A stretch of DNA of 49,153 nucleotides from Verrucomicrobium sp. BvORR034 (GTDB taxonomy: Bacteria > Verrucomicrobiota > Verrucomicrobiia > Verrucomicrobiales > Verrucomicrobiaceae): assembly GCF_000739635.1 (NCBI RefSeq), contig NZ_BATQ01000098.1:1-49153 (forward strand). Direction: 5' to 3'. The position numbers and the translations under genes were made by a program. The notes under the pieces are model-generated. The model had not been told where the DNA came from and did not search any database. It was given only the letters and a program-made list of their open reading frames with translations. Below are positions 1-49,153 of the stretch, in pieces. Each line of letters opens with the position of its first letter. Position 1 is the first letter of the stretch.

Positions 1-223
1 AGAACCTGTTTGGATAAAAACGCTGGGTGTGTTGCGAGGCATTTTGAGTCTGGACAAGGCGAAGAGGGCGTGAATCGAGATTCACAACCGATGAGCAACG
101 CAGTCCAGGCTCAAAAGGACCGCAACCCCGGAGGGGGCAGTTCTCAGGCTCGGCGAAGCCGCTTTTATCTCATTCCCTTAATTGAACCTGCCACACCCGG
201 ATGTTTTTATCCAAACAGGTTCT
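1..223. repeat. MITE-like element with perfect 21-bp terminal inverted repeats
   Basis: Bases 1-21 are the exact reverse complement of 203-223, and the pairing continues with 25-31 against 192-198. Inside is a second inverted repeat, 42-55 against 103-116 with one mismatch, and at its centre a third palindrome at 70-85 (7-bp arms, 2-bp spacer). There is no convincing ORF. This nested architecture with long terminal inverted repeats fits a miniature non-autonomous transposable element or a folded-RNA element. It ends about 20 bp from the 3' end of the LysR gene. The window starts exactly at its left end, so the left boundary and any target-site duplication cannot be seen. Confidence 0.6.
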
Positions 224-244
224 TAGTTGGCACCGCCCGACCTT

Positions 245-1156
245 CTACAGCGGACGCTGGGAGGGCACATTTTTGGCAACCGTGCGGGCGTGTTTCATGA
301 ACCGCTCCACGGTGGCGTCCTGCAGGTCATCGCGACAGGCCAGCACCACTTCCATTTCGGGCGGAGCGGGAGTTATGGGTACGAACTGGATGCGGGGGCC
401 GGAGATGCAGAGCAGGCTCTCCGCACTGAGGGCAATGCCGCGGCCCCCCTCTACGGCGGCAATGAGGCTCAGCGCTCCGTCACATTCTTCCTCGATGTGC
501 AGTTTCTTGGCAGGCACTCCCAGGATGCGGGAGAGCCAGCCGTGGTAGTCGTTGTAGTCCTTGCGGGTGTATGCCACCAGCGGCTCTGCGACCACTTCCT
601 GCGCGGTTACCGCCTCTTTCAGGGTGAAGGGATGTCCGGGAGGCACAGCCACACCCACGCGGTATTTGCGCAGGGGCTGGTACACAATGCCCGGCATGAT
701 GTTGTGGGGTTGAGCCACCAGCAGTGCCAGGTGAAGTTCATCCTTGCGCAGCCCGTTCAGCATTTCTGCTGAGGTCATGTCATGCAGGGTGACTCGTACC
801 CCGGGTGAGGACTCGCGGAAGGCCCGCAGGGCAGGGGGCAGGATCTCCACCGTGGGAGAGGGGGCATACCCCACATGCAGCTCACTGAGCTGGGACAGTG
901 CCGCATCTCGAGCCGCCTGAATGGCCTCCTCAGCCCGCTGCAAGACTGCCCGGGCTTCATTGAGAAATACCCGCCCAGCCTGGGTTAGCTTCACGGATTT
1001 CGCTGTCCGCTCCAGCAGATCCACGCCCAGTTCGTCCTCCAGATCCCGAATCTGCCGGCTCAGCGGCGGCTGGGAGACATGGAGCCTTTCCGCAGCGCGG
1101 GTGATGTTCTGCTCTTCAGCAACAGCGACGAAGTAGCGGAGGTGACGAAGTTCCAT
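245..1156 (-). CDS. LysR-family transcriptional regulator
   Basis: A 303-residue protein of normal LysR length. Residues 1-60 form the winged helix-turn-helix (starts MELRHLRYFVAVAEE, with the typical AAERLHVSQPPLSRQI recognition region) and about 90-295 form the periplasmic-binding-like effector domain. A longer frame reaches 1192, but the ATG at 1156 gives the canonical family N-terminus and was chosen. The gene is divergent from a flavodoxin-like gene, with a LysR-box dyad in the shared promoter. LysR regulators usually control the divergent gene and themselves, so it probably regulates the flavodoxin/DoxX pair; the inducer is unknown. Confidence 0.92.
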   Translation of the reverse strand: MELRHLRYFVAVAEEQNITRAAERLHVSQPPLSRQIRDLEDELGVDLLERTAKSVKLTQAGRVFLNEARAVLQRAEEAIQAARDAALSQLSELHVGYAPSPTVEILPPALRAFRESSPGVRVTLHDMTSAEMLNGLRKDELHLALLVAQPHNIMPGIVYQPLRKYRVGVAVPPGHPFTLKEAVTAQEVVAEPLVAYTRKDYNDYHGWLSRILGVPAKKLHIEEECDGALSLIAAVEGGRGIALSAESLLCISGPRIQFVPITPAPPEMEVVLACRDDLQDATVERFMKHARTVAKNVPSQRPL

Positions 1157-1165
1157 GTAGCTCCA

Positions 1166-1184
1166 GCATACCTTTGGAGTATGC
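1166..1184. promoter_or_regulatory. LysR-box (T-N11-A) dyad
   Basis: The arms GCATAC (1166-1171) and GTATGC (1179-1184) are perfect inverted repeats separated by 7 bp. They contain T1169-N11-A1181, the classic LysR-type recognition pattern. The site begins 10 bp upstream of the LysR start codon, between the two divergent genes, as expected for autoregulation. The dyad is visible in the sequence; its use by this regulator is inferred. Confidence 0.55.
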
Positions 1185-1273
1185 CAAGGCAAGTTAGATC
1201 ATCTTAGAACAATGCGCGGTCCGATGGTTCGCTCCGGGTGTCAACCACAACACCTTTTCAGAACAGCAACATC

Positions 1274-1876
1274 ATGAAAAACATCGCCATCGTCTACTTC
1301 TCCGGTTCAGGTCACACTGCTCTCATGGCTGAGGCCGTCAAAGGCGGTGCCAGCTCTGTCGAGGGGGTGAATGTCACGCTCATCCCCATCGAAGGCAAGG
1401 ACATCGTCGAAGGCCGATACCAGAACGATGACGTCCTGGCCCGCCTAACCGCTGCGGATGCCATCGTCTTCGGTACCCCGACCTACATGGCGGGGCCTTC
1501 TGCGCAGTTCAAAGCCTTTGCCGATGCCACGGGGATGATCTGGTTTCAGCGCGGCTGGCGCAACAAGATCGCGGGTGGTTTTACCCACAGTGGGTCACCC
1601 AGCGGTGACAAGGTGGTAACGCTTAACTACCTCAGTGCTCTGGCTGCCCAGCAGGCGATGATCTGGGTGAACTTCCCAGAGATCCCGTCCTTCAACTTCG
1701 GCAAGGACGATGGGCTCAACCGTTTCGGCTTCTACACGGGTGCCGCTGGTGCCACGCCGATGAATCCTGGGGCTCCTGCAAAAGTTGACGCTGGCGACCT
1801 GCTCACCGCGGAAACCTATGGCCGCCATCTGGCGGAAGTGGCGCTGCGTTTCAACACCGTTCCCGCCCAAGCCTGA
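1274..1876 (+). CDS. Flavodoxin-like NAD(P)H:quinone oxidoreductase (WrbA-type family)
   Basis: A 200-residue flavodoxin-fold protein. The N-terminal strand and phosphate loop IAIVYFSGSGHTALMAEAV (about residues 3-21) bind the FMN phosphate; GTPTYMAGPSAQFKAF and the GGFTHSGSPSGDK segment correspond to the other two FMN-contacting loops. Family members reduce quinones or other small electrophiles in the cytoplasm using FMN. The ATG at 1274 puts the beta-strand at the very N-terminus; an upstream GTG at 1238 would add 12 unrelated residues. It is followed by a DoxX-like membrane protein and lies divergent from a LysR gene, a common layout for stress-inducible redox genes. The exact substrate cannot be told. 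Confidence 0.82.
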   Translation: MKNIAIVYFSGSGHTALMAEAVKGGASSVEGVNVTLIPIEGKDIVEGRYQNDDVLARLTAADAIVFGTPTYMAGPSAQFKAFADATGMIWFQRGWRNKIAGGFTHSGSPSGDKVVTLNYLSALAAQQAMIWVNFPEIPSFNFGKDDGLNRFGFYTGAAGATPMNPGAPAKVDAGDLLTAETYGRHLAEVALRFNTVPAQA

Positions 1877-1925
1877 GGATCATAACCTTCCACGTCCCGT
1901 CATCCTTCCTTTGCACGTCTTCCGT

Positions 1926-2294
1926 ATGAAAACTGCGTCCCTCATTGCCCGCGTTCTCCTTGCTTTGATCTTCATTGTCTTTGGGCTCAACTTCTGGTTG
2001 AAGCTCATCCCGGTACCACCAGCGAGCGGTCAGGCCGGAGCCTTCCTCGGTGCCATGTTCCTCAGTGGCTACCTGGCAGTGATCAAGGCCTTGGAGGTTG
2101 TCGGTGGCCTGCTGGTTCTCAGCAAGCGCTTCACGCCCCTGGGCCTGCTGGTGCTTGGGCCGATCATCATCAACATCAACCTCTACGACCTGTTCTTGTC
2201 CAAGGGATTCAATCCTCCAGCCCTGCTGGCCGCGGTACTTTCCTTGTTCCTGTTGTGGACGGAGCGGAACCGCTTTGCCGCGCTGGTGAGGTAA
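1926..2294 (+). CDS. DoxX-like small membrane protein
   Basis: A 122-residue protein with four predicted hydrophobic segments, starting with SLIARVLLALIFIVFGLNFW and including the second segment FLGAMFLSGYLAVIKALEVV. Length and pattern match DoxX/DoxX-like proteins, four-helix inner-membrane proteins often encoded beside oxidoreductases. The ATG at 1926 was chosen because the hydrophobic helix begins right after it; the frame extends upstream into the preceding gene. It lies 49 bp after the flavodoxin-like gene and just before a strong terminator, so the two are probably co-transcribed. Confidence 0.75.
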   Translation: MKTASLIARVLLALIFIVFGLNFWLKLIPVPPASGQAGAFLGAMFLSGYLAVIKALEVVGGLLVLSKRFTPLGLLVLGPIIININLYDLFLSKGFNPPALLAAVLSLFLLWTERNRFAALVR

Positions 2295-2325
2295 CGGGCT
2301 GAAGTTCATCGTCGGCCCCCAGATA

Positions 2326-2358
2326 GAGGCGCAGGGAGACCTGCGCCTCTTTTGCTTT
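2326..2358 (+). terminator. Rho-independent terminator after the flavodoxin/DoxX pair
   Basis: A perfect 10-bp stem (GAGGCGCAGG / CCTGCGCCTC) with a GAGA loop at 2326-2349, followed by TTTTGCTTT. Confidence 0.88.
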
Positions 2359-2445
2359 GTTCATATTCGTGGCGGCGCTTCGGACCCTGTGCTATCGGTT
2401 TCCCCCTCACCCGAGGCGACCAATCTTCATTCCGACCCGACGATC

Positions 2446-2820
2446 ATGTTCAAGACCGGCCAGCAGGTGGTGTGCATCAACGACGAATTCGACCCGTGGG
2501 TTTATGACCTGTACCGGGCTCTGCCGAAGAAGAACCGGATCTACAAGGTCCGGGCCGTGGGAGTGGGCCGGTCCAATCCCACCTTTGTGGTCAATGATGA
2601 CGCCGAGATCAAGCTGAGCGGGGCCGAGTTCGACCTCCTTCTGCTGCTGGAAGAACTGCGCAATCCAGATGATCCCCATTCCAGTGTGAAGCAGGAGCTT
2701 GGGTTCCGCTCAGAACGTTTTGCCCCGCTTGATGAAGAAGAGGAAGAGGAGGAGGAGTTCGAGCTCGTGGGCACCGGAAAAGCCGCCGAATCTTGGGAGC
2801 CAGCCACGAAGCCGGGTTGA
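2446..2820 (+). CDS. Small hypothetical protein with acidic tail
   Basis: A 124-residue protein of no recognised family. The first 70 residues (starting MFKTGQQVVCINDEFDPWV) look like a compact beta-rich domain, resembling the small SH3-like or KOW-like modules seen in short phage and bacterial hypotheticals; this resemblance is inference. A run of eight glutamates follows (about residue 100), then a low-complexity tail. The ATG at 2446 was chosen because the upstream extension is Pro/Ser-rich and without pattern. It follows a terminator and so needs its own promoter. Function unknown. Confidence 0.6.
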   Translation: MFKTGQQVVCINDEFDPWVYDLYRALPKKNRIYKVRAVGVGRSNPTFVVNDDAEIKLSGAEFDLLLLLEELRNPDDPHSSVKQELGFRSERFAPLDEEEEEEEEFELVGTGKAAESWEPATKPG

Positions 2821-2971
2821 GCAGGGGGGAAGTTGGCGTTCGCAGCGTTTGCCGCGGCACCATGCCCCTACATCCGGGGCGGGGTAGGGGAGCGATTTGG
2901 AGGGGGCCAGCCTCTCTCCGAAAGTGAGGCGGATCGCGTAGTTCGTGTCCAAACCCCAGCCATTTGCCGCC

Positions 2972-3442
2972 ATGTCAGTTGCCTCCCTCATCCCCGCTGG
3001 TTACGAGGGGGCAACGCCCTATCTCGTCTGTAAAGATGCCGCTGCGGCGTTGGACTTTTACAAGGCGGCCTTTGGAGCGGAGGAATTGTATCGCATGCCG
3101 ATGCCGGGCGGCAAGATTGGACACGCTGAGATTCAACTCGGGAAGGCCAGGGTCATGCTGGCGGATGAGTTCCCGGATTGGAAATGCTTCAGCCCTGCCA
3201 CCATCGGCGGTACCGGGTGCAGCATCCTGGTCTATGTGGCGGATGTGGACGCCCTCGTGAAGCAGGCCAGGGCAGCCGGTGCCAAGGTCCTGATGGAACC
3301 AGAGAACATGTTCTATGGGGACCGCTCGTCCAAACTGGAAGACCCCTCCGGGCATTGGTGGATGTTCTCCACCCGCATCGAGGATTTGTCTCCAGAGGAG
3401 ATGATCAAAAGAGGAGAGAAGCTGTTCGGCGGCAACGAGTGA
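2972..3442 (+). CDS. VOC-superfamily protein (glyoxalase/PhnB-like)
   Basis: A 156-residue single protein with two beta-alpha-beta-beta-beta halves. The first half has YLVCKDAAAALDFYKAAFGA and the HAEIQLG strand; the second has SILVYVADVDALVKQARAAG and ends with the strand pattern DPSGHWWMFSTR. This matches the PhnB/glyoxalase-like branch of the vicinal oxygen chelate superfamily, which includes dioxygenases, isomerases and antibiotic-binding proteins. The substrate is not deducible. The start at 2972 gives the usual short leader before the first strand. Confidence 0.85.
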   Translation: MSVASLIPAGYEGATPYLVCKDAAAALDFYKAAFGAEELYRMPMPGGKIGHAEIQLGKARVMLADEFPDWKCFSPATIGGTGCSILVYVADVDALVKQARAAGAKVLMEPENMFYGDRSSKLEDPSGHWWMFSTRIEDLSPEEMIKRGEKLFGGNE

Positions 3443-3486
3443 TGACTGGGCAGGGCCCATAAAAAAGTTCGTCTACCTGAAAATTT

Positions 3487-3517
3487 TTGTGGCAAAGTTC
3501 GCGACCTGAGGTACATA
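3487..3517 (+). promoter_or_regulatory. Candidate tRNA-Val promoter
   Basis: A TTGTGG element (3487-3492) and TACATA (3512-3517) with a 19-bp spacer lie about 20 bp before the mature tRNA 5' end. The spacer is slightly long, so this is a tentative assignment. Confidence 0.35.
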
Positions 3518-3535
3518 AACCTCCGCTTCGGCGAC

Positions 3536-3610
3536 GCGCGGTTAGCTCAGTGGTAGAGCGCTTGCTTCACACGCAAGATGTCACAGGTTCGAACCCTGTA
3601 TCGCGCACCA
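3536..3610 (+). tRNA. tRNA-Val (anticodon CAC)
   Basis: A full cloverleaf of 75 nt. The acceptor arm gcgcggt pairs with atcgcgc (one G-U); the D-arm is GCTC/GAGC; the anticodon stem CTTGC/GCAAG encloses the loop TTCACAC, with anticodon CAC at 3568-3570; the T-arm is ACAGG-TTCGAAC-CCTGT. The CCA end is encoded at 3608-3610. It is followed by an intrinsic terminator and then by group II intron debris. Confidence 0.97.
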
Positions 3611-3631
3611 TCCTCCTAGGTGTTTGTTTCG

Positions 3632-3670
3632 CCCGCAGACTCGCATGATCAAAGCTCTGCGGGTTTCTTA
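3632..3670 (+). terminator. Terminator of tRNA-Val
   Basis: An 8-bp stem CCCGCAGA (3632-3639) / TCTGCGGG (3656-3663) followed by TTTCTT. Confidence 0.75.
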
Positions 3671-3840
3671 TGCCGAAATGCTGACCACAAGGGTTGGGGC
3701 GATCATCGGTTGGCTGGTGATGTAGCCGAAATCCCCGGCTTTGCGATCCTCGATGCGCTGAAGGAATGCACGATATCCGTGAGGCGCGGCAGAATCAAAC
3801 ACCCTAGATATCTTACCTCCCACTGAGGGTGTGACGCGAC

Positions 3841-4212
3841 TTGGGCCTTTTCGGTCACTGGGAGGGCTCACTGCGAGCGCTGGAACGCAACGCAGGGGCG
3901 CCCGGACCCGACGGGATGAAGACCACGGAACTACGAACGCACCTTGCCCGACATGGGGAGGTGCTCAAGAGAAGGTTGCTTGAAGGCAGTTACCAGCCTG
4001 GAGCTGCAAGGCGCAAGGACATTGCCAAGGCAGGCGGCGGAGCCCGCCCGCTGAGCATCCCCGTTGTGCAGGACCGCTTTGTGCAGCAGATGCTGTTGGG
4101 CGTGTTGCAACTGGAGTTTGACCCTGGCTTTAGCGCAAGCAGCCACAGGTTCCGCCCTGAACGCAGCGCGCATCAGGCCGTTGAGGCGGCAAGGGAAACG
4201 CTTTGGGTTTAA
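3841..4212 (+). pseudogene. Fragment of group II intron reverse transcriptase/maturase (LtrA-like)
   Basis: The 123-residue reading frame has the N-terminal part of a group II intron RT: a NAGAPGPDGM motif, the LLEGSYQPGAARRKDI strand, the GGGARPLSIPVVQDRFVQQM block and SSHRFRPERSAHQAVEAARE (normally SSYGFRPGRSAHQA). It then stops at LWV. The catalytic YADD region, the maturase X domain and the endonuclease domain are absent; family proteins are about 400-600 residues. There is no proper start codon context, and an in-frame stop lies just upstream. It is a dead remnant, with the ribozyme 3' end following directly. Confidence 0.85.
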
Positions 4213-4244
4213 GATGCCATCAGAACTGAAAGGTTAAAACCAGC

Positions 4245-4325
4245 CGATCCAACCGCCGGATGGAGACCCGCATGTCCGGTGGTGTGGGAGGGCTGGGGAG
4301 CGTAATCTCCCCAGCTCGACCCGAT
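4245..4325 (+). mobile_element. Group II intron 3' end remnant (domains V/VI)
   Basis: A domain V-like hairpin pairs 4252-4259 with 4276-4283 around a GAGA-containing tip, then a 9-bp stem at 4292-4300/4307-4315 resembles domain VI, and the segment ends in CGACCCGAT, as many bacterial group II introns do. Only about 40 bp separate it from the truncated maturase frame, so an internal deletion removed most of the intron ORF. The upper part of domain V looks shortened, so splicing is unlikely. Domain boundaries are approximate. Confidence 0.6.
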
Positions 4326-4345
4326 CGCCTGAGGCGGATGCTGAA

Positions 4346-4383
4346 AGTAGTAAAGAGTCCCGCATGTGGGACTCTTTACTACT
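4346..4383. terminator. 16-bp perfect hairpin downstream of the RND operon
   Basis: The arms 4346-4361 and 4368-4383 are perfectly complementary over 16 bp with a 6-nt loop. It lies 23 bp beyond the stop codon of the minus-strand RND permease gene. There is no long T-tract on either strand (ACTACTTTC on the minus strand), so it may act as a transcript-end stabiliser as much as a true terminator. Confidence 0.55.
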
Positions 4384-4406
4384 TGCTTCGCCCATCGCGC
4401 TGCCAC

Positions 4407-7400
4407 TCAGCCTGCCTGTGGCGCGATCAAATGCGCATCACCATCAACAGCCGGCACCACCTTCTTGTCGTCCTTCGGCTTCACCGGTTTCACGCGGAAG
4501 ATCCTCAGCACCACCACGTAGTACAGCGGCACGAAGAACAGCCCGAGGATGGTGGTGGTCACGGCGCCACCCACGACGCCGGTACCGATGGCGTTCTGGC
4601 TGCCTGCGCCGGGGCCGGTGCTGAAGGCCAACGGGAGCACGCCAAGACCAAATGCGATGGAGGTCATCAAGATGGGGCGCAGACGCTGTCTCACGGCAAA
4701 GACGGCGCTGTCGATGAGGCTCTCGCCCGCATCGAAACGCTCCTTGGCGAACTCGACCACGAGGATGGCGTTCTTTGCCGAGAGGCCGATGATGGTGATG
4801 AGGCCAATCTGGAAATACACGTCATTGGGCAGGCCGCGGATGGAGACGGCGGCGAGCACGCCGAGTGCGCCGAGCGGCATGTCCATCATGACGGAGATGG
4901 GGATGGCCCAGCTCTCATAGAGGGCGGCCAGACACAGGAACACCATGAGCAACGCCAGGCCGTACAAGGCGGCGGAGTTGGAGCCGGAGAGGCGCTCTTC
5001 ATACGAGATGCCTGCCCAGGTGTAGCCGATGCCTGCGGGCAGCTGCTTGGCGAGGTCCTCCATGATCTTCATGGCTTCACCCGAGCTGTGCCCCTTGGCG
5101 GCTTCACCGCTGATGGCCACAGAGGGCGCGCCGTTGAAGCGCTCGAGCTTGGGCGAGCCCATAATCCAGCGCGCGGTGGCGAAGGCGGAGTAGGGCACCA
5201 TGTCGCCGCGGTTGTTTCTGATGAACCAGCGGCCGATGTCCTCCGGCGTCATGCGGAAGGGGGCATCCCCCTGGATGAAGACCTTCTTCACGCGGCCTTT
5301 GTCCAGGAAGTCGTTCACATAACCAGAGCCCCAGATGTTGGCGAGCTCAGAGTTGATGCTGGCAATCGAAAGGCCCAGGGCGCTGGCTTTCTCTTCATCG
5401 ATATCCAGCTGGAACTGCGGCGTATCGCTGAGGCCGTTGGGCCGCACGCCAAAGAGCGCCGGATTCTGCGAGGCCATGCCGACGAGCTGCATGCGTGCAT
5501 TCATCAGCGCATCATGCCCCAGACCGGCCTGGTCCAGCAGACGGAGGTCGAAGCCGCTCACGTTGCCGAGCTCCTGCACGGCAGGCGGGGCGAAGGCGAC
5601 GGCCATGGCTTCCTTGATCTGCATGAAGACGCCCATCGTCTGGCCCTGGATGGACTTCACGCCCTGGTTCGGCCCCTGGCGCTCCTTCCAGTCCTTGAGG
5701 TGGGAGAAGGTGATGACCTGGTTTTGACCGGCGCCGAAGAAGCTGAAGCCTGCCACGCCGAACACCCCGGCCACGGAGTCGCCTTGTTTATCGAGGAGAT
5801 AATCCTCCATCTTCTGCACCACCGCGAGCGACTGCTCACGCGTGGATCCGGGAGGCAACTGGGCGGCAGTGAAGATCACGCCTTTGTCTTCATCCGGCAG
5901 GAAGCCGGTCTGCAGATGCTTGAAAAGATAGAACACCCCGGCAGCGATGAACCCGTACACGATGAGCAGATAGGCACTGCGGCGCAGCAGGTGGCCGACG
6001 GTCCAGGCATAGGCATCTGCGGTGCGATCAAACACGCGGTTGAACCAGCCGAAGAAGCCCCGCTGCTTGTGATGGGCTCCCTTGTGCACGGGCTTGAGCA
6101 TGGTCGCACAAAGAGCGGGTGTGAGGATCAAAGCGACCACCACGGAGAGCACCACGGCGGAGACGATGGTGATGGCGAACTGGCGATAGATCACGCCAGT
6201 CGAGTTCCCAAAGAATGCCATGGGGATGAAGGCGGCGCAGAGCACAAGGCCGATGCCGACCAACGCACCGGAGATCTGGTCCATTGATTTCTGCGTGGCC
6301 TCGCGAGGTGCCAGCCCTTCCTCCTCCATGACGCGCTCCACGTTCTCGACCACCACGATGGCGTCATCCACGAGCAGACCGATGGCAAGCACGAGCCCGA
6401 AGAGGGTGAGGGTGTTCAACGTGAACCCGGCCGCCGCCAGCACGCCAAAGGTGCCCAGCAGCACGACCGGCACGGCGATGGTCGGGATGATTGTCGCCCG
6501 CCAGTTCTGCAGGAAGAGATAGATGACGAGGAACACCAGGATGATGGCTTCCACGAGCGTCTTCACCACCTCCGTGATGGAGTGGCGCACGAAGGGCGTG
6601 GTGTCATAGGGATAGACGACCTTCAGGCCGGGCGGGAAGAAGCGGGAGAGCTCGTCCACCTTGGCCTTCACGGCCACGACAGTCTCCAGTGCGTTCGCCC
6701 CGGCGGCGGCGCGGATGGCCATGCCCGCGGCGGGGCGGCGGTTGTAGCGGGCGAGGTTGTTGTAGTTCTCACTGCCCAGCTCCACGCGGGCCACATCCTT
6801 CAGCAGTACCCTCGAACCATCCGTGTTCACACGCAGCAGGATGCTCTCAAACTGCTCAGGCGACTGGAGCCGCCCGCGGGTGACGATGGTGGCCGTGAGC
6901 ATCTGTCCCGGCACGGCGGGCAGGCCCCCCAGGGAGCCGGAGGAGACCTGCGCGTTCTGCGAGCGGATGGCGGTGTTCACATCCGCCGCGGTGAGCTGGT
7001 ACTGCACGAGCTTGTCCGGATCCAGCCAGATGCGCATGGCATACTGGGAGCCGAAGGTCTGGATGTCGCCCACGCCGGTCACACGGCTGATGGGGTCCTG
7101 CATGGAGCCGAAGAGGTAGTCACTCAGGTCGGTGTTGTCCATGCTGCCGTCCTCTGACACGAGGCCGAGCACGAGGAGGTTGTTGTTGGTCGCCTTCGCC
7201 ACGCGCACGCCCTGGGCCTGCACCTCCTGCGGGAGCAGCGGCAGGGCGAGCTGCAGTTTGTTCTGCACCTGCACCTGGGCGATGTTGGGGTCGGTGCCGC
7301 CTTCGAAGGTGATGGTCACCGTGGCGCCGCCGTTCGAGTCGCTGGCGGACTCGATGTAACGGAGGTTGTCGATGCCGTTCATCTTTTGCTCGATGACCTG

Positions 7401-7586
7401 GGTCACCGTATCCTCCACCGTCTTGGCGGAGGCACCGGGGTAGGTGGCGCTGATGGCCACCGCGGGAGGGGCAATATTGGGGTACTGCGAGATGGGCAGG
7501 GCCATCATGGAGATGCCACCTGCCACCATGATGACGAGGGCGACCACCCAGGCGAAGATCGGCCGGTCAATGAAGAAACGGGACAT
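4407..7586 (-). CDS. RND multidrug efflux permease, AcrB/MexB (HAE1) type
   Basis: A 1059-residue inner-membrane proton/drug antiporter of full family length. It starts [20 protein letters not shown] (TM1) and shows the AcrB-like periplasmic opening [20 protein letters not shown]. The proton-relay aspartate pair sits in TM4 ([19 protein letters not shown]), and the C-terminal repeat has [20 protein letters not shown]. The two halves, each with six TM helices and a large porter loop, are intact. It lies last in the operon tetR-adaptor-permease with a 74-bp gap after the adaptor gene. No TolC-like outer-membrane channel is encoded nearby, so it presumably borrows one. Its substrate range is unknown. 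Confidence 0.96.
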
Positions 7587-7660
7587 GAGGGAGAGGGGGT
7601 ACGGGCTGCGGAAATGAGCCGCCGCCCGGGGGTTTAAGGAAAGTTGTCCGGTTCGATGAA

Positions 7661-8914
7661 CTAGCGCTTCTGTGTGTCAGCGGCAGCGGTCGCTGCCGTG
7701 GCGGCTCCTGCCGGGGGCAAGGCCGTGGGCTTGATGGCTGCGCCGGGGCGGATGCGCTGGAGGTTGTTCATGATCACGCGATCACCTGCCTTCAGGCCAT
7801 TGAGCACCAGCCAGTCGCTGCCCACCGTGCGGCCGGTTTCCAGCACCCGCAGCTCCACCTTGTCTCCCGCACCGACGACGAAGGCCGTGGCCTCGCCCTT
7901 GGAGTTGCGCGTGATCGCAGGCTGCGGCACCAGGATGGCGTCGGACTTGCTGCCTTCCACCAGGCGGGCCCGGACAAAGAGACCGGGAAGCAGCATGCCA
8001 TTGGGATTAGGAAATATCGCCCGGATGGTCACTGAGCTGGTGCTGGGGCTCACGGAGACGTCGGAGAACTGCAGCGCGCCTTCCTGGGCGTACTCGGTGC
8101 CGTCGTCCAGCAGGAGTTTCACCCGGGCCCGGCCTTCCTTGTCGGTGCTCAGTTCGCCGCTGCCGAGGGCCTTCTTCAGACGCATCAGGTCATTGCTGGA
8201 CTGGAGCACGTCCACGTACATCGGATCCAGCTGCTGCACGGTGGCCATGAGCGTGGCATTGGCCGCCTGCACATAGGCCCCCTCCGTCACCTGGGAGATG
8301 CCCACCCGACCTGGCACGGGCGAGGCGGCCTTGGTGTACTCCAGATTGATGCGGGCGCTCTGCACGGCAGCCTTGTTGGAGAGCACATCCGCGTCGAAGG
8401 CCTTCAGCGTGGCCATGGCGTCATCATAGTCCTGCTGGCTGATCGCCTTGGTGGAGATGAGCTGCTGGTAGCGTTGTTCCTTGATCTTGGCAGCATCTGC
8501 ATTGGCCTCAGCCCGGGCCAGTGCGCCCAGAGCACGGTCCAGCTCTGCCTGATACGGGGCGGAATCGATCTCATAGAGCACCTGACCTTCTTTCACATCG
8601 GCCCCCTCGGTGAAGAGGCGCTTCTGGATGATGCCATTCACCCGGGCCCGCACCTCCGCCACGCGGAAGGCGGATGTACGGCCGGGCAGATCCTGCGTGA
8701 GGGTGACTTTGCGAGGTTCGATCGTGATATAGCCGACTTCCACCGGAGGCGGCGCGCCCCCAGGAGTCCCGCCTGCGGCAGGTCCGCCAGGCTTCTGTTC
8801 ACAGGCAGAGAGGAGGGCGAGGCACAAGCCCCCGGCGAGCAGAGTGGCGTAGGGGCGATGAAATAAGGGTCGCGGGCCGGGACCGGTCGAGGTCTTGAGG
8901 ATCGGGGATTTCAT
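7661..8914 (-). CDS. RND efflux periplasmic adaptor lipoprotein (AcrA/MexA type)
   Basis: A 417-residue membrane-fusion protein. The N-terminus has a hydrophobic signal ending in a lipobox (ALLSAC, Cys about residue 38), so it is probably a lipoprotein anchored in the inner membrane. The following segment [30 protein letters not shown] is the first half of the lipoyl domain, then comes an alpha-helical hairpin rich in Ala/Gln, the second lipoyl half ([23 protein letters not shown]) and beta-barrel/membrane-proximal domains. It bridges the RND pump and an outer-membrane channel. The start at 8914 (MKSPILKTS) gives a normal signal peptide; the upstream extension is not signal-like. Confidence 0.94.
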
Positions 8915-8984
8915 GAGAAGACGTGTGAAGGATTTTTTGTCTATCAGGGGGGAGAAGGAACGCCGTGCGGGCGTAGAGCCAGGC

Positions 8985-9680
8985 TCAGGCAATAGGCGCG
9001 GACAACCCGGCGGCAATGAAGGAGACCATCCTGTGGATGAAGCCTTCGCGGTCCGGCCGCATGGGCTGCATTTCAGGGTTGGGATGCGGCAGGTTGTCGA
9101 AGTGCACCCAGGAATCGAGCCCGTGGTTCAGGGCGCCAAAGAGGAAGCGCTCCCGCCAGACCAGCTCCTGCGGGGGCAGCCAGGGCAGGGCACGCAGCAG
9201 GGCGGAATCAATGCGCGTGGCGAACTCGGCACACTCCTTGTTCAAGAAGGCCTTGAGCTGCGGATTGGGATCCTGGAAGCCGCGACAGATGAGCCGGAAG
9301 AGCGCCATGGTGGTGCCCGGCTGCGTCTCGCGCGCCTCCACAGAGGGGCGCACGATGGCCTCCACCAGCTTTTCCAAAGGGACCGGTTGCTCTTGGGCTT
9401 CAGCCTCCAGAGCATTCAGGCGGGAAATGCGGTCCTGATTCAAGGGGCGCAGTCGACGGGCAAAGACCTCCAGCACCAGGTCTTCCTTGGTGCCGAAGTG
9501 ATAGTTCACCGCGCCCAGATTGGCCCCGGCAGCCTTGATGATCGCCCGGGTGGAAGTGCCAGCCACGCCGTGCTCCACCAGAAGCTGCTCGGCAGCATCC
9601 AGCAGCGCCTCCCGGGTACTGGAACTCCGGGGGCGGTCAGGGGCGTATGCGGCCGGGGGCTGGCCAAGGGTGACGGACAT
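8985..9680 (-). CDS. TetR-family repressor of the RND operon
   Basis: A 231-residue protein. The N-terminal helix-turn-helix occupies about residues 20-70 (STREALLDAAEQLLVEHG, then STRAIIKAAGANLGAVNYHF with the typical NYHF/K motif), and the ligand-binding helical domain follows. It is the first gene of the tetR-adaptor-permease operon, only 70 bp before the adaptor gene, and a 20-bp palindromic operator sits 14 bp upstream of its start. This predicts autorepression and derepression of the pump by a ligand. Confidence 0.93.
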   Translation of the reverse strand: MSVTLGQPPAAYAPDRPRSSSTREALLDAAEQLLVEHGVAGTSTRAIIKAAGANLGAVNYHFGTKEDLVLEVFARRLRPLNQDRISRLNALEAEAQEQPVPLEKLVEAIVRPSVEARETQPGTTMALFRLICRGFQDPNPQLKAFLNKECAEFATRIDSALLRALPWLPPQELVWRERFLFGALNHGLDSWVHFDNLPHPNPEMQPMRPDREGFIHRMVSFIAAGLSAPIA

Positions 9681-9693
9681 GGAGCTTGCTTGA

Positions 9694-9713
9694 ATTCATA
9701 CGAACGTATGAAT
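9694..9713. promoter_or_regulatory. Palindromic TetR operator
   Basis: ATTCATACG (9694-9702) and CGTATGAAT (9705-9713) form a perfect 9-bp inverted repeat with a 2-bp spacer. It lies directly upstream of the tetR gene that heads the efflux operon, the standard position for an autoregulatory TetR operator. Binding is inferred. Confidence 0.8.
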
Positions 9714-9852
9714 CACCCTTTCATTGTCAAAGGGAGTTCGCTTCTGGGAAGGGGTTGGGGGCGGAAAAATTGTCGCGAGGTTGGCATGACCGGCCCGCTG
9801 CGCGGGAGACAGAAGACTGGAAGACGAAAGACAGAAGACATGAGGGCCGGGG

Positions 9853-10158
9853 GGCGATTGACCAAGGAGCGGCGGTTTGTGCCTTGAGCACAAGCGCCGA
9901 TGGTGGCCGGAGGGCATGAGGCACCACTTGTGTCTGAGCGTCCAACACCTCAGACAGCGCTGAGGTGTTGGTTACCTCCCGCTTCGCTACCCCTCGGCGG
10001 TTGTGCTTGAAGCACAAACCGCCGCTCCTTGGACAGGGGCAATTCCAATACGTCTTCGCGGGATGTTGGATGTTATCCTGGGTTGTAGGGCGACCGCCTC
10101 GGTTGCCAGATCAGGGGACGTTCGCGGCAAGCGGGGCGCTTGCCCTACAGGTGTCTGG
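9853..10158. repeat. 306-bp direct repeat, copy 1
   Basis: It contains a long imperfect palindrome: arms 9862-9893 and 10001-10032 match at 29 of 32 positions. Nested inside is a perfect 12-bp stem (9942-9953/9960-9971) with a 6-nt loop. A second REP-like palindrome follows, bounded by TGTAGGGC (10084-10091) and GCCCTACA (10142-10149), with an internal 8-bp stem at 10126-10133/10137-10144. Confidence 0.8.
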
Positions 10159-10464
10159 GGCGATTGACCAAGGAGCGGCGGTTTGTGCCTTGAGCACAAC
10201 CGCCGTTGGTGGCCGGAGGGCATGAGGCACCACTTGTGTCTGAGCGTCCAACACCTCAGACAGCGCTGAGGTGTTGGTTACCTCCCGCTTCGCTACCCCT
10301 CGGCGGTAGTGCTTGAAGCACAAACCGCCGCTCCTTGGCCAGGGGTATTCCAATACGCCTTCGCGGATGTTGGATGTTATCCTGGGTTGTAGGGCGACCG
10401 CCTCGGTTGCCAGGTCAGGGGTCGCTCGCGGCAAGCGGGGCACTTGCCCTACAGGTGTGTCTGG
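10159..10464. repeat. 306-bp direct repeat, copy 2
   Basis: The same architecture as copy 1, shifted by 306 bp, with scattered substitutions (for example at the loop-proximal arm positions) and two small length changes that cancel. The near identity points to a recent tandem duplication. Confidence 0.8.
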
Positions 10465-10587
10465 GGGAGGCGATGAGGTGGGCCATTTGGGGCGTGAGCC
10501 GGTTGGGACAACCGGACTACGCCTGCTGAGACCTCACAGGCACATCGCTCAAGTCTTGCGTCTTGTGTCTTCCGGTCCTGTATTTCC

Positions 10588-10628
10588 TAAAAAACTGGCC
10601 CAGCCCGGAACATCCGCGGCTGGGCCAG
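10588..10628 (-). terminator. Terminator of glgP
   Basis: An 11-bp GC-rich stem (10595-10605/10618-10628, CTGGCCCAGCC type) followed on the minus strand by a run of seven T residues. It begins 29 bp beyond the glgP stop codon. Confidence 0.9.
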
Positions 10629-10656
10629 CAAGCTTTTCGAACTAGCGCTACTCAAC

Positions 10657-13146
10657 TCACCCCACCTCAACCCGGGGCAAATTCCAGATCTGCTCTGCGT
10701 ACTCGCTAATGGTGCGGTCGCTGGAGAAGAAGCCCATTCTCGCGGTGTTGAGGATGCTCATGCGCGTCCAGTTCGCGGAATCACGATACGCGGCGTCGAC
10801 CCTGCCCTGGGCGTCCACATAGGTGCGGTAGTCGGCACAGCAGAGGAAGGGATCCCCGCCTTCGAGCAGGCTGCTACGGAGCGGCTTGAAGTCGTCCGAG
10901 TTGCCGGTGAAGAAGTCGCTGCCGATCCAGTCGATCGCATTGCGCAGCTCGGGATCGTTCCAGTAGTAGTCCCAAGGGTTGTAGCCCTTCTGGCGGAGGT
11001 CCTCCACCTCCTCGACCGTGAGGCCGAAGATGAAGATGTTGTCGTCGCCGACTTCGTCTTTGATCTCAACATTCGCGCCATCGAGTGTGCCGATGGTGAG
11101 CGCGCCGTTAAGGGCCAGCTTCATGTTGCCGGTGCCGCTGGCTTCCTTGCCTGCGGTGGAGATCTGCTCGGAGATGTCCGCGGCGGGGATGATCCTCTCG
11201 GCCAGGGTGACGCCGTAGTTTGGCAGGAACACGACCTTGAGCTTCCCGAGGATGCGCGGGTCGTTGTTGATTTTCTCGGCCACCGCATTGATGGCGAAGA
11301 TGATGTTCTTGGCCAGGTAGTACCCAGGAGCGGCCTTGGCGGCAAAGATGAACACGCGGGGCTGCATGTCATACCCCGGATCCTGCAGGAGGCGGCGGTA
11401 GAGCGTGAGGATGTTCAGCAGGTTCAGGTGCTGGCGCTTGTACTCGTGCAGACGCTTGATCTGCACGTCGAAGATCGCATCCGCGCTCACCGAGTACCCT
11501 GTGAGGTCCTTGATGACATGCGTGAGGCGCTCCTTGTGCAGGCGCTTGATGGCACGGAAGCGCTGCTGGAACTCGGGATCATCCGCAAAGGATTCCAGCG
11601 CACGCAGCTTGGAGGCATCCCGCGTCCACTCGGTGCCAATGGACTCGTTGATCAGGGACGTGAGCTCCGGATTGCAGACCATGAGCCAGCGACGCGGCGT
11701 GATGCCGTTCGTCATGTTCAGGAAGCGGTCCGGATAAAGTTCGTTGAACTCGGGGAAGAGCTTTTCCTTGAGCAGGCGGGTGTGCAGCGCGGCCACGCCA
11801 TTGGTGTGGCGGCTGGCGTGCACGGAGAGGTGCGCCATGCGGACGGACTTGCCGCCGTTCTCGTCGATCAGGGACAGCGTGCGGATCTTCTCCACGTCAT
11901 CCGGCCATTTCTTGGAAATAACATTCGTGATGAGGTGCTGGTTGATCGCGTAGATGATCTGCAGGTGACGTGGCAGCACGCGCTCAAAGAGCGGCACGCT
12001 CCAGGTCTCCAGCGCCTCGGGCAGGAGGGTGTGGTTCGTGTAGCAGAACGTGCGCTGGCAGATGCTCCAGGCGGTGAGCCAAGGAAGGTTCTCCACATCC
12101 GTCAGCAGACGCATCAGCTCGGGAATCGCCACCGCCGGGTGCGTGTCATTGAGCTGGATCGCCACCTTCTCCGGGAAGGCATCCCAGCCCTGGTTGTCGC
12201 GCTTGTAGCGGCGGATGATGTCGCTGAGCGAGCAGGCGACAAAGAAGTACTGCTGCACGAGGCGCAGCTCCTTGCCGCTCTCGGTTGCGTCATTGGGGTA
12301 GAGGATCTTGGAGACCGTCTCGCCCGCCGCCTTGTCATGCAGAGCCTCGATGTAGGAGCCCTCGTTGAAGACGCGGAGGTTGAACTCATCCGTCGCGCGG
12401 CTTTCCCACAGGCGGAGGAAGTTCACCGTCTTGGAATCAAAGCCGATGATCGGGATGTCCCACGGCAGGCCCACGATCTTCTTCGTGTTCTCCCAGGTGT
12501 ACACGGAGTTGCCGCGGTCGTCGAAGTGCTGGATGGCGCGACCGTAGAGATTGACCTCCACCTTGTACTCGGGGCGCACGATGTTCCAGGGGTTGCCATC
12601 GCGGATCCAGGGATCCGGCTGCTCCACCTGACGGCCGTTCACAAACTCCTGGCGGAAGAGGCCGAACTCATAGTGAATGCCGTAACCCACCGCCGGAAGG
12701 TCCAGCGTGGAGAGGGAATCAAGGAAACAAGCTGCCAGACGGCCGAGGCCGCCGTTGCCCAGGCCCATGTCGGCCTCTTCGTTGATGATCGTCTCCAGAT
12801 CCTGGCCGAGCTCACCGAGCGCGGACTTGGCCGCATCATAGAGGCCCGTGTTGCGCAGGTTGTTCTCCAGCAGGCGCCCCATGAGGTACTCCAGGGAGAG
12901 GTAGTTCACCCGCCGCGTGTTCTTGCTGCGGTGGGCGGCCATCGTCTTGAACGAGATGGCCAGCGCGCGATCCCGCACTGCCATGCACGTGGCCGTCCAC
13001 CAATGCGCCCGCCGCGCTGTCGTCGGATCGTGCGCCAGGGTGAAGAGCAGGTGGTTCCGGATGGAGGCCTTCAGGGACGCCGCCACTTCGGCGTCATCCA
13101 GAGGTGCGGGCGCTTCAGGAGAGGGGGTGGATTCGGATTGCCACAT
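10657..13146 (-). CDS. glgP: Glycogen/starch/maltodextrin phosphorylase
   Basis: An 829-residue cytoplasmic GT35 enzyme of normal length. It phosphorolyses alpha-1,4-glucans to glucose 1-phosphate using pyridoxal phosphate. The PLP-site block [19 protein letters not shown] carries the Schiff-base lysine at about residue 676; the N-terminal [19 protein letters not shown] and [17 protein letters not shown] glycine-loop regions are intact. It is the distal gene of a minus-strand cluster after rsmI (61-bp gap) and ends at a strong terminator. No other glycogen gene is in the window. Confidence 0.97.
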
Positions 13147-13207
13147 GATGTTGAATCGTTGGGAGGGAAGCGTTTGTGATGGGGTGCTGGGTGGACCCAG
13201 GAAATTG

Positions 13208-13951
13208 TTATTCCTTGTCGTCAGAGCTGCTGTTCTGGCGGGTCATCCACTTGGGAAGTTCCGCCGGGGCGATGAGCAGCGTGATTTCTCCTTTGGGAGC
13301 TTTCATTGCGAAGTGGTTAAGCACGGACTGAGCCGATCCGCGCTGAAATTCCTCAAACATTTTCGTGAGTTCGCGGGCCACGACCACCGGGTGATTGGGC
13401 GCACGGTTGGCGATCATCTGGAGGGTATCCACCAGCCGGTAGGGGGACTCGAAGTAGATACTGGTGCACTCGCGCGCCATGGCCACTTCCATCTCCTTGT
13501 CCCGCTGCCCCTTCTTGTGGGGGAGGAACCCGCCAAAGTAAAACGGAACCGTCGGCAGGCCTGAACCCGCCAGGGCCGTAAGCACGGCTGTGGCACCGGG
13601 AATGACCTCCACCTTGATACCAGCGCCGATGACCGCATGCACGAGCCGCTGGCCGGGATCTGACACCGTGGGGAACCCTGCATCAGACACGAGGGCGATG
13701 CTGGCCCCCTCGTGCAATTTCTCAATGAACTCCGGGATACGCCGGGCCTCGTTGTGCTCCGTCAGGGAGACGAGCGGCAGATGCAGCCCATGGTGCTGGA
13801 GGAGATGGATGGTGCGGCGGGTGTCCTCACAGGCGACCAGGGTGGCCGCCTTGAGCACCTCCACGGCCCGCACGGAGAAGTCGCCCAGGTTCCCAATGGG
13901 GGTGGCGACCAGTTGCAGCTTGCCGGAGCTTGGCGCTGTCACATCAGACAT
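13208..13951 (-). CDS. rsmI: 16S rRNA (cytidine(1402)-2'-O)-methyltransferase RsmI
   Basis: A 247-residue tetrapyrrole-methylase-fold enzyme that 2'-O-methylates C1402 in the ribosomal P site using SAM. Hallmarks are [20 protein letters not shown] and [12 protein letters not shown] near the N-terminus, [17 protein letters not shown], the [17 protein letters not shown] loop and [14 protein letters not shown]. It is slightly shorter than the usual 270-290 residues because the C-terminal domain is brief. An intrinsic terminator hairpin lies only 6 nt before its start codon, so its expression probably depends on readthrough or on a promoter overlapping that hairpin. Confidence 0.95.
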
Positions 13952-13956
13952 GGCAG

Positions 13957-13988
13957 AAAAAGAACGGGCGCTGCTGGTGCAGCGCCCG
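13957..13988 (-). terminator. Intrinsic terminator/attenuator between lptE and rsmI
   Basis: A perfect 10-bp stem CGGGCGCTGC (13965-13974) / GCAGCGCCCG (13979-13988) with a 4-nt loop, followed on the minus strand by TTCTTTTTC. The U-tract ends 5 bp before the rsmI ATG, so the hairpin covers the position where a ribosome binding site would normally lie. Confidence 0.8.
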
Positions 13989-14029
13989 GGGAGAGTAGGG
14001 AGTGATGGTTGCCGGAAAAAGGCGGGCGC

Positions 14030-14539
14030 TTACCAGCCTTCCGAGATCTGACTGGCCAGAGACGTGGAGAGACGCTCGGCGGCATCGGCCAGGGCCTGGC
14101 GCTCCGTGAGCTGTACGTTCGGGTCGAGCACGATGTTGGACGCACCGGAGGCCTGGCCTGCCAGGAGCTCCGTGCCTGCGGTGTCATTCACCGTGTAACG
14201 GATCTGCAAGCGCATGAGCAGCTCACTGGTACGCAGGGTGTTGCTGCGCACGGCGCGGAACTGGCTGCGGTGGATGTCCACGATGGTGGCGTTCAACACC
14301 GCATCAGCCTCGCTGGCTGGTACGATCTTGTAGGCACCGTCCATCTGGAGCTTCTTGATCAGCGCATTCGTGGCCAGCACTTCAAGCCGGGGCTCAAGCG
14401 TGTCGTTCTTGAACGTCGGCACCGCCAGCTTGGTCACGTTGACCATCTTGGCGGGCTTGCTGGCTCCGAGTTGGTAGCCAGCGCACTGAGTGAGGAGAGA
14501 GAGGGCCAGAGGAGCGAGCAAAAAGGCAAACTTTTTCAT
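14030..14539 (-). CDS. lptE: LptE-like LPS-assembly lipoprotein
   Basis: A 169-residue lipoprotein. The signal MKKFAFLLAPLALSLLTQC ends in a lipobox with Cys at residue 19, and the mature protein starts CAGYQLG, the typical LptE opening. The rest (VTKLAVPTFKNDTLEPRLEV, then ALIKKL and alternating beta strands) matches the LptE/RlpB-like fold that plugs the LptD barrel in the outer membrane and delivers LPS. It lies 50 bp after a BamD-like gene, so the pair is an outer-membrane assembly unit. Sequence identity within this family is low, hence slightly less certain. Confidence 0.85.
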   Translation of the reverse strand: MKKFAFLLAPLALSLLTQCAGYQLGASKPAKMVNVTKLAVPTFKNDTLEPRLEVLATNALIKKLQMDGAYKIVPASEADAVLNATIVDIHRSQFRAVRSNTLRTSELLMRLQIRYTVNDTAGTELLAGQASGASNIVLDPNVQLTERQALADAAERLSTSLASQISEGW

Positions 14540-14589
14540 GTATTGGGAGTGATGAGGTTGGCCGGGAACTTGGGAGTGATGCCAGTGAA

Positions 14590-15993
14590 TCAGTTTGCCT
14601 TGGGAGCTTCCGGCGCGGGAGCGGGAGCTGGCGCAGGGACAGCTTCCGGCGAGGGGGCCGGAGGAACGGGAAGCGGGGCAAGAGACGGAGCCTCAAGTTG
14701 GCCAGCAGGAGCAGGAGGGACAGGCAGGGGAGCCAGAGCAGGCTTTGGCGGCTCGCCACCAGCAGCCGGGGGCAGGATCATGCCAGGACCCGCAGCGTCC
14801 ACCGCGCCGGGGCGGGTAGGCAGCTCAGGCTCCTTGAGGGGCACAGGCTGGAAGCTGTCGGGCTCCACGCGCATCTCAGGCTTGCGATTGACCTTGGCGA
14901 TGAGCGGGGCGGGAGGACCGGAGTATTCGTCACGGCTCTTGAGATTGACGGCAGCAGGCACGGTGTAGTCTGCATTGCCACTGGCGACCTGTTCCTTCAT
15001 CTCCTCTGGGAAGGCAGCGGCCAGGCCGGAGAGGCGGGTGCGGGCATCCGCAGCGGCGTCAGGAGCGCCGAACTTGATGGCTTCGTTGTAGTAGATGGCG
15101 GCGGCCTTGGGCTTGCCAGCCTTCTCGTAGAACTTGCCGATCTCAAGCGAGCGGTAGGACTGGGAGGTGTTCACCTCCTGGATCAGGGACTCAGCCTCAC
15201 CGGTGCGCTCACCGGAGGGGTTGGCCATCTTGTAGGTCTCAAGCGCGTCGCGGGTCGCGGTCAGGTTCTGCGCGTCCTGCGTCTTGCGGGCAGCCGCGCT
15301 GCTGATGGCACCAATGCGGAACTGGGCTTCGGAGGCGAGCTTGGTGTTCGGGTAGTTTTCCACCACGGCCTGGTAGGAGGCATTGGCCATCGGCTTGTCG
15401 CCGTCGTCCTGATACACCTCACCGATGGCGAACTGGGCGTACGGAGCATACTTGCCGTACGGGGAGTTCTTGATCACGCCTTCGTACATCTTCACGAGCT
15501 CGGACTTGTCGAGCTTCATGGGGATGAGCAGCAGGGAGGGCTGCTTCTTGCCGGCCTTTGCTTCTTCTGCGATCTCAAACTGCTGTTGGAGCGCTTCGCT
15601 GAAACGGGGGCTCTGGCGGTAGTTGTCGATGAACTTCTGGAAGCCTTCGTAAGCATCCTGCAGCTTGCCAGAGGCGCGCAGGCCGCGGGACAGCTCAAAC
15701 TGGGCTTCTGCTGCGGCGTCCGTAAACTTGTAGCGGGCCACCACATCCTTGTAGATGGACTGGGCACGACCAGCATTGCCGGTGGAGGAAGCCGTGCGCG
15801 CATCGCGCAGCATCGCATCAGCGGCAGCTTCCTGAGATTGCTTTTCCGACACGGAAGGTACAGCATCCTCCTTGGATTTAAACCACTTCAGGGGATTTGC
15901 CTTGCCGAGGTCAACGGCCGATGCGGACGGCACGGCAATCGCCAGCGCAGTGGCAGTGGTCAATGTGACACGAAGGACGGGGTGCACTTTCAT
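14590..15993 (-). CDS. BamD-like TPR protein (outer-membrane assembly)
   Basis: A 467-residue secreted protein. An N-terminal signal peptide (cleavage after PSASA, about residue 26) is followed by an array of tetratricopeptide-like helices, for example AAAEAQFELSRGLRASGKLQ, GEVYQDDGDKPMANASYQAV and ENYPNTKLASEAQFRIGAIS, as in BamD/YfiO. It is about 200 residues longer than Proteobacterial BamD; from about residue 370 it carries a low-complexity Pro/Ala tail. No clear lipobox is visible, so it may be periplasmic and not lipid-anchored. The gene precedes lptE on the same strand. BamD partnership is inferred from fold and context; a general TPR scaffold is the alternative. Confidence 0.72.
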   Translation of the reverse strand: MKVHPVLRVTLTTATALAIAVPSASAVDLGKANPLKWFKSKEDAVPSVSEKQSQEAAADAMLRDARTASSTGNAGRAQSIYKDVVARYKFTDAAAEAQFELSRGLRASGKLQDAYEGFQKFIDNYRQSPRFSEALQQQFEIAEEAKAGKKQPSLLLIPMKLDKSELVKMYEGVIKNSPYGKYAPYAQFAIGEVYQDDGDKPMANASYQAVVENYPNTKLASEAQFRIGAISSAAARKTQDAQNLTATRDALETYKMANPSGERTGEAESLIQEVNTSQSYRSLEIGKFYEKAGKPKAAAIYYNEAIKFGAPDAAADARTRLSGLAAAFPEEMKEQVASGNADYTVPAAVNLKSRDEYSGPPAPLIAKVNRKPEMRVEPDSFQPVPLKEPELPTRPGAVDAAGPGMILPPAAGGEPPKPALAPLPVPPAPAGQLEAPSLAPLPVPPAPSPEAVPAPAPAPAPEAPKAN

Positions 15994-16080
15994 TCTGGCG
16001 AAACTAGTGGAGAGTCAGTAAGGCGTCAACTGGCGGAATTTTGGTTTTGTGAAGCATGGTTGACGCCATGAGGGCAGGGA

Positions 16081-16139
16081 AAAACAGTGACGAGGCCGAA
16101 ACGGCATCCGCAAGGGACAACTTGTTTCAACCTCGTCAC
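16081..16139 (-). terminator. Terminator of leuB
   Basis: A 9-bp outer stem (16087-16095/16131-16139, GTGACGAGG type) extended by weaker GAAAC/GTTTC pairing, followed on the minus strand by TGTTTTT. Confidence 0.7.
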
Positions 16140-16149
16140 CTTGAGAGTG

Positions 16150-18467
<2,318 letters not shown>

Positions 18468-18601
18468 TCGTGATGGGGAGGGAGAGGAGCGTGGTCACCT
18501 TCAGAGGCAGGCGACGAGGCGATAAGGCGAAACGAAAACGGTGATTCTATGACGGAGGTTGGCGCAGAGGCAACTCTGTTCAGACCCGGTTCAGCACTTC
18601 A

Positions 18602-19144
18602 TCATCCAACTTTCAGTGTGCCTTCCACGGAGTCATCCAGCGTCTTGCCTGCCACCGCTCCGATCACCATCTTGATGCCCGCCACCAGGAAGCCGTGCTT
18701 CGTGTCCCAATAATAACCTCCGTTGGGAGTCACCTTGATGACAGTGATGCGCTCGTCCTCCTCACCACCGGTGAACCAAGTCTTCAAGACAGGCTCCCAC
18801 AGCTCGTGGATGACCTGTTTGTTCTGCGAGACGGTGGCGGCCCCCTGGAGATGGAGGAAGCCCGAATGCGGCGAGGACTGGAAGTACAGGTGCACGCTGT
18901 CCGGATCGATTGCGAGCTCCTCGTTGAGGTGACTGTCGGACGCACTCAGGAACCACAGGTTGCCGCTGTCGTCCACCTTGCGGACATTCATCGGCCGCGC
19001 CCCGCCGGAGCCCTCCACCACCGCCCCGGTGACGAAAAAGCAGGTCTCGGCCTTGTCCACAAGCTCTTTGATCTTGCTCACGGCCTTGGCTCCGGACATG
19101 TCGTCGCGATTGTCTTCTGATTGGTTGTCATTGATGGAACTCAT
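18602..19144 (-). CDS. Pyridoxamine 5'-phosphate oxidase-like (general stress protein 26 type)
   Basis: A 180-residue split-barrel flavin-binding-type protein. A short polar leader (SSINDNQSEDNRDD) precedes VSKIKELVDKAETCFFVTG; then ARPMNVRKVDDSGNLWFLSA, VHLYFQSSPHSGFLHLQGAA and GGYYWDTKHG follow the pattern of stress protein 26 family members, which bind FMN or F420. The reaction is unknown. The frame runs upstream to 19264, but that extension is Cys/Arg-rich and unlike the family; ATG 19144 was preferred, with ATG 19099 as an alternative. Divergent from the LpxH-like gene over about 118 bp. Confidence 0.82.
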   Translation of the reverse strand: MSSINDNQSEDNRDDMSGAKAVSKIKELVDKAETCFFVTGAVVEGSGGARPMNVRKVDDSGNLWFLSASDSHLNEELAIDPDSVHLYFQSSPHSGFLHLQGAATVSQNKQVIHELWEPVLKTWFTGGEEDERITVIKVTPNGGYYWDTKHGFLVAGIKMVIGAVAGKTLDDSVEGTLKVG

Positions 19145-19262
19145 GCCGCTGGATCGCGCATGGCCGCCAGACCGGTGGCATGGGTCGCTCGCGCACGATT
19201 GAACGCATGGGACCTCCGGCGGGACTGAGACCCTACCCCAAGCCGCCTGGCGCCCCCTTTTC

Positions 19263-19982
19263 ATGAAGATTTGCTTTGTCTCCGACCTTCACCTGTTCTC
19301 CCAGCGTAGCCTCGCAGAACAATGGATGCCCCTGCTGCATGAGCGCATTCGCGAAAGTTCACTGGTGGTCTTGGGAGGGGACGTCTTCGACTTCAAGTGG
19401 TCCATCCACGGCTCAGCCCAAGCCACGGCGGAAGCGGCGACCCAGTGGCTCCAGGCGCTGATGCACACGCACCCGGCCCACACCTTCGTCATGCTCCTGG
19501 GGAACCACGATGACCACCCCGCCCTCCGGGAGAGGCTGGAGGTCCTGGCCGGGGAGTCACCGCAACTGGTCGTGGAAACCTACCTCTTCCGGGTGGCCAA
19601 CACGGTTTTCCTCCATGGCGATTCGGCCAATCCCCGTTGCACGGAGGCCAAGCTCATTCGCTCCCGCAGCCGGACCGCCCACCATCGCACCCGGGGTCGG
19701 GCCATGAATCTCCTCTATGGCGGGGCCATCCGCCTCCGTCTGCACCGCGCCGGGGCCAACCTGATCTTCCCGAAGCGACTGGTGGCGCGTCGGCTGCTGG
19801 GCTACCTCGGGGAGGTGGGGCAGGGGCCCGAGAGCGGTACGGACACGGTTTACTTTGGGCACACGCATCTCGCGTTGCAGGACTACGTGTACCGGGGCGT
19901 CCGTTTTCACAACTGCGGAGCCCCCATGCGCGGCCTGAAGTTCCAGGTTTTGCTCGCAGAAACCGGGGCCATGTCACCCTGA
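19263..19982 (+). CDS. LpxH-like calcineurin-type metallophosphoesterase
   Basis: A 239-residue protein with all five metallophosphoesterase blocks: CFVSDLHLF (Asp/His), LGGDVFDFKW, LLGNHDDHP, FLHGDS and FGHTHLA. This arrangement is that of LpxH, which hydrolyses UDP-2,3-diacylglucosamine in lipid A synthesis at the inner membrane. The basic stretch SRSRTAHHRTRGRAMNLLYG between the fourth and fifth blocks occupies the place of the LpxH cap. LpxH function is plausible in a diderm with LptE, but a related nucleotide or phospholipid hydrolase cannot be excluded. The next gene, ribH, follows after 61 bp. Confidence 0.8.
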   Translation: MKICFVSDLHLFSQRSLAEQWMPLLHERIRESSLVVLGGDVFDFKWSIHGSAQATAEAATQWLQALMHTHPAHTFVMLLGNHDDHPALRERLEVLAGESPQLVVETYLFRVANTVFLHGDSANPRCTEAKLIRSRSRTAHHRTRGRAMNLLYGGAIRLRLHRAGANLIFPKRLVARRLLGYLGEVGQGPESGTDTVYFGHTHLALQDYVYRGVRFHNCGAPMRGLKFQVLLAETGAMSP

Positions 19983-20043
19983 GAGCGTTGGGAGCATACA
20001 ATTTGTTGAATCTTTGCTCATCCGACATTAAATCTCCCGCCCC

Positions 20044-20544
20044 ATGTCCCAAGACGCACCCTCACGCCCCCAGGTTTCGACCAGCCGGGCGAACATTGCC
20101 ATCGTGGCCAGCCTCTACAACGAGACCTACGTCCAGGCCCTCCTTGATTCGGTGCGCGAGGAACTCGATGAATTGCTGCCCCAGGCCCAGGTCATGACCT
20201 ATCGCGTGCCGGGTGCCTTTGAGATCCCGGTTTGCGCTGAGTTTGTGCTCCGCAACACTGAGCCGGACGCGGTCATCGCCCTGGGCGTGATCCTCCGCGG
20301 CGAGACGGAGCACGGCGACCTCGTCGGTGCCTCCGTGACCGATGCCCTCCAGCGCATGGCCGTGGCGCATTGCACCCCCATCGTCCATGAGGTGCTGCTG
20401 CTCGACAATGAGGAGCAGGCCAAGGTGCGCTGCTTTGGCGACCGCCTGAACCGCGGCACCGAAGCCGGTCGCGTGGCCGTAAACATGGTCCAGCTCTTTG
20501 AAAAACTCCGCCTCACATTCCCTTTTTCCCAGTCCTCCAAATAA
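20044..20544 (+). CDS. ribH: 6,7-dimethyl-8-ribityllumazine synthase
   Basis: A 166-residue cytoplasmic enzyme that condenses ribulose-derived dihydroxybutanone phosphate with the pyrimidine intermediate of riboflavin synthesis. Signatures: IAIVASLYNETYVQALLDS, the VPGAFEIPVCAEFVL loop, ALGVILRGETEHGDLVGASV with the catalytic histidine in TEH, and NRGTEAGRVAVNMV at the C-terminus. The usual HFDY after the catalytic His is HGDL here, a mild departure. It is followed 5 bp later by nusB, a very common pairing. Confidence 0.95.
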   Translation: MSQDAPSRPQVSTSRANIAIVASLYNETYVQALLDSVREELDELLPQAQVMTYRVPGAFEIPVCAEFVLRNTEPDAVIALGVILRGETEHGDLVGASVTDALQRMAVAHCTPIVHEVLLLDNEEQAKVRCFGDRLNRGTEAGRVAVNMVQLFEKLRLTFPFSQSSK

Positions 20545-20549
20545 CGCTC

Positions 20550-20987
20550 ATGGCCATCGGTAAACGACGCGAAGGCCGCCAGGCGGCAATGCAGTTCCTT
20601 TTTGCGCACGATGTGCATGGCAAGGTGGAAGACACAGATCGTGCGGCGTTCTGGACGCTGCACAGCGCCTCCCAGGACATCCGGGCCCATGCCGAGTCTC
20701 TGGTGACCGGCATCAAGACCCATCAGGCGCAGATCGACGACTGCATCGCCGCCACCCTGGAAAACTTCCGCTTTGAGCGCCTCGGCGTGGTGGATCGCAA
20801 CATCCTCCGCCTCGCGGTTTATGAAATGCTCCACACCGAGGTGCCGGTGCCGGTCGTGATCAATGAGGCCGTGGAGATCTCCAAGGTCTTCGGCGATACC
20901 CAGACTTGTGCGTTTGTGAACGGCGTGCTGGACAAGATCGCCAAGCGGATCCCGGGGCGTCAGGCCCCGTCCGCCCCCCAACCGTAA
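20550..20987 (+). CDS. nusB: Transcription antitermination factor NusB
   Basis: A 145-residue all-helical protein. GKRREGRQAAMQFLFAHDVH is the N-terminal RNA-binding arginine-rich helix, and the C-terminal half has VDRNILRLAVYEMLHTEVPV and VINEAVEISKVFGDTQTCAFVNGVLD, the family signature. NusB binds boxA RNA with NusE (S10) for rRNA antitermination. Encoded directly after ribH and 25 bp before ftsY, apparently in one operon. Confidence 0.97.
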   Translation: MAIGKRREGRQAAMQFLFAHDVHGKVEDTDRAAFWTLHSASQDIRAHAESLVTGIKTHQAQIDDCIAATLENFRFERLGVVDRNILRLAVYEMLHTEVPVPVVINEAVEISKVFGDTQTCAFVNGVLDKIAKRIPGRQAPSAPQP

Positions 20988-21012
20988 TCCCCATTTTCCT
21001 CCTACCCGCTCC

Positions 21013-21858
21013 GTGGCCGGATTCTTTAAAAAACTCATCCAGCGCTTCACCAAGGCGGACATTGACTGGGATGACCTTGAGGCACAGCTCATCGCCGGAG
21101 ATCTCGGGGCCAAGCTGTCCGTGCAGATTGTGGACGACCTGAAAGAGCAGGCCCGCAAGCTTCATGACCAGGACATTGTGGAGGTGACCAAGAAGCACAT
21201 CCGCAAGATCCTGCCAGCGACCGTCGCCCCGGTGAAACCCTTTGGCGACAAGCCCAAGGTCCTGCTCATCGTCGGCGTGAACGGCACGGGCAAGACCACC
21301 TCCACGGCCAAGCTCGCCAACCTGCTGAAGAAGCAGGGGCACAGCCTCGTGCTGGCAGCTGCCGACACCTTCCGCGCCGCCGCGGTGGAGCAGCTCGAAG
21401 TCTGGGCCAAGCGCGTGGATGTTCCCATCATCAAGGGACCTCCGAACGGGGATCCCAGCGCCGTGTGTTTTGACGCCTACAGCTCCGCCATCGCACGCAA
21501 GGCGGACTTCCTCATCTGCGATACCGCCGGACGTCTGCACACCCGGCACAACCTCATGGAGGAGCTGCGCAAGGTGCAACGCACCCTGGGCAAGAAAGAC
21601 CCAACCGCGCCTCATGAAGTGCTGCTCGTGGTCGATGCCACCACAGGAGGAAACGCCCTCCAGCAGGCCAAGGAGTTCAACAAGACCGTCCCGCTCACCG
21701 GAGTAATTGTCACCAAGCTCGACGGCAGCGGGAAGGGCGGCGTGCTCGTCGCCATCCAGCAGGAGCTGGGCATTCCGGCCCGATTCGTCGGCACGGGCGA
21801 GCACATGGATGACTTCGAGCCCTTTGTGCCCGAGACTTTCCTGGACCAGATGCTCTAA
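21013..21858 (+). CDS. ftsY: Signal recognition particle receptor FtsY
   Basis: A 281-residue NG-domain GTPase that docks SRP-ribosome complexes at the inner membrane. The N domain begins FFKKLIQRFTKADIDWDDLE; the G domain has the P-loop GVNGTGKTTSTAKLA, ADTFRAAAVEQLEVWAKR, CDTAGRLHT and TKLDGSGKGG. It starts with GTG at 21013 and lacks the long acidic A domain of Proteobacterial FtsY, so it is of the short type. The C-terminal ERFVGTGE-like motif appears here as RFVGTGEHMDDFEPFVPE. Confidence 0.96.
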   Translation: MAGFFKKLIQRFTKADIDWDDLEAQLIAGDLGAKLSVQIVDDLKEQARKLHDQDIVEVTKKHIRKILPATVAPVKPFGDKPKVLLIVGVNGTGKTTSTAKLANLLKKQGHSLVLAAADTFRAAAVEQLEVWAKRVDVPIIKGPPNGDPSAVCFDAYSSAIARKADFLICDTAGRLHTRHNLMEELRKVQRTLGKKDPTAPHEVLLVVDATTGGNALQQAKEFNKTVPLTGVIVTKLDGSGKGGVLVAIQQELGIPARFVGTGEHMDDFEPFVPETFLDQML

Positions 21859-21973
21859 AAAGCGACCGAAGAAGGGCAGGGGGGCGCAAATTTCGACCGG
21901 TCTTTCCCGCTTAAAGTCCAGAAACGCCTCTGAGCCGACGTATTTTAAGTTCTGCCGCTTTCCCACCCCACGC

Positions 21974-23107
21974 ATGACTTTCATGATTGCCGAACCTCTT
22001 CCCACTGAGCACACCGATTCGATCAACGCGAAGATTCTCGAGGTCTCTGAGGACCAGATCAAAGGCTTCCACCGGCATCCCTTCCACTTTGTGGCCGAGC
22101 GTTCCGGGCTCCCCCTGGAGACCGTGCTTGAGCGCATTCAGGCCATGCTCCGTGCTGGTGTGATCCGCCGCGTGCGCCAGACCCTGCTGGCCAACAAGCT
22201 GGCGGACGGCGGCCTGGTGGCCTGGAAGATTCCCGGCGACAAGATCGATGCCGCTTTCGACTTCATGGTGAAGGAAGACCCCTTCAGCGGTCACGTGGTG
22301 TTGCGCTCCACCGACCGCGAAGTGAGTGGCTCCGACTTCAAACTCTGGACGACTATCAAAGTGCCGCAAGGCAGGGAGATCTCAGAGCATGCTGATGCGC
22401 TGATGCGTCTGCTGGGCGCGGAGGAGTACATCATCATGCAGCCCAAGGGAATCTTCGCCCTGGGAGTGGGCCACGTGCGTCGCAAGACGATGGAGATCGG
22501 CGACAAGTCCGATGAGCCCGCGGAAATGATCACCCCGGACATCGTGGATCTGGACAAAGAGGAATGGGATGTCCTCGTGGCCATGAAGCGCGACCTGACA
22601 CCTGAGGAGATCGTCCCAGAGCCCTGGGTGGCTCGTGCGGCAGAGGCGGGCGTGAGCGTGGACCGCTTTTGCGAAGTGGCAGAGGGCTTTGACCGCAAGG
22701 GCATTCTCGGCCGGTTCTCCACCTTCCTGGAACATGTGAAGCCTTCTCAAACCGGCGTGCGCGTGACGAAGTTTAACGCGCTCTTCCACTGGCGTGTGCC
22801 AGAGGGCATGCAGCAGCGTGCCGGCAGCGAGGTGGGGCGTCACCACATCATGACGCATGCCTACTGGCGTGAAGGCGGACCCCGTTTCGCCAATGCCAAC
22901 ATCATGGGCGTGGTTCACGGCACGGACAAAGCGCGTGTGCTGGAGCACAAGGCCGCCATCGACCGCCATCTGGAGAGCATCGGTATTCCCGTGCTGTACA
23001 CGAACGTCTTCTGGGGCGGTCGCAGTGAAATTAAGCCCTCCGAGATCTCACCAAAGGTGTACGCCGAGTGGCACGACAAATACCGCGGTCAGTCAAACAT
23101 CATCTGA
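21974..23107 (+). CDS. Tandem AhbA/AhbB-like (siroheme decarboxylase/Lrp-AsnC type) protein
   Basis: A 377-residue protein with two copies of an HTH plus AsnC-like module. Half one: HTH about 20-75 (HPFHFVAERSGLPLETVLER), then VAWKIPGDKIDAAFDFM, GHVVLRS and KLWTTIKVPQG (to about 170). Half two: HTH about 190-250, then NALFHWRVPEG, MTHAYWRE, ANIMGVVHGTD and a C-terminal LYTNVFWGGRSEIKPS. The pattern V-P-E, T-H-x-Y, N-x-x-x-M-x-H-G is that of siroheme decarboxylase subunits AhbA/AhbB, which normally form a dimer of two separate polypeptides. Either a fused decarboxylase or a regulator derived from it. Start: ATG 21974, with ATG 21983 possible. A strong terminator follows. Confidence 0.72.
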   Translation: MTFMIAEPLPTEHTDSINAKILEVSEDQIKGFHRHPFHFVAERSGLPLETVLERIQAMLRAGVIRRVRQTLLANKLADGGLVAWKIPGDKIDAAFDFMVKEDPFSGHVVLRSTDREVSGSDFKLWTTIKVPQGREISEHADALMRLLGAEEYIIMQPKGIFALGVGHVRRKTMEIGDKSDEPAEMITPDIVDLDKEEWDVLVAMKRDLTPEEIVPEPWVARAAEAGVSVDRFCEVAEGFDRKGILGRFSTFLEHVKPSQTGVRVTKFNALFHWRVPEGMQQRAGSEVGRHHIMTHAYWREGGPRFANANIMGVVHGTDKARVLEHKAAIDRHLESIGIPVLYTNVFWGGRSEIKPSEISPKVYAEWHDKYRGQSNII

Positions 23108-23135
23108 TCGCGCCACATCGCGTAGAATCGCTTCG

Positions 23136-23170
23136 AGGCGGTTGGGTTTTCCCAACCGCCTTATTTTCTT
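23136..23170 (+). terminator. Terminator after the AhbA/AhbB-like gene
   Basis: A 10-bp stem GGCGGTTGGG / CCCAACCGCC with a TTTT loop (23137-23160), followed by TTATTTTCTT. Confidence 0.92.
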
Positions 23171-23246
23171 CTGCTTACAGACATCTCAGAAAATTTATCT
23201 TGCTGCATGCAAAAAAACGTCCAATCTGGGGCCTCAGGGTTGCGCC

Positions 23247-24489
23247 ATGCAGCAGTTGAAACCACTCCCAAAACCAGCACCGGAAATGCCCGCCCGGCAG
23301 CCATTGCCCCTGGTTCGGGAATCCATGTTTTCCACGCGGAAATACCTCCTCTGCCTGGTGGCCACCACCTTGCTGGTGCTGACGGTCGCGGCAGCGTTCA
23401 ATTGGGTGATGAATCCCTACAACGTCTTTGATCCGCCTGTGCTGAAGGGCATCAATGACCGGCAACCTTTCCTCCACAGCCAGGAGCGCTTCGCCAAAGC
23501 CTGTGCAGTGATCCGCCAGCAACCGCAGACAGTCATTCTAGGCTCCTCCCGCGCGGACATCGGACTCTCCCCGCAACATCCTGGCTGGCCCCGGCAGCCG
23601 GTGTACAATTTCGGTGTCGCCGGGGCCTCACTGGAGGTGTTGGCCAAGCACTTTGAGCACGCAGTGGCTGTCGCTCCCGTGAAGAACGCCCTCATCATGC
23701 TGGACTACGCCAGCAAAGAAACGCCGCCAGGGTTCCAGCCCGCTGTTCGTGATCGGTGGCTGGACCAATTTGAAGACGGGGCCCGTGACTCCCAGGCAGC
23801 GGCTCGCCTCCATTTAGCCCTGCTGTCCTGGGCGGTCACTTCCACTGGACTCAAGACTCTGTTCACCAACGGATGCGACAACGTCCAGTTGCCCGATGGT
23901 CAGCTCGACAATCAGGACTGCTGGCGGCGGTTACAGGAAAAACATCGCGACAACCCGGGCTGGAGCTGGGAGGCGAACTTCAGCCTCGGTCTCATCCCGT
24001 TCTCCGGCCGTCTCAGCGTCGGACGCCAGTGGGAACATCTGCAGCACATCTTCGATCTGGCCGCCAAACATGACGTGGAAATAACCTATGTCATCTCTCC
24101 AACGCATGACCTGCTGTGGCAGCGCTGCATTGAAGAGGAGAACATGGACACCGTGGTGGCCTGGCGGTCTGAACTGCTCCGGCAAGCTCATGCGGGCTCG
24201 CGAAGGTTGGGCCGTCCGATGCCCGTCATCTGGGACTTTGCTCTGGCGGAAGCCGCTGGCATGTCACCCGCCGCACTGATGGAGGAGATGAAGAGCCATC
24301 CTCACAATACGTTGCCCCTCTATCTGGAGTCCTCGCACTTCACCCAGAGGCTGGGGGGACCTCGTTCTTGATCGAGTCCTGCTGGATCCCGCAGGGCCCG
24401 ATCCTGCTTGCGGGGTGCGGCTGGATTTTGCCATGCTGCCCGGCCATCTCGCACGTCTCCGGCAACGCTGGAGCGAGGTGCCCCGGTGA
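23247..24489 (+). pseudogene. SGNH-like protein paired with MBOAT, disrupted by a frameshift at a G6 run
   Basis: As read, the frame starting at 23247 stops at 24371 after 374 residues. It has a TM helix at about 33-52, a GSSR nucleophile-like block (residues 99-102, VILGSSRADIGLS) and ends SSHFTQRLGGPRS. Removing one G from the six-G run at 24353-24358 changes the end to QRLGDLVLDRVLLDPAG and extends the frame to a TGA at 24487-24489, giving 413 residues with a sensible continuation. It sits 51 bp before the MBOAT gene, matching the AlgJ/AlgX-like SGNH partner of O-acetylation systems. The extra G may be a real mutation, a phase-variable tract or a sequencing error; the core with its His (residue 364) is intact either way. 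Confidence 0.75.
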
Positions 24490-24540
24490 GGTTCCCCAAC
24501 GGTTGATCTGACACCCACGCCATCAGGCTGACTGGACCCC

Positions 24541-26079
24541 ATGCTCTTCAACTCTTTCCAGTTTCTTCTCATCTTCCTCCCGATTGCGCTGGTGGGCTGG
24601 CATCTGGCGAGCCGGTATCTGAGCCGCCAGATCGCGCTGCACTGGCTCCTTGTCTGCTCGCTGGTCTTCTACTCCGGCTGGCATGCGCCGCATGTCCTGC
24701 TGCTGGGCACGGTGGTGATGGCCAACTATTTCCTCTGCCGCGGGATCGCCTCTGCCCGCGGCCCGGCCCGGAAGTGGTGGCTGGGCTCCGCTGTTACCGC
24801 GAACCTCCTGGTCCTGGGCTGGTACAAGTATGCCGGCTTCATCTTGGAGAACCTGCCGCTGCCCCGGTGGGTGGAGATGTTTCACGTTCCCGCTGCGCTG
24901 CCCCTCGGAGTTTCCTTCTTCACGTTTCAGCTCGTGGCCTTCGCCGTGGATGTGTACCGCGGCTTTCCCGCAGAGCGGCGCCCGGGCATCTTTGCACTGG
25001 TGGTTTCCTTTTTCCCGCACCTCATCGCGGGTCCCATTCTGCATCCCCGTAAGTTCCTTGCCCAGTTCGACCAGCACCCGATGCAGGGGCTGCGCAGCGC
25101 CGAGCTTTCACTGGGGCTGACGTGGTTTGTCATCGGCCTCTTCAAGAAGGTGGGCATCGCAGATGGGGTGGGGCAATGGGTGGGGGGAGTGTTCGATGCC
25201 GTACCAGGCACTTCTTTGACGTTCCTGGATGCCTGGACAGCGGCTCTGGCCTACACCTTCCAGCTCTACTTTGATTTCTCCGGCTACTCAGACATGGCCA
25301 TCGGACTCGGCTGGATGTTTGGGCTTCGGATCCCCTTCAACTTCGACTCCCCCTACAAAGCGACCTCCATCGTGGACTTCTGGCGTCGCTGGCACATGAC
25401 CCTGTCCCAGCTGCTCAGAGACTACGTTTACATCCCCTTGGGTGGCAACCGCCTGGGGCCGACCCGACGGTACACCAATCTCATGCTCACCATGCTGATC
25501 GGCGGTTTCTGGCACGGGGCAGGATGGAGCTTCATCGTCTGGGGTGGCCTGCATGGGGCCGCCCTCGTTGTCGCGCATCTTTGGGGCTTCCGCCGGTCGG
25601 AGGGGGCAGGGGGGGAGTCGTCGGCTCCATCCTGGTGGCAGCGGGAGGCTGGCTGGCTGGCCACCTTCTTCTTCATCATCGCCACCTGGGTGGTCTTCCG
25701 GTCCGACTCTCTGACCCGCGCCGGGGAGATGCTTAAGGCCATGACCGGCTTGAACGGGGTGGAGCTTCCGCAGTCCTACGTCGGGTTCCTCCATCGGCTG
25801 GGTCTGGGCTGGCTGCCCGTTTCGGCCCATACAGACTCTCCTTGGCTCATTTTTCGGGGCATCAGCCAGTGGCTCAGTCTGGCCGCTCTGCTGGTGGTGG
25901 TGAAGTATCTGCCCAACAGCCAGGAGCTCATGCGGCAGGCGGCGCCCACCGGCCAGGCTTGGACGCAGCGGCTCTTCTGGCGTCCCTCGCTTGCCTGGTC
26001 GCTGCTCATCTCTGCCGGGCTGGCCATCAGCCTTCTACGCATGGTGAAGTCGAGCGAGTTCCTCTATTTCCAGTTCTGA
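24541..26079 (+). CDS. MBOAT-family O-acyltransferase (AlgI/DltB-like)
   Basis: A 512-residue polytopic inner-membrane protein. It starts [20 protein letters not shown], the typical AlgI opening, and includes [39 protein letters not shown], the [20 protein letters not shown] block, [20 protein letters not shown] and the catalytic-His motif [15 protein letters not shown]. The family moves acyl (usually acetyl) groups across the membrane to decorate secreted polysaccharides. The preceding SGNH-like gene is the probable periplasmic partner. The polysaccharide target cannot be read from this window. Confidence 0.95.
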
Positions 26080-26168
26080 GCGGAGCCTCAGTTTGTTGCA
26101 ACGAAAGGCGGGTCACAGGCGAAGAAGTACTTGAACCCTGCAACAGACCAATTGAACGTCTCCGTCCC

Positions 26169-27374
26169 ATGCCAGATGACTCTCCTTTCGCACCCATTGA
26201 AGCTGCACTTGCCGATATCCGGGCTGGAAAGATGGTGATCGTCACGGACGACGCGGATCGCGAAAACGAAGGGGACCTCATCTGCGCTGCGGAACTTGCC
26301 ACCGCAGAGACGGTGAACTTCATGGCGAGATACGGCCGCGGCCTGATCTGCGTGCCCGTCACCGAGGAGTACGCCCAGCGTCTGGGGCTCAGCGCCATGG
26401 TGAAGCGCAACCAGGATCCGTTCTCCACCAACTTCACCGTCAGCGTGGACGCCGCTCACGGCGTGAGCACGGGCATCAGTGCCCAGGACCGGGCGCACAC
26501 CATCTCCGTGCTGGCCAATCTCCAGAGCAAGGAGACCGACCTCGTCCAGCCAGGGCACGTGTTCCCCCTCATTGCCAAGAATGGCGGCGTTCTGCGTCGT
26601 GCCGGGCACACGGAGGCGGCAGTCGATCTGGCCAGGATGGCCGGACTCGAGCCCACCGGCGTGATCTGCGAGATCCTGAACGACGATGGCACAATGGCCC
26701 GGCTCCCGCAGTTGCTGGAGTTTGGACGCCAGCACGGCCTCAAAGTCTGCACCATCGAGAGCCTGATCCGCTATCGGCAGGAACGCGAAAAGCTGGTCGA
26801 GCGGGAACAGGTCATCAAGATGCCCACCGACTACGGCGACTTCGACCTCCACCTCTACAAGAGCAAGCTGGACGGGGAGAACCATCTCGCGCTGGTCAAA
26901 GGCCAGATCGATGACGGAGAGCCCGTGCTCGTGCGCGTGCACAGCGAGTGCCTGACGGGCGATGTCTTCGGCTCCCGGCGCTGCGACTGCGGCGGACAAC
27001 TCCACACCGCTCTGAAGCGAATTGAGCAAGAAGGCCGCGGCGTCCTCCTCTACATGCGTCAGGAGGGCCGGGGCATCGGACTCGCCGCCAAGATTCACGC
27101 CTACAAGCTGCAGGAGGAGGGGCTCGATACCGTCGAAGCCAATGAGAAGCTCGGCTTCGCCATGGACCTGCGCGACTACGGTTTGGGCGCACAGATTCTC
27201 TTCGATCTCGGCGTGCGCAACATCCGCCTCATGACCAACAACCCGAAAAAGGTCGTTGGTCTGGAAGGGCACAAGCTCCACATCGTCGAGCAGATTCCCA
27301 TCAAACTGGAGCCCAACGAGCACAACGCCCGCTATCTGGAAACCAAGCGGACCAAGATGGGCCACAAGCTCTGA
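26169..27374 (+). CDS. ribBA: Bifunctional dihydroxybutanone-phosphate synthase / GTP cyclohydrolase II
   Basis: A 401-residue fusion catalysing the two entry reactions of riboflavin synthesis. The RibB half (about 1-205) has [20 protein letters not shown] with its metal-binding acidic cluster, and [20 protein letters not shown]. The RibA half (about 210-401) has [20 protein letters not shown] with the zinc cysteines, [10 protein letters not shown] and [20 protein letters not shown]. Both active sites look complete. ATG 26169 gives the normal start; a longer in-frame extension back to 25842 lies inside the MBOAT gene. No FMN riboswitch was seen in the 89-bp leader. Confidence 0.97.
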
Positions 27375-27442
27375 CGGCTGACCACTGCGCCCCGCCTGCA
27401 ACATGATGCTGGCCAGGGCGCATTTGAAAAAAAGAACACCCC

Positions 27443-28036
27443 GTGAACTGGCTGGCGCACCTCGTCTTGTCTGACCGGGGCGGAGCATTCCGCATCGGAA
27501 ACCTGCTCCCGGATCTGGTGCGGGGTAGCGACTTGATCGCGCTGCCAGACGAGATGCTCGCTGGAGTCCACCAGCACCGGCTCATCGATGCCTACGCGGA
27601 TGCCCATCCCGTGGTCACCCGGAGCGCGAGACGGTTTGATCCTCCGCTGCGGCGCTTCGGGAAGGTCTTCGCTGACCTCTTCTACGATCACTTTCTGACG
27701 ACGCACTGGGACAGCTACTGCCAGATGGCGTTGCCGCAGTTCCTGGACGATTTCTTCCGCTCGGTCGAACCTTGGCGGAAGACGCTCCCGCCATTGGCAA
27801 CCGAGCGGCTCGACCAGATCCGCGATCACGGCTGGATGAGCCAGTACGGCAACGTCAACGAACTGGCCCAGGTGCTGGATCGCATGGGCAGACGACTCAG
27901 GCGACCGGTGGACCTCTGCCCGGCAATGGCCGTGCTTGAGACTCACTACCATGAATTTCAGAGCGATTTTCTAGAATTTTTTCCAGATATTCGACGGGAG
28001 ATCGCTCCGAGTGTGATTTTTCCTCTTAGAAGCTAG
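27443..28036 (+). CDS. AcpH-like acyl carrier protein phosphodiesterase (DUF479)
   Basis: A 197-residue protein starting with GTG at 27443. It has the family pattern MNWLAHLVLSD, RIGNLLPDLVRG, VHQHRLIDAYADAHPVV and VFADLFYDHFLTTHW, rich in conserved His/Asp for a metal site. AcpH removes phosphopantetheine from holo-ACP in E. coli; many members have that annotation without proof. A 10-A/G tract (GAAAAAAAGAAC) precedes the start but no clear Shine-Dalgarno is seen. Confidence 0.85.
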   Translation: MNWLAHLVLSDRGGAFRIGNLLPDLVRGSDLIALPDEMLAGVHQHRLIDAYADAHPVVTRSARRFDPPLRRFGKVFADLFYDHFLTTHWDSYCQMALPQFLDDFFRSVEPWRKTLPPLATERLDQIRDHGWMSQYGNVNELAQVLDRMGRRLRRPVDLCPAMAVLETHYHEFQSDFLEFFPDIRREIAPSVIFPLRS

Positions 28037-28398
28037 TAGAATTTTGCAGAGGCGATTTTTCCGACCCGGAAGAATGAACGCACCTTCATTCTCGCTAAAG
28101 GCCTGTCTGAGGGCGGAAGAATACCAATTTTCCCTATAATACGTTGCCCATCACATCGTTGTAGGTGGAGAGACAACCGGGCCAATGGAAGCAAAATGGG
28201 GATTCTGTCGCGGAAGTTTATAGGGCTTTCTCCGCAAAAAAATTAGGGTAGGGGAAGGTCAAAATAGGGGTTGTTCCTATGCTATGATCACCTTTTTCCT
28301 CGCATCCCGAGAAAATCGTGCTCAAATCCAAGGCGTTAACGGCATGTTTTCGAATCGACATAACTGCCGTCATTTAAGCTGCACCCTCGACCACTCCC
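28037..28398. other. AT-richer intergenic region
   Basis: No gene is seen here. It holds an 8-bp perfect stem at 28071-28078/28085-28092 with a 6-nt loop, shortly after the AcpH-like stop but without a T-tract. A run of A at about 28235-28242 and AT-rich blocks such as TATGCTATGATCA (about 28278-28290) look like promoter material for the small gene at 28399. The base composition differs visibly from the GC-rich neighbours. Confidence 0.4.
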
Positions 28399-28701
28399 AT
28401 GAAGACGATCAAGGTCACCATTGAGCATTACGTCGAAGTTCCCGATAACGCGGAGATCACCACTTTCGATCTGGAGGGATTCCCCCAGTCCCACGTGCTC
28501 AAGATGCGAGGGCAGCTCTACCACCCGGACCTCGCCTGGTTGAAATACTTCAGCCGTGAGATGAACAAGGCCCGCTTCAGCCAGAAAGATTTTCATGCTC
28601 CCAGTTTTGAGACCGTGAGCACAGAGGAGTGGGACATGTTCCAGGGTGAGTACGACTACACCTGGAAGATGGTCGAAGAGGTGGTCACGCCTGGAGCGTG
28701 A
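28399..28701 (+). CDS. Small hypothetical protein
   Basis: A 100-residue protein without a family I recognise. It begins MKTIKVTIEHYVEVPDNAEI, suggesting beta strands, then an aromatic- and charge-rich segment (YHPDLAWLKYFSREMNKARF), and ends with EWDMFQGEYDYTWKMVEEV. It has no signal peptide or membrane segment. Composition and codon use look coding, and it starts with ATG. It lies 174 bp before the sirtuin gene, with no gene between them. Function unknown. Confidence 0.6.
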   Translation: MKTIKVTIEHYVEVPDNAEITTFDLEGFPQSHVLKMRGQLYHPDLAWLKYFSREMNKARFSQKDFHAPSFETVSTEEWDMFQGEYDYTWKMVEEVVTPGA

Positions 28702-28875
28702 TGCCCGACCCTCGTTTGTCGATGGAAAACAGGCGGGTGAACCGCCTTGGATCCTCCAGCGCCCAATCAACGTAGAGAGCAGTGCCATGCCTAATGACGG
28801 GTTGACCGTCGTTGCGCATGGCAAATCTGTCTCAGATGGCGGCGTCTCAGCATTGTTAAAAAACCCACCTGAAAA

Positions 28876-29580
28876 GTGAACTCCCCAAGCACAACCATCA
28901 AGAAAGATAAAGTCGTCGTCGTCAGTGGTGCCGGGCTCAGCGCGCCCAGCGGCCTTTCTACCTTCCGGGACAACAACGGCCTCTGGCGTACCTATCGCTT
29001 TGAAGATGTCGCCTCGCCCAATGCCTGGAAGAAGCAACCGCAAGTCGTGCTGGAGTTCTATAACGAGCGCCGCGCCAAAGCAGCCGACGCTACGCCCAAC
29101 GCTGGTCATCTGGCCATCGCAGCTTTGGAGAGGGAGTTCGAAGTCGTCGTCATCACTCAGAACGTGGACGATCTCCACGAGCGTGCTGGCTCGACGAAGG
29201 TGATTCACCTGCATGGAGAACTGTCCAAAGCCCGGAGCACCGAAGACGAATCACTGGTCTATGAAATCGGGGCGAAACCTATCGCTCTCGGGGATCATTG
29301 TGAGAAAGGCAGCCAGCTTCGTCCGCACATCGTGTGGTTCGGAGAGGAAGTGAAACTCATCGACACCGCTGCTGATGAACTGGCAGACGCCGGTCGCGTG
29401 CTGGTGGTCGGCACCTCCCTCAAGGTCTATCCCGCCGCCGGGCTCTGCTCAGTGGCTCACGATGAAGCGCTCAAATACTACGTGGATCTGGATGCCAAGC
29501 GGAAGGTGGAGGGGTTTGAGGTCATTCAAGGCTCGGCTGACGTGATTCTGCCGGAACTTCTCAAGACTTGGACTCGGTGA
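28876..29580 (+). CDS. Sir2-family NAD-dependent protein deacylase lacking the zinc cysteines
   Basis: A 234-residue sirtuin beginning at GTG 28876. The NAD-binding blocks are present: VVVSGAGLSAPSGLSTFRD, then TQNVDDLHERAGS and HLHGE with the catalytic histidine, and HIVWFGEEV plus VVGTSLKVYPAAG. The usual four-cysteine zinc ribbon between HLHGE and LRPHIVWFGE is reduced to a segment with a single Cys (GDHCEKGSQLRP). Zinc-free sirtuins are known, so activity is plausible. Substrates are unknown. Confidence 0.9.
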   Translation: MNSPSTTIKKDKVVVVSGAGLSAPSGLSTFRDNNGLWRTYRFEDVASPNAWKKQPQVVLEFYNERRAKAADATPNAGHLAIAALEREFEVVVITQNVDDLHERAGSTKVIHLHGELSKARSTEDESLVYEIGAKPIALGDHCEKGSQLRPHIVWFGEEVKLIDTAADELADAGRVLVVGTSLKVYPAAGLCSVAHDEALKYYVDLDAKRKVEGFEVIQGSADVILPELLKTWTR

Positions 29581-29596
29581 GGCTGCAAAAGGTAGT

Positions 29597-29630
29597 GCCA
29601 GTCCTGTCTACGGGACTGGTAGTACTTTCA
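29597..29630 (+). terminator. Possible terminator of the sirtuin gene
   Basis: A CCAGTCC/GGACTGG stem (29598-29604/29613-29619) followed by TAGTACTTTC. The T-run is short, so it is a weak candidate. Confidence 0.4.
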
Positions 29631-29948
29631 GCTGTCGCTGCGGGCGTAGTCCGATTGTCTCAACCGGCCGTCGCAGCGGAGAGATGGCGTGTGTTGGGCG
29701 TTTTAGTGCAATGGGCTCTACGACGTCAGGGTTGGCGCGCATCCGACCGGGACAGGAATGTCCTTCTCTCCTTTTACTGACCGCGAGCCTGGAAGCTTAA
29801 AGGCTAGGTTTCTACCCCCAACCGAGGCCTCCCGAGAGCGGCAATGCTTGCCGCTCTTCCCCAAAAGCGCTGCGCGCCCAGGTGCGGACTCTATCCCTGA
29901 CGTGGACGCACCAGAGCCTTCGATATCGGAAGCAAACCGTGCCACTCA
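29628..29948. other. Non-coding spacer with a strong short hairpin
   Basis: No convincing gene. A perfect 10-bp stem (AGAGCGGCAA/TTGCCGCTCT, 29835-29844/29848-29857) with a 3-nt loop lies about 90 bp beyond the end of the convergent minus-strand pair. It lacks a T-tract on either side, so it could stabilise a transcript end. Confidence 0.4.
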
Positions 29949-30944
29949 TCAACCATGCGCCGACGCAACGCTGCCCTCAATGCTCCTGACCAATCCATCC
30001 TGAAGCAGCCCGGTCGTCGCCACACTGATCTCGGCTGGGTTGATCAAGGCCAGGGTCACTGTACCGAAGCGGGTGGATGTGGGCAGGGCGTGGAGTTCCC
30101 GATTCTGCCCAAGCTGTGATCGCAGAAAGGCAGGCGTACCGGGGATGCGCGACCGGCTGGACGCATTCAGCGCCAGCATTGCAGTGAGGATCAGGTCATT
30201 GCTCTCCGGGTTCCCCCAGAGGAGATCCCCATAGTCGTCCATGAGAATGATCTGCTCAGCACGGGTGAGCCGCGCTGCCCAGTGCGTGTAACCTTCCAGG
30301 CGCTCCGCCATCGTGCCGTCTTCGGGCAGATGCAGGGCAGGTGGATTCACGTCTGACTCCGAGATGGAAGCCACTGCTTGAGCCAGCGATGAAAAATCTG
30401 GTGTCAGTCTGGGCTGTTCCTCGGCGGCTGCCCATACAGGCGCAGCCGGGGCCTCCTCGGCCACCGGCACCGGCGGCACATCAGGGGCAGGGGGCAGTAG
30501 TCCTGCAGCCTGAGCCCGGTCGCGGATGGCTTTGAGCCGGTCACGAATATGGGCCACCTCAGGTCGGTGACTGTCGTCTGGAACCGTGCCAACCGGCTCT
30601 GGAGCCGGGGTGATGACGGAGACGTGCATCTGCGGGGCGACGGCCAGAGTGGCCACCACAGCGACCTCCGCAACGGGAGGCTGCGTCACTACCGGAATTG
30701 CAGCAGGGACAAGGGCAGTGGACGCATCTGCAACCGGAATGGGGACCGGAGCAGTTGGCGCAGGCCTCGCGAACGAGGCCGACGAGGGCAGCGGACCGCC
30801 TTCCAGCAGGCTCGCGATCACCGCCTCATTCACCTCAGGGAATGCAGCTCCGACCGGAGCCTCAGCCTTGGGTTCAGGGAAAGCACCCTGCAACTGGCTC
30901 GTCAGGGCACGGAGTTCGTCTTCGTCAATCCAGGAGACTTGCAT
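29949..30944 (-). CDS. Uncharacterised Pro/Ala-rich protein with a possible roadblock-like C-terminal domain
   Basis: A 331-residue cytoplasmic protein. Residues 1-50 start VSWIDEDELRALTSQLQ; about 50-215 are low-complexity Pro/Ala/Val-rich, including a short helical stretch around HIRDRLKAIRDRAQAAGLL (130-150). The C-terminal 110 residues look folded: AEQIILMDDYGDLLWGNPES, LILTAMLALNASSRS and FGTVTLALINPAEISVATTG. That strand-helix-strand pattern resembles Roadblock/LC7 domains, but only by inspection. It overlaps the upstream ParA-like gene by 20 bp, so the two are co-translated. Probable partner of that ATPase; function unknown. Confidence 0.7.
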   Translation of the reverse strand: MQVSWIDEDELRALTSQLQGAFPEPKAEAPVGAAFPEVNEAVIASLLEGGPLPSSASFARPAPTAPVPIPVADASTALVPAAIPVVTQPPVAEVAVVATLAVAPQMHVSVITPAPEPVGTVPDDSHRPEVAHIRDRLKAIRDRAQAAGLLPPAPDVPPVPVAEEAPAAPVWAAAEEQPRLTPDFSSLAQAVASISESDVNPPALHLPEDGTMAERLEGYTHWAARLTRAEQIILMDDYGDLLWGNPESNDLILTAMLALNASSRSRIPGTPAFLRSQLGQNRELHALPTSTRFGTVTLALINPAEISVATTGLLQDGLVRSIEGSVASAHG

Positions 30945-31731
30945 GGCTTTCTACTTGGTCTTTGGATTGCTGCAGGCCGATGCGTTCTTCCAGCTCGGCG
31001 GCGAGCTGGTCAAAGAGCAGCGCTGAAGGGGGTGGGTTCTTGCGGAGAAGGGAAAGGGGAAGTCCGAGGGCACTGGCCTCAAGGAAGAGGGGGTCACGCG
31101 GGATGGCCTGGGTGAAAAGCAGCTGGGCCGGCAGCATCTGCCGCAGTTCCTTGGCCACCTTCGCACTGGCGGGCTGGGACTCCATCAACATCGTCAGAAG
31201 AAGTCCGGCAAAGCGCACCGGAGCGCCCTCCGCGCGGAAGCGGGCCAACGTCTCCAGCAGGAGCGGGACACTGCGGATGGCCAGAGGCTCCGCCTGTTGG
31301 GGGATCACCACCCAGTCTGAGACTCGTACCGCCACCTCACTCAGGCCGGTGAGCCCAGCCGCGGTGTCGAGGATGACACAATCATACCCAATCAGTTCTG
31401 CCTGCTTGAGCAGGTCGCGCAGTCGTTGCTCGGACCCGCTCAGATCATGACGGCGCAGGAACTCTTCCGGCTGACCGCAGGGCAGAATGCTGAACTCGGG
31501 CAGGCGCGTGGGCAGGATGAAGGGGCGGATTTCTCCCCCTTTCACCAGATAGTCATAGAACCCCTTCTTCTTGCGGGTGCTCTTGCTGAGAGACAGGCCA
31601 ATACCCCCTTGGGGATCGGTATCCACGAGCAGGATGTTCCATCCACGCCGGGCGAGGGCATGGCCCAAATTGATGCAGATGGTGGTTTTTCCCACTCCTC
31701 CTTTTTGACTGGCTGTGGCGAGGGCGATCAC
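30925..31731 (-). CDS. ParA-like (MinD/ParA/Soj) ATPase
   Basis: A 268-residue P-loop ATPase. The deviant Walker A KGGVGKTTICINLGHALARR starts at residue 10, followed by NILLVDTDPQGGIGLSLSKS (A' motif) and the Walker B CVILDTAAGLTGLS. This is the size and layout of orphan chromosomal ParA proteins that position cargo. No ParB gene or parS-like 16-bp palindrome was seen nearby, unlike a true segregation locus. The stop codon overlaps the next gene by 20 bp, so its real partner is probably the Pro/Ala-rich protein downstream. Confidence 0.9.
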   Translation of the reverse strand: MIALATASQKGGVGKTTICINLGHALARRGWNILLVDTDPQGGIGLSLSKSTRKKKGFYDYLVKGGEIRPFILPTRLPEFSILPCGQPEEFLRRHDLSGSEQRLRDLLKQAELIGYDCVILDTAAGLTGLSEVAVRVSDWVVIPQQAEPLAIRSVPLLLETLARFRAEGAPVRFAGLLLTMLMESQPASAKVAKELRQMLPAQLLFTQAIPRDPLFLEASALGLPLSLLRKNPPPSALLFDQLAAELEERIGLQQSKDQVESHASLLD

Positions 31732-31858
31732 GGTGGCAGATTAGCGGGGATTCGGGGCTTTGCAGGGAAAAGTGGCTGCCCTTGGAAATTGTTCGCAGGC
31801 GAAGGGCCGTCGCGGCAAAAAACTTTACTCAAATCTGCAAACTCCCTAATCTTAGAAG

Positions 31859-33319
31859 ATGTTTTCCAAGAAAATTGATTCTGCTTCATCAAACATGATT
31901 GCCCGATATCGACTTCGCCTCCCCGTATTCGCCGCTGCTGGCCTCCTTACGCTTCAACTGGCCCACGCGGATATCATCACCATGAAATCCGGTGAACGTT
32001 ATCAAGGCCCCTTGATCACGGAAGACGCCTCGACGGTCACGATCGAGTACAATCTCACCCCGAAGATCAAGGACAAGAAGGTCCTCAACAAGGCGGATAT
32101 CAAAGAGCACGTCCGCCAGAGTGCCGCCATGATCGAGATGGAAGAACGCGGTCTGGCCAAGATCCTGCCGACGCCGGATCTGCTGAGCGCTGCGGAGTAT
32201 GAAGCCATCATTCAGGACAGACTGCGCACCTTCACCGCCAAGCACCCCGGCACACCGGAAACCACCGAGGTGGAGAAGATCATCGTCACCCTCGGCGAGG
32301 AAAAAGCTCGTGTGCAAAAGGGTGAAGTGAAAGTGGAAGGCCGCTGGCTGGACTCGGAGACCGCCAAGCGCGACGCCTACAACATCGAAGCCTTCCGTCT
32401 GCGTCAGCAGATGAACAAGGCTGCCGGGGAAAACGTGGACAGCCGCTACCTGACCGCCCTGCGCGCCTTTGACTCCCTTCGCACCCAGTACCCGGCCTCC
32501 CTTCAGTATGTGGCCTCCATCACTGAGGCGCTGGAAATTCTGGACAAGTATGAAAAGCAGCTCTCCGGCCTGATCGTTGAGCAGCCGATCATCAACAAAC
32601 AGCGTGAAGACGGGCTCAAGCTGCTCAGCGGCTCCGACCAGCAACTCAGCAAGAGCGCCATTGAACAGGAGAAAGCCAACTACAAGACGCTGGCTGACGC
32701 CCAGCTCAAGAACAAGACCAAGTGGCGCGACACCTACAAGTATGACCTCAAGTCCCTCCAGGACGCGATGGCAGCCGTGATCAAGGAGCGCGCAGATCTC
32801 AAGGCTCTGAATCTGGCTGCTTTGCAGGCTGAGAATGAAGTGCTCACCGCCGCCATTCGGTACATTGCCGATGGCAATGCCACCGAGGCTCAAAACACCC
32901 TTTCCCGCATCGCCAAGGGCCAGGTGTACAACAAGCTGGCCTACGCTGCGGTGGACAAGCAGGTGAAGGCGGCTGTCATCGAGTCCCAGAAGCAGGCCAA
33001 AGCCAAAACCAGCGGCGCGGTCGCAGCGGTTCCGGAAGATGACAATGAAAAAGCCAAAACCGCGGAAGGTGCAGTCGGCAATCCGATGGAAGAGGCCATG
33101 AAGAAGAAGCAGGAGGAGCTGGCCAAGAAGAAGAAAGAAGCAGAGAAGAAGAAGGAAGAGGCCGCCAAGCCTGCCGCTTCTGCCGCCGCCGCTCCTTCTG
33201 CAGCAGAGCCGGAAAGCATGATGGAGAAGCTCGGGCCGTACATCCCCATCGTGGGAGGTGGTGTGCTCGTGGTGCTCCTCGCCGTGATCTTCCTCGGCAA
33301 GAAAAAGAAGGTGGACTGA
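31859..33319 (+). CDS. Secreted/anchored protein with PTPDL motif and C-terminal TM helix
   Basis: A 486-residue protein with an N-terminal signal (RLPVFAAAGLLTLQLAHA, cleavage before DIITMKSGERYQGPL). The motif LPTPDLLSAAEYEAII (about 105-120) matches the name-giving motif of a Verrucomicrobial family I recall as PTPDL; that recall is not checked. A long helical region (about 150-380) is followed by a Lys/Glu-rich coiled coil (EEAMKKKQEELAKKKKEAEK), a Pro/Ala hinge and a TM helix (IPIVGGGVLVVLLAVIFLGK) with a basic tail. Probably a membrane-anchored periplasmic coiled-coil protein. Start 31859 or ATG 31895, the latter placing the signal nearer the end. Confidence 0.72.
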   Translation: MFSKKIDSASSNMIARYRLRLPVFAAAGLLTLQLAHADIITMKSGERYQGPLITEDASTVTIEYNLTPKIKDKKVLNKADIKEHVRQSAAMIEMEERGLAKILPTPDLLSAAEYEAIIQDRLRTFTAKHPGTPETTEVEKIIVTLGEEKARVQKGEVKVEGRWLDSETAKRDAYNIEAFRLRQQMNKAAGENVDSRYLTALRAFDSLRTQYPASLQYVASITEALEILDKYEKQLSGLIVEQPIINKQREDGLKLLSGSDQQLSKSAIEQEKANYKTLADAQLKNKTKWRDTYKYDLKSLQDAMAAVIKERADLKALNLAALQAENEVLTAAIRYIADGNATEAQNTLSRIAKGQVYNKLAYAAVDKQVKAAVIESQKQAKAKTSGAVAAVPEDDNEKAKTAEGAVGNPMEEAMKKKQEELAKKKKEAEKKKEEAAKPAASAAAAPSAAEPESMMEKLGPYIPIVGGGVLVVLLAVIFLGKKKKVD

Positions 33320-33368
33320 CCTTCACCCAGCGGTTCCCGTGATCCCACGGGACCGCGACATCCCTTCA

Positions 33369-33406
33369 AGCCCGCTGTGCCGAGAACCGGCCAGCGGGCT
33401 TTTTTC
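33369..33406 (+). terminator. Terminator after the PTPDL-motif gene
   Basis: A 9-bp stem AGCCCGCTG (33369-33377) / CAGCGGGCT (33392-33400) followed by TTTTTC. Confidence 0.9.
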
Positions 33407-33474
33407 TGTCCCGTCACCTCAGGAGCTGAGGGTTGACTCCTGCGCCCGCGTGGCGGTTATTGGGAGTCCATTTC

Positions 33475-34071
33475 ATGAGCGCAACACGCACCTCCCAGCA
33501 ACACCGCAAGACCGCCGAAACCGACATCCGGCTGACCCTCAACGTTGACGGGACGGGAGCCTCCAGCATCAAGACCGGGGTTCCTTTCCTTGATCACATG
33601 CTGACCCTGTTTGCCAAGCATGGCCTCTTCGACCTGACCGTGGACGCCGTGGGGGATATCGAGGTGGACTTTCACCACACGGTGGAAGACACCGGCATCG
33701 TTTTGGGCAATGCGTTCAAGGAAGCGCTCGGAGACAAAAGAGGCATCACCCGGTACGGCTGGTGCCTTCTGCCCATGGACGAAACCCTGGCCCAAGTGGC
33801 CACCGACCTGAGCGGCCGTCCGCTGCTGGTCTTCCGCGCTCCTGAGCGGGTGGACACCATCGGCATCGGCTTCCACTTCCAGTTGGTGGAGGAGTTCATG
33901 CGCGGATTCTCCAGCGCGCTGCTCTCCACGCTCCACATGGAAATCCAGTACGGAAAGGACGCCCACCACATGGCTGAGGCTCTCTTCAAAGGCTTGGCCC
34001 GCGCGATGGATCAGGCCACCCGTCACGATCCGCGTGTGACAGGCGTACCTTCCACGAAAGAGACTCTCTAA
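33475..34071 (+). CDS. hisB: Imidazoleglycerol-phosphate dehydratase
   Basis: A 198-residue monofunctional HisB dehydratase, the sixth step of histidine synthesis. The metal-binding histidine motifs are GVPFLDHMLTLFAKHG, DFHHTVEDTGIVLG and the later EIQYGKDAHHMAEALFKGLA. No phosphatase domain is fused. ATG 33475 starts SATRTSQQHRKT; the ORF begins earlier but the upstream part is not family-like. HisH follows 53 bp downstream. Confidence 0.96.
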   Translation: MSATRTSQQHRKTAETDIRLTLNVDGTGASSIKTGVPFLDHMLTLFAKHGLFDLTVDAVGDIEVDFHHTVEDTGIVLGNAFKEALGDKRGITRYGWCLLPMDETLAQVATDLSGRPLLVFRAPERVDTIGIGFHFQLVEEFMRGFSSALLSTLHMEIQYGKDAHHMAEALFKGLARAMDQATRHDPRVTGVPSTKETL

Positions 34072-34124
34072 AGCAGGGCATCTCTCCAGTTCCAATTCAG
34101 TTTTCGTCCCCAATCGCTCCTTCC

Positions 34125-34751
34125 TTGAAACTCGGCATTCTAGACTACGGCGGCGGCAATTTGCGCAGTGTGATCAACGCGTTCAAAGCCATTGACCAGC
34201 ACGCCAGCCTCATCACCCAGCCTGACCAGTTTGACTCTCTGGACCTGCTGGTTTTTCCCGGTCAGGGAGCCTTTGGCGATTCCGTACGCCAGCTCAAGGA
34301 AACGGGCTTGTGGCAGCCGTTGAAGGAATGGCTCGCCCAGGATCGTCCCTATCTCGGCATCTGTCTCGGCTACCAGTTGTTGTTTGAGCGGGGCGAGGAA
34401 AATCCCGAGGTCGAAGGCCTCGCAAAATACCAGGGCACCGTGCCCCGCTTCCCATCCCTGCCCGGCATCAAGGTGCCCCACATGGGCTGGAATACCGCCC
34501 GGTTTGCCGACTCCGCCCATCCCGCGTGGAAAGGCCTCGGTAGTGAGGACGTGTTCTATTTTGTACACTCCTATTACCCGCAGCCCGCGGATCGGAACCT
34601 CGCAGGTTGTTTCACCGACTACGCTGGTGAGTTTGCCAGCGGCATCGTGACCGATCGTGTCATCGCCGTGCAGTTCCATCCGGAGAAGAGCCAGCGCGCC
34701 GGTCTGACGCTGTTGAAGAATTCCGTGGAACATCTGGCCAAACAGGGATGA
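34125..34751 (+). CDS. hisH: Imidazole glycerol phosphate synthase glutaminase subunit
   Basis: A 208-residue class-I glutamine amidotransferase supplying ammonia to HisF. It begins MKLGILDYGGGNLRSVINAF from a TTG start at 34125. The active-site block YLGICLGYQLLFE carries the catalytic cysteine, with the His/Glu pair in VQFHPEKSQRAG. hisF and other his genes are not in the window, so the cluster is small or ends here. Confidence 0.95.
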   Translation: MKLGILDYGGGNLRSVINAFKAIDQHASLITQPDQFDSLDLLVFPGQGAFGDSVRQLKETGLWQPLKEWLAQDRPYLGICLGYQLLFERGEENPEVEGLAKYQGTVPRFPSLPGIKVPHMGWNTARFADSAHPAWKGLGSEDVFYFVHSYYPQPADRNLAGCFTDYAGEFASGIVTDRVIAVQFHPEKSQRAGLTLLKNSVEHLAKQG

Positions 34752-35202
34752 TAGGGGAGCCAAGGCAGAGTTGGGCCCGATAGGGGCTGATCCCGCCAAG
34801 TCGGCGGCCTACGAGAGGGTCCACGTCGTGGTTTAAGCAGGATTTGCCAGGGTGCCCGGACGTCATCAGAAAAAATTTAAGCTCTCGCGCATCTGGCGGG
34901 TAGGGATTGCCGTATTCGCTCTACAGAATTAGCCAGCTTCAATCTGCCGCTCTCCCAAGCGGTAGCACAAACTCCATTTCCAGTGGAGTCCACGGGCTGG
35001 CAGTTCAGCATTCCAAAAACCCCCTCTCGACCATGAACACAACGATTCGGCCCGTGCTACCAGCGACTGCACCAGATGAGGCCGTTCCCGCCAAGAGCGG
35101 AAGATTTCGGCCGGAAATGTCACATCTGGCCTAGCTGGTTCGTCATTCCAGCGACGAGAACCACAGACTTCAATTCATCTGATTAGCCCGAATCCGAAAC
35201 AA
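34752..35202. other. Intergenic region between hisH and the second tetR
   Basis: About 450 bp without a gene I can support. Short ORFs here are low-complexity and unpatterned. Nothing with clear secondary structure or promoter sequence stands out apart from the operators that follow at 35203. Confidence 0.4.
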
Positions 35203-35238
35203 ACCGTCCAGACGGTATGCGTAAACCGTCCAGACGGT
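35203..35238. promoter_or_regulatory. Twin TetR operators
   Basis: Two identical palindromes ACCGTCCAGACGGT at 35203-35216 and 35225-35238 (6-bp arms, 2-bp spacer), spaced 22 bp centre to centre, two helical turns, so both face the same side of the DNA. They lie directly upstream of the tetR gene at 35258, as expected for cooperative autorepression. Binding is inferred. Confidence 0.78.
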
Positions 35239-35257
35239 CTGGATCACCACCTTTCTT

Positions 35258-35842
35258 ATGTCCCGCCCCAATCCCGTCATTAAAGACACCCTGCTCGACG
35301 CAGCCGAAACGATCGCCGCCCGGGATGGGGTGGCTCGACTCACCTTTGACGCCGTGGCTGCCGAGGCCGGGGTCAGCAAAGGGGGAGTGCTCCACTACTT
35401 CACGACGAAAGACCAGCTCATCGAGGGCATGGTCAAGCGTACCGCCACTCGCTGGCGGGACTACTTCAAGGCCGCCTACGATAATGAGCCGGAAGGTCCC
35501 GGGCGCATGACCCGGGGGCTGCTCAAGAGCTGCTTCACAGATGCCCAGACGTGGACAGAGGCGCTGCGTCGCGCCTTCGGCTCCGTGTTTGCCGCCCTGG
35601 CTCACAACCCAGCTCTCATTGAGCCGATGAGGGAGGCCTACACCGAGTTCTACCACTACGTGGAACAGGACGGCCTGCCTCCTGGCGTCGCAGAGTCAGT
35701 GACCACGGCCATGGATGGCCTCTGGTTCTACTGGGTCCTGCGGTTGCGCCCTGTGAACCAAGGCGACTTGGATCGCATGCGGGGTGCTCTGGAACTGACC
35801 CTGGATGACGCCCTCAAATCTGTGGCTCAAGCCGCCGCTTAA
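35258..35842 (+). CDS. TetR-family repressor of the second RND operon
   Basis: A 194-residue protein. Residues 8-55 form the HTH (DTLLDAAETIAARDGVARLT, then FDAVAAEAGVSKGGVLHYF), and the rest is a helical ligand-binding domain. Followed by an adaptor and an RND permease on the same strand, with tandem operators in front. Distinct in sequence from the other TetR in this window, and its operator half-site (ACCGTC) also differs from the first one (ATTCATACG). Confidence 0.93.
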   Translation: MSRPNPVIKDTLLDAAETIAARDGVARLTFDAVAAEAGVSKGGVLHYFTTKDQLIEGMVKRTATRWRDYFKAAYDNEPEGPGRMTRGLLKSCFTDAQTWTEALRRAFGSVFAALAHNPALIEPMREAYTEFYHYVEQDGLPPGVAESVTTAMDGLWFYWVLRLRPVNQGDLDRMRGALELTLDDALKSVAQAAA

Positions 35843-35869
35843 AGAATCTCTCATACACACACTCACACC

Positions 35870-36994
35870 ATGAAAATCATTCGTTGGATCGGAGCCTTTA
35901 TCTTGATCGCCGCTGTGGCTTCAGGAGGGCTTGCCCTCGCCGCCTGGAAACGTTCGGAACTGGAGAAGTCGGCGGCTGAGGCGGCCAATCAGCCGGAGCC
36001 TATGGAAACTGTGATCGTCGCTGCTGCCAAGGAGCGCGAGCATCGCAGAGTCACCACCTCCATTGGAACTGTCCTGGCGATGCGCTCCATCACGTTGCGC
36101 AATGAAATCGCCGGCACCGTGGAGCGCGCTGCCCTCAAACCTGGGCAGATTGTTGAGGCTGGAACCGTGCTGGTGGCTCTGGATGTCTCTGTAGAGGAGG
36201 CGGAACTCAAGGCGCAAGAAGCACAAGCCGCGCTCGCAGAAACCACGCTTAAACGCATGGAAAAACTGGCAGAGAACCGCGCTACCCCAGAGATGGAACT
36301 GGATCGCGCCAAGGCGGAGCGGGATGTGGCCCTGGCCCAGACCGCCCGCACGAAGGCGGTGATGGCTCGCAAAACCATCCTGGCTCCCTTCCGGGCCAGG
36401 GTGGGGCTTGCGGATGTGCACCCGGGCCAATATTTGGAGGAAGGCACGGTGTTGACCACGTTGCAGGGGGTGGATGAAGCGGTGCATGTGGACTTCACCG
36501 TCACGCAAGCAGTGGCAGGGACGCTGAAGGAAGGGGAGACCGTAGAGGTGCTCGCATCTCTAGATTCCGCACCCGTCCTGGCCAAGATCGTGGCGCTTGA
36601 TTCCCGAGTGGATCCCAAGACTCGCAATGCTGGCGTGCGTGCCAAGATCGAAGACGCCACCCAGGCACCCAGCCCAGGCGCGTCCGTTCGCGTTCGCGTC
36701 CCGGTAGGACCGATGCGGAAGGTGGTCAGCGTGCCAGTGAGCGCCCTGCGTCGCGGTCCGGAAGGGGATCACGTTTTCGTGGTCGCCACGGACGCCAGCG
36801 GTGCCCGCCGGGCTCATCAACGCATCGTTCAGAGCGGTGCCGTGCAGTCCGACGAGGTGCTCATCGAATCCGGCCTGAAGCCGGGCGAAGAGGTCGCCGC
36901 CTCCGGTTCCTTCAAACTACGTGAGGCGGTGCTCGTGGCCGAAGCCAAGGCCGCGGCCCCCGTCACCACCATGGCCACCGGCAAGGCTGACTGA
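35870..36994 (+). CDS. RND efflux periplasmic adaptor (membrane-fusion protein)
   Basis: A 374-residue protein with an N-terminal TM/signal helix (IIRWIGAFILIAAVASGGLA), no lipobox seen, a lipoyl half (RNEIAGTVERAALKPGQIV), a helical hairpin (EAQAALAETTLKRMEKLAEN), the second lipoyl half (KTILAPFRARVGLADVHPGQ) and C-terminal barrel domains. It forms the periplasmic bridge of the second pump. It lies 27 bp after tetR and 41 bp before the permease, so the three are one operon. Confidence 0.94.
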   Translation: MKIIRWIGAFILIAAVASGGLALAAWKRSELEKSAAEAANQPEPMETVIVAAAKEREHRRVTTSIGTVLAMRSITLRNEIAGTVERAALKPGQIVEAGTVLVALDVSVEEAELKAQEAQAALAETTLKRMEKLAENRATPEMELDRAKAERDVALAQTARTKAVMARKTILAPFRARVGLADVHPGQYLEEGTVLTTLQGVDEAVHVDFTVTQAVAGTLKEGETVEVLASLDSAPVLAKIVALDSRVDPKTRNAGVRAKIEDATQAPSPGASVRVRVPVGPMRKVVSVPVSALRRGPEGDHVFVVATDASGARRAHQRIVQSGAVQSDEVLIESGLKPGEEVAASGSFKLREAVLVAEAKAAAPVTTMATGKAD

Positions 36995-37035
36995 AGAACG
37001 CCTTTCACTCCCAACCGCAGAAATGCCCCGTTTAC

Positions 37036-40000
37036 ATGCGCTCATCTTTCACAGACATCTTCATCAAACACCCAGTGTTGGCCATCGTGGTCAACCTGGC
37101 TATCGTCCTGGTCGGCTGGAAGTCGATCAGCTCCCTGCCAGTCCAGCAGTATCCCAAGATTGAAAGCTCCTCCATCATCATCACCACGCTCTATTATGGA
37201 GCGAGTGCGGAGACGGCCAGAGGCTTCCTGACGACCCCCATCGAGCGGGTGGTCTCGCAGATTGGGGGCGTGGACTACGTGGACTCTACCAGTCGTGCGG
37301 GCATCAGCACCGTGACCGTGCACCTAAAGTTGAACCACAACATCACTGCGGCACTTGCCGAGGTGACGGCCCGGCTTCAACAAGTGCGGACGGAGTTGCC
37401 ACCCGAGGCAGAACCTCCCGTGGTGGAGGTGCAACGTGCGGACCGGCCTTATGCGACGTTCTACCTGAGCTTCAGTTCCAGCGAACGCTCTGTACCTGCG
37501 GTGACCGACTGGCTGACGCGGACGCTGCAGCCGCAGCTGGCCACCCTTCCCGGGGTGCAGCGTGTCACCATCGAAGGGGGGCGCCAGATCGCCATGCGCA
37601 TCTGGATCGACCCTGATCGTCTGGCGGCGCTGAACCTTTCGCCAGGAGACGTGCACGGTGCTCTGCGCCGCAACAACTACCTGGCCGCCGTAGGTCGCAC
37701 CAAAGGCAACCTGGTGGAGATCAATCTGCTGGCCAATACGGACCTTCGCTCCAAGGATGAGTTCGCCAACCTCATCGTGGCGGATCGTGACGGGGCCATC
37801 GTTCGTCTGAGCGATGTCGCCAATGTGGAACTGGGGGCGGAGGATCCCGACCTGATTGCCAAACACGACAAGAAAGAGGGCGTGTACCTCGGGGTATGGC
37901 CGCTGATTGGCTCCAATGAAATCGATGTGGCAAAGAACTTGGAGGAGGAGATGGCCCGCATCCGGCCTACGCTGCCCAAGGACATTGAAATGAGTCTCGT
38001 CTGGGACGGTACGATGTTCATGCGGTCCGCGCTCAAGGAGATCAGCAAGACCCTGGTGGAGACGGTGCTCATTGTGGGCCTGGCGGTGTTCCTCTTCATG
38101 GGCTCCTTCCGCACGGCCCTGGTGCCGCTCATTGCCATGCCCATCTCGCTCATTGGCGCGGCAGCCATCATGCTGGCCTGTGGTTTCAGCCTCAACCTGC
38201 TGACCATCCTGGCCATCGTGCTGGCAGTGGGTCTGGTGGTGGATGACGCCATCGTTGTGGTGGAGAACGTGGAACGTCACGTGCATGCCGGGAAGTCTCG
38301 AACGCAGGCAGCACTCATCGGTGCACGGGAGCTGGTGGGGCCGATCATTGCCATGACCATTACCCTGGCCGTCGTGTATGCGCCAATTGGTTTCCAGGGC
38401 GGTCTGACGGGTTCGCTGTTCCTCGAGTTCGCCATCACCCTCGCTGCAGCGGTGGTTGTGTCAGGGTTCGTGGCAATTACCTTGTCCCCCATGATGAGCT
38501 CCAAGTTCGTGCATCCGCAGGGCAAGGAAGGCTGGCTGACGCGTCTGGTGAACCGCACCTTCGAGCGCGTGCGCCGTGCCTATGGCGTGATGCTGGACGG
38601 AGCCATGCAGATCCGCTGGGCCATTGTGCTGGTGGGGTTGATGGTGATGTTTGCCGCCTGGCCGTTCTACATGTTCTCAGAGAAAGAGCTCGCTCCGGTG
38701 GAAGACCAGAGCCACATCAGCCTCTTCCTCGATACACCTCCTGATTCAACGATTGAATCTGCCAACCGTGAATCACTCCGGCTGGTGGAGGCCATTGCTG
38801 CTTTCAAAGAGGCAGAGTACATGTGGTCGCTCACGGCCGGCTGGGGTGGTTTCGGCGGCATGGTGGCCAAGGATTGGAAGAGTCGCGGCCGTTCCACGGC
38901 CGAGATGTATGGCGAGGTGTACGGGGCCGTCTCGCAGGTGCCGGGGCTGCGGGTGTTCCCGCGTCTGGATCCGCCGCTGCCGACTCCGGGACAATATGAT
39001 GTCGAGCTCGTCCTTCAAACGCATGCCCCGGTGGAGCAACTGCTGGAGACAGCATCCGCCGTCATCGCGGCCGGCTACCAGAGTGGTAATTTCCTCTATG
39101 TGGACACGGATCTGAAGATCGACCGTCCGGAGGCCCGGGTCATGATTGACCGCGAGAAGCTGGCGGACCTGGGCCTGGATCTGGCCGGGGTAGGGCAGGA
39201 ACTGGGCACCCTGCTGGGCGGGGCGTATGTGAACCGGTTCAACTACTTCGACCGCAGCTATAAGGTCATTCCGCAGATCGGCGACAGTGACCGCGCCACG
39301 GTGGGGCCGCTTCTAGATCTCAAGGTGAAGACGCCTGAAGGGGATCTGGTGCCGGTGTCCACATTCACCAGCATCGAGGCCCATACCGCGCCGCGGACAC
39401 TGAACCGCTTCCAACAACGCAACGCAGTGAAGATCTTTGCCGGGGTGCAACCGGGGGTGACCAAGGAAAAAGCACTCCGCGTACTGGAGGATGCCGCGAA
39501 AGCTGCGGCAGGACCTGGCGTAACCCTGGACTATGCCGGGGAGTCCCGCCAGATCCGCAAGGAGGGTTCTGCTCTGACCGTCACTCTGGGATTCGCCGTG
39601 GTGCTCATCTACCTCGTGCTGGCAGCGCAGTTCCGCAGTTTCCGCGATCCCTTGATCGTGTTGCTGGGTTCAGTGCCACTGGCCATCTCTGGGGCTTTGA
39701 TCTTCACCTTCCTGGGCTTCACCACGATCAACATCTACTCACAGGTTGGGTTGATCACGCTGGTGGGATTGATCGCCAAGAACGGGATTCTGATCGTGCA
39801 GTTCGCCAATGAGCTGCAGCTGCAAGGTCTGGAGAAGATGGCCGCGCTGCGTGAGGCCTCGATGACCCGTCTGCGTCCCGTGCTGATGACCTCCGCCGCC
39901 ACCGTGTTCGGTCACTTCCCGCTGGTCCTGGTGACCGGCCCGGGTGCGGAAGCTCGAAACAGCATCGGCATTGTGCTCGTGACCGGCATGGTCGTGGGCA

Positions 40001-40137
40001 CCTTGTTCACGCTCTTCGTCGTGCCGGTGTTCTACTCGCTCATTGCTGAGCAGCACAAGCCAGAGACAGAGGGTGAAGAAGAAGAAGGGGCAGGGGAGAC
40101 GGCTCCGGCTCTGTTGCCTGCGCCGAGCGTCGCGTAA
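37036..40137 (+). CDS. RND efflux permease (MexI/MdtB-like HAE1 branch)
   Basis: A 1033-residue inner-membrane antiporter, complete. It starts MRSSFTDIFIKHPVLAIVVN, with QQYPKIESSSIIITTLYYGA in the porter domain, the TM4 proton-relay [20 protein letters not shown], and in the C-terminal half GLITLVGLIAKNGILIVQFA. It differs from the pump at 4407-7586 in porter sequence and in operon orientation, so the two are not recent duplicates. No outer-membrane channel gene accompanies it. Confidence 0.96.
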   Translation: MRSSFTDIFIKHPVLAIVVNLAIVLVGWKSISSLPVQQYPKIESSSIIITTLYYGASAETARGFLTTPIERVVSQIGGVDYVDSTSRAGISTVTVHLKLNHNITAALAEVTARLQQVRTELPPEAEPPVVEVQRADRPYATFYLSFSSSERSVPAVTDWLTRTLQPQLATLPGVQRVTIEGGRQIAMRIWIDPDRLAALNLSPGDVHGALRRNNYLAAVGRTKGNLVEINLLANTDLRSKDEFANLIVADRDGAIVRLSDVANVELGAEDPDLIAKHDKKEGVYLGVWPLIGSNEIDVAKNLEEEMARIRPTLPKDIEMSLVWDGTMFMRSALKEISKTLVETVLIVGLAVFLFMGSFRTALVPLIAMPISLIGAAAIMLACGFSLNLLTILAIVLAVGLVVDDAIVVVENVERHVHAGKSRTQAALIGARELVGPIIAMTITLAVVYAPIGFQGGLTGSLFLEFAITLAAAVVVSGFVAITLSPMMSSKFVHPQGKEGWLTRLVNRTFERVRRAYGVMLDGAMQIRWAIVLVGLMVMFAAWPFYMFSEKELAPVEDQSHISLFLDTPPDSTIESANRESLRLVEAIAAFKEAEYMWSLTAGWGGFGGMVAKDWKSRGRSTAEMYGEVYGAVSQVPGLRVFPRLDPPLPTPGQYDVELVLQTHAPVEQLLETASAVIAAGYQSGNFLYVDTDLKIDRPEARVMIDREKLADLGLDLAGVGQELGTLLGGAYVNRFNYFDRSYKVIPQIGDSDRATVGPLLDLKVKTPEGDLVPVSTFTSIEAHTAPRTLNRFQQRNAVKIFAGVQPGVTKEKALRVLEDAAKAAAGPGVTLDYAGESRQIRKEGSALTVTLGFAVVLIYLVLAAQFRSFRDPLIVLLGSVPLAISGALIFTFLGFTTINIYSQVGLITLVGLIAKNGILIVQFANELQLQGLEKMAALREASMTRLRPVLMTSAATVFGHFPLVLVTGPGAEARNSIGIVLVTGMVVGTLFTLFVVPVFYSLIAEQHKPETEGEEEEGAGETAPALLPAPSVA

Positions 40138-40160
40138 GGTAGTAGGGAGTGAGATTAAGC

Positions 40161-40196
40161 AAGCCGAGCGTCGTGATGCGATGCCCGGCTTTTTTG
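40161..40196 (+). terminator. Terminator of the second RND operon
   Basis: A hairpin of AAGCCG/CGGCTT extended by GCGTCG/CGATGC with one mismatch (40161-40190), followed by TTTTTTG. Confidence 0.88.
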
Positions 40197-40538
40197 TTTG
40201 GCGTGGGCGCTTGAGGGGCGTCCAATGTTGGGTTCTGACAGACTCCTTTCCCTTGGAGGAACGGATTCAGCAGGGGAGCCGCCTGCGCTCCCCAAGGGTC
40301 ATCGATGCGCGGGCCTTGCGGGGGTAACTTCGGATGTCGCTCGTCAACAGACCGCCGAAACTCCTTCGGAGTAAACTCACTGCTCTTGCCAACCCAACGT
40401 TGGGGGTGGCGGTGCTTCTGGGGCGTTCACTGAACCGGAGAAGGCTCCCAGGGATCTTGATCGTGCGTCTCTGTGGCGATTGAGCCAATGGGGACCATCG
40501 GACCACGCCCAAAGCGTCGTCCTAGGTCATTGCAATGG
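40197..40538. other. Intergenic region with a flanking inverted repeat
   Basis: No gene is supported. An inverted repeat of 12 matches in 13 positions, CCAATGTTGGGTT (about 40221-40233) against AACCCAACGTTGG (about 40393-40405), brackets about 160 bp; inside is ACTCCTTCGGAGT. This may be a degenerate small palindromic element. It lies between two convergent transcription units. Confidence 0.4.
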
Positions 40539-43500
40539 TCACGCTTTCTTCCTCCGACGTCGCAACACAAGAGCCGACAGCCCCAGCGCCAGCAACGCGG
40601 TAGAAGTGGGCTCAGGGGCGATGGTCACCACAAGGCTGCCGCCTGTAGCGCCGTCCACCAGGTTCGAGATTTCATAGTACCAGTCTGGGTTGTACGCAGT
40701 CAGATCGGGCAAGATCAGATTGGAACCGTTGGTAAAGCCGTTCAACGTCAGCAAACCGCTCCAATCAATCAGTGACCAGGTGGAGCCGACAGTCGGGTTG
40801 TAACCACCGTCAAAGCTGAGCTCAATCTTGCTGTTGCTGCTGAAGGTCAGGGAGCCGGTGACCTGGATCTTGTCCGCCACCCCGGTGGAGTCCACATTGA
40901 GGACAGCCACCGTGGAAGATGAGGTGGGAGCAAAGGTCAGGCCTTGGGCGAAGTTCAACGTGCCGGCAGACGTTCCGCCATTGTCCCCTGGGCGAATCGT
41001 GCCGAGGATCACCGTTGCTGCGCCGCGGATGGTGCCGGTGCCAGCGAGCACGCTGCCTGCGCCGTTGACGGTGACGGCACCAGTGCCCGTGGTGCCAATG
41101 CCTGACTTGCCCACCTGCAGCGTGCCTCCGCTCACGGTGGTTGCGCCGGTGTAGCTGTTTTGATAGGCGCTGCTGCTGCCGGTGGAACTGAGGGTGAGAA
41201 TCCCAGCACCGGCCTTAACGAGAGCGATGTTGCCTTCAATCATGCCCAGATAGTCTGTGTTGGACGCTTGATTCACCGTCAGGGTGCTTTGCGTGGTAGA
41301 GCTGTTGAAGATGCGCGCCTTGTCCGACGCGGTCGCTATAGAGGTCACACCAGTGCTCTGCAAAGTCCCAATCGTCTGGTCAAAGCCATTCATGTCAAGC
41401 CCGGCGTAGTCGGTGGTGTTGCTGTTCGCCTGGTGCACATCCAGAACCGTGGTGGTGGTGAGCGTATTGGTGGCCCCAAGCTTGAGGGTGCCGCGGATCA
41501 GTTCTGTGGTCCCATTGTAGGTGTTGGCTCCGGACAGCATCGTGTAAGAGGTGAGCCGATGGGCAAAGTCGGCATCCCCGCTGATCTGCAGTCTGTAGGT
41601 GCTTGCCCCGTCATCAATCACCCCGCTGATGATCAGAATGCCGTTGTCCTGGGTGCCCACGCGGGCGTGATCAGTGAGCAGGATGTTCCCGGTCCAAGTG
41701 CCTGTGGCACCCGCTTCGACCTGAAGGGAGCCGCGGTTGGATTGTGCCCCGCCAGCCACCTGTGAGGTGCCGCCGATGCTGAGGGATTCTCCCGTTACCG
41801 TCACACCGTTTTGCAGGCGCAGGATCCCGGAGTTCACTCCGGACGCGGCGACCACCGTGCCTGCGGTGTTTGAACCCAGAGCCGTATTGGAACCCACCAC
41901 AAGGAGGGCATTGGCCGAGACGGTGGTGATGCCGGTGTAGGTGTTGTTTCCTGTCAACGTCAGAGCCCCGGTGCCGGACTTGGTGAGAGGCCCGCTGCCA
42001 GCGATGACTCCGGAGTAAGTGGTGTTGAAGGCTTGCGTATCGAGGGTGCCGCCCGCAGCTCCCAGAGTCACACCTCGTGCTGCATTCAGCGTGAAGGCCG
42101 CGCCCCAGCGCAAAGTGCCGCCATTGAGCGTGATGTTGTCTGCCTGGGTGCTGCCCGGCAGCAGGCCCAAGCTGCCGTCCGCCGCGGCGGTGAGGATGCC
42201 TCCCTGGATGTACGTCTTGCCGCTGTAGGTGTTGCTGGTGCCATTCAGGATCAAAGTTCCGGTCCCGGTCTTGATCAGGCTGACCGCTCCGGTGCCGTTG
42301 TCGATGATAAGAGAATTGATCGTGATGGAGCTGCCGGAGGCGGCATTGAAGTTGGAGATGATCAACTCGCCAGCGGCGTTCGTAGCCCCGCCTGCAGTCA
42401 ATCGGCCATCCCCGGCAGTGGTGCCAATGACCAGCGAGCTGGCACCACTGGCCAGCAGAATGCCGCCCGATGCTCCAAACCGGAGGATGTCGGTGGTGCC
42501 TGGAGCAATCGTGGCCGTGCCGCCCGTGGCGCTCTGTGCAAGCGTGTTGATGTCAAAGACGCCGCTGACTCCGCCGGTGAGGGTGATATTGCCACTGGCA
42601 CCGCCGTCCACGATCTTCACATTGCTCCCTGCCAGGCTGCTGATGACGCCGCCTAAACGGTCAACAAGGGCATCCGGAGTGTAGGCCACGATGTTTCCCG
42701 AGGCATTCACCGTCGCGTAGTCCGTGCCATTGACGGTGGCCCATCCGCCCAGGATGCGGTTGGTGTTGGTACTGGTGGTGAGGACGCCGTTGGTAGCGTC
42801 CTGGGTGCCTGCGGGCAGGGCGAAGTTGACGGTGGCCGTGGCACTACGGGTGATGCTGCCCAGGGTGAGTAGCAGCGGATTGGCCGTGGCGTTGGCAGTC
42901 AGGGTGATCGTGGACGATCCTTCAGTAAGCGACAGTCCATTGAAGGTCTGAGTGTTCGCAGTGGAGGCTTTTCCCGTCAGTGTCAGGCTCGCGGCGTTTA
43001 GCGTCAGGGCGCTCGTTGCAGCGATGATGTTGCTGACCGGGGCCGTGCTGGCGGAGAAGTTCAACGTCAATCCGCCTCCTTGAACCACGGTGGGGCCGGT
43101 ATAGGTGTTGGCTGCGGCGAGCGTCATGGTGCCAGTGCCCACCTTGGTCAGCCCACCGGTGCCGGAGATGATCCCCGCGTAGATGGTCGAGGTGTTGTTT
43201 CCTCCTGTCGCGAGGGTGGCACTTCCCAGCGTGACGTTCCCGCCCAATGCTCCGCCGCCGGAGAGAGAGGCGATGGTCTGGTTGAACCCGGCGAGATTGA
43301 GGATGGCTCCTGCAACGTTCGTGAGCGTCACGGCAGAACTGGCGGAGAAGGCATTTACGGCCCCTGCGGAGAGGGTGCCGGCCGTCACACTGGTGGTGCC
43401 GGAGTAAGTATTGGCGCCACTGAAGGTGACGGTGCCACTCCCGGATTTGGTGAAGCCATAGCCCAGGCCTCCATCGCTGATGGTGTTGGTGAAGATGACA

Positions 43501-44642
43501 GCGCCCGCGCTGGAGTTCGTGATCGTCCGTGTGCCGGTGAGCAGGACGGTCCCGGCAAACGTCAGCGCATTGCTGCCGCCTCCGGAGGCAAAGATGGTGT
43601 TGGCATTGAAGACGATGGCATTGTGCAAAGTGATGCTGCCTCCGCTGGTGGGGCGCATTTGCCCTCCGTTGAAGGTGATCGTGCCGGTGCCGAACGGTCC
43701 GCTCGTGATGACCCCGCCTGTGAGGACGGAGCTGACCGTAGGCACCACCACCACGCCACCGGAGATGACGGTGCCGCCGCTGTAGGTGCTGGAGTTGTTG
43801 CTGAAGGCAAGGGTGCCGCTGCCATTGATTGTGAGCGTCCCGACCTCGCCCGCCACGTTGGTGATGGCACCGTTGACGAAATTCGTCGCTGCGGTGTTGT
43901 TCAGGATGGTGCCGCCGTTGTTGCCAATGGCGATGCCCCGGTTCGCGCTCAGCTGGATCTGTATTCCCGAAGCAAAGGAGATCCCGCCCCCGTTCAGAGT
44001 GATGTTGCCTACGCCCGCGGCGGCTGATGTCGGCACCTTGCCCAACTGACCGCCCGCTGCGCTGCCTTCTGTCGTAAATTCGACCAGTCCACCCGTCACC
44101 GTGAGGCTGGTAAACGTGTTGGTGCCGGACAAGGTGAGCTTGCCCGCGCCCGCCTTCGTGATGCTGGAGCCGGAAATCACCGAGGAAATAACGGCATCGA
44201 CGTTGGTTGTGATCGTCGGGTTGGAGCCGCTCATGGCAATGCTGCCGCCAGCGAGGGTGTAGGTGCCAGATGCGGTGGCATTGAAAACGATGCCGTTGGC
44301 GATGACGGTCCCAACCGCGACAGATCCGGCCACGCCACTGGTGCCGCCTCCAAAGATGGCGATGCTGGTGTCGGTGTTGGGCCAGACGAGATTGCCATTG
44401 CCATCGAACCACACGGCATTGCCTGCCGTTGTGTTCCAGCCTGCGCTGGATCCATCGGTGATGCCATTGGCGGTATCACCGTCGTCATCGTAGGTGTAGC
44501 TCGCGCCGGGAACGAGGGCCGTGGAGGTTAGCCAACTGATGCCGATCCAGGCGAGAATCTGGAAGCGCCAAGGCCGTTTGCGAAAGGCATGGCGAGGGCA
44601 GTGATGCGACTTGGGAACGGTCAGGGGCTCGTGGTGCGACAT
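40539..44642 (-). CDS. Autotransporter-associated beta-strand repeat protein with PEP-CTERM signal
   Basis: A 1367-residue secreted protein. The N-terminus has a basic stretch (FRKRPWRFQILAWIGISWLT) and a signal ending near VPGASYTY. The body is made of repeated beta-helix units of the form LTKSGTGALTLTGNNTYTG, with at least six clear copies (for example FTKSGSGTVTFSGANTYSG, LTKVGTGTMTLAAANTYTG). The C-terminus is a PEP-CTERM tail: PEP, a TM helix (LLALGLSALVL) and RRRRKKA, for exosortase-dependent surface sorting. ATG 44642 was preferred over a GTG at 44693. There is no autotransporter barrel. Likely a surface or matrix protein. Confidence 0.9.
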   Translation of the reverse strand: MSHHEPLTVPKSHHCPRHAFRKRPWRFQILAWIGISWLTSTALVPGASYTYDDDGDTANGITDGSSAGWNTTAGNAVWFDGNGNLVWPNTDTSIAIFGGGTSGVAGSVAVGTVIANGIVFNATASGTYTLAGGSIAMSGSNPTITTNVDAVISSVISGSSITKAGAGKLTLSGTNTFTSLTVTGGLVEFTTEGSAAGGQLGKVPTSAAAGVGNITLNGGGISFASGIQIQLSANRGIAIGNNGGTILNNTAATNFVNGAITNVAGEVGTLTINGSGTLAFSNNSSTYSGGTVISGGVVVVPTVSSVLTGGVITSGPFGTGTITFNGGQMRPTSGGSITLHNAIVFNANTIFASGGGSNALTFAGTVLLTGTRTITNSSAGAVIFTNTISDGGLGYGFTKSGSGTVTFSGANTYSGTTSVTAGTLSAGAVNAFSASSAVTLTNVAGAILNLAGFNQTIASLSGGGALGGNVTLGSATLATGGNNTSTIYAGIISGTGGLTKVGTGTMTLAAANTYTGPTVVQGGGLTLNFSASTAPVSNIIAATSALTLNAASLTLTGKASTANTQTFNGLSLTEGSSTITLTANATANPLLLTLGSITRSATATVNFALPAGTQDATNGVLTTSTNTNRILGGWATVNGTDYATVNASGNIVAYTPDALVDRLGGVISSLAGSNVKIVDGGASGNITLTGGVSGVFDINTLAQSATGGTATIAPGTTDILRFGASGGILLASGASSLVIGTTAGDGRLTAGGATNAAGELIISNFNAASGSSITINSLIIDNGTGAVSLIKTGTGTLILNGTSNTYSGKTYIQGGILTAAADGSLGLLPGSTQADNITLNGGTLRWGAAFTLNAARGVTLGAAGGTLDTQAFNTTYSGVIAGSGPLTKSGTGALTLTGNNTYTGITTVSANALLVVGSNTALGSNTAGTVVAASGVNSGILRLQNGVTVTGESLSIGGTSQVAGGAQSNRGSLQVEAGATGTWTGNILLTDHARVGTQDNGILIISGVIDDGASTYRLQISGDADFAHRLTSYTMLSGANTYNGTTELIRGTLKLGATNTLTTTTVLDVHQANSNTTDYAGLDMNGFDQTIGTLQSTGVTSIATASDKARIFNSSTTQSTLTVNQASNTDYLGMIEGNIALVKAGAGILTLSSTGSSSAYQNSYTGATTVSGGTLQVGKSGIGTTGTGAVTVNGAGSVLAGTGTIRGAATVILGTIRPGDNGGTSAGTLNFAQGLTFAPTSSSTVAVLNVDSTGVADKIQVTGSLTFSSNSKIELSFDGGYNPTVGSTWSLIDWSGLLTLNGFTNGSNLILPDLTAYNPDWYYEISNLVDGATGGSLVVTIAPEPTSTALLALGLSALVLRRRRKKA

Positions 44643-44842
44643 GGGAACAAGGAGGCTTTGAAAGCATTTGTCCCCAGCCCAGTGTTGCAGCACATGAAAT
44701 TTGTCAGAAAGTATTCATCGTGAACTAGGTATAAAGTATTAAGCATGGTGCGGAGAATGCACAATGCGAATACGAGCACGGCCCGGACCGTGAATAAGCT
44801 GGAGCCTCATATCCGGGGCGTAAGACCTTTACGCGAGTACGC

Positions 44843-45232
44843 TTAGGCCGGAAGCAAGGTCGCCAGGTACCAGTGATTGCCTGCGGGATCCATGACGCCG
44901 CCACTTCTCTCGCCATAGGGCATGTCTGTGGGTTCGTAGAGAGAGGTGCCGCCCGCTGCAATGGCCTTCTGGTAGGCGGCATCGGTGTCTTGCACGTAGA
45001 GGTGGAGCCCCGCCGTCATCGGCTTCCATTGAGGGTTGCCGTCGGCAAGTTCGATGTTGGAGTCGCCGATCAGGAACCCTGCGTGTCGCACCTTCCCGGC
45101 ATCGTCATGGACCAGGATCTTCTCCTTGGCGTCGAATGCCTCGATGAGGAACTGGATAAGACGGGCGGCGTCAGGTGCGATCAGATAGGGCGTGATGGCC
45201 GAAAAACCTTCGGGGCGGTAGGGTGTGCTCAT
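44843..45232 (-). CDS. VOC-superfamily protein (PhnB/glyoxalase-like)
   Basis: A 129-residue protein with the paired beta-alpha-beta pattern: AITPYLIAPDAARLIQFLIE, FDAKEKILVHDDAGKVRHAG, then GLHLYVQDTDAAYQKAIAAG and the terminal MDPAGNHWYLATLLP. It lies 44 bp after an AraC regulator on the same strand, so the pair is probably one operon. Resembles small VOC proteins often called PhnB or 3-demethylubiquinone methyltransferase-like; the substrate is unknown. Confidence 0.85.
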   Translation of the reverse strand: MSTPYRPEGFSAITPYLIAPDAARLIQFLIEAFDAKEKILVHDDAGKVRHAGFLIGDSNIELADGNPQWKPMTAGLHLYVQDTDAAYQKAIAAGGTSLYEPTDMPYGERSGGVMDPAGNHWYLATLLPA

Positions 45233-45276
45233 GCCCTGATCGTAAGCGGAGGCGACCCTCGCGTATTGGAAAAAAT

Positions 45277-46116
45277 TTACCCCTGGGCGCTGTCTGTGAG
45301 CCCCACGTGATTGGGGTGTTTCGTACGGAGCGCTCGATACTGGGTGGGGGAGAGACCGCTGAATTGCTGAAAGTCCCGGATGAGATGGGACTGGTCATAG
45401 TAGCCGGCATCGAAGGCGAGCTCACACCAGTCCACCTGGCGACGGGCATGCACCTGCTGGAGCGTGCGTTGAAAGCGCTGGATGCGACTGTAGAGTTTGG
45501 GCGTGATGCCCACCTGACGGGTGAAGAGCTCAATAAATCGCCGTTGACTGAGGCCGCTGTCATCTGCCAGCTCCCGCACGCTGGTGGCCGTGGGGCAATG
45601 ATGAAACTCCTGCAGTGCCATTTGTACGGAGGCGTGCATGTCTCGTTGCCTGCCTCGTGCGATCACTTTGATCAGGGCGCGCTCCAGTGCGTGCACGCGG
45701 CTCCAGGCATCGGGCAAACCCGCCAGTTGCTCCCACAGAAACAGGACCTCGTTGCCCCACACATCGGCAGCGCTGAGATGGGTGTCACTGATCTCAGCGA
45801 CACCAAACCCTGGCAGCACATGGGCACCACCGGGCTTGAAGGCCACTCCCATGATCAGTGTCTGCTGACTCGCATCGATCACCGAGAAGGAGCCCTGCAC
45901 GCCGGAGAAGAGGGGGCCCCGATAGTGCTCGATCTGCCGGACATCTACGGGATCATGAACGCGCAGGGCTTCATCGTTCAAGTTGATGATCAGATCCACC
46001 CGTCCCGTGGGCATAAGCTTCTCCAGTGAGAAAGGCAGGGGGGCGCACTCGTAGTGCCAGATCATCTCCACCCACTGGGACAGGGGCGGGTGCGGAGCGT
46101 GGCAGACGAGTTTCAT
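45277..46116 (-). CDS. AraC-family transcriptional regulator
   Basis: A 279-residue protein with an N-terminal ligand/oligomerisation domain (PPLSQWVEMIWHYECAPLPF, typical of the AraC-like DUF6597 group) and a C-terminal double HTH (SVRELADDSGLSQRRFIELF, QVGITPKLYSRIQRFQRTLQ, LAFDAGYYDQSHLIRDFQQF). Encoded upstream of a VOC gene in the same direction. ATG 46116 gives MKLVCHAPHPPL; the longer frame to 46167 is not family-like. Confidence 0.92.
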   Translation of the reverse strand: MKLVCHAPHPPLSQWVEMIWHYECAPLPFSLEKLMPTGRVDLIINLNDEALRVHDPVDVRQIEHYRGPLFSGVQGSFSVIDASQQTLIMGVAFKPGGAHVLPGFGVAEISDTHLSAADVWGNEVLFLWEQLAGLPDAWSRVHALERALIKVIARGRQRDMHASVQMALQEFHHCPTATSVRELADDSGLSQRRFIELFTRQVGITPKLYSRIQRFQRTLQQVHARRQVDWCELAFDAGYYDQSHLIRDFQQFSGLSPTQYRALRTKHPNHVGLTDSAQG

Positions 46117-46184
46117 GACGCGGCCGGGACGATGGCACAAGGGACGGCCAGCCCAAGGACAATGCAAGGGAAGAGCTTTGTGAA

Positions 46185-46448
46185 TTGCCTCCCGACCACC
46201 CGGTCAGGCAGGTGCGTATTGCCTGTGTGAACGCCACCTCTCAGCCCGATGGATCAGATGAGGGATGGCCCTCGTTTGAGCCGGTCAAGTGGGTGGGCTT
46301 GGTCGTGCCGCCCCGTGGATCGTCGGCCCGCCAGGAACTGTTGCAAGAGGGGCTGGAGATTGTGCCCAAAAGCTTTGGGGAACTCCACATCCGCTGCCGC
46401 CGGGAGCTTCAGCGCGGCCGGGTGGTGCCTCGTGGCACCAGCGAGTAG
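46185..46448 (+). CDS. Possible small protein, weakly supported
   Basis: An 87-residue frame from TTG 46185 with ordered composition near VKWVGLVVPPRGSSARQELL and FGELHIRCRRELQRG. No family recognised, no good start codon. It lies in the 460-bp gap between the AraC gene and the cytochrome-domain gene. The opposite strand also has an open frame. It may be spurious. Confidence 0.2.
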   Translation: MPPDHPVRQVRIACVNATSQPDGSDEGWPSFEPVKWVGLVVPPRGSSARQELLQEGLEIVPKSFGELHIRCRRELQRGRVVPRGTSE

Positions 46449-46576
46449 GTTACGCTCAGGGGATTGCAACGATTCGCCCGCACGGTGAGTCAAATAGGAC
46501 ATGCGAAGGTGCAGGACAGAGTGCGGGAAGACGCGACGTTTCTGATTCCTGTCACGCACAGTCTGCTTCCGTGCCC

Positions 46577-49153
46577 ATGAAGTTCCTCCCACCCATATTC
46601 CTGCTCCTGCTGGTCACCGCCACCGCGCAAGGCGAGGGAAAGGTCAAGTTCAACCGGGACATCCGTCCCATCATGTCGGACACGTGTTTTCACTGTCATG
46701 GTCCGGACAAAAGTTCCCGCAAAGGAGGCCTGCGACTCGACATTCGGGAAGAGGCGCTCAAGCCGGGCAAGAGCGGTGCCATTCCCATTGTGCCCGGGGA
46801 TGCGAACGAGAGCGAAATCATCAAGCGGATCTTCACCAGTGATCATGAGGACCTCATGCCGCCGGAGGAGGCTCACAAAGAGCTGACCCCGGAGCAAAAA
46901 GAGATCTTCAAGCAATGGGTGGCCGAGGGGGCAGTTTACGAAGCGCACTGGGCCTACACCCCGCTGGTGCGGCCTCCCGTTCCCGGGGCAAACGCCCAGC
47001 TTACCGGGGAGAAGGCCGTTGATGCCTTCATTCAGGCCGGGCTGTCCGCCAAGAACATCCAACCCTCTGCCGGGGCGGACCGGCGCACGTTGTTGCGAAG
47101 GTTGAGTCTGGACCTGACAGGCCTGCCACCGACACCGGAGGAGCTGGAGGCCTTCGTCAAAGATGCCGCCCCCGATGCCTACGCCCAGCAGGTGGAACGC
47201 CTGCTCAAGTCACCTCACTATGGCGAGCGCATGGCGGTCTGGTGGCTGGATGTGGCCAGATTCACCGACACCGTAGGTTATCACGGCGACCAGAATCAAC
47301 GGATTTTCCCGTATCGCGATTATGTCATCGACGCGTTCAACCAGAACAAGCGCTTTGACCAGTTCACCATCGAGCAGTTGGCAGGAGACCTGTTGCCGAA
47401 TCCCACGAAGGAGCAACTGGTGGCAACCGGCTTCAACCGGTTGAACATGGTGACCCGTGAAGGTGGTGCCCAGCCCAAGGAATACCTGAGCAAGTACGGC
47501 GCAGAACGCGTGCGAACGGTCGGCGGTGCCTGGATGGGGGCCACGCTGGGCTGCAGCGAGTGCCATGACCACAAGTTCGATCCCTTCACTGCAAAGGACT
47601 TCTACGCCATGCAGGCGTTCTTTGCGGATGTGAAGCAGTGGGGAGTCTATTCGGACTATGGTTATTCCCCCAATCCCGAGCTCAAAGGCTGGAACAATGA
47701 GTATCCTTTTCCGCCCGAGATCGAGGTCACGAGCCCTTACCTGAAGCAGCGTAGCGAATCGCTGAGAAAGCGCATGCTGGCGCTCGCAGCCGGGGAGCTG
47801 AAACAGCCAGCAGTCCAGCAGGCATTTCGGGCCTGGCGGACGGAGGCGGAAAAGTTCCTGAACGAACACGAGGACGGCTGGCTCACGCTCCCGCCCACCG
47901 TGAGTGTGTCTGCCGCGCCTGTGGGCAAGAAGGCGGCGACTCCTCCCACTGAGGCGAAAAAGGAGGTGCCAGCCCCGCTGGTGGGGGCGGAGCAATGGAT
48001 CACTGCCAGCTCAAAGGCGGCAGACAACTCCCGGATTGAGTTGAGTCCAGGTGCCATGAGCGTGGCCGCGGTGCGGATTCAGCTGCGTCCCCATGGGACA
48101 GGAGGTTCCATCTTGCGCAGCGGGGGCGAGGGGAGCACGATGGTCAAGGTGTCCGTGGCCGTAAAGAGGCAGGGTGCGGAGAAGGAGCAGGGCCTGGCGG
48201 TTGCCTATGCGGACGCCGATTTCCAAGATCCCCGCTACAGCAGTACCGTGCAGGTCTTGAACCTCAAGGACGGCTGGAAGACGGCCTCCTCCCGATGGAA
48301 CGCCGTCCAGCAGTCCGTGTGGCAGCTTGAAAGACCCGTGTCGCTCAAGGAAGGGGACAGGCTGGTGGTGAAGCTGGATGCCAACAGTGCAGCCAGCTAC
48401 CGGGTGCAGGTTTCGCCCTTCGCCCCTGTGAAACCCAATGCTCCTGAAGCGTTGGCATCAATGAGGGACGACCTTGTTTCACCTGATGTCCCGTCCCGGC
48501 TGGCGGAGACCTTTTTGCGTTCTGCCTCGATGGAGCCGGGTGGCGCGACGGCAGAGTATCGCCAGTTGTTCAGCCAGTGGCTGGAGTGCCGGGAAGGCAA
48601 GACGTGGACGATGGTCACGCAAGCCATGCCACCCTTGACGGTGAAAGTGCTGCCACGCGGGAACTGGATGGATGAGACGGGGGAGGTGACCCCGCCGGCG
48701 GTGCCGGAGTTTCTGCCTGCCTCCTTCCGGGCGGGCGCAGAGCAACCCCGCGCAACCCGGCTTGATCTGGCCAAGTGGCTCTGTTCACAGGACAATCCGC
48801 TCACGCCTAGGGCCTTTGTGAACCGCCTCTGGAAGCAGTTCTTTGGCAATGGTCTCTCGATCGTCGTGGATGACCTGGGCGCCCAAGGGGAGCCTCCCAG
48901 CCATCCTGAACTGTTGGATTGGCTCGCCTCAGAGTTCCGCGACAGCGGTTGGGACGTGAAACACCTCATCCGCCTGATGGTGCTTTCCCACACCTACCGC
49001 CAGAGCTCCAGCCTGCGACCAGAGTTGAAGGACGTTGATCCCAACAACCGCTTGCTGGCTTCGCAGAATCCCCGCCGCCTAGATGCGGAGTTCGTTCGGG
49101 ACAACGCTCTCTTTATTGCGGGTCGTCTCAATCTCGATTTGGGCGGGCCGAGC
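46577..49153 (+). CDS. PSCyt1-DUF1549-DUF1553 cytochrome-domain protein (partial, runs off the window)
   Basis: 859 residues are visible and the frame is open to the last base. A signal (MKFLPPIFLLLLVTATAQG) precedes the PSCyt1 domain with the heme motif CFHCHGPD. Then comes DUF1549 (RRLSLDLTGLPPTPEELEAF, WWLDVARFTDTVGYHGDQNQ, CSECHDHKFDPF, a second CxxCH). A long insert, about 47900-48400, carries a jelly-roll-like region. DUF1553 begins near WLCSQDNPLTPRAFVNRLWK and continues through LDWLASEFRDSGWDVKHLIR to RLDAEFVRDNALFIAGRLNL. Common in Planctomycetes and Verrucomicrobia, often beside DUF1501, implicated in polysaccharide use. The ATG at 46577 was found by reading the sequence. Confidence 0.92.
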   Translation, partial: MKFLPPIFLLLLVTATAQGEGKVKFNRDIRPIMSDTCFHCHGPDKSSRKGGLRLDIREEALKPGKSGAIPIVPGDANESEIIKRIFTSDHEDLMPPEEAHKELTPEQKEIFKQWVAEGAVYEAHWAYTPLVRPPVPGANAQLTGEKAVDAFIQAGLSAKNIQPSAGADRRTLLRRLSLDLTGLPPTPEELEAFVKDAAPDAYAQQVERLLKSPHYGERMAVWWLDVARFTDTVGYHGDQNQRIFPYRDYVIDAFNQNKRFDQFTIEQLAGDLLPNPTKEQLVATGFNRLNMVTREGGAQPKEYLSKYGAERVRTVGGAWMGATLGCSECHDHKFDPFTAKDFYAMQAFFADVKQWGVYSDYGYSPNPELKGWNNEYPFPPEIEVTSPYLKQRSESLRKRMLALAAGELKQPAVQQAFRAWRTEAEKFLNEHEDGWLTLPPTVSVSAAPVGKKAATPPTEAKKEVPAPLVGAEQWITASSKAADNSRIELSPGAMSVAAVRIQLRPHGTGGSILRSGGEGSTMVKVSVAVKRQGAEKEQGLAVAYADADFQDPRYSSTVQVLNLKDGWKTASSRWNAVQQSVWQLERPVSLKEGDRLVVKLDANSAASYRVQVSPFAPVKPNAPEALASMRDDLVSPDVPSRLAETFLRSASMEPGGATAEYRQLFSQWLECREGKTWTMVTQAMPPLTVKVLPRGNWMDETGEVTPPAVPEFLPASFRAGAEQPRATRLDLAKWLCSQDNPLTPRAFVNRLWKQFFGNGLSIVVDDLGAQGEPPSHPELLDWLASEFRDSGWDVKHLIRLMVLSHTYRQSSSLRPELKDVDPNNRLLASQNPRRLDAEFVRDNALFIAGRLNLDLGGPS

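Follow-up and report, generated by a model that had tools for sequence, protein, structure and literature searches.

The stretch of DNA analyzed here (the window) comprises 49,153 nucleotides of contig NZ_BATQ01000098.1 from Verrucomicrobium sp. BvORR034. On its forward strand, positions 21974-23107 hold an open reading frame for 377 amino acids without an internal stop, and an upstream in-frame TTG at 21707 would give a 466-aa version of the same frame. The product is a single-chain siroheme-decarboxylase-like protein according to Pfam, PDB sequence matches, Foldseek, and VIA-align. Directly 5′ of the gene lies ftsY, identified by PF00448, and no heme-synthesis gene was recognized in the window, most of whose genes were judged from their first residues alone. 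On these points, and in describing an intact and real tandem fusion on one chain, the preliminary description was borne out. PADLOC returned no match. Farther along, 46577-49153 encodes a PSCyt1-PSCyt2-PSD1 protein with a Planctomycete cytochrome C domain that reaches the window's end.

Both halves of the 377-aa protein contain an AsnC-like ligand domain recognized by PF17805 (cut-off 27 bits), encoded on the forward strand at 22208-22441 in the N-half (39.1 bits) and at 22772-23002 in the C-half (34.7 bits). A helix-turn-helix (HTH) region precedes the first of these at 22019-22186 (+; residues 16-71), a winged-helix region marked by the NirDL-like HTH family PF22451 (34.4 bits, residues 34-65) and by helices and a strand of a structure model. 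PF22451 passes in the N-half only; the C-half HTH region, at 22556-22729 (+; residues 195-252), is suggested by model helices at 195-205, 218-225, and 229-241 and by 4czd_B, which aligns to residues 191-360. The pattern of HTH plus AsnC-like domain first proposed for both halves thus holds for the ligand domains throughout and, as a Pfam match, for the HTH of the N-half. The NCBIfam subunit models stay below their equivalog cut-offs, with 87 bits for AhbB on the C-half (cut-off 125) and 50.4 bits for AhbA on the N-half (cut-off 140).

The structure model, built from 55 related sequences, has a mean pLDDT of 88.0 and a pTM of 0.81, and its two AsnC-like ligand domains are predicted to form one barrel, as befits a siroheme decarboxylase. 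The nearest PDB entry by sequence is the NirDL of Hydrogenobacter thermophilus, which matches across both halves, while each 4czd chain matches across one half. Foldseek placed 4ch7 and 4czc at the top, followed by four 4czd chains, and VIA-align gave the NirDL structures Z scores of 25.8 (4ch7; 303 residues, rmsd 3.7) and 25.5, the next row being an unrelated structure at 10.1. Lrp/AsnC regulators reached Z 8-9 over one half.

The residues of the predicted pocket differ between the halves. The C-half motif H295-A-Y297-W-R299 (22856-22870, +) corresponds to the HxYxR of AhbB (His98, Tyr100, Arg102) and marks an AhbB-type half, and the N-half motif H107-V-V-L-R111 (22292-22306, +) has a His and an Arg that align with the iron-binding His115 and with Arg119 of AhbA, with Val in place of Tyr. 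The HXYXR motif has been found in both AhbA and AhbB; the three AhbB residues are proposed to be catalytic, with the Arg102 to Ala variant inactive, and AhbA His115 binds iron while Arg119 could touch a propionate (PMC4145669). HxYxR is not present in both halves here, and because the N-half lacks the Tyr, the protein is classed as a siroheme-decarboxylase variant. A V-P-x-x pattern had also been ascribed to both halves, which fails for the first, where the sequence reads I-P (KIPGDK) instead of V-P.

Judged by its sequence, the protein is a member of a separate clade that falls below the NCBIfam cut-offs and occurs in Verrucomicrobia and in metagenome-assembled genomes (MAGs) labeled as other phyla. 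Of 57 genomes searched at genus, family, and order level, with the window's own (G000) included, 51 gave matches, 50 of them with at least 241 bits, and all listed matches were free of stops, which disposes of the suspicion that two genes had been joined by a sequencing error. The weak 51st match, at 44.8 bits, is the classical NirDL of genome G041. In a collection of named records, 153 stretches encode relatives, and the best 80 of the 153 are 56-95% identical; their record names include Verrucomicrobia, Planctomycetes, Armatimonadetes, Abditibacteria, Dehalococcoidia, and others, although the MAG names are given as deposited and are unreliable, some looking wrong. Fifty of these 80 loci, picked for carrying the gene, were carried on as named carriers; they overlap with the relatives by at least one genome, G057 very probably being G002, with ChdC in the same place.

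H107, V109, R111, H295, Y297, and R299 are unchanged in all 83 clade members of an alignment from which L033, L052, and L086 (short or lacking a gene call) and G036 were left out and had their motifs examined separately. Read straight from the DNA, the same six residues recur in 80 of 80 named loci, each reading HxVxR in its first half and HxYxR in its second, and in 20 of 20 loci of relatives, which confirms the two His sites, His107 and His295, that had been singled out at the start. In G036, which at 38% identity is the most distant member, V109 is replaced by Ala, giving HxAxR. The three classical NirDLs that were compared (G041, G046, and G103) carry HxYxR in both halves, and a tree of 39 sequences splits them from the clade with 100/100 support on long branches. 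These classical single-chain genes lie in L271, L275, and L286 (8284-9342). The G041 gene has cytochrome d1-domain and NirJ-like genes on its contig; the G103 gene stands beside AhbC/NirJ1-like and AhbD-like genes.

Fusion itself is not new; what is new is the clade and its setting. The known enzymes had at first been described as two separate polypeptides, which is incorrect, as both NirDL (4CZC) and archaeal AhbAB outside the methanogens consist of a single chain. The available text of PMC4835899 describes Hydrogenobacter NirDL as one chain of two fused domains, and, methanogens apart, every heme-synthesizing archaeon has AhbA fused to AhbB (PMC3942049). NirDL (4CH7, 4CZC) resembles the 377-aa protein in having two HTH plus AsnC-like halves on one chain and is its best counterpart by sequence and fold; in contrast, identity is only ∼20%, and in the clade the N-half motif is without its Tyr and the gene is found with heme b genes and ChdC. 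The fused archaeal AhbAB is alike in being a single gene, a likeness drawn from its description. AhbA/AhbB of Desulfovibrio and Methanosarcina share the His/Tyr/Arg of the B-type half and would share the proposed conversion of siroheme to didecarboxysiroheme, but in Desulfovibrio and the methanogens there are two subunits, HxYxR occurs in both, and AhbC and AhbD follow.

The preliminary description had also proposed a check of the genome for other heme genes, and this gave the most informative result, namely CobA-HemD and ChdC with no match for HemE, HemH, AhbC, or AhbD. Profile searches recovered CobA-HemD, with CobA (G000:C40, 291.7 bits) accounting for precorrin-2 as a CobA/SUMT enzyme, and ChdC at 259.5 bits, above the NCBIfam equivalog cut-off of 253. 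Ferrochelatase HemH (PF00762) had no match at E≤0.001, HemE (PF01208) and the AhbD model had none at 1e-20, and the best AhbC score was 56.6 bits against a cut-off of 650. Of the marks of the coproporphyrin-dependent pathway, the genome therefore has ChdC and lacks recognizable HemE and coproporphyrin ferrochelatase; the AhbC and AhbD that mark the siroheme-dependent (Ahb) pathway were likewise not found. The presence of cytochrome bd genes indicates that the organism uses heme. Its hemA-hemC-cobA/hemD genes lie behind a cytochrome c assembly-like gene on another contig than the 377-aa gene, which sits beside ftsY, apart from heme genes. A 77-aa [4Fe-4S]-type ferredoxin (PF13370; L162:9370-9600) adjoins ChdC here; of 15 ChdC regions from relatives, 10 have it as well, and 12 have a ThiG-like gene beside ChdC.

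Heme genes were surveyed in 54 of the relatives, the own genome included. CobA was found in 53 (52 over the cut-off) and ChdC (PF06778) in 46, some partial, the own genome being among both. Ferrochelatase occurred in three at E≤0.001, two of them over the cut-off (G041 complete, G038 partial), and HemE in four at 1e-20. AhbC-like proteins of at least 270 bits were present in 24 and matches to the AhbD model at 1e-20 in 26, none of either over the cut-off. The clade gene was present in 47, 42 of which also have ChdC. In the combined gene table, for which we set limits of 270 and 290 bits ourselves, 24 of the 54 have the clade gene and ChdC without HemH, HemE, or AhbC (AhbC-like fragments occur in one of them, G031, and the AhbD model matches G030 and G032), and 17 have the clade gene, ChdC, and AhbC. 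Four members of one family (G036, G043, G047, and G049) combine the clade gene with AhbC-like and AhbD-like genes and have no ChdC, and G041 has HemE and HemH and neither the clade gene nor ChdC.

Among the named carriers, ChdC was present in 45 of 50 and ferrochelatase in two, G071 and G072, which have HemH and ChdC alongside the clade protein. AhbC matches at 1e-20 occurred in 18, two of them at only 111-125 bits; among the 32 without one, 29 have ChdC and none has HemH. In a control set of 14 well-known genomes, PF17805 occurred in four and ferrochelatase in eight, with no overlap. Two genomes, Sulfolobus acidocaldarius and Deinobacterium chartae, resemble the own genome in having PF17805 and ChdC and no match for HemH, HemE, or AhbC at 1e-20. 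The AhbD model, also at 1e-20, does pick up Sulfolobus, along with several genomes that lack the pathway.

Exceptions were also found. The clade protein was unmatched in G009, G016, G022, and G039 (75-87% complete), the first three of which have ChdC, and in G052 (99% complete), which has AhbC- and AhbD-like genes. G024, also 99% complete, has ChdC and CobA with no match for the clade protein, HemH, HemE, or AhbC, and G020 and the named carriers G058, G083, and G106 have the clade protein but neither ChdC nor AhbC. Some of these exceptions may be assembly gaps.

The radical SAM proteins behind the Ahb counts were scanned further. Seven AhbC-like proteins scored best with NirJ1 in five cases, with AhbC in one, and with NirJ in one (G041); the accessible part of PMC10991733 lists NirJ1 as a name for AhbC. 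Since no AhbC match came up to the curated cut-off and most of the scanned proteins fit another model better, the AhbC counts given here are upper bounds. Among four AhbD-like proteins, three scored better with TIGR04053 and one (G103) with AhbD. Genes for radical SAM proteins of TIGR04053, a family without an assigned function, lie at L108:1645-2514, L115:1432-2511, and L113:1645-2535, the first two immediately preceding an AhbC/NirJ1-like gene. Such a protein could stand in for AhbD in G043, the source of L108, which lacks ChdC.

Gene neighborhoods place some homologs among heme genes, with neighbors named by reading unless a profile match is stated. In L060, from a Dehalococcoidia MAG, one strand encodes an aldo/keto reductase, ChdC, HemA, the clade protein, CobA/HemD, a SirC-type dehydrogenase, CbiX, HemL, and HemC, all but the last two of the neighbors being profile-checked (HemA below cut-off). 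L087 has a reductase, ChdC, the clade protein, a small ORF, SirC, HemA, CobA/HemD, and a HemB-like start, as named by reading. Neither genome matches AhbC at 1e-20, that of L087 being only 1.2 Mb. In G027 and G032, the clade gene is near a CbiX-DR2241-Fer4_23 protein, a CbiX-type chelatase, and lies 4.6-5.6 kb from CobA-HemD. This three-domain protein (L282:6073-7590 and L283:5888-7396) has 2jh3 as its closest PDB chain.

Sequence, model, and genome content together give good support to the reading as a fused siroheme decarboxylase, and the 377-aa protein is very probably a one-chain enzyme of this kind in a hybrid heme b route that ends at ChdC. Its two halves would close one barrel round siroheme, in which His107 and Arg111 of the N-half would hold the iron and a propionate, and His295, Tyr297, and Arg299 of the C-half would drive the loss of the C12 and C18 acetate carboxyls to give didecarboxysiroheme. 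The proposed route would run from uroporphyrinogen III through precorrin-2, made by CobA, to siroheme and, by the 377-aa enzyme, to didecarboxysiroheme, which would be deacetylated to coproheme, the substrate from which ChdC would make heme b. For the deacetylation, an AhbC-like protein may serve in some relatives, and no enzyme is assigned to it in the window's organism. Against this reading stand G024, with ChdC and CobA and no match to the clade protein; G071 and G072, which combine the clade protein with HemH; the NCBIfam subunit scores below cut-off; the N-half without Tyr; and the position of the own gene away from heme genes.

That last point, a lone gene beside ftsY, would also suit a transcription regulator that senses heme or siroheme, having retained the pocket and the architecture of Lrp/AsnC proteins but not catalysis, as would the presence of two regions resembling an HTH, of which one matches Pfam, and the likeness of the fold to Lrp/AsnC regulators over one half. 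Such a role is nonetheless very improbable, given that the catalytic HxYxR is conserved, the fold is far nearer NirDL than the regulators, 43 of the 45 ChdC-positive named carriers have no HemH, and homologs lie within a run of heme genes in L060 and L087; no positive support for regulation was found. Even less credible is a NirDL-type enzyme serving heme d1 of cytochrome cd1 and standing outside heme b synthesis. NirDL is the closest solved relative, yields the same product, and belongs to heme d1 synthesis (PMC7242693). Yet the classical NirDLs, two of them from the same order (G041 and G046) along with that of G103, form the separate branch with HxYxR in both halves, the G041 gene keeps company with cytochrome d1-domain and NirJ genes in a genome that has HemE and HemH, and the L060 run around the clade protein holds heme b genes and ChdC.

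Under the preferred reading of a decarboxylase in a route ending at ChdC, the failure to find AhbC and AhbD in the own genome leaves a gap. AhbC is the known enzyme between didecarboxysiroheme and coproheme, and at the thresholds set the own genome gave no match for it, nor did 23 other relatives with this set of genes or 29 named carriers that have ChdC. Either AhbC is present and unrecognized or another enzyme does the step. There is roughly an even chance that many ChdC-bearing bacteria pass from siroheme through a single-chain decarboxylase with one complete active site and an undiscovered, non-AhbC deacetylase, perhaps using oxygen or peroxide, to coproheme and then ChdC, with the AhbC- and AhbD-like proteins as anaerobic counterparts in relatives. 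It is possible, though rather less likely, that AhbC is too diverged or lost from drafts, in which case the organisms would use the usual siroheme pathway with ChdC as its last step, like Haloferax. The AhbC-like matches in relatives fit such a hidden AhbC, as does a radical SAM protein of the own genome, G000:C44, which scores ∼50-65 bits to AhbC, has NirJ1, NirJ2, and AhbC among its best NCBIfam matches, and has homologs 2-3 kb from cobA-hemD in G010 and G021. However, AhbC went unmatched alongside the clade gene and ChdC in 24 of the 54 relatives and 29 of the 50 named carriers, one of these genomes being G003, a single contig of 100% completeness. G000:C44 itself matches the radical SAM core only, its family by score also occurs in AhbC-positive genomes and has no match in G053, and this type of protein is near GcvH-like and ferredoxin-like genes in G000 and G050; it may be a diverged AhbC, but this identity is not supported. 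Clusters of GcvH-like, radical SAM/SPASM, and ferredoxin-like proteins lie at L258:4836-11700, where cytochrome bd genes fall within the cluster on the opposite strand, and at L272:8116-12101, which adds a CobW-type GTPase.

Two other genes were considered for the missing deacetylase and rejected. A flavin reductase-like gene lies directly upstream in eight loci labeled Planctomycetota (PF01613 checked for L084) and was dismissed because all eight genomes have AhbC-like matches, one of them split. An aldo/keto reductase lies upstream of ChdC in two Chloroflexota contigs and one Armatimonadota contig (L060:2992-4011, L087:4102-5127, and L218:6325-7341; 45-56% mutual identity). A search covering 80 of 107 genomes at 1e-50 found this subfamily in 24 of 43 named carriers, some of them AhbC-positive, and in none of 37 relatives, so it was rejected for the window's lineage.

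A siroheme route ending with ChdC has a precedent in Haloferax volcanii, for which the accessible portions of PMC5746218 and PMC8305020 describe a siroheme branch that finishes with a ChdC-type enzyme, with PitA/ChdC used for aerobic and AhbD for anaerobic growth. Unlike the present case, Haloferax is an archaeon with AhbC, and its AhbA and AhbB are two two-domain proteins; here the carriers are bacteria, the decarboxylase is a single chain, and AhbC was not found in many genomes. The siroheme route is placed in archaea and sulfate reducers in the available text of PMC7242693 and PMC10991733 and is called archaea-specific in that of PMC8529089, and the listings of an open-licence library turned up no paper on it in Verrucomicrobia or Planctomycetes.

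For AhbA/AhbB, two possibilities were left undecided, a flip of the substrate within a single site and its transfer to a second, pseudo-symmetrical one (PMC4145669), and the retention of the proposed catalytic Tyr in one half only favors a one-site mechanism over two sites. If the proposed route is real, one enzyme of heme synthesis would still have to be found, and the siroheme route, joined to ChdC, would be the norm in the order to which the window's organism belongs and would also operate in carriers of other phyla.
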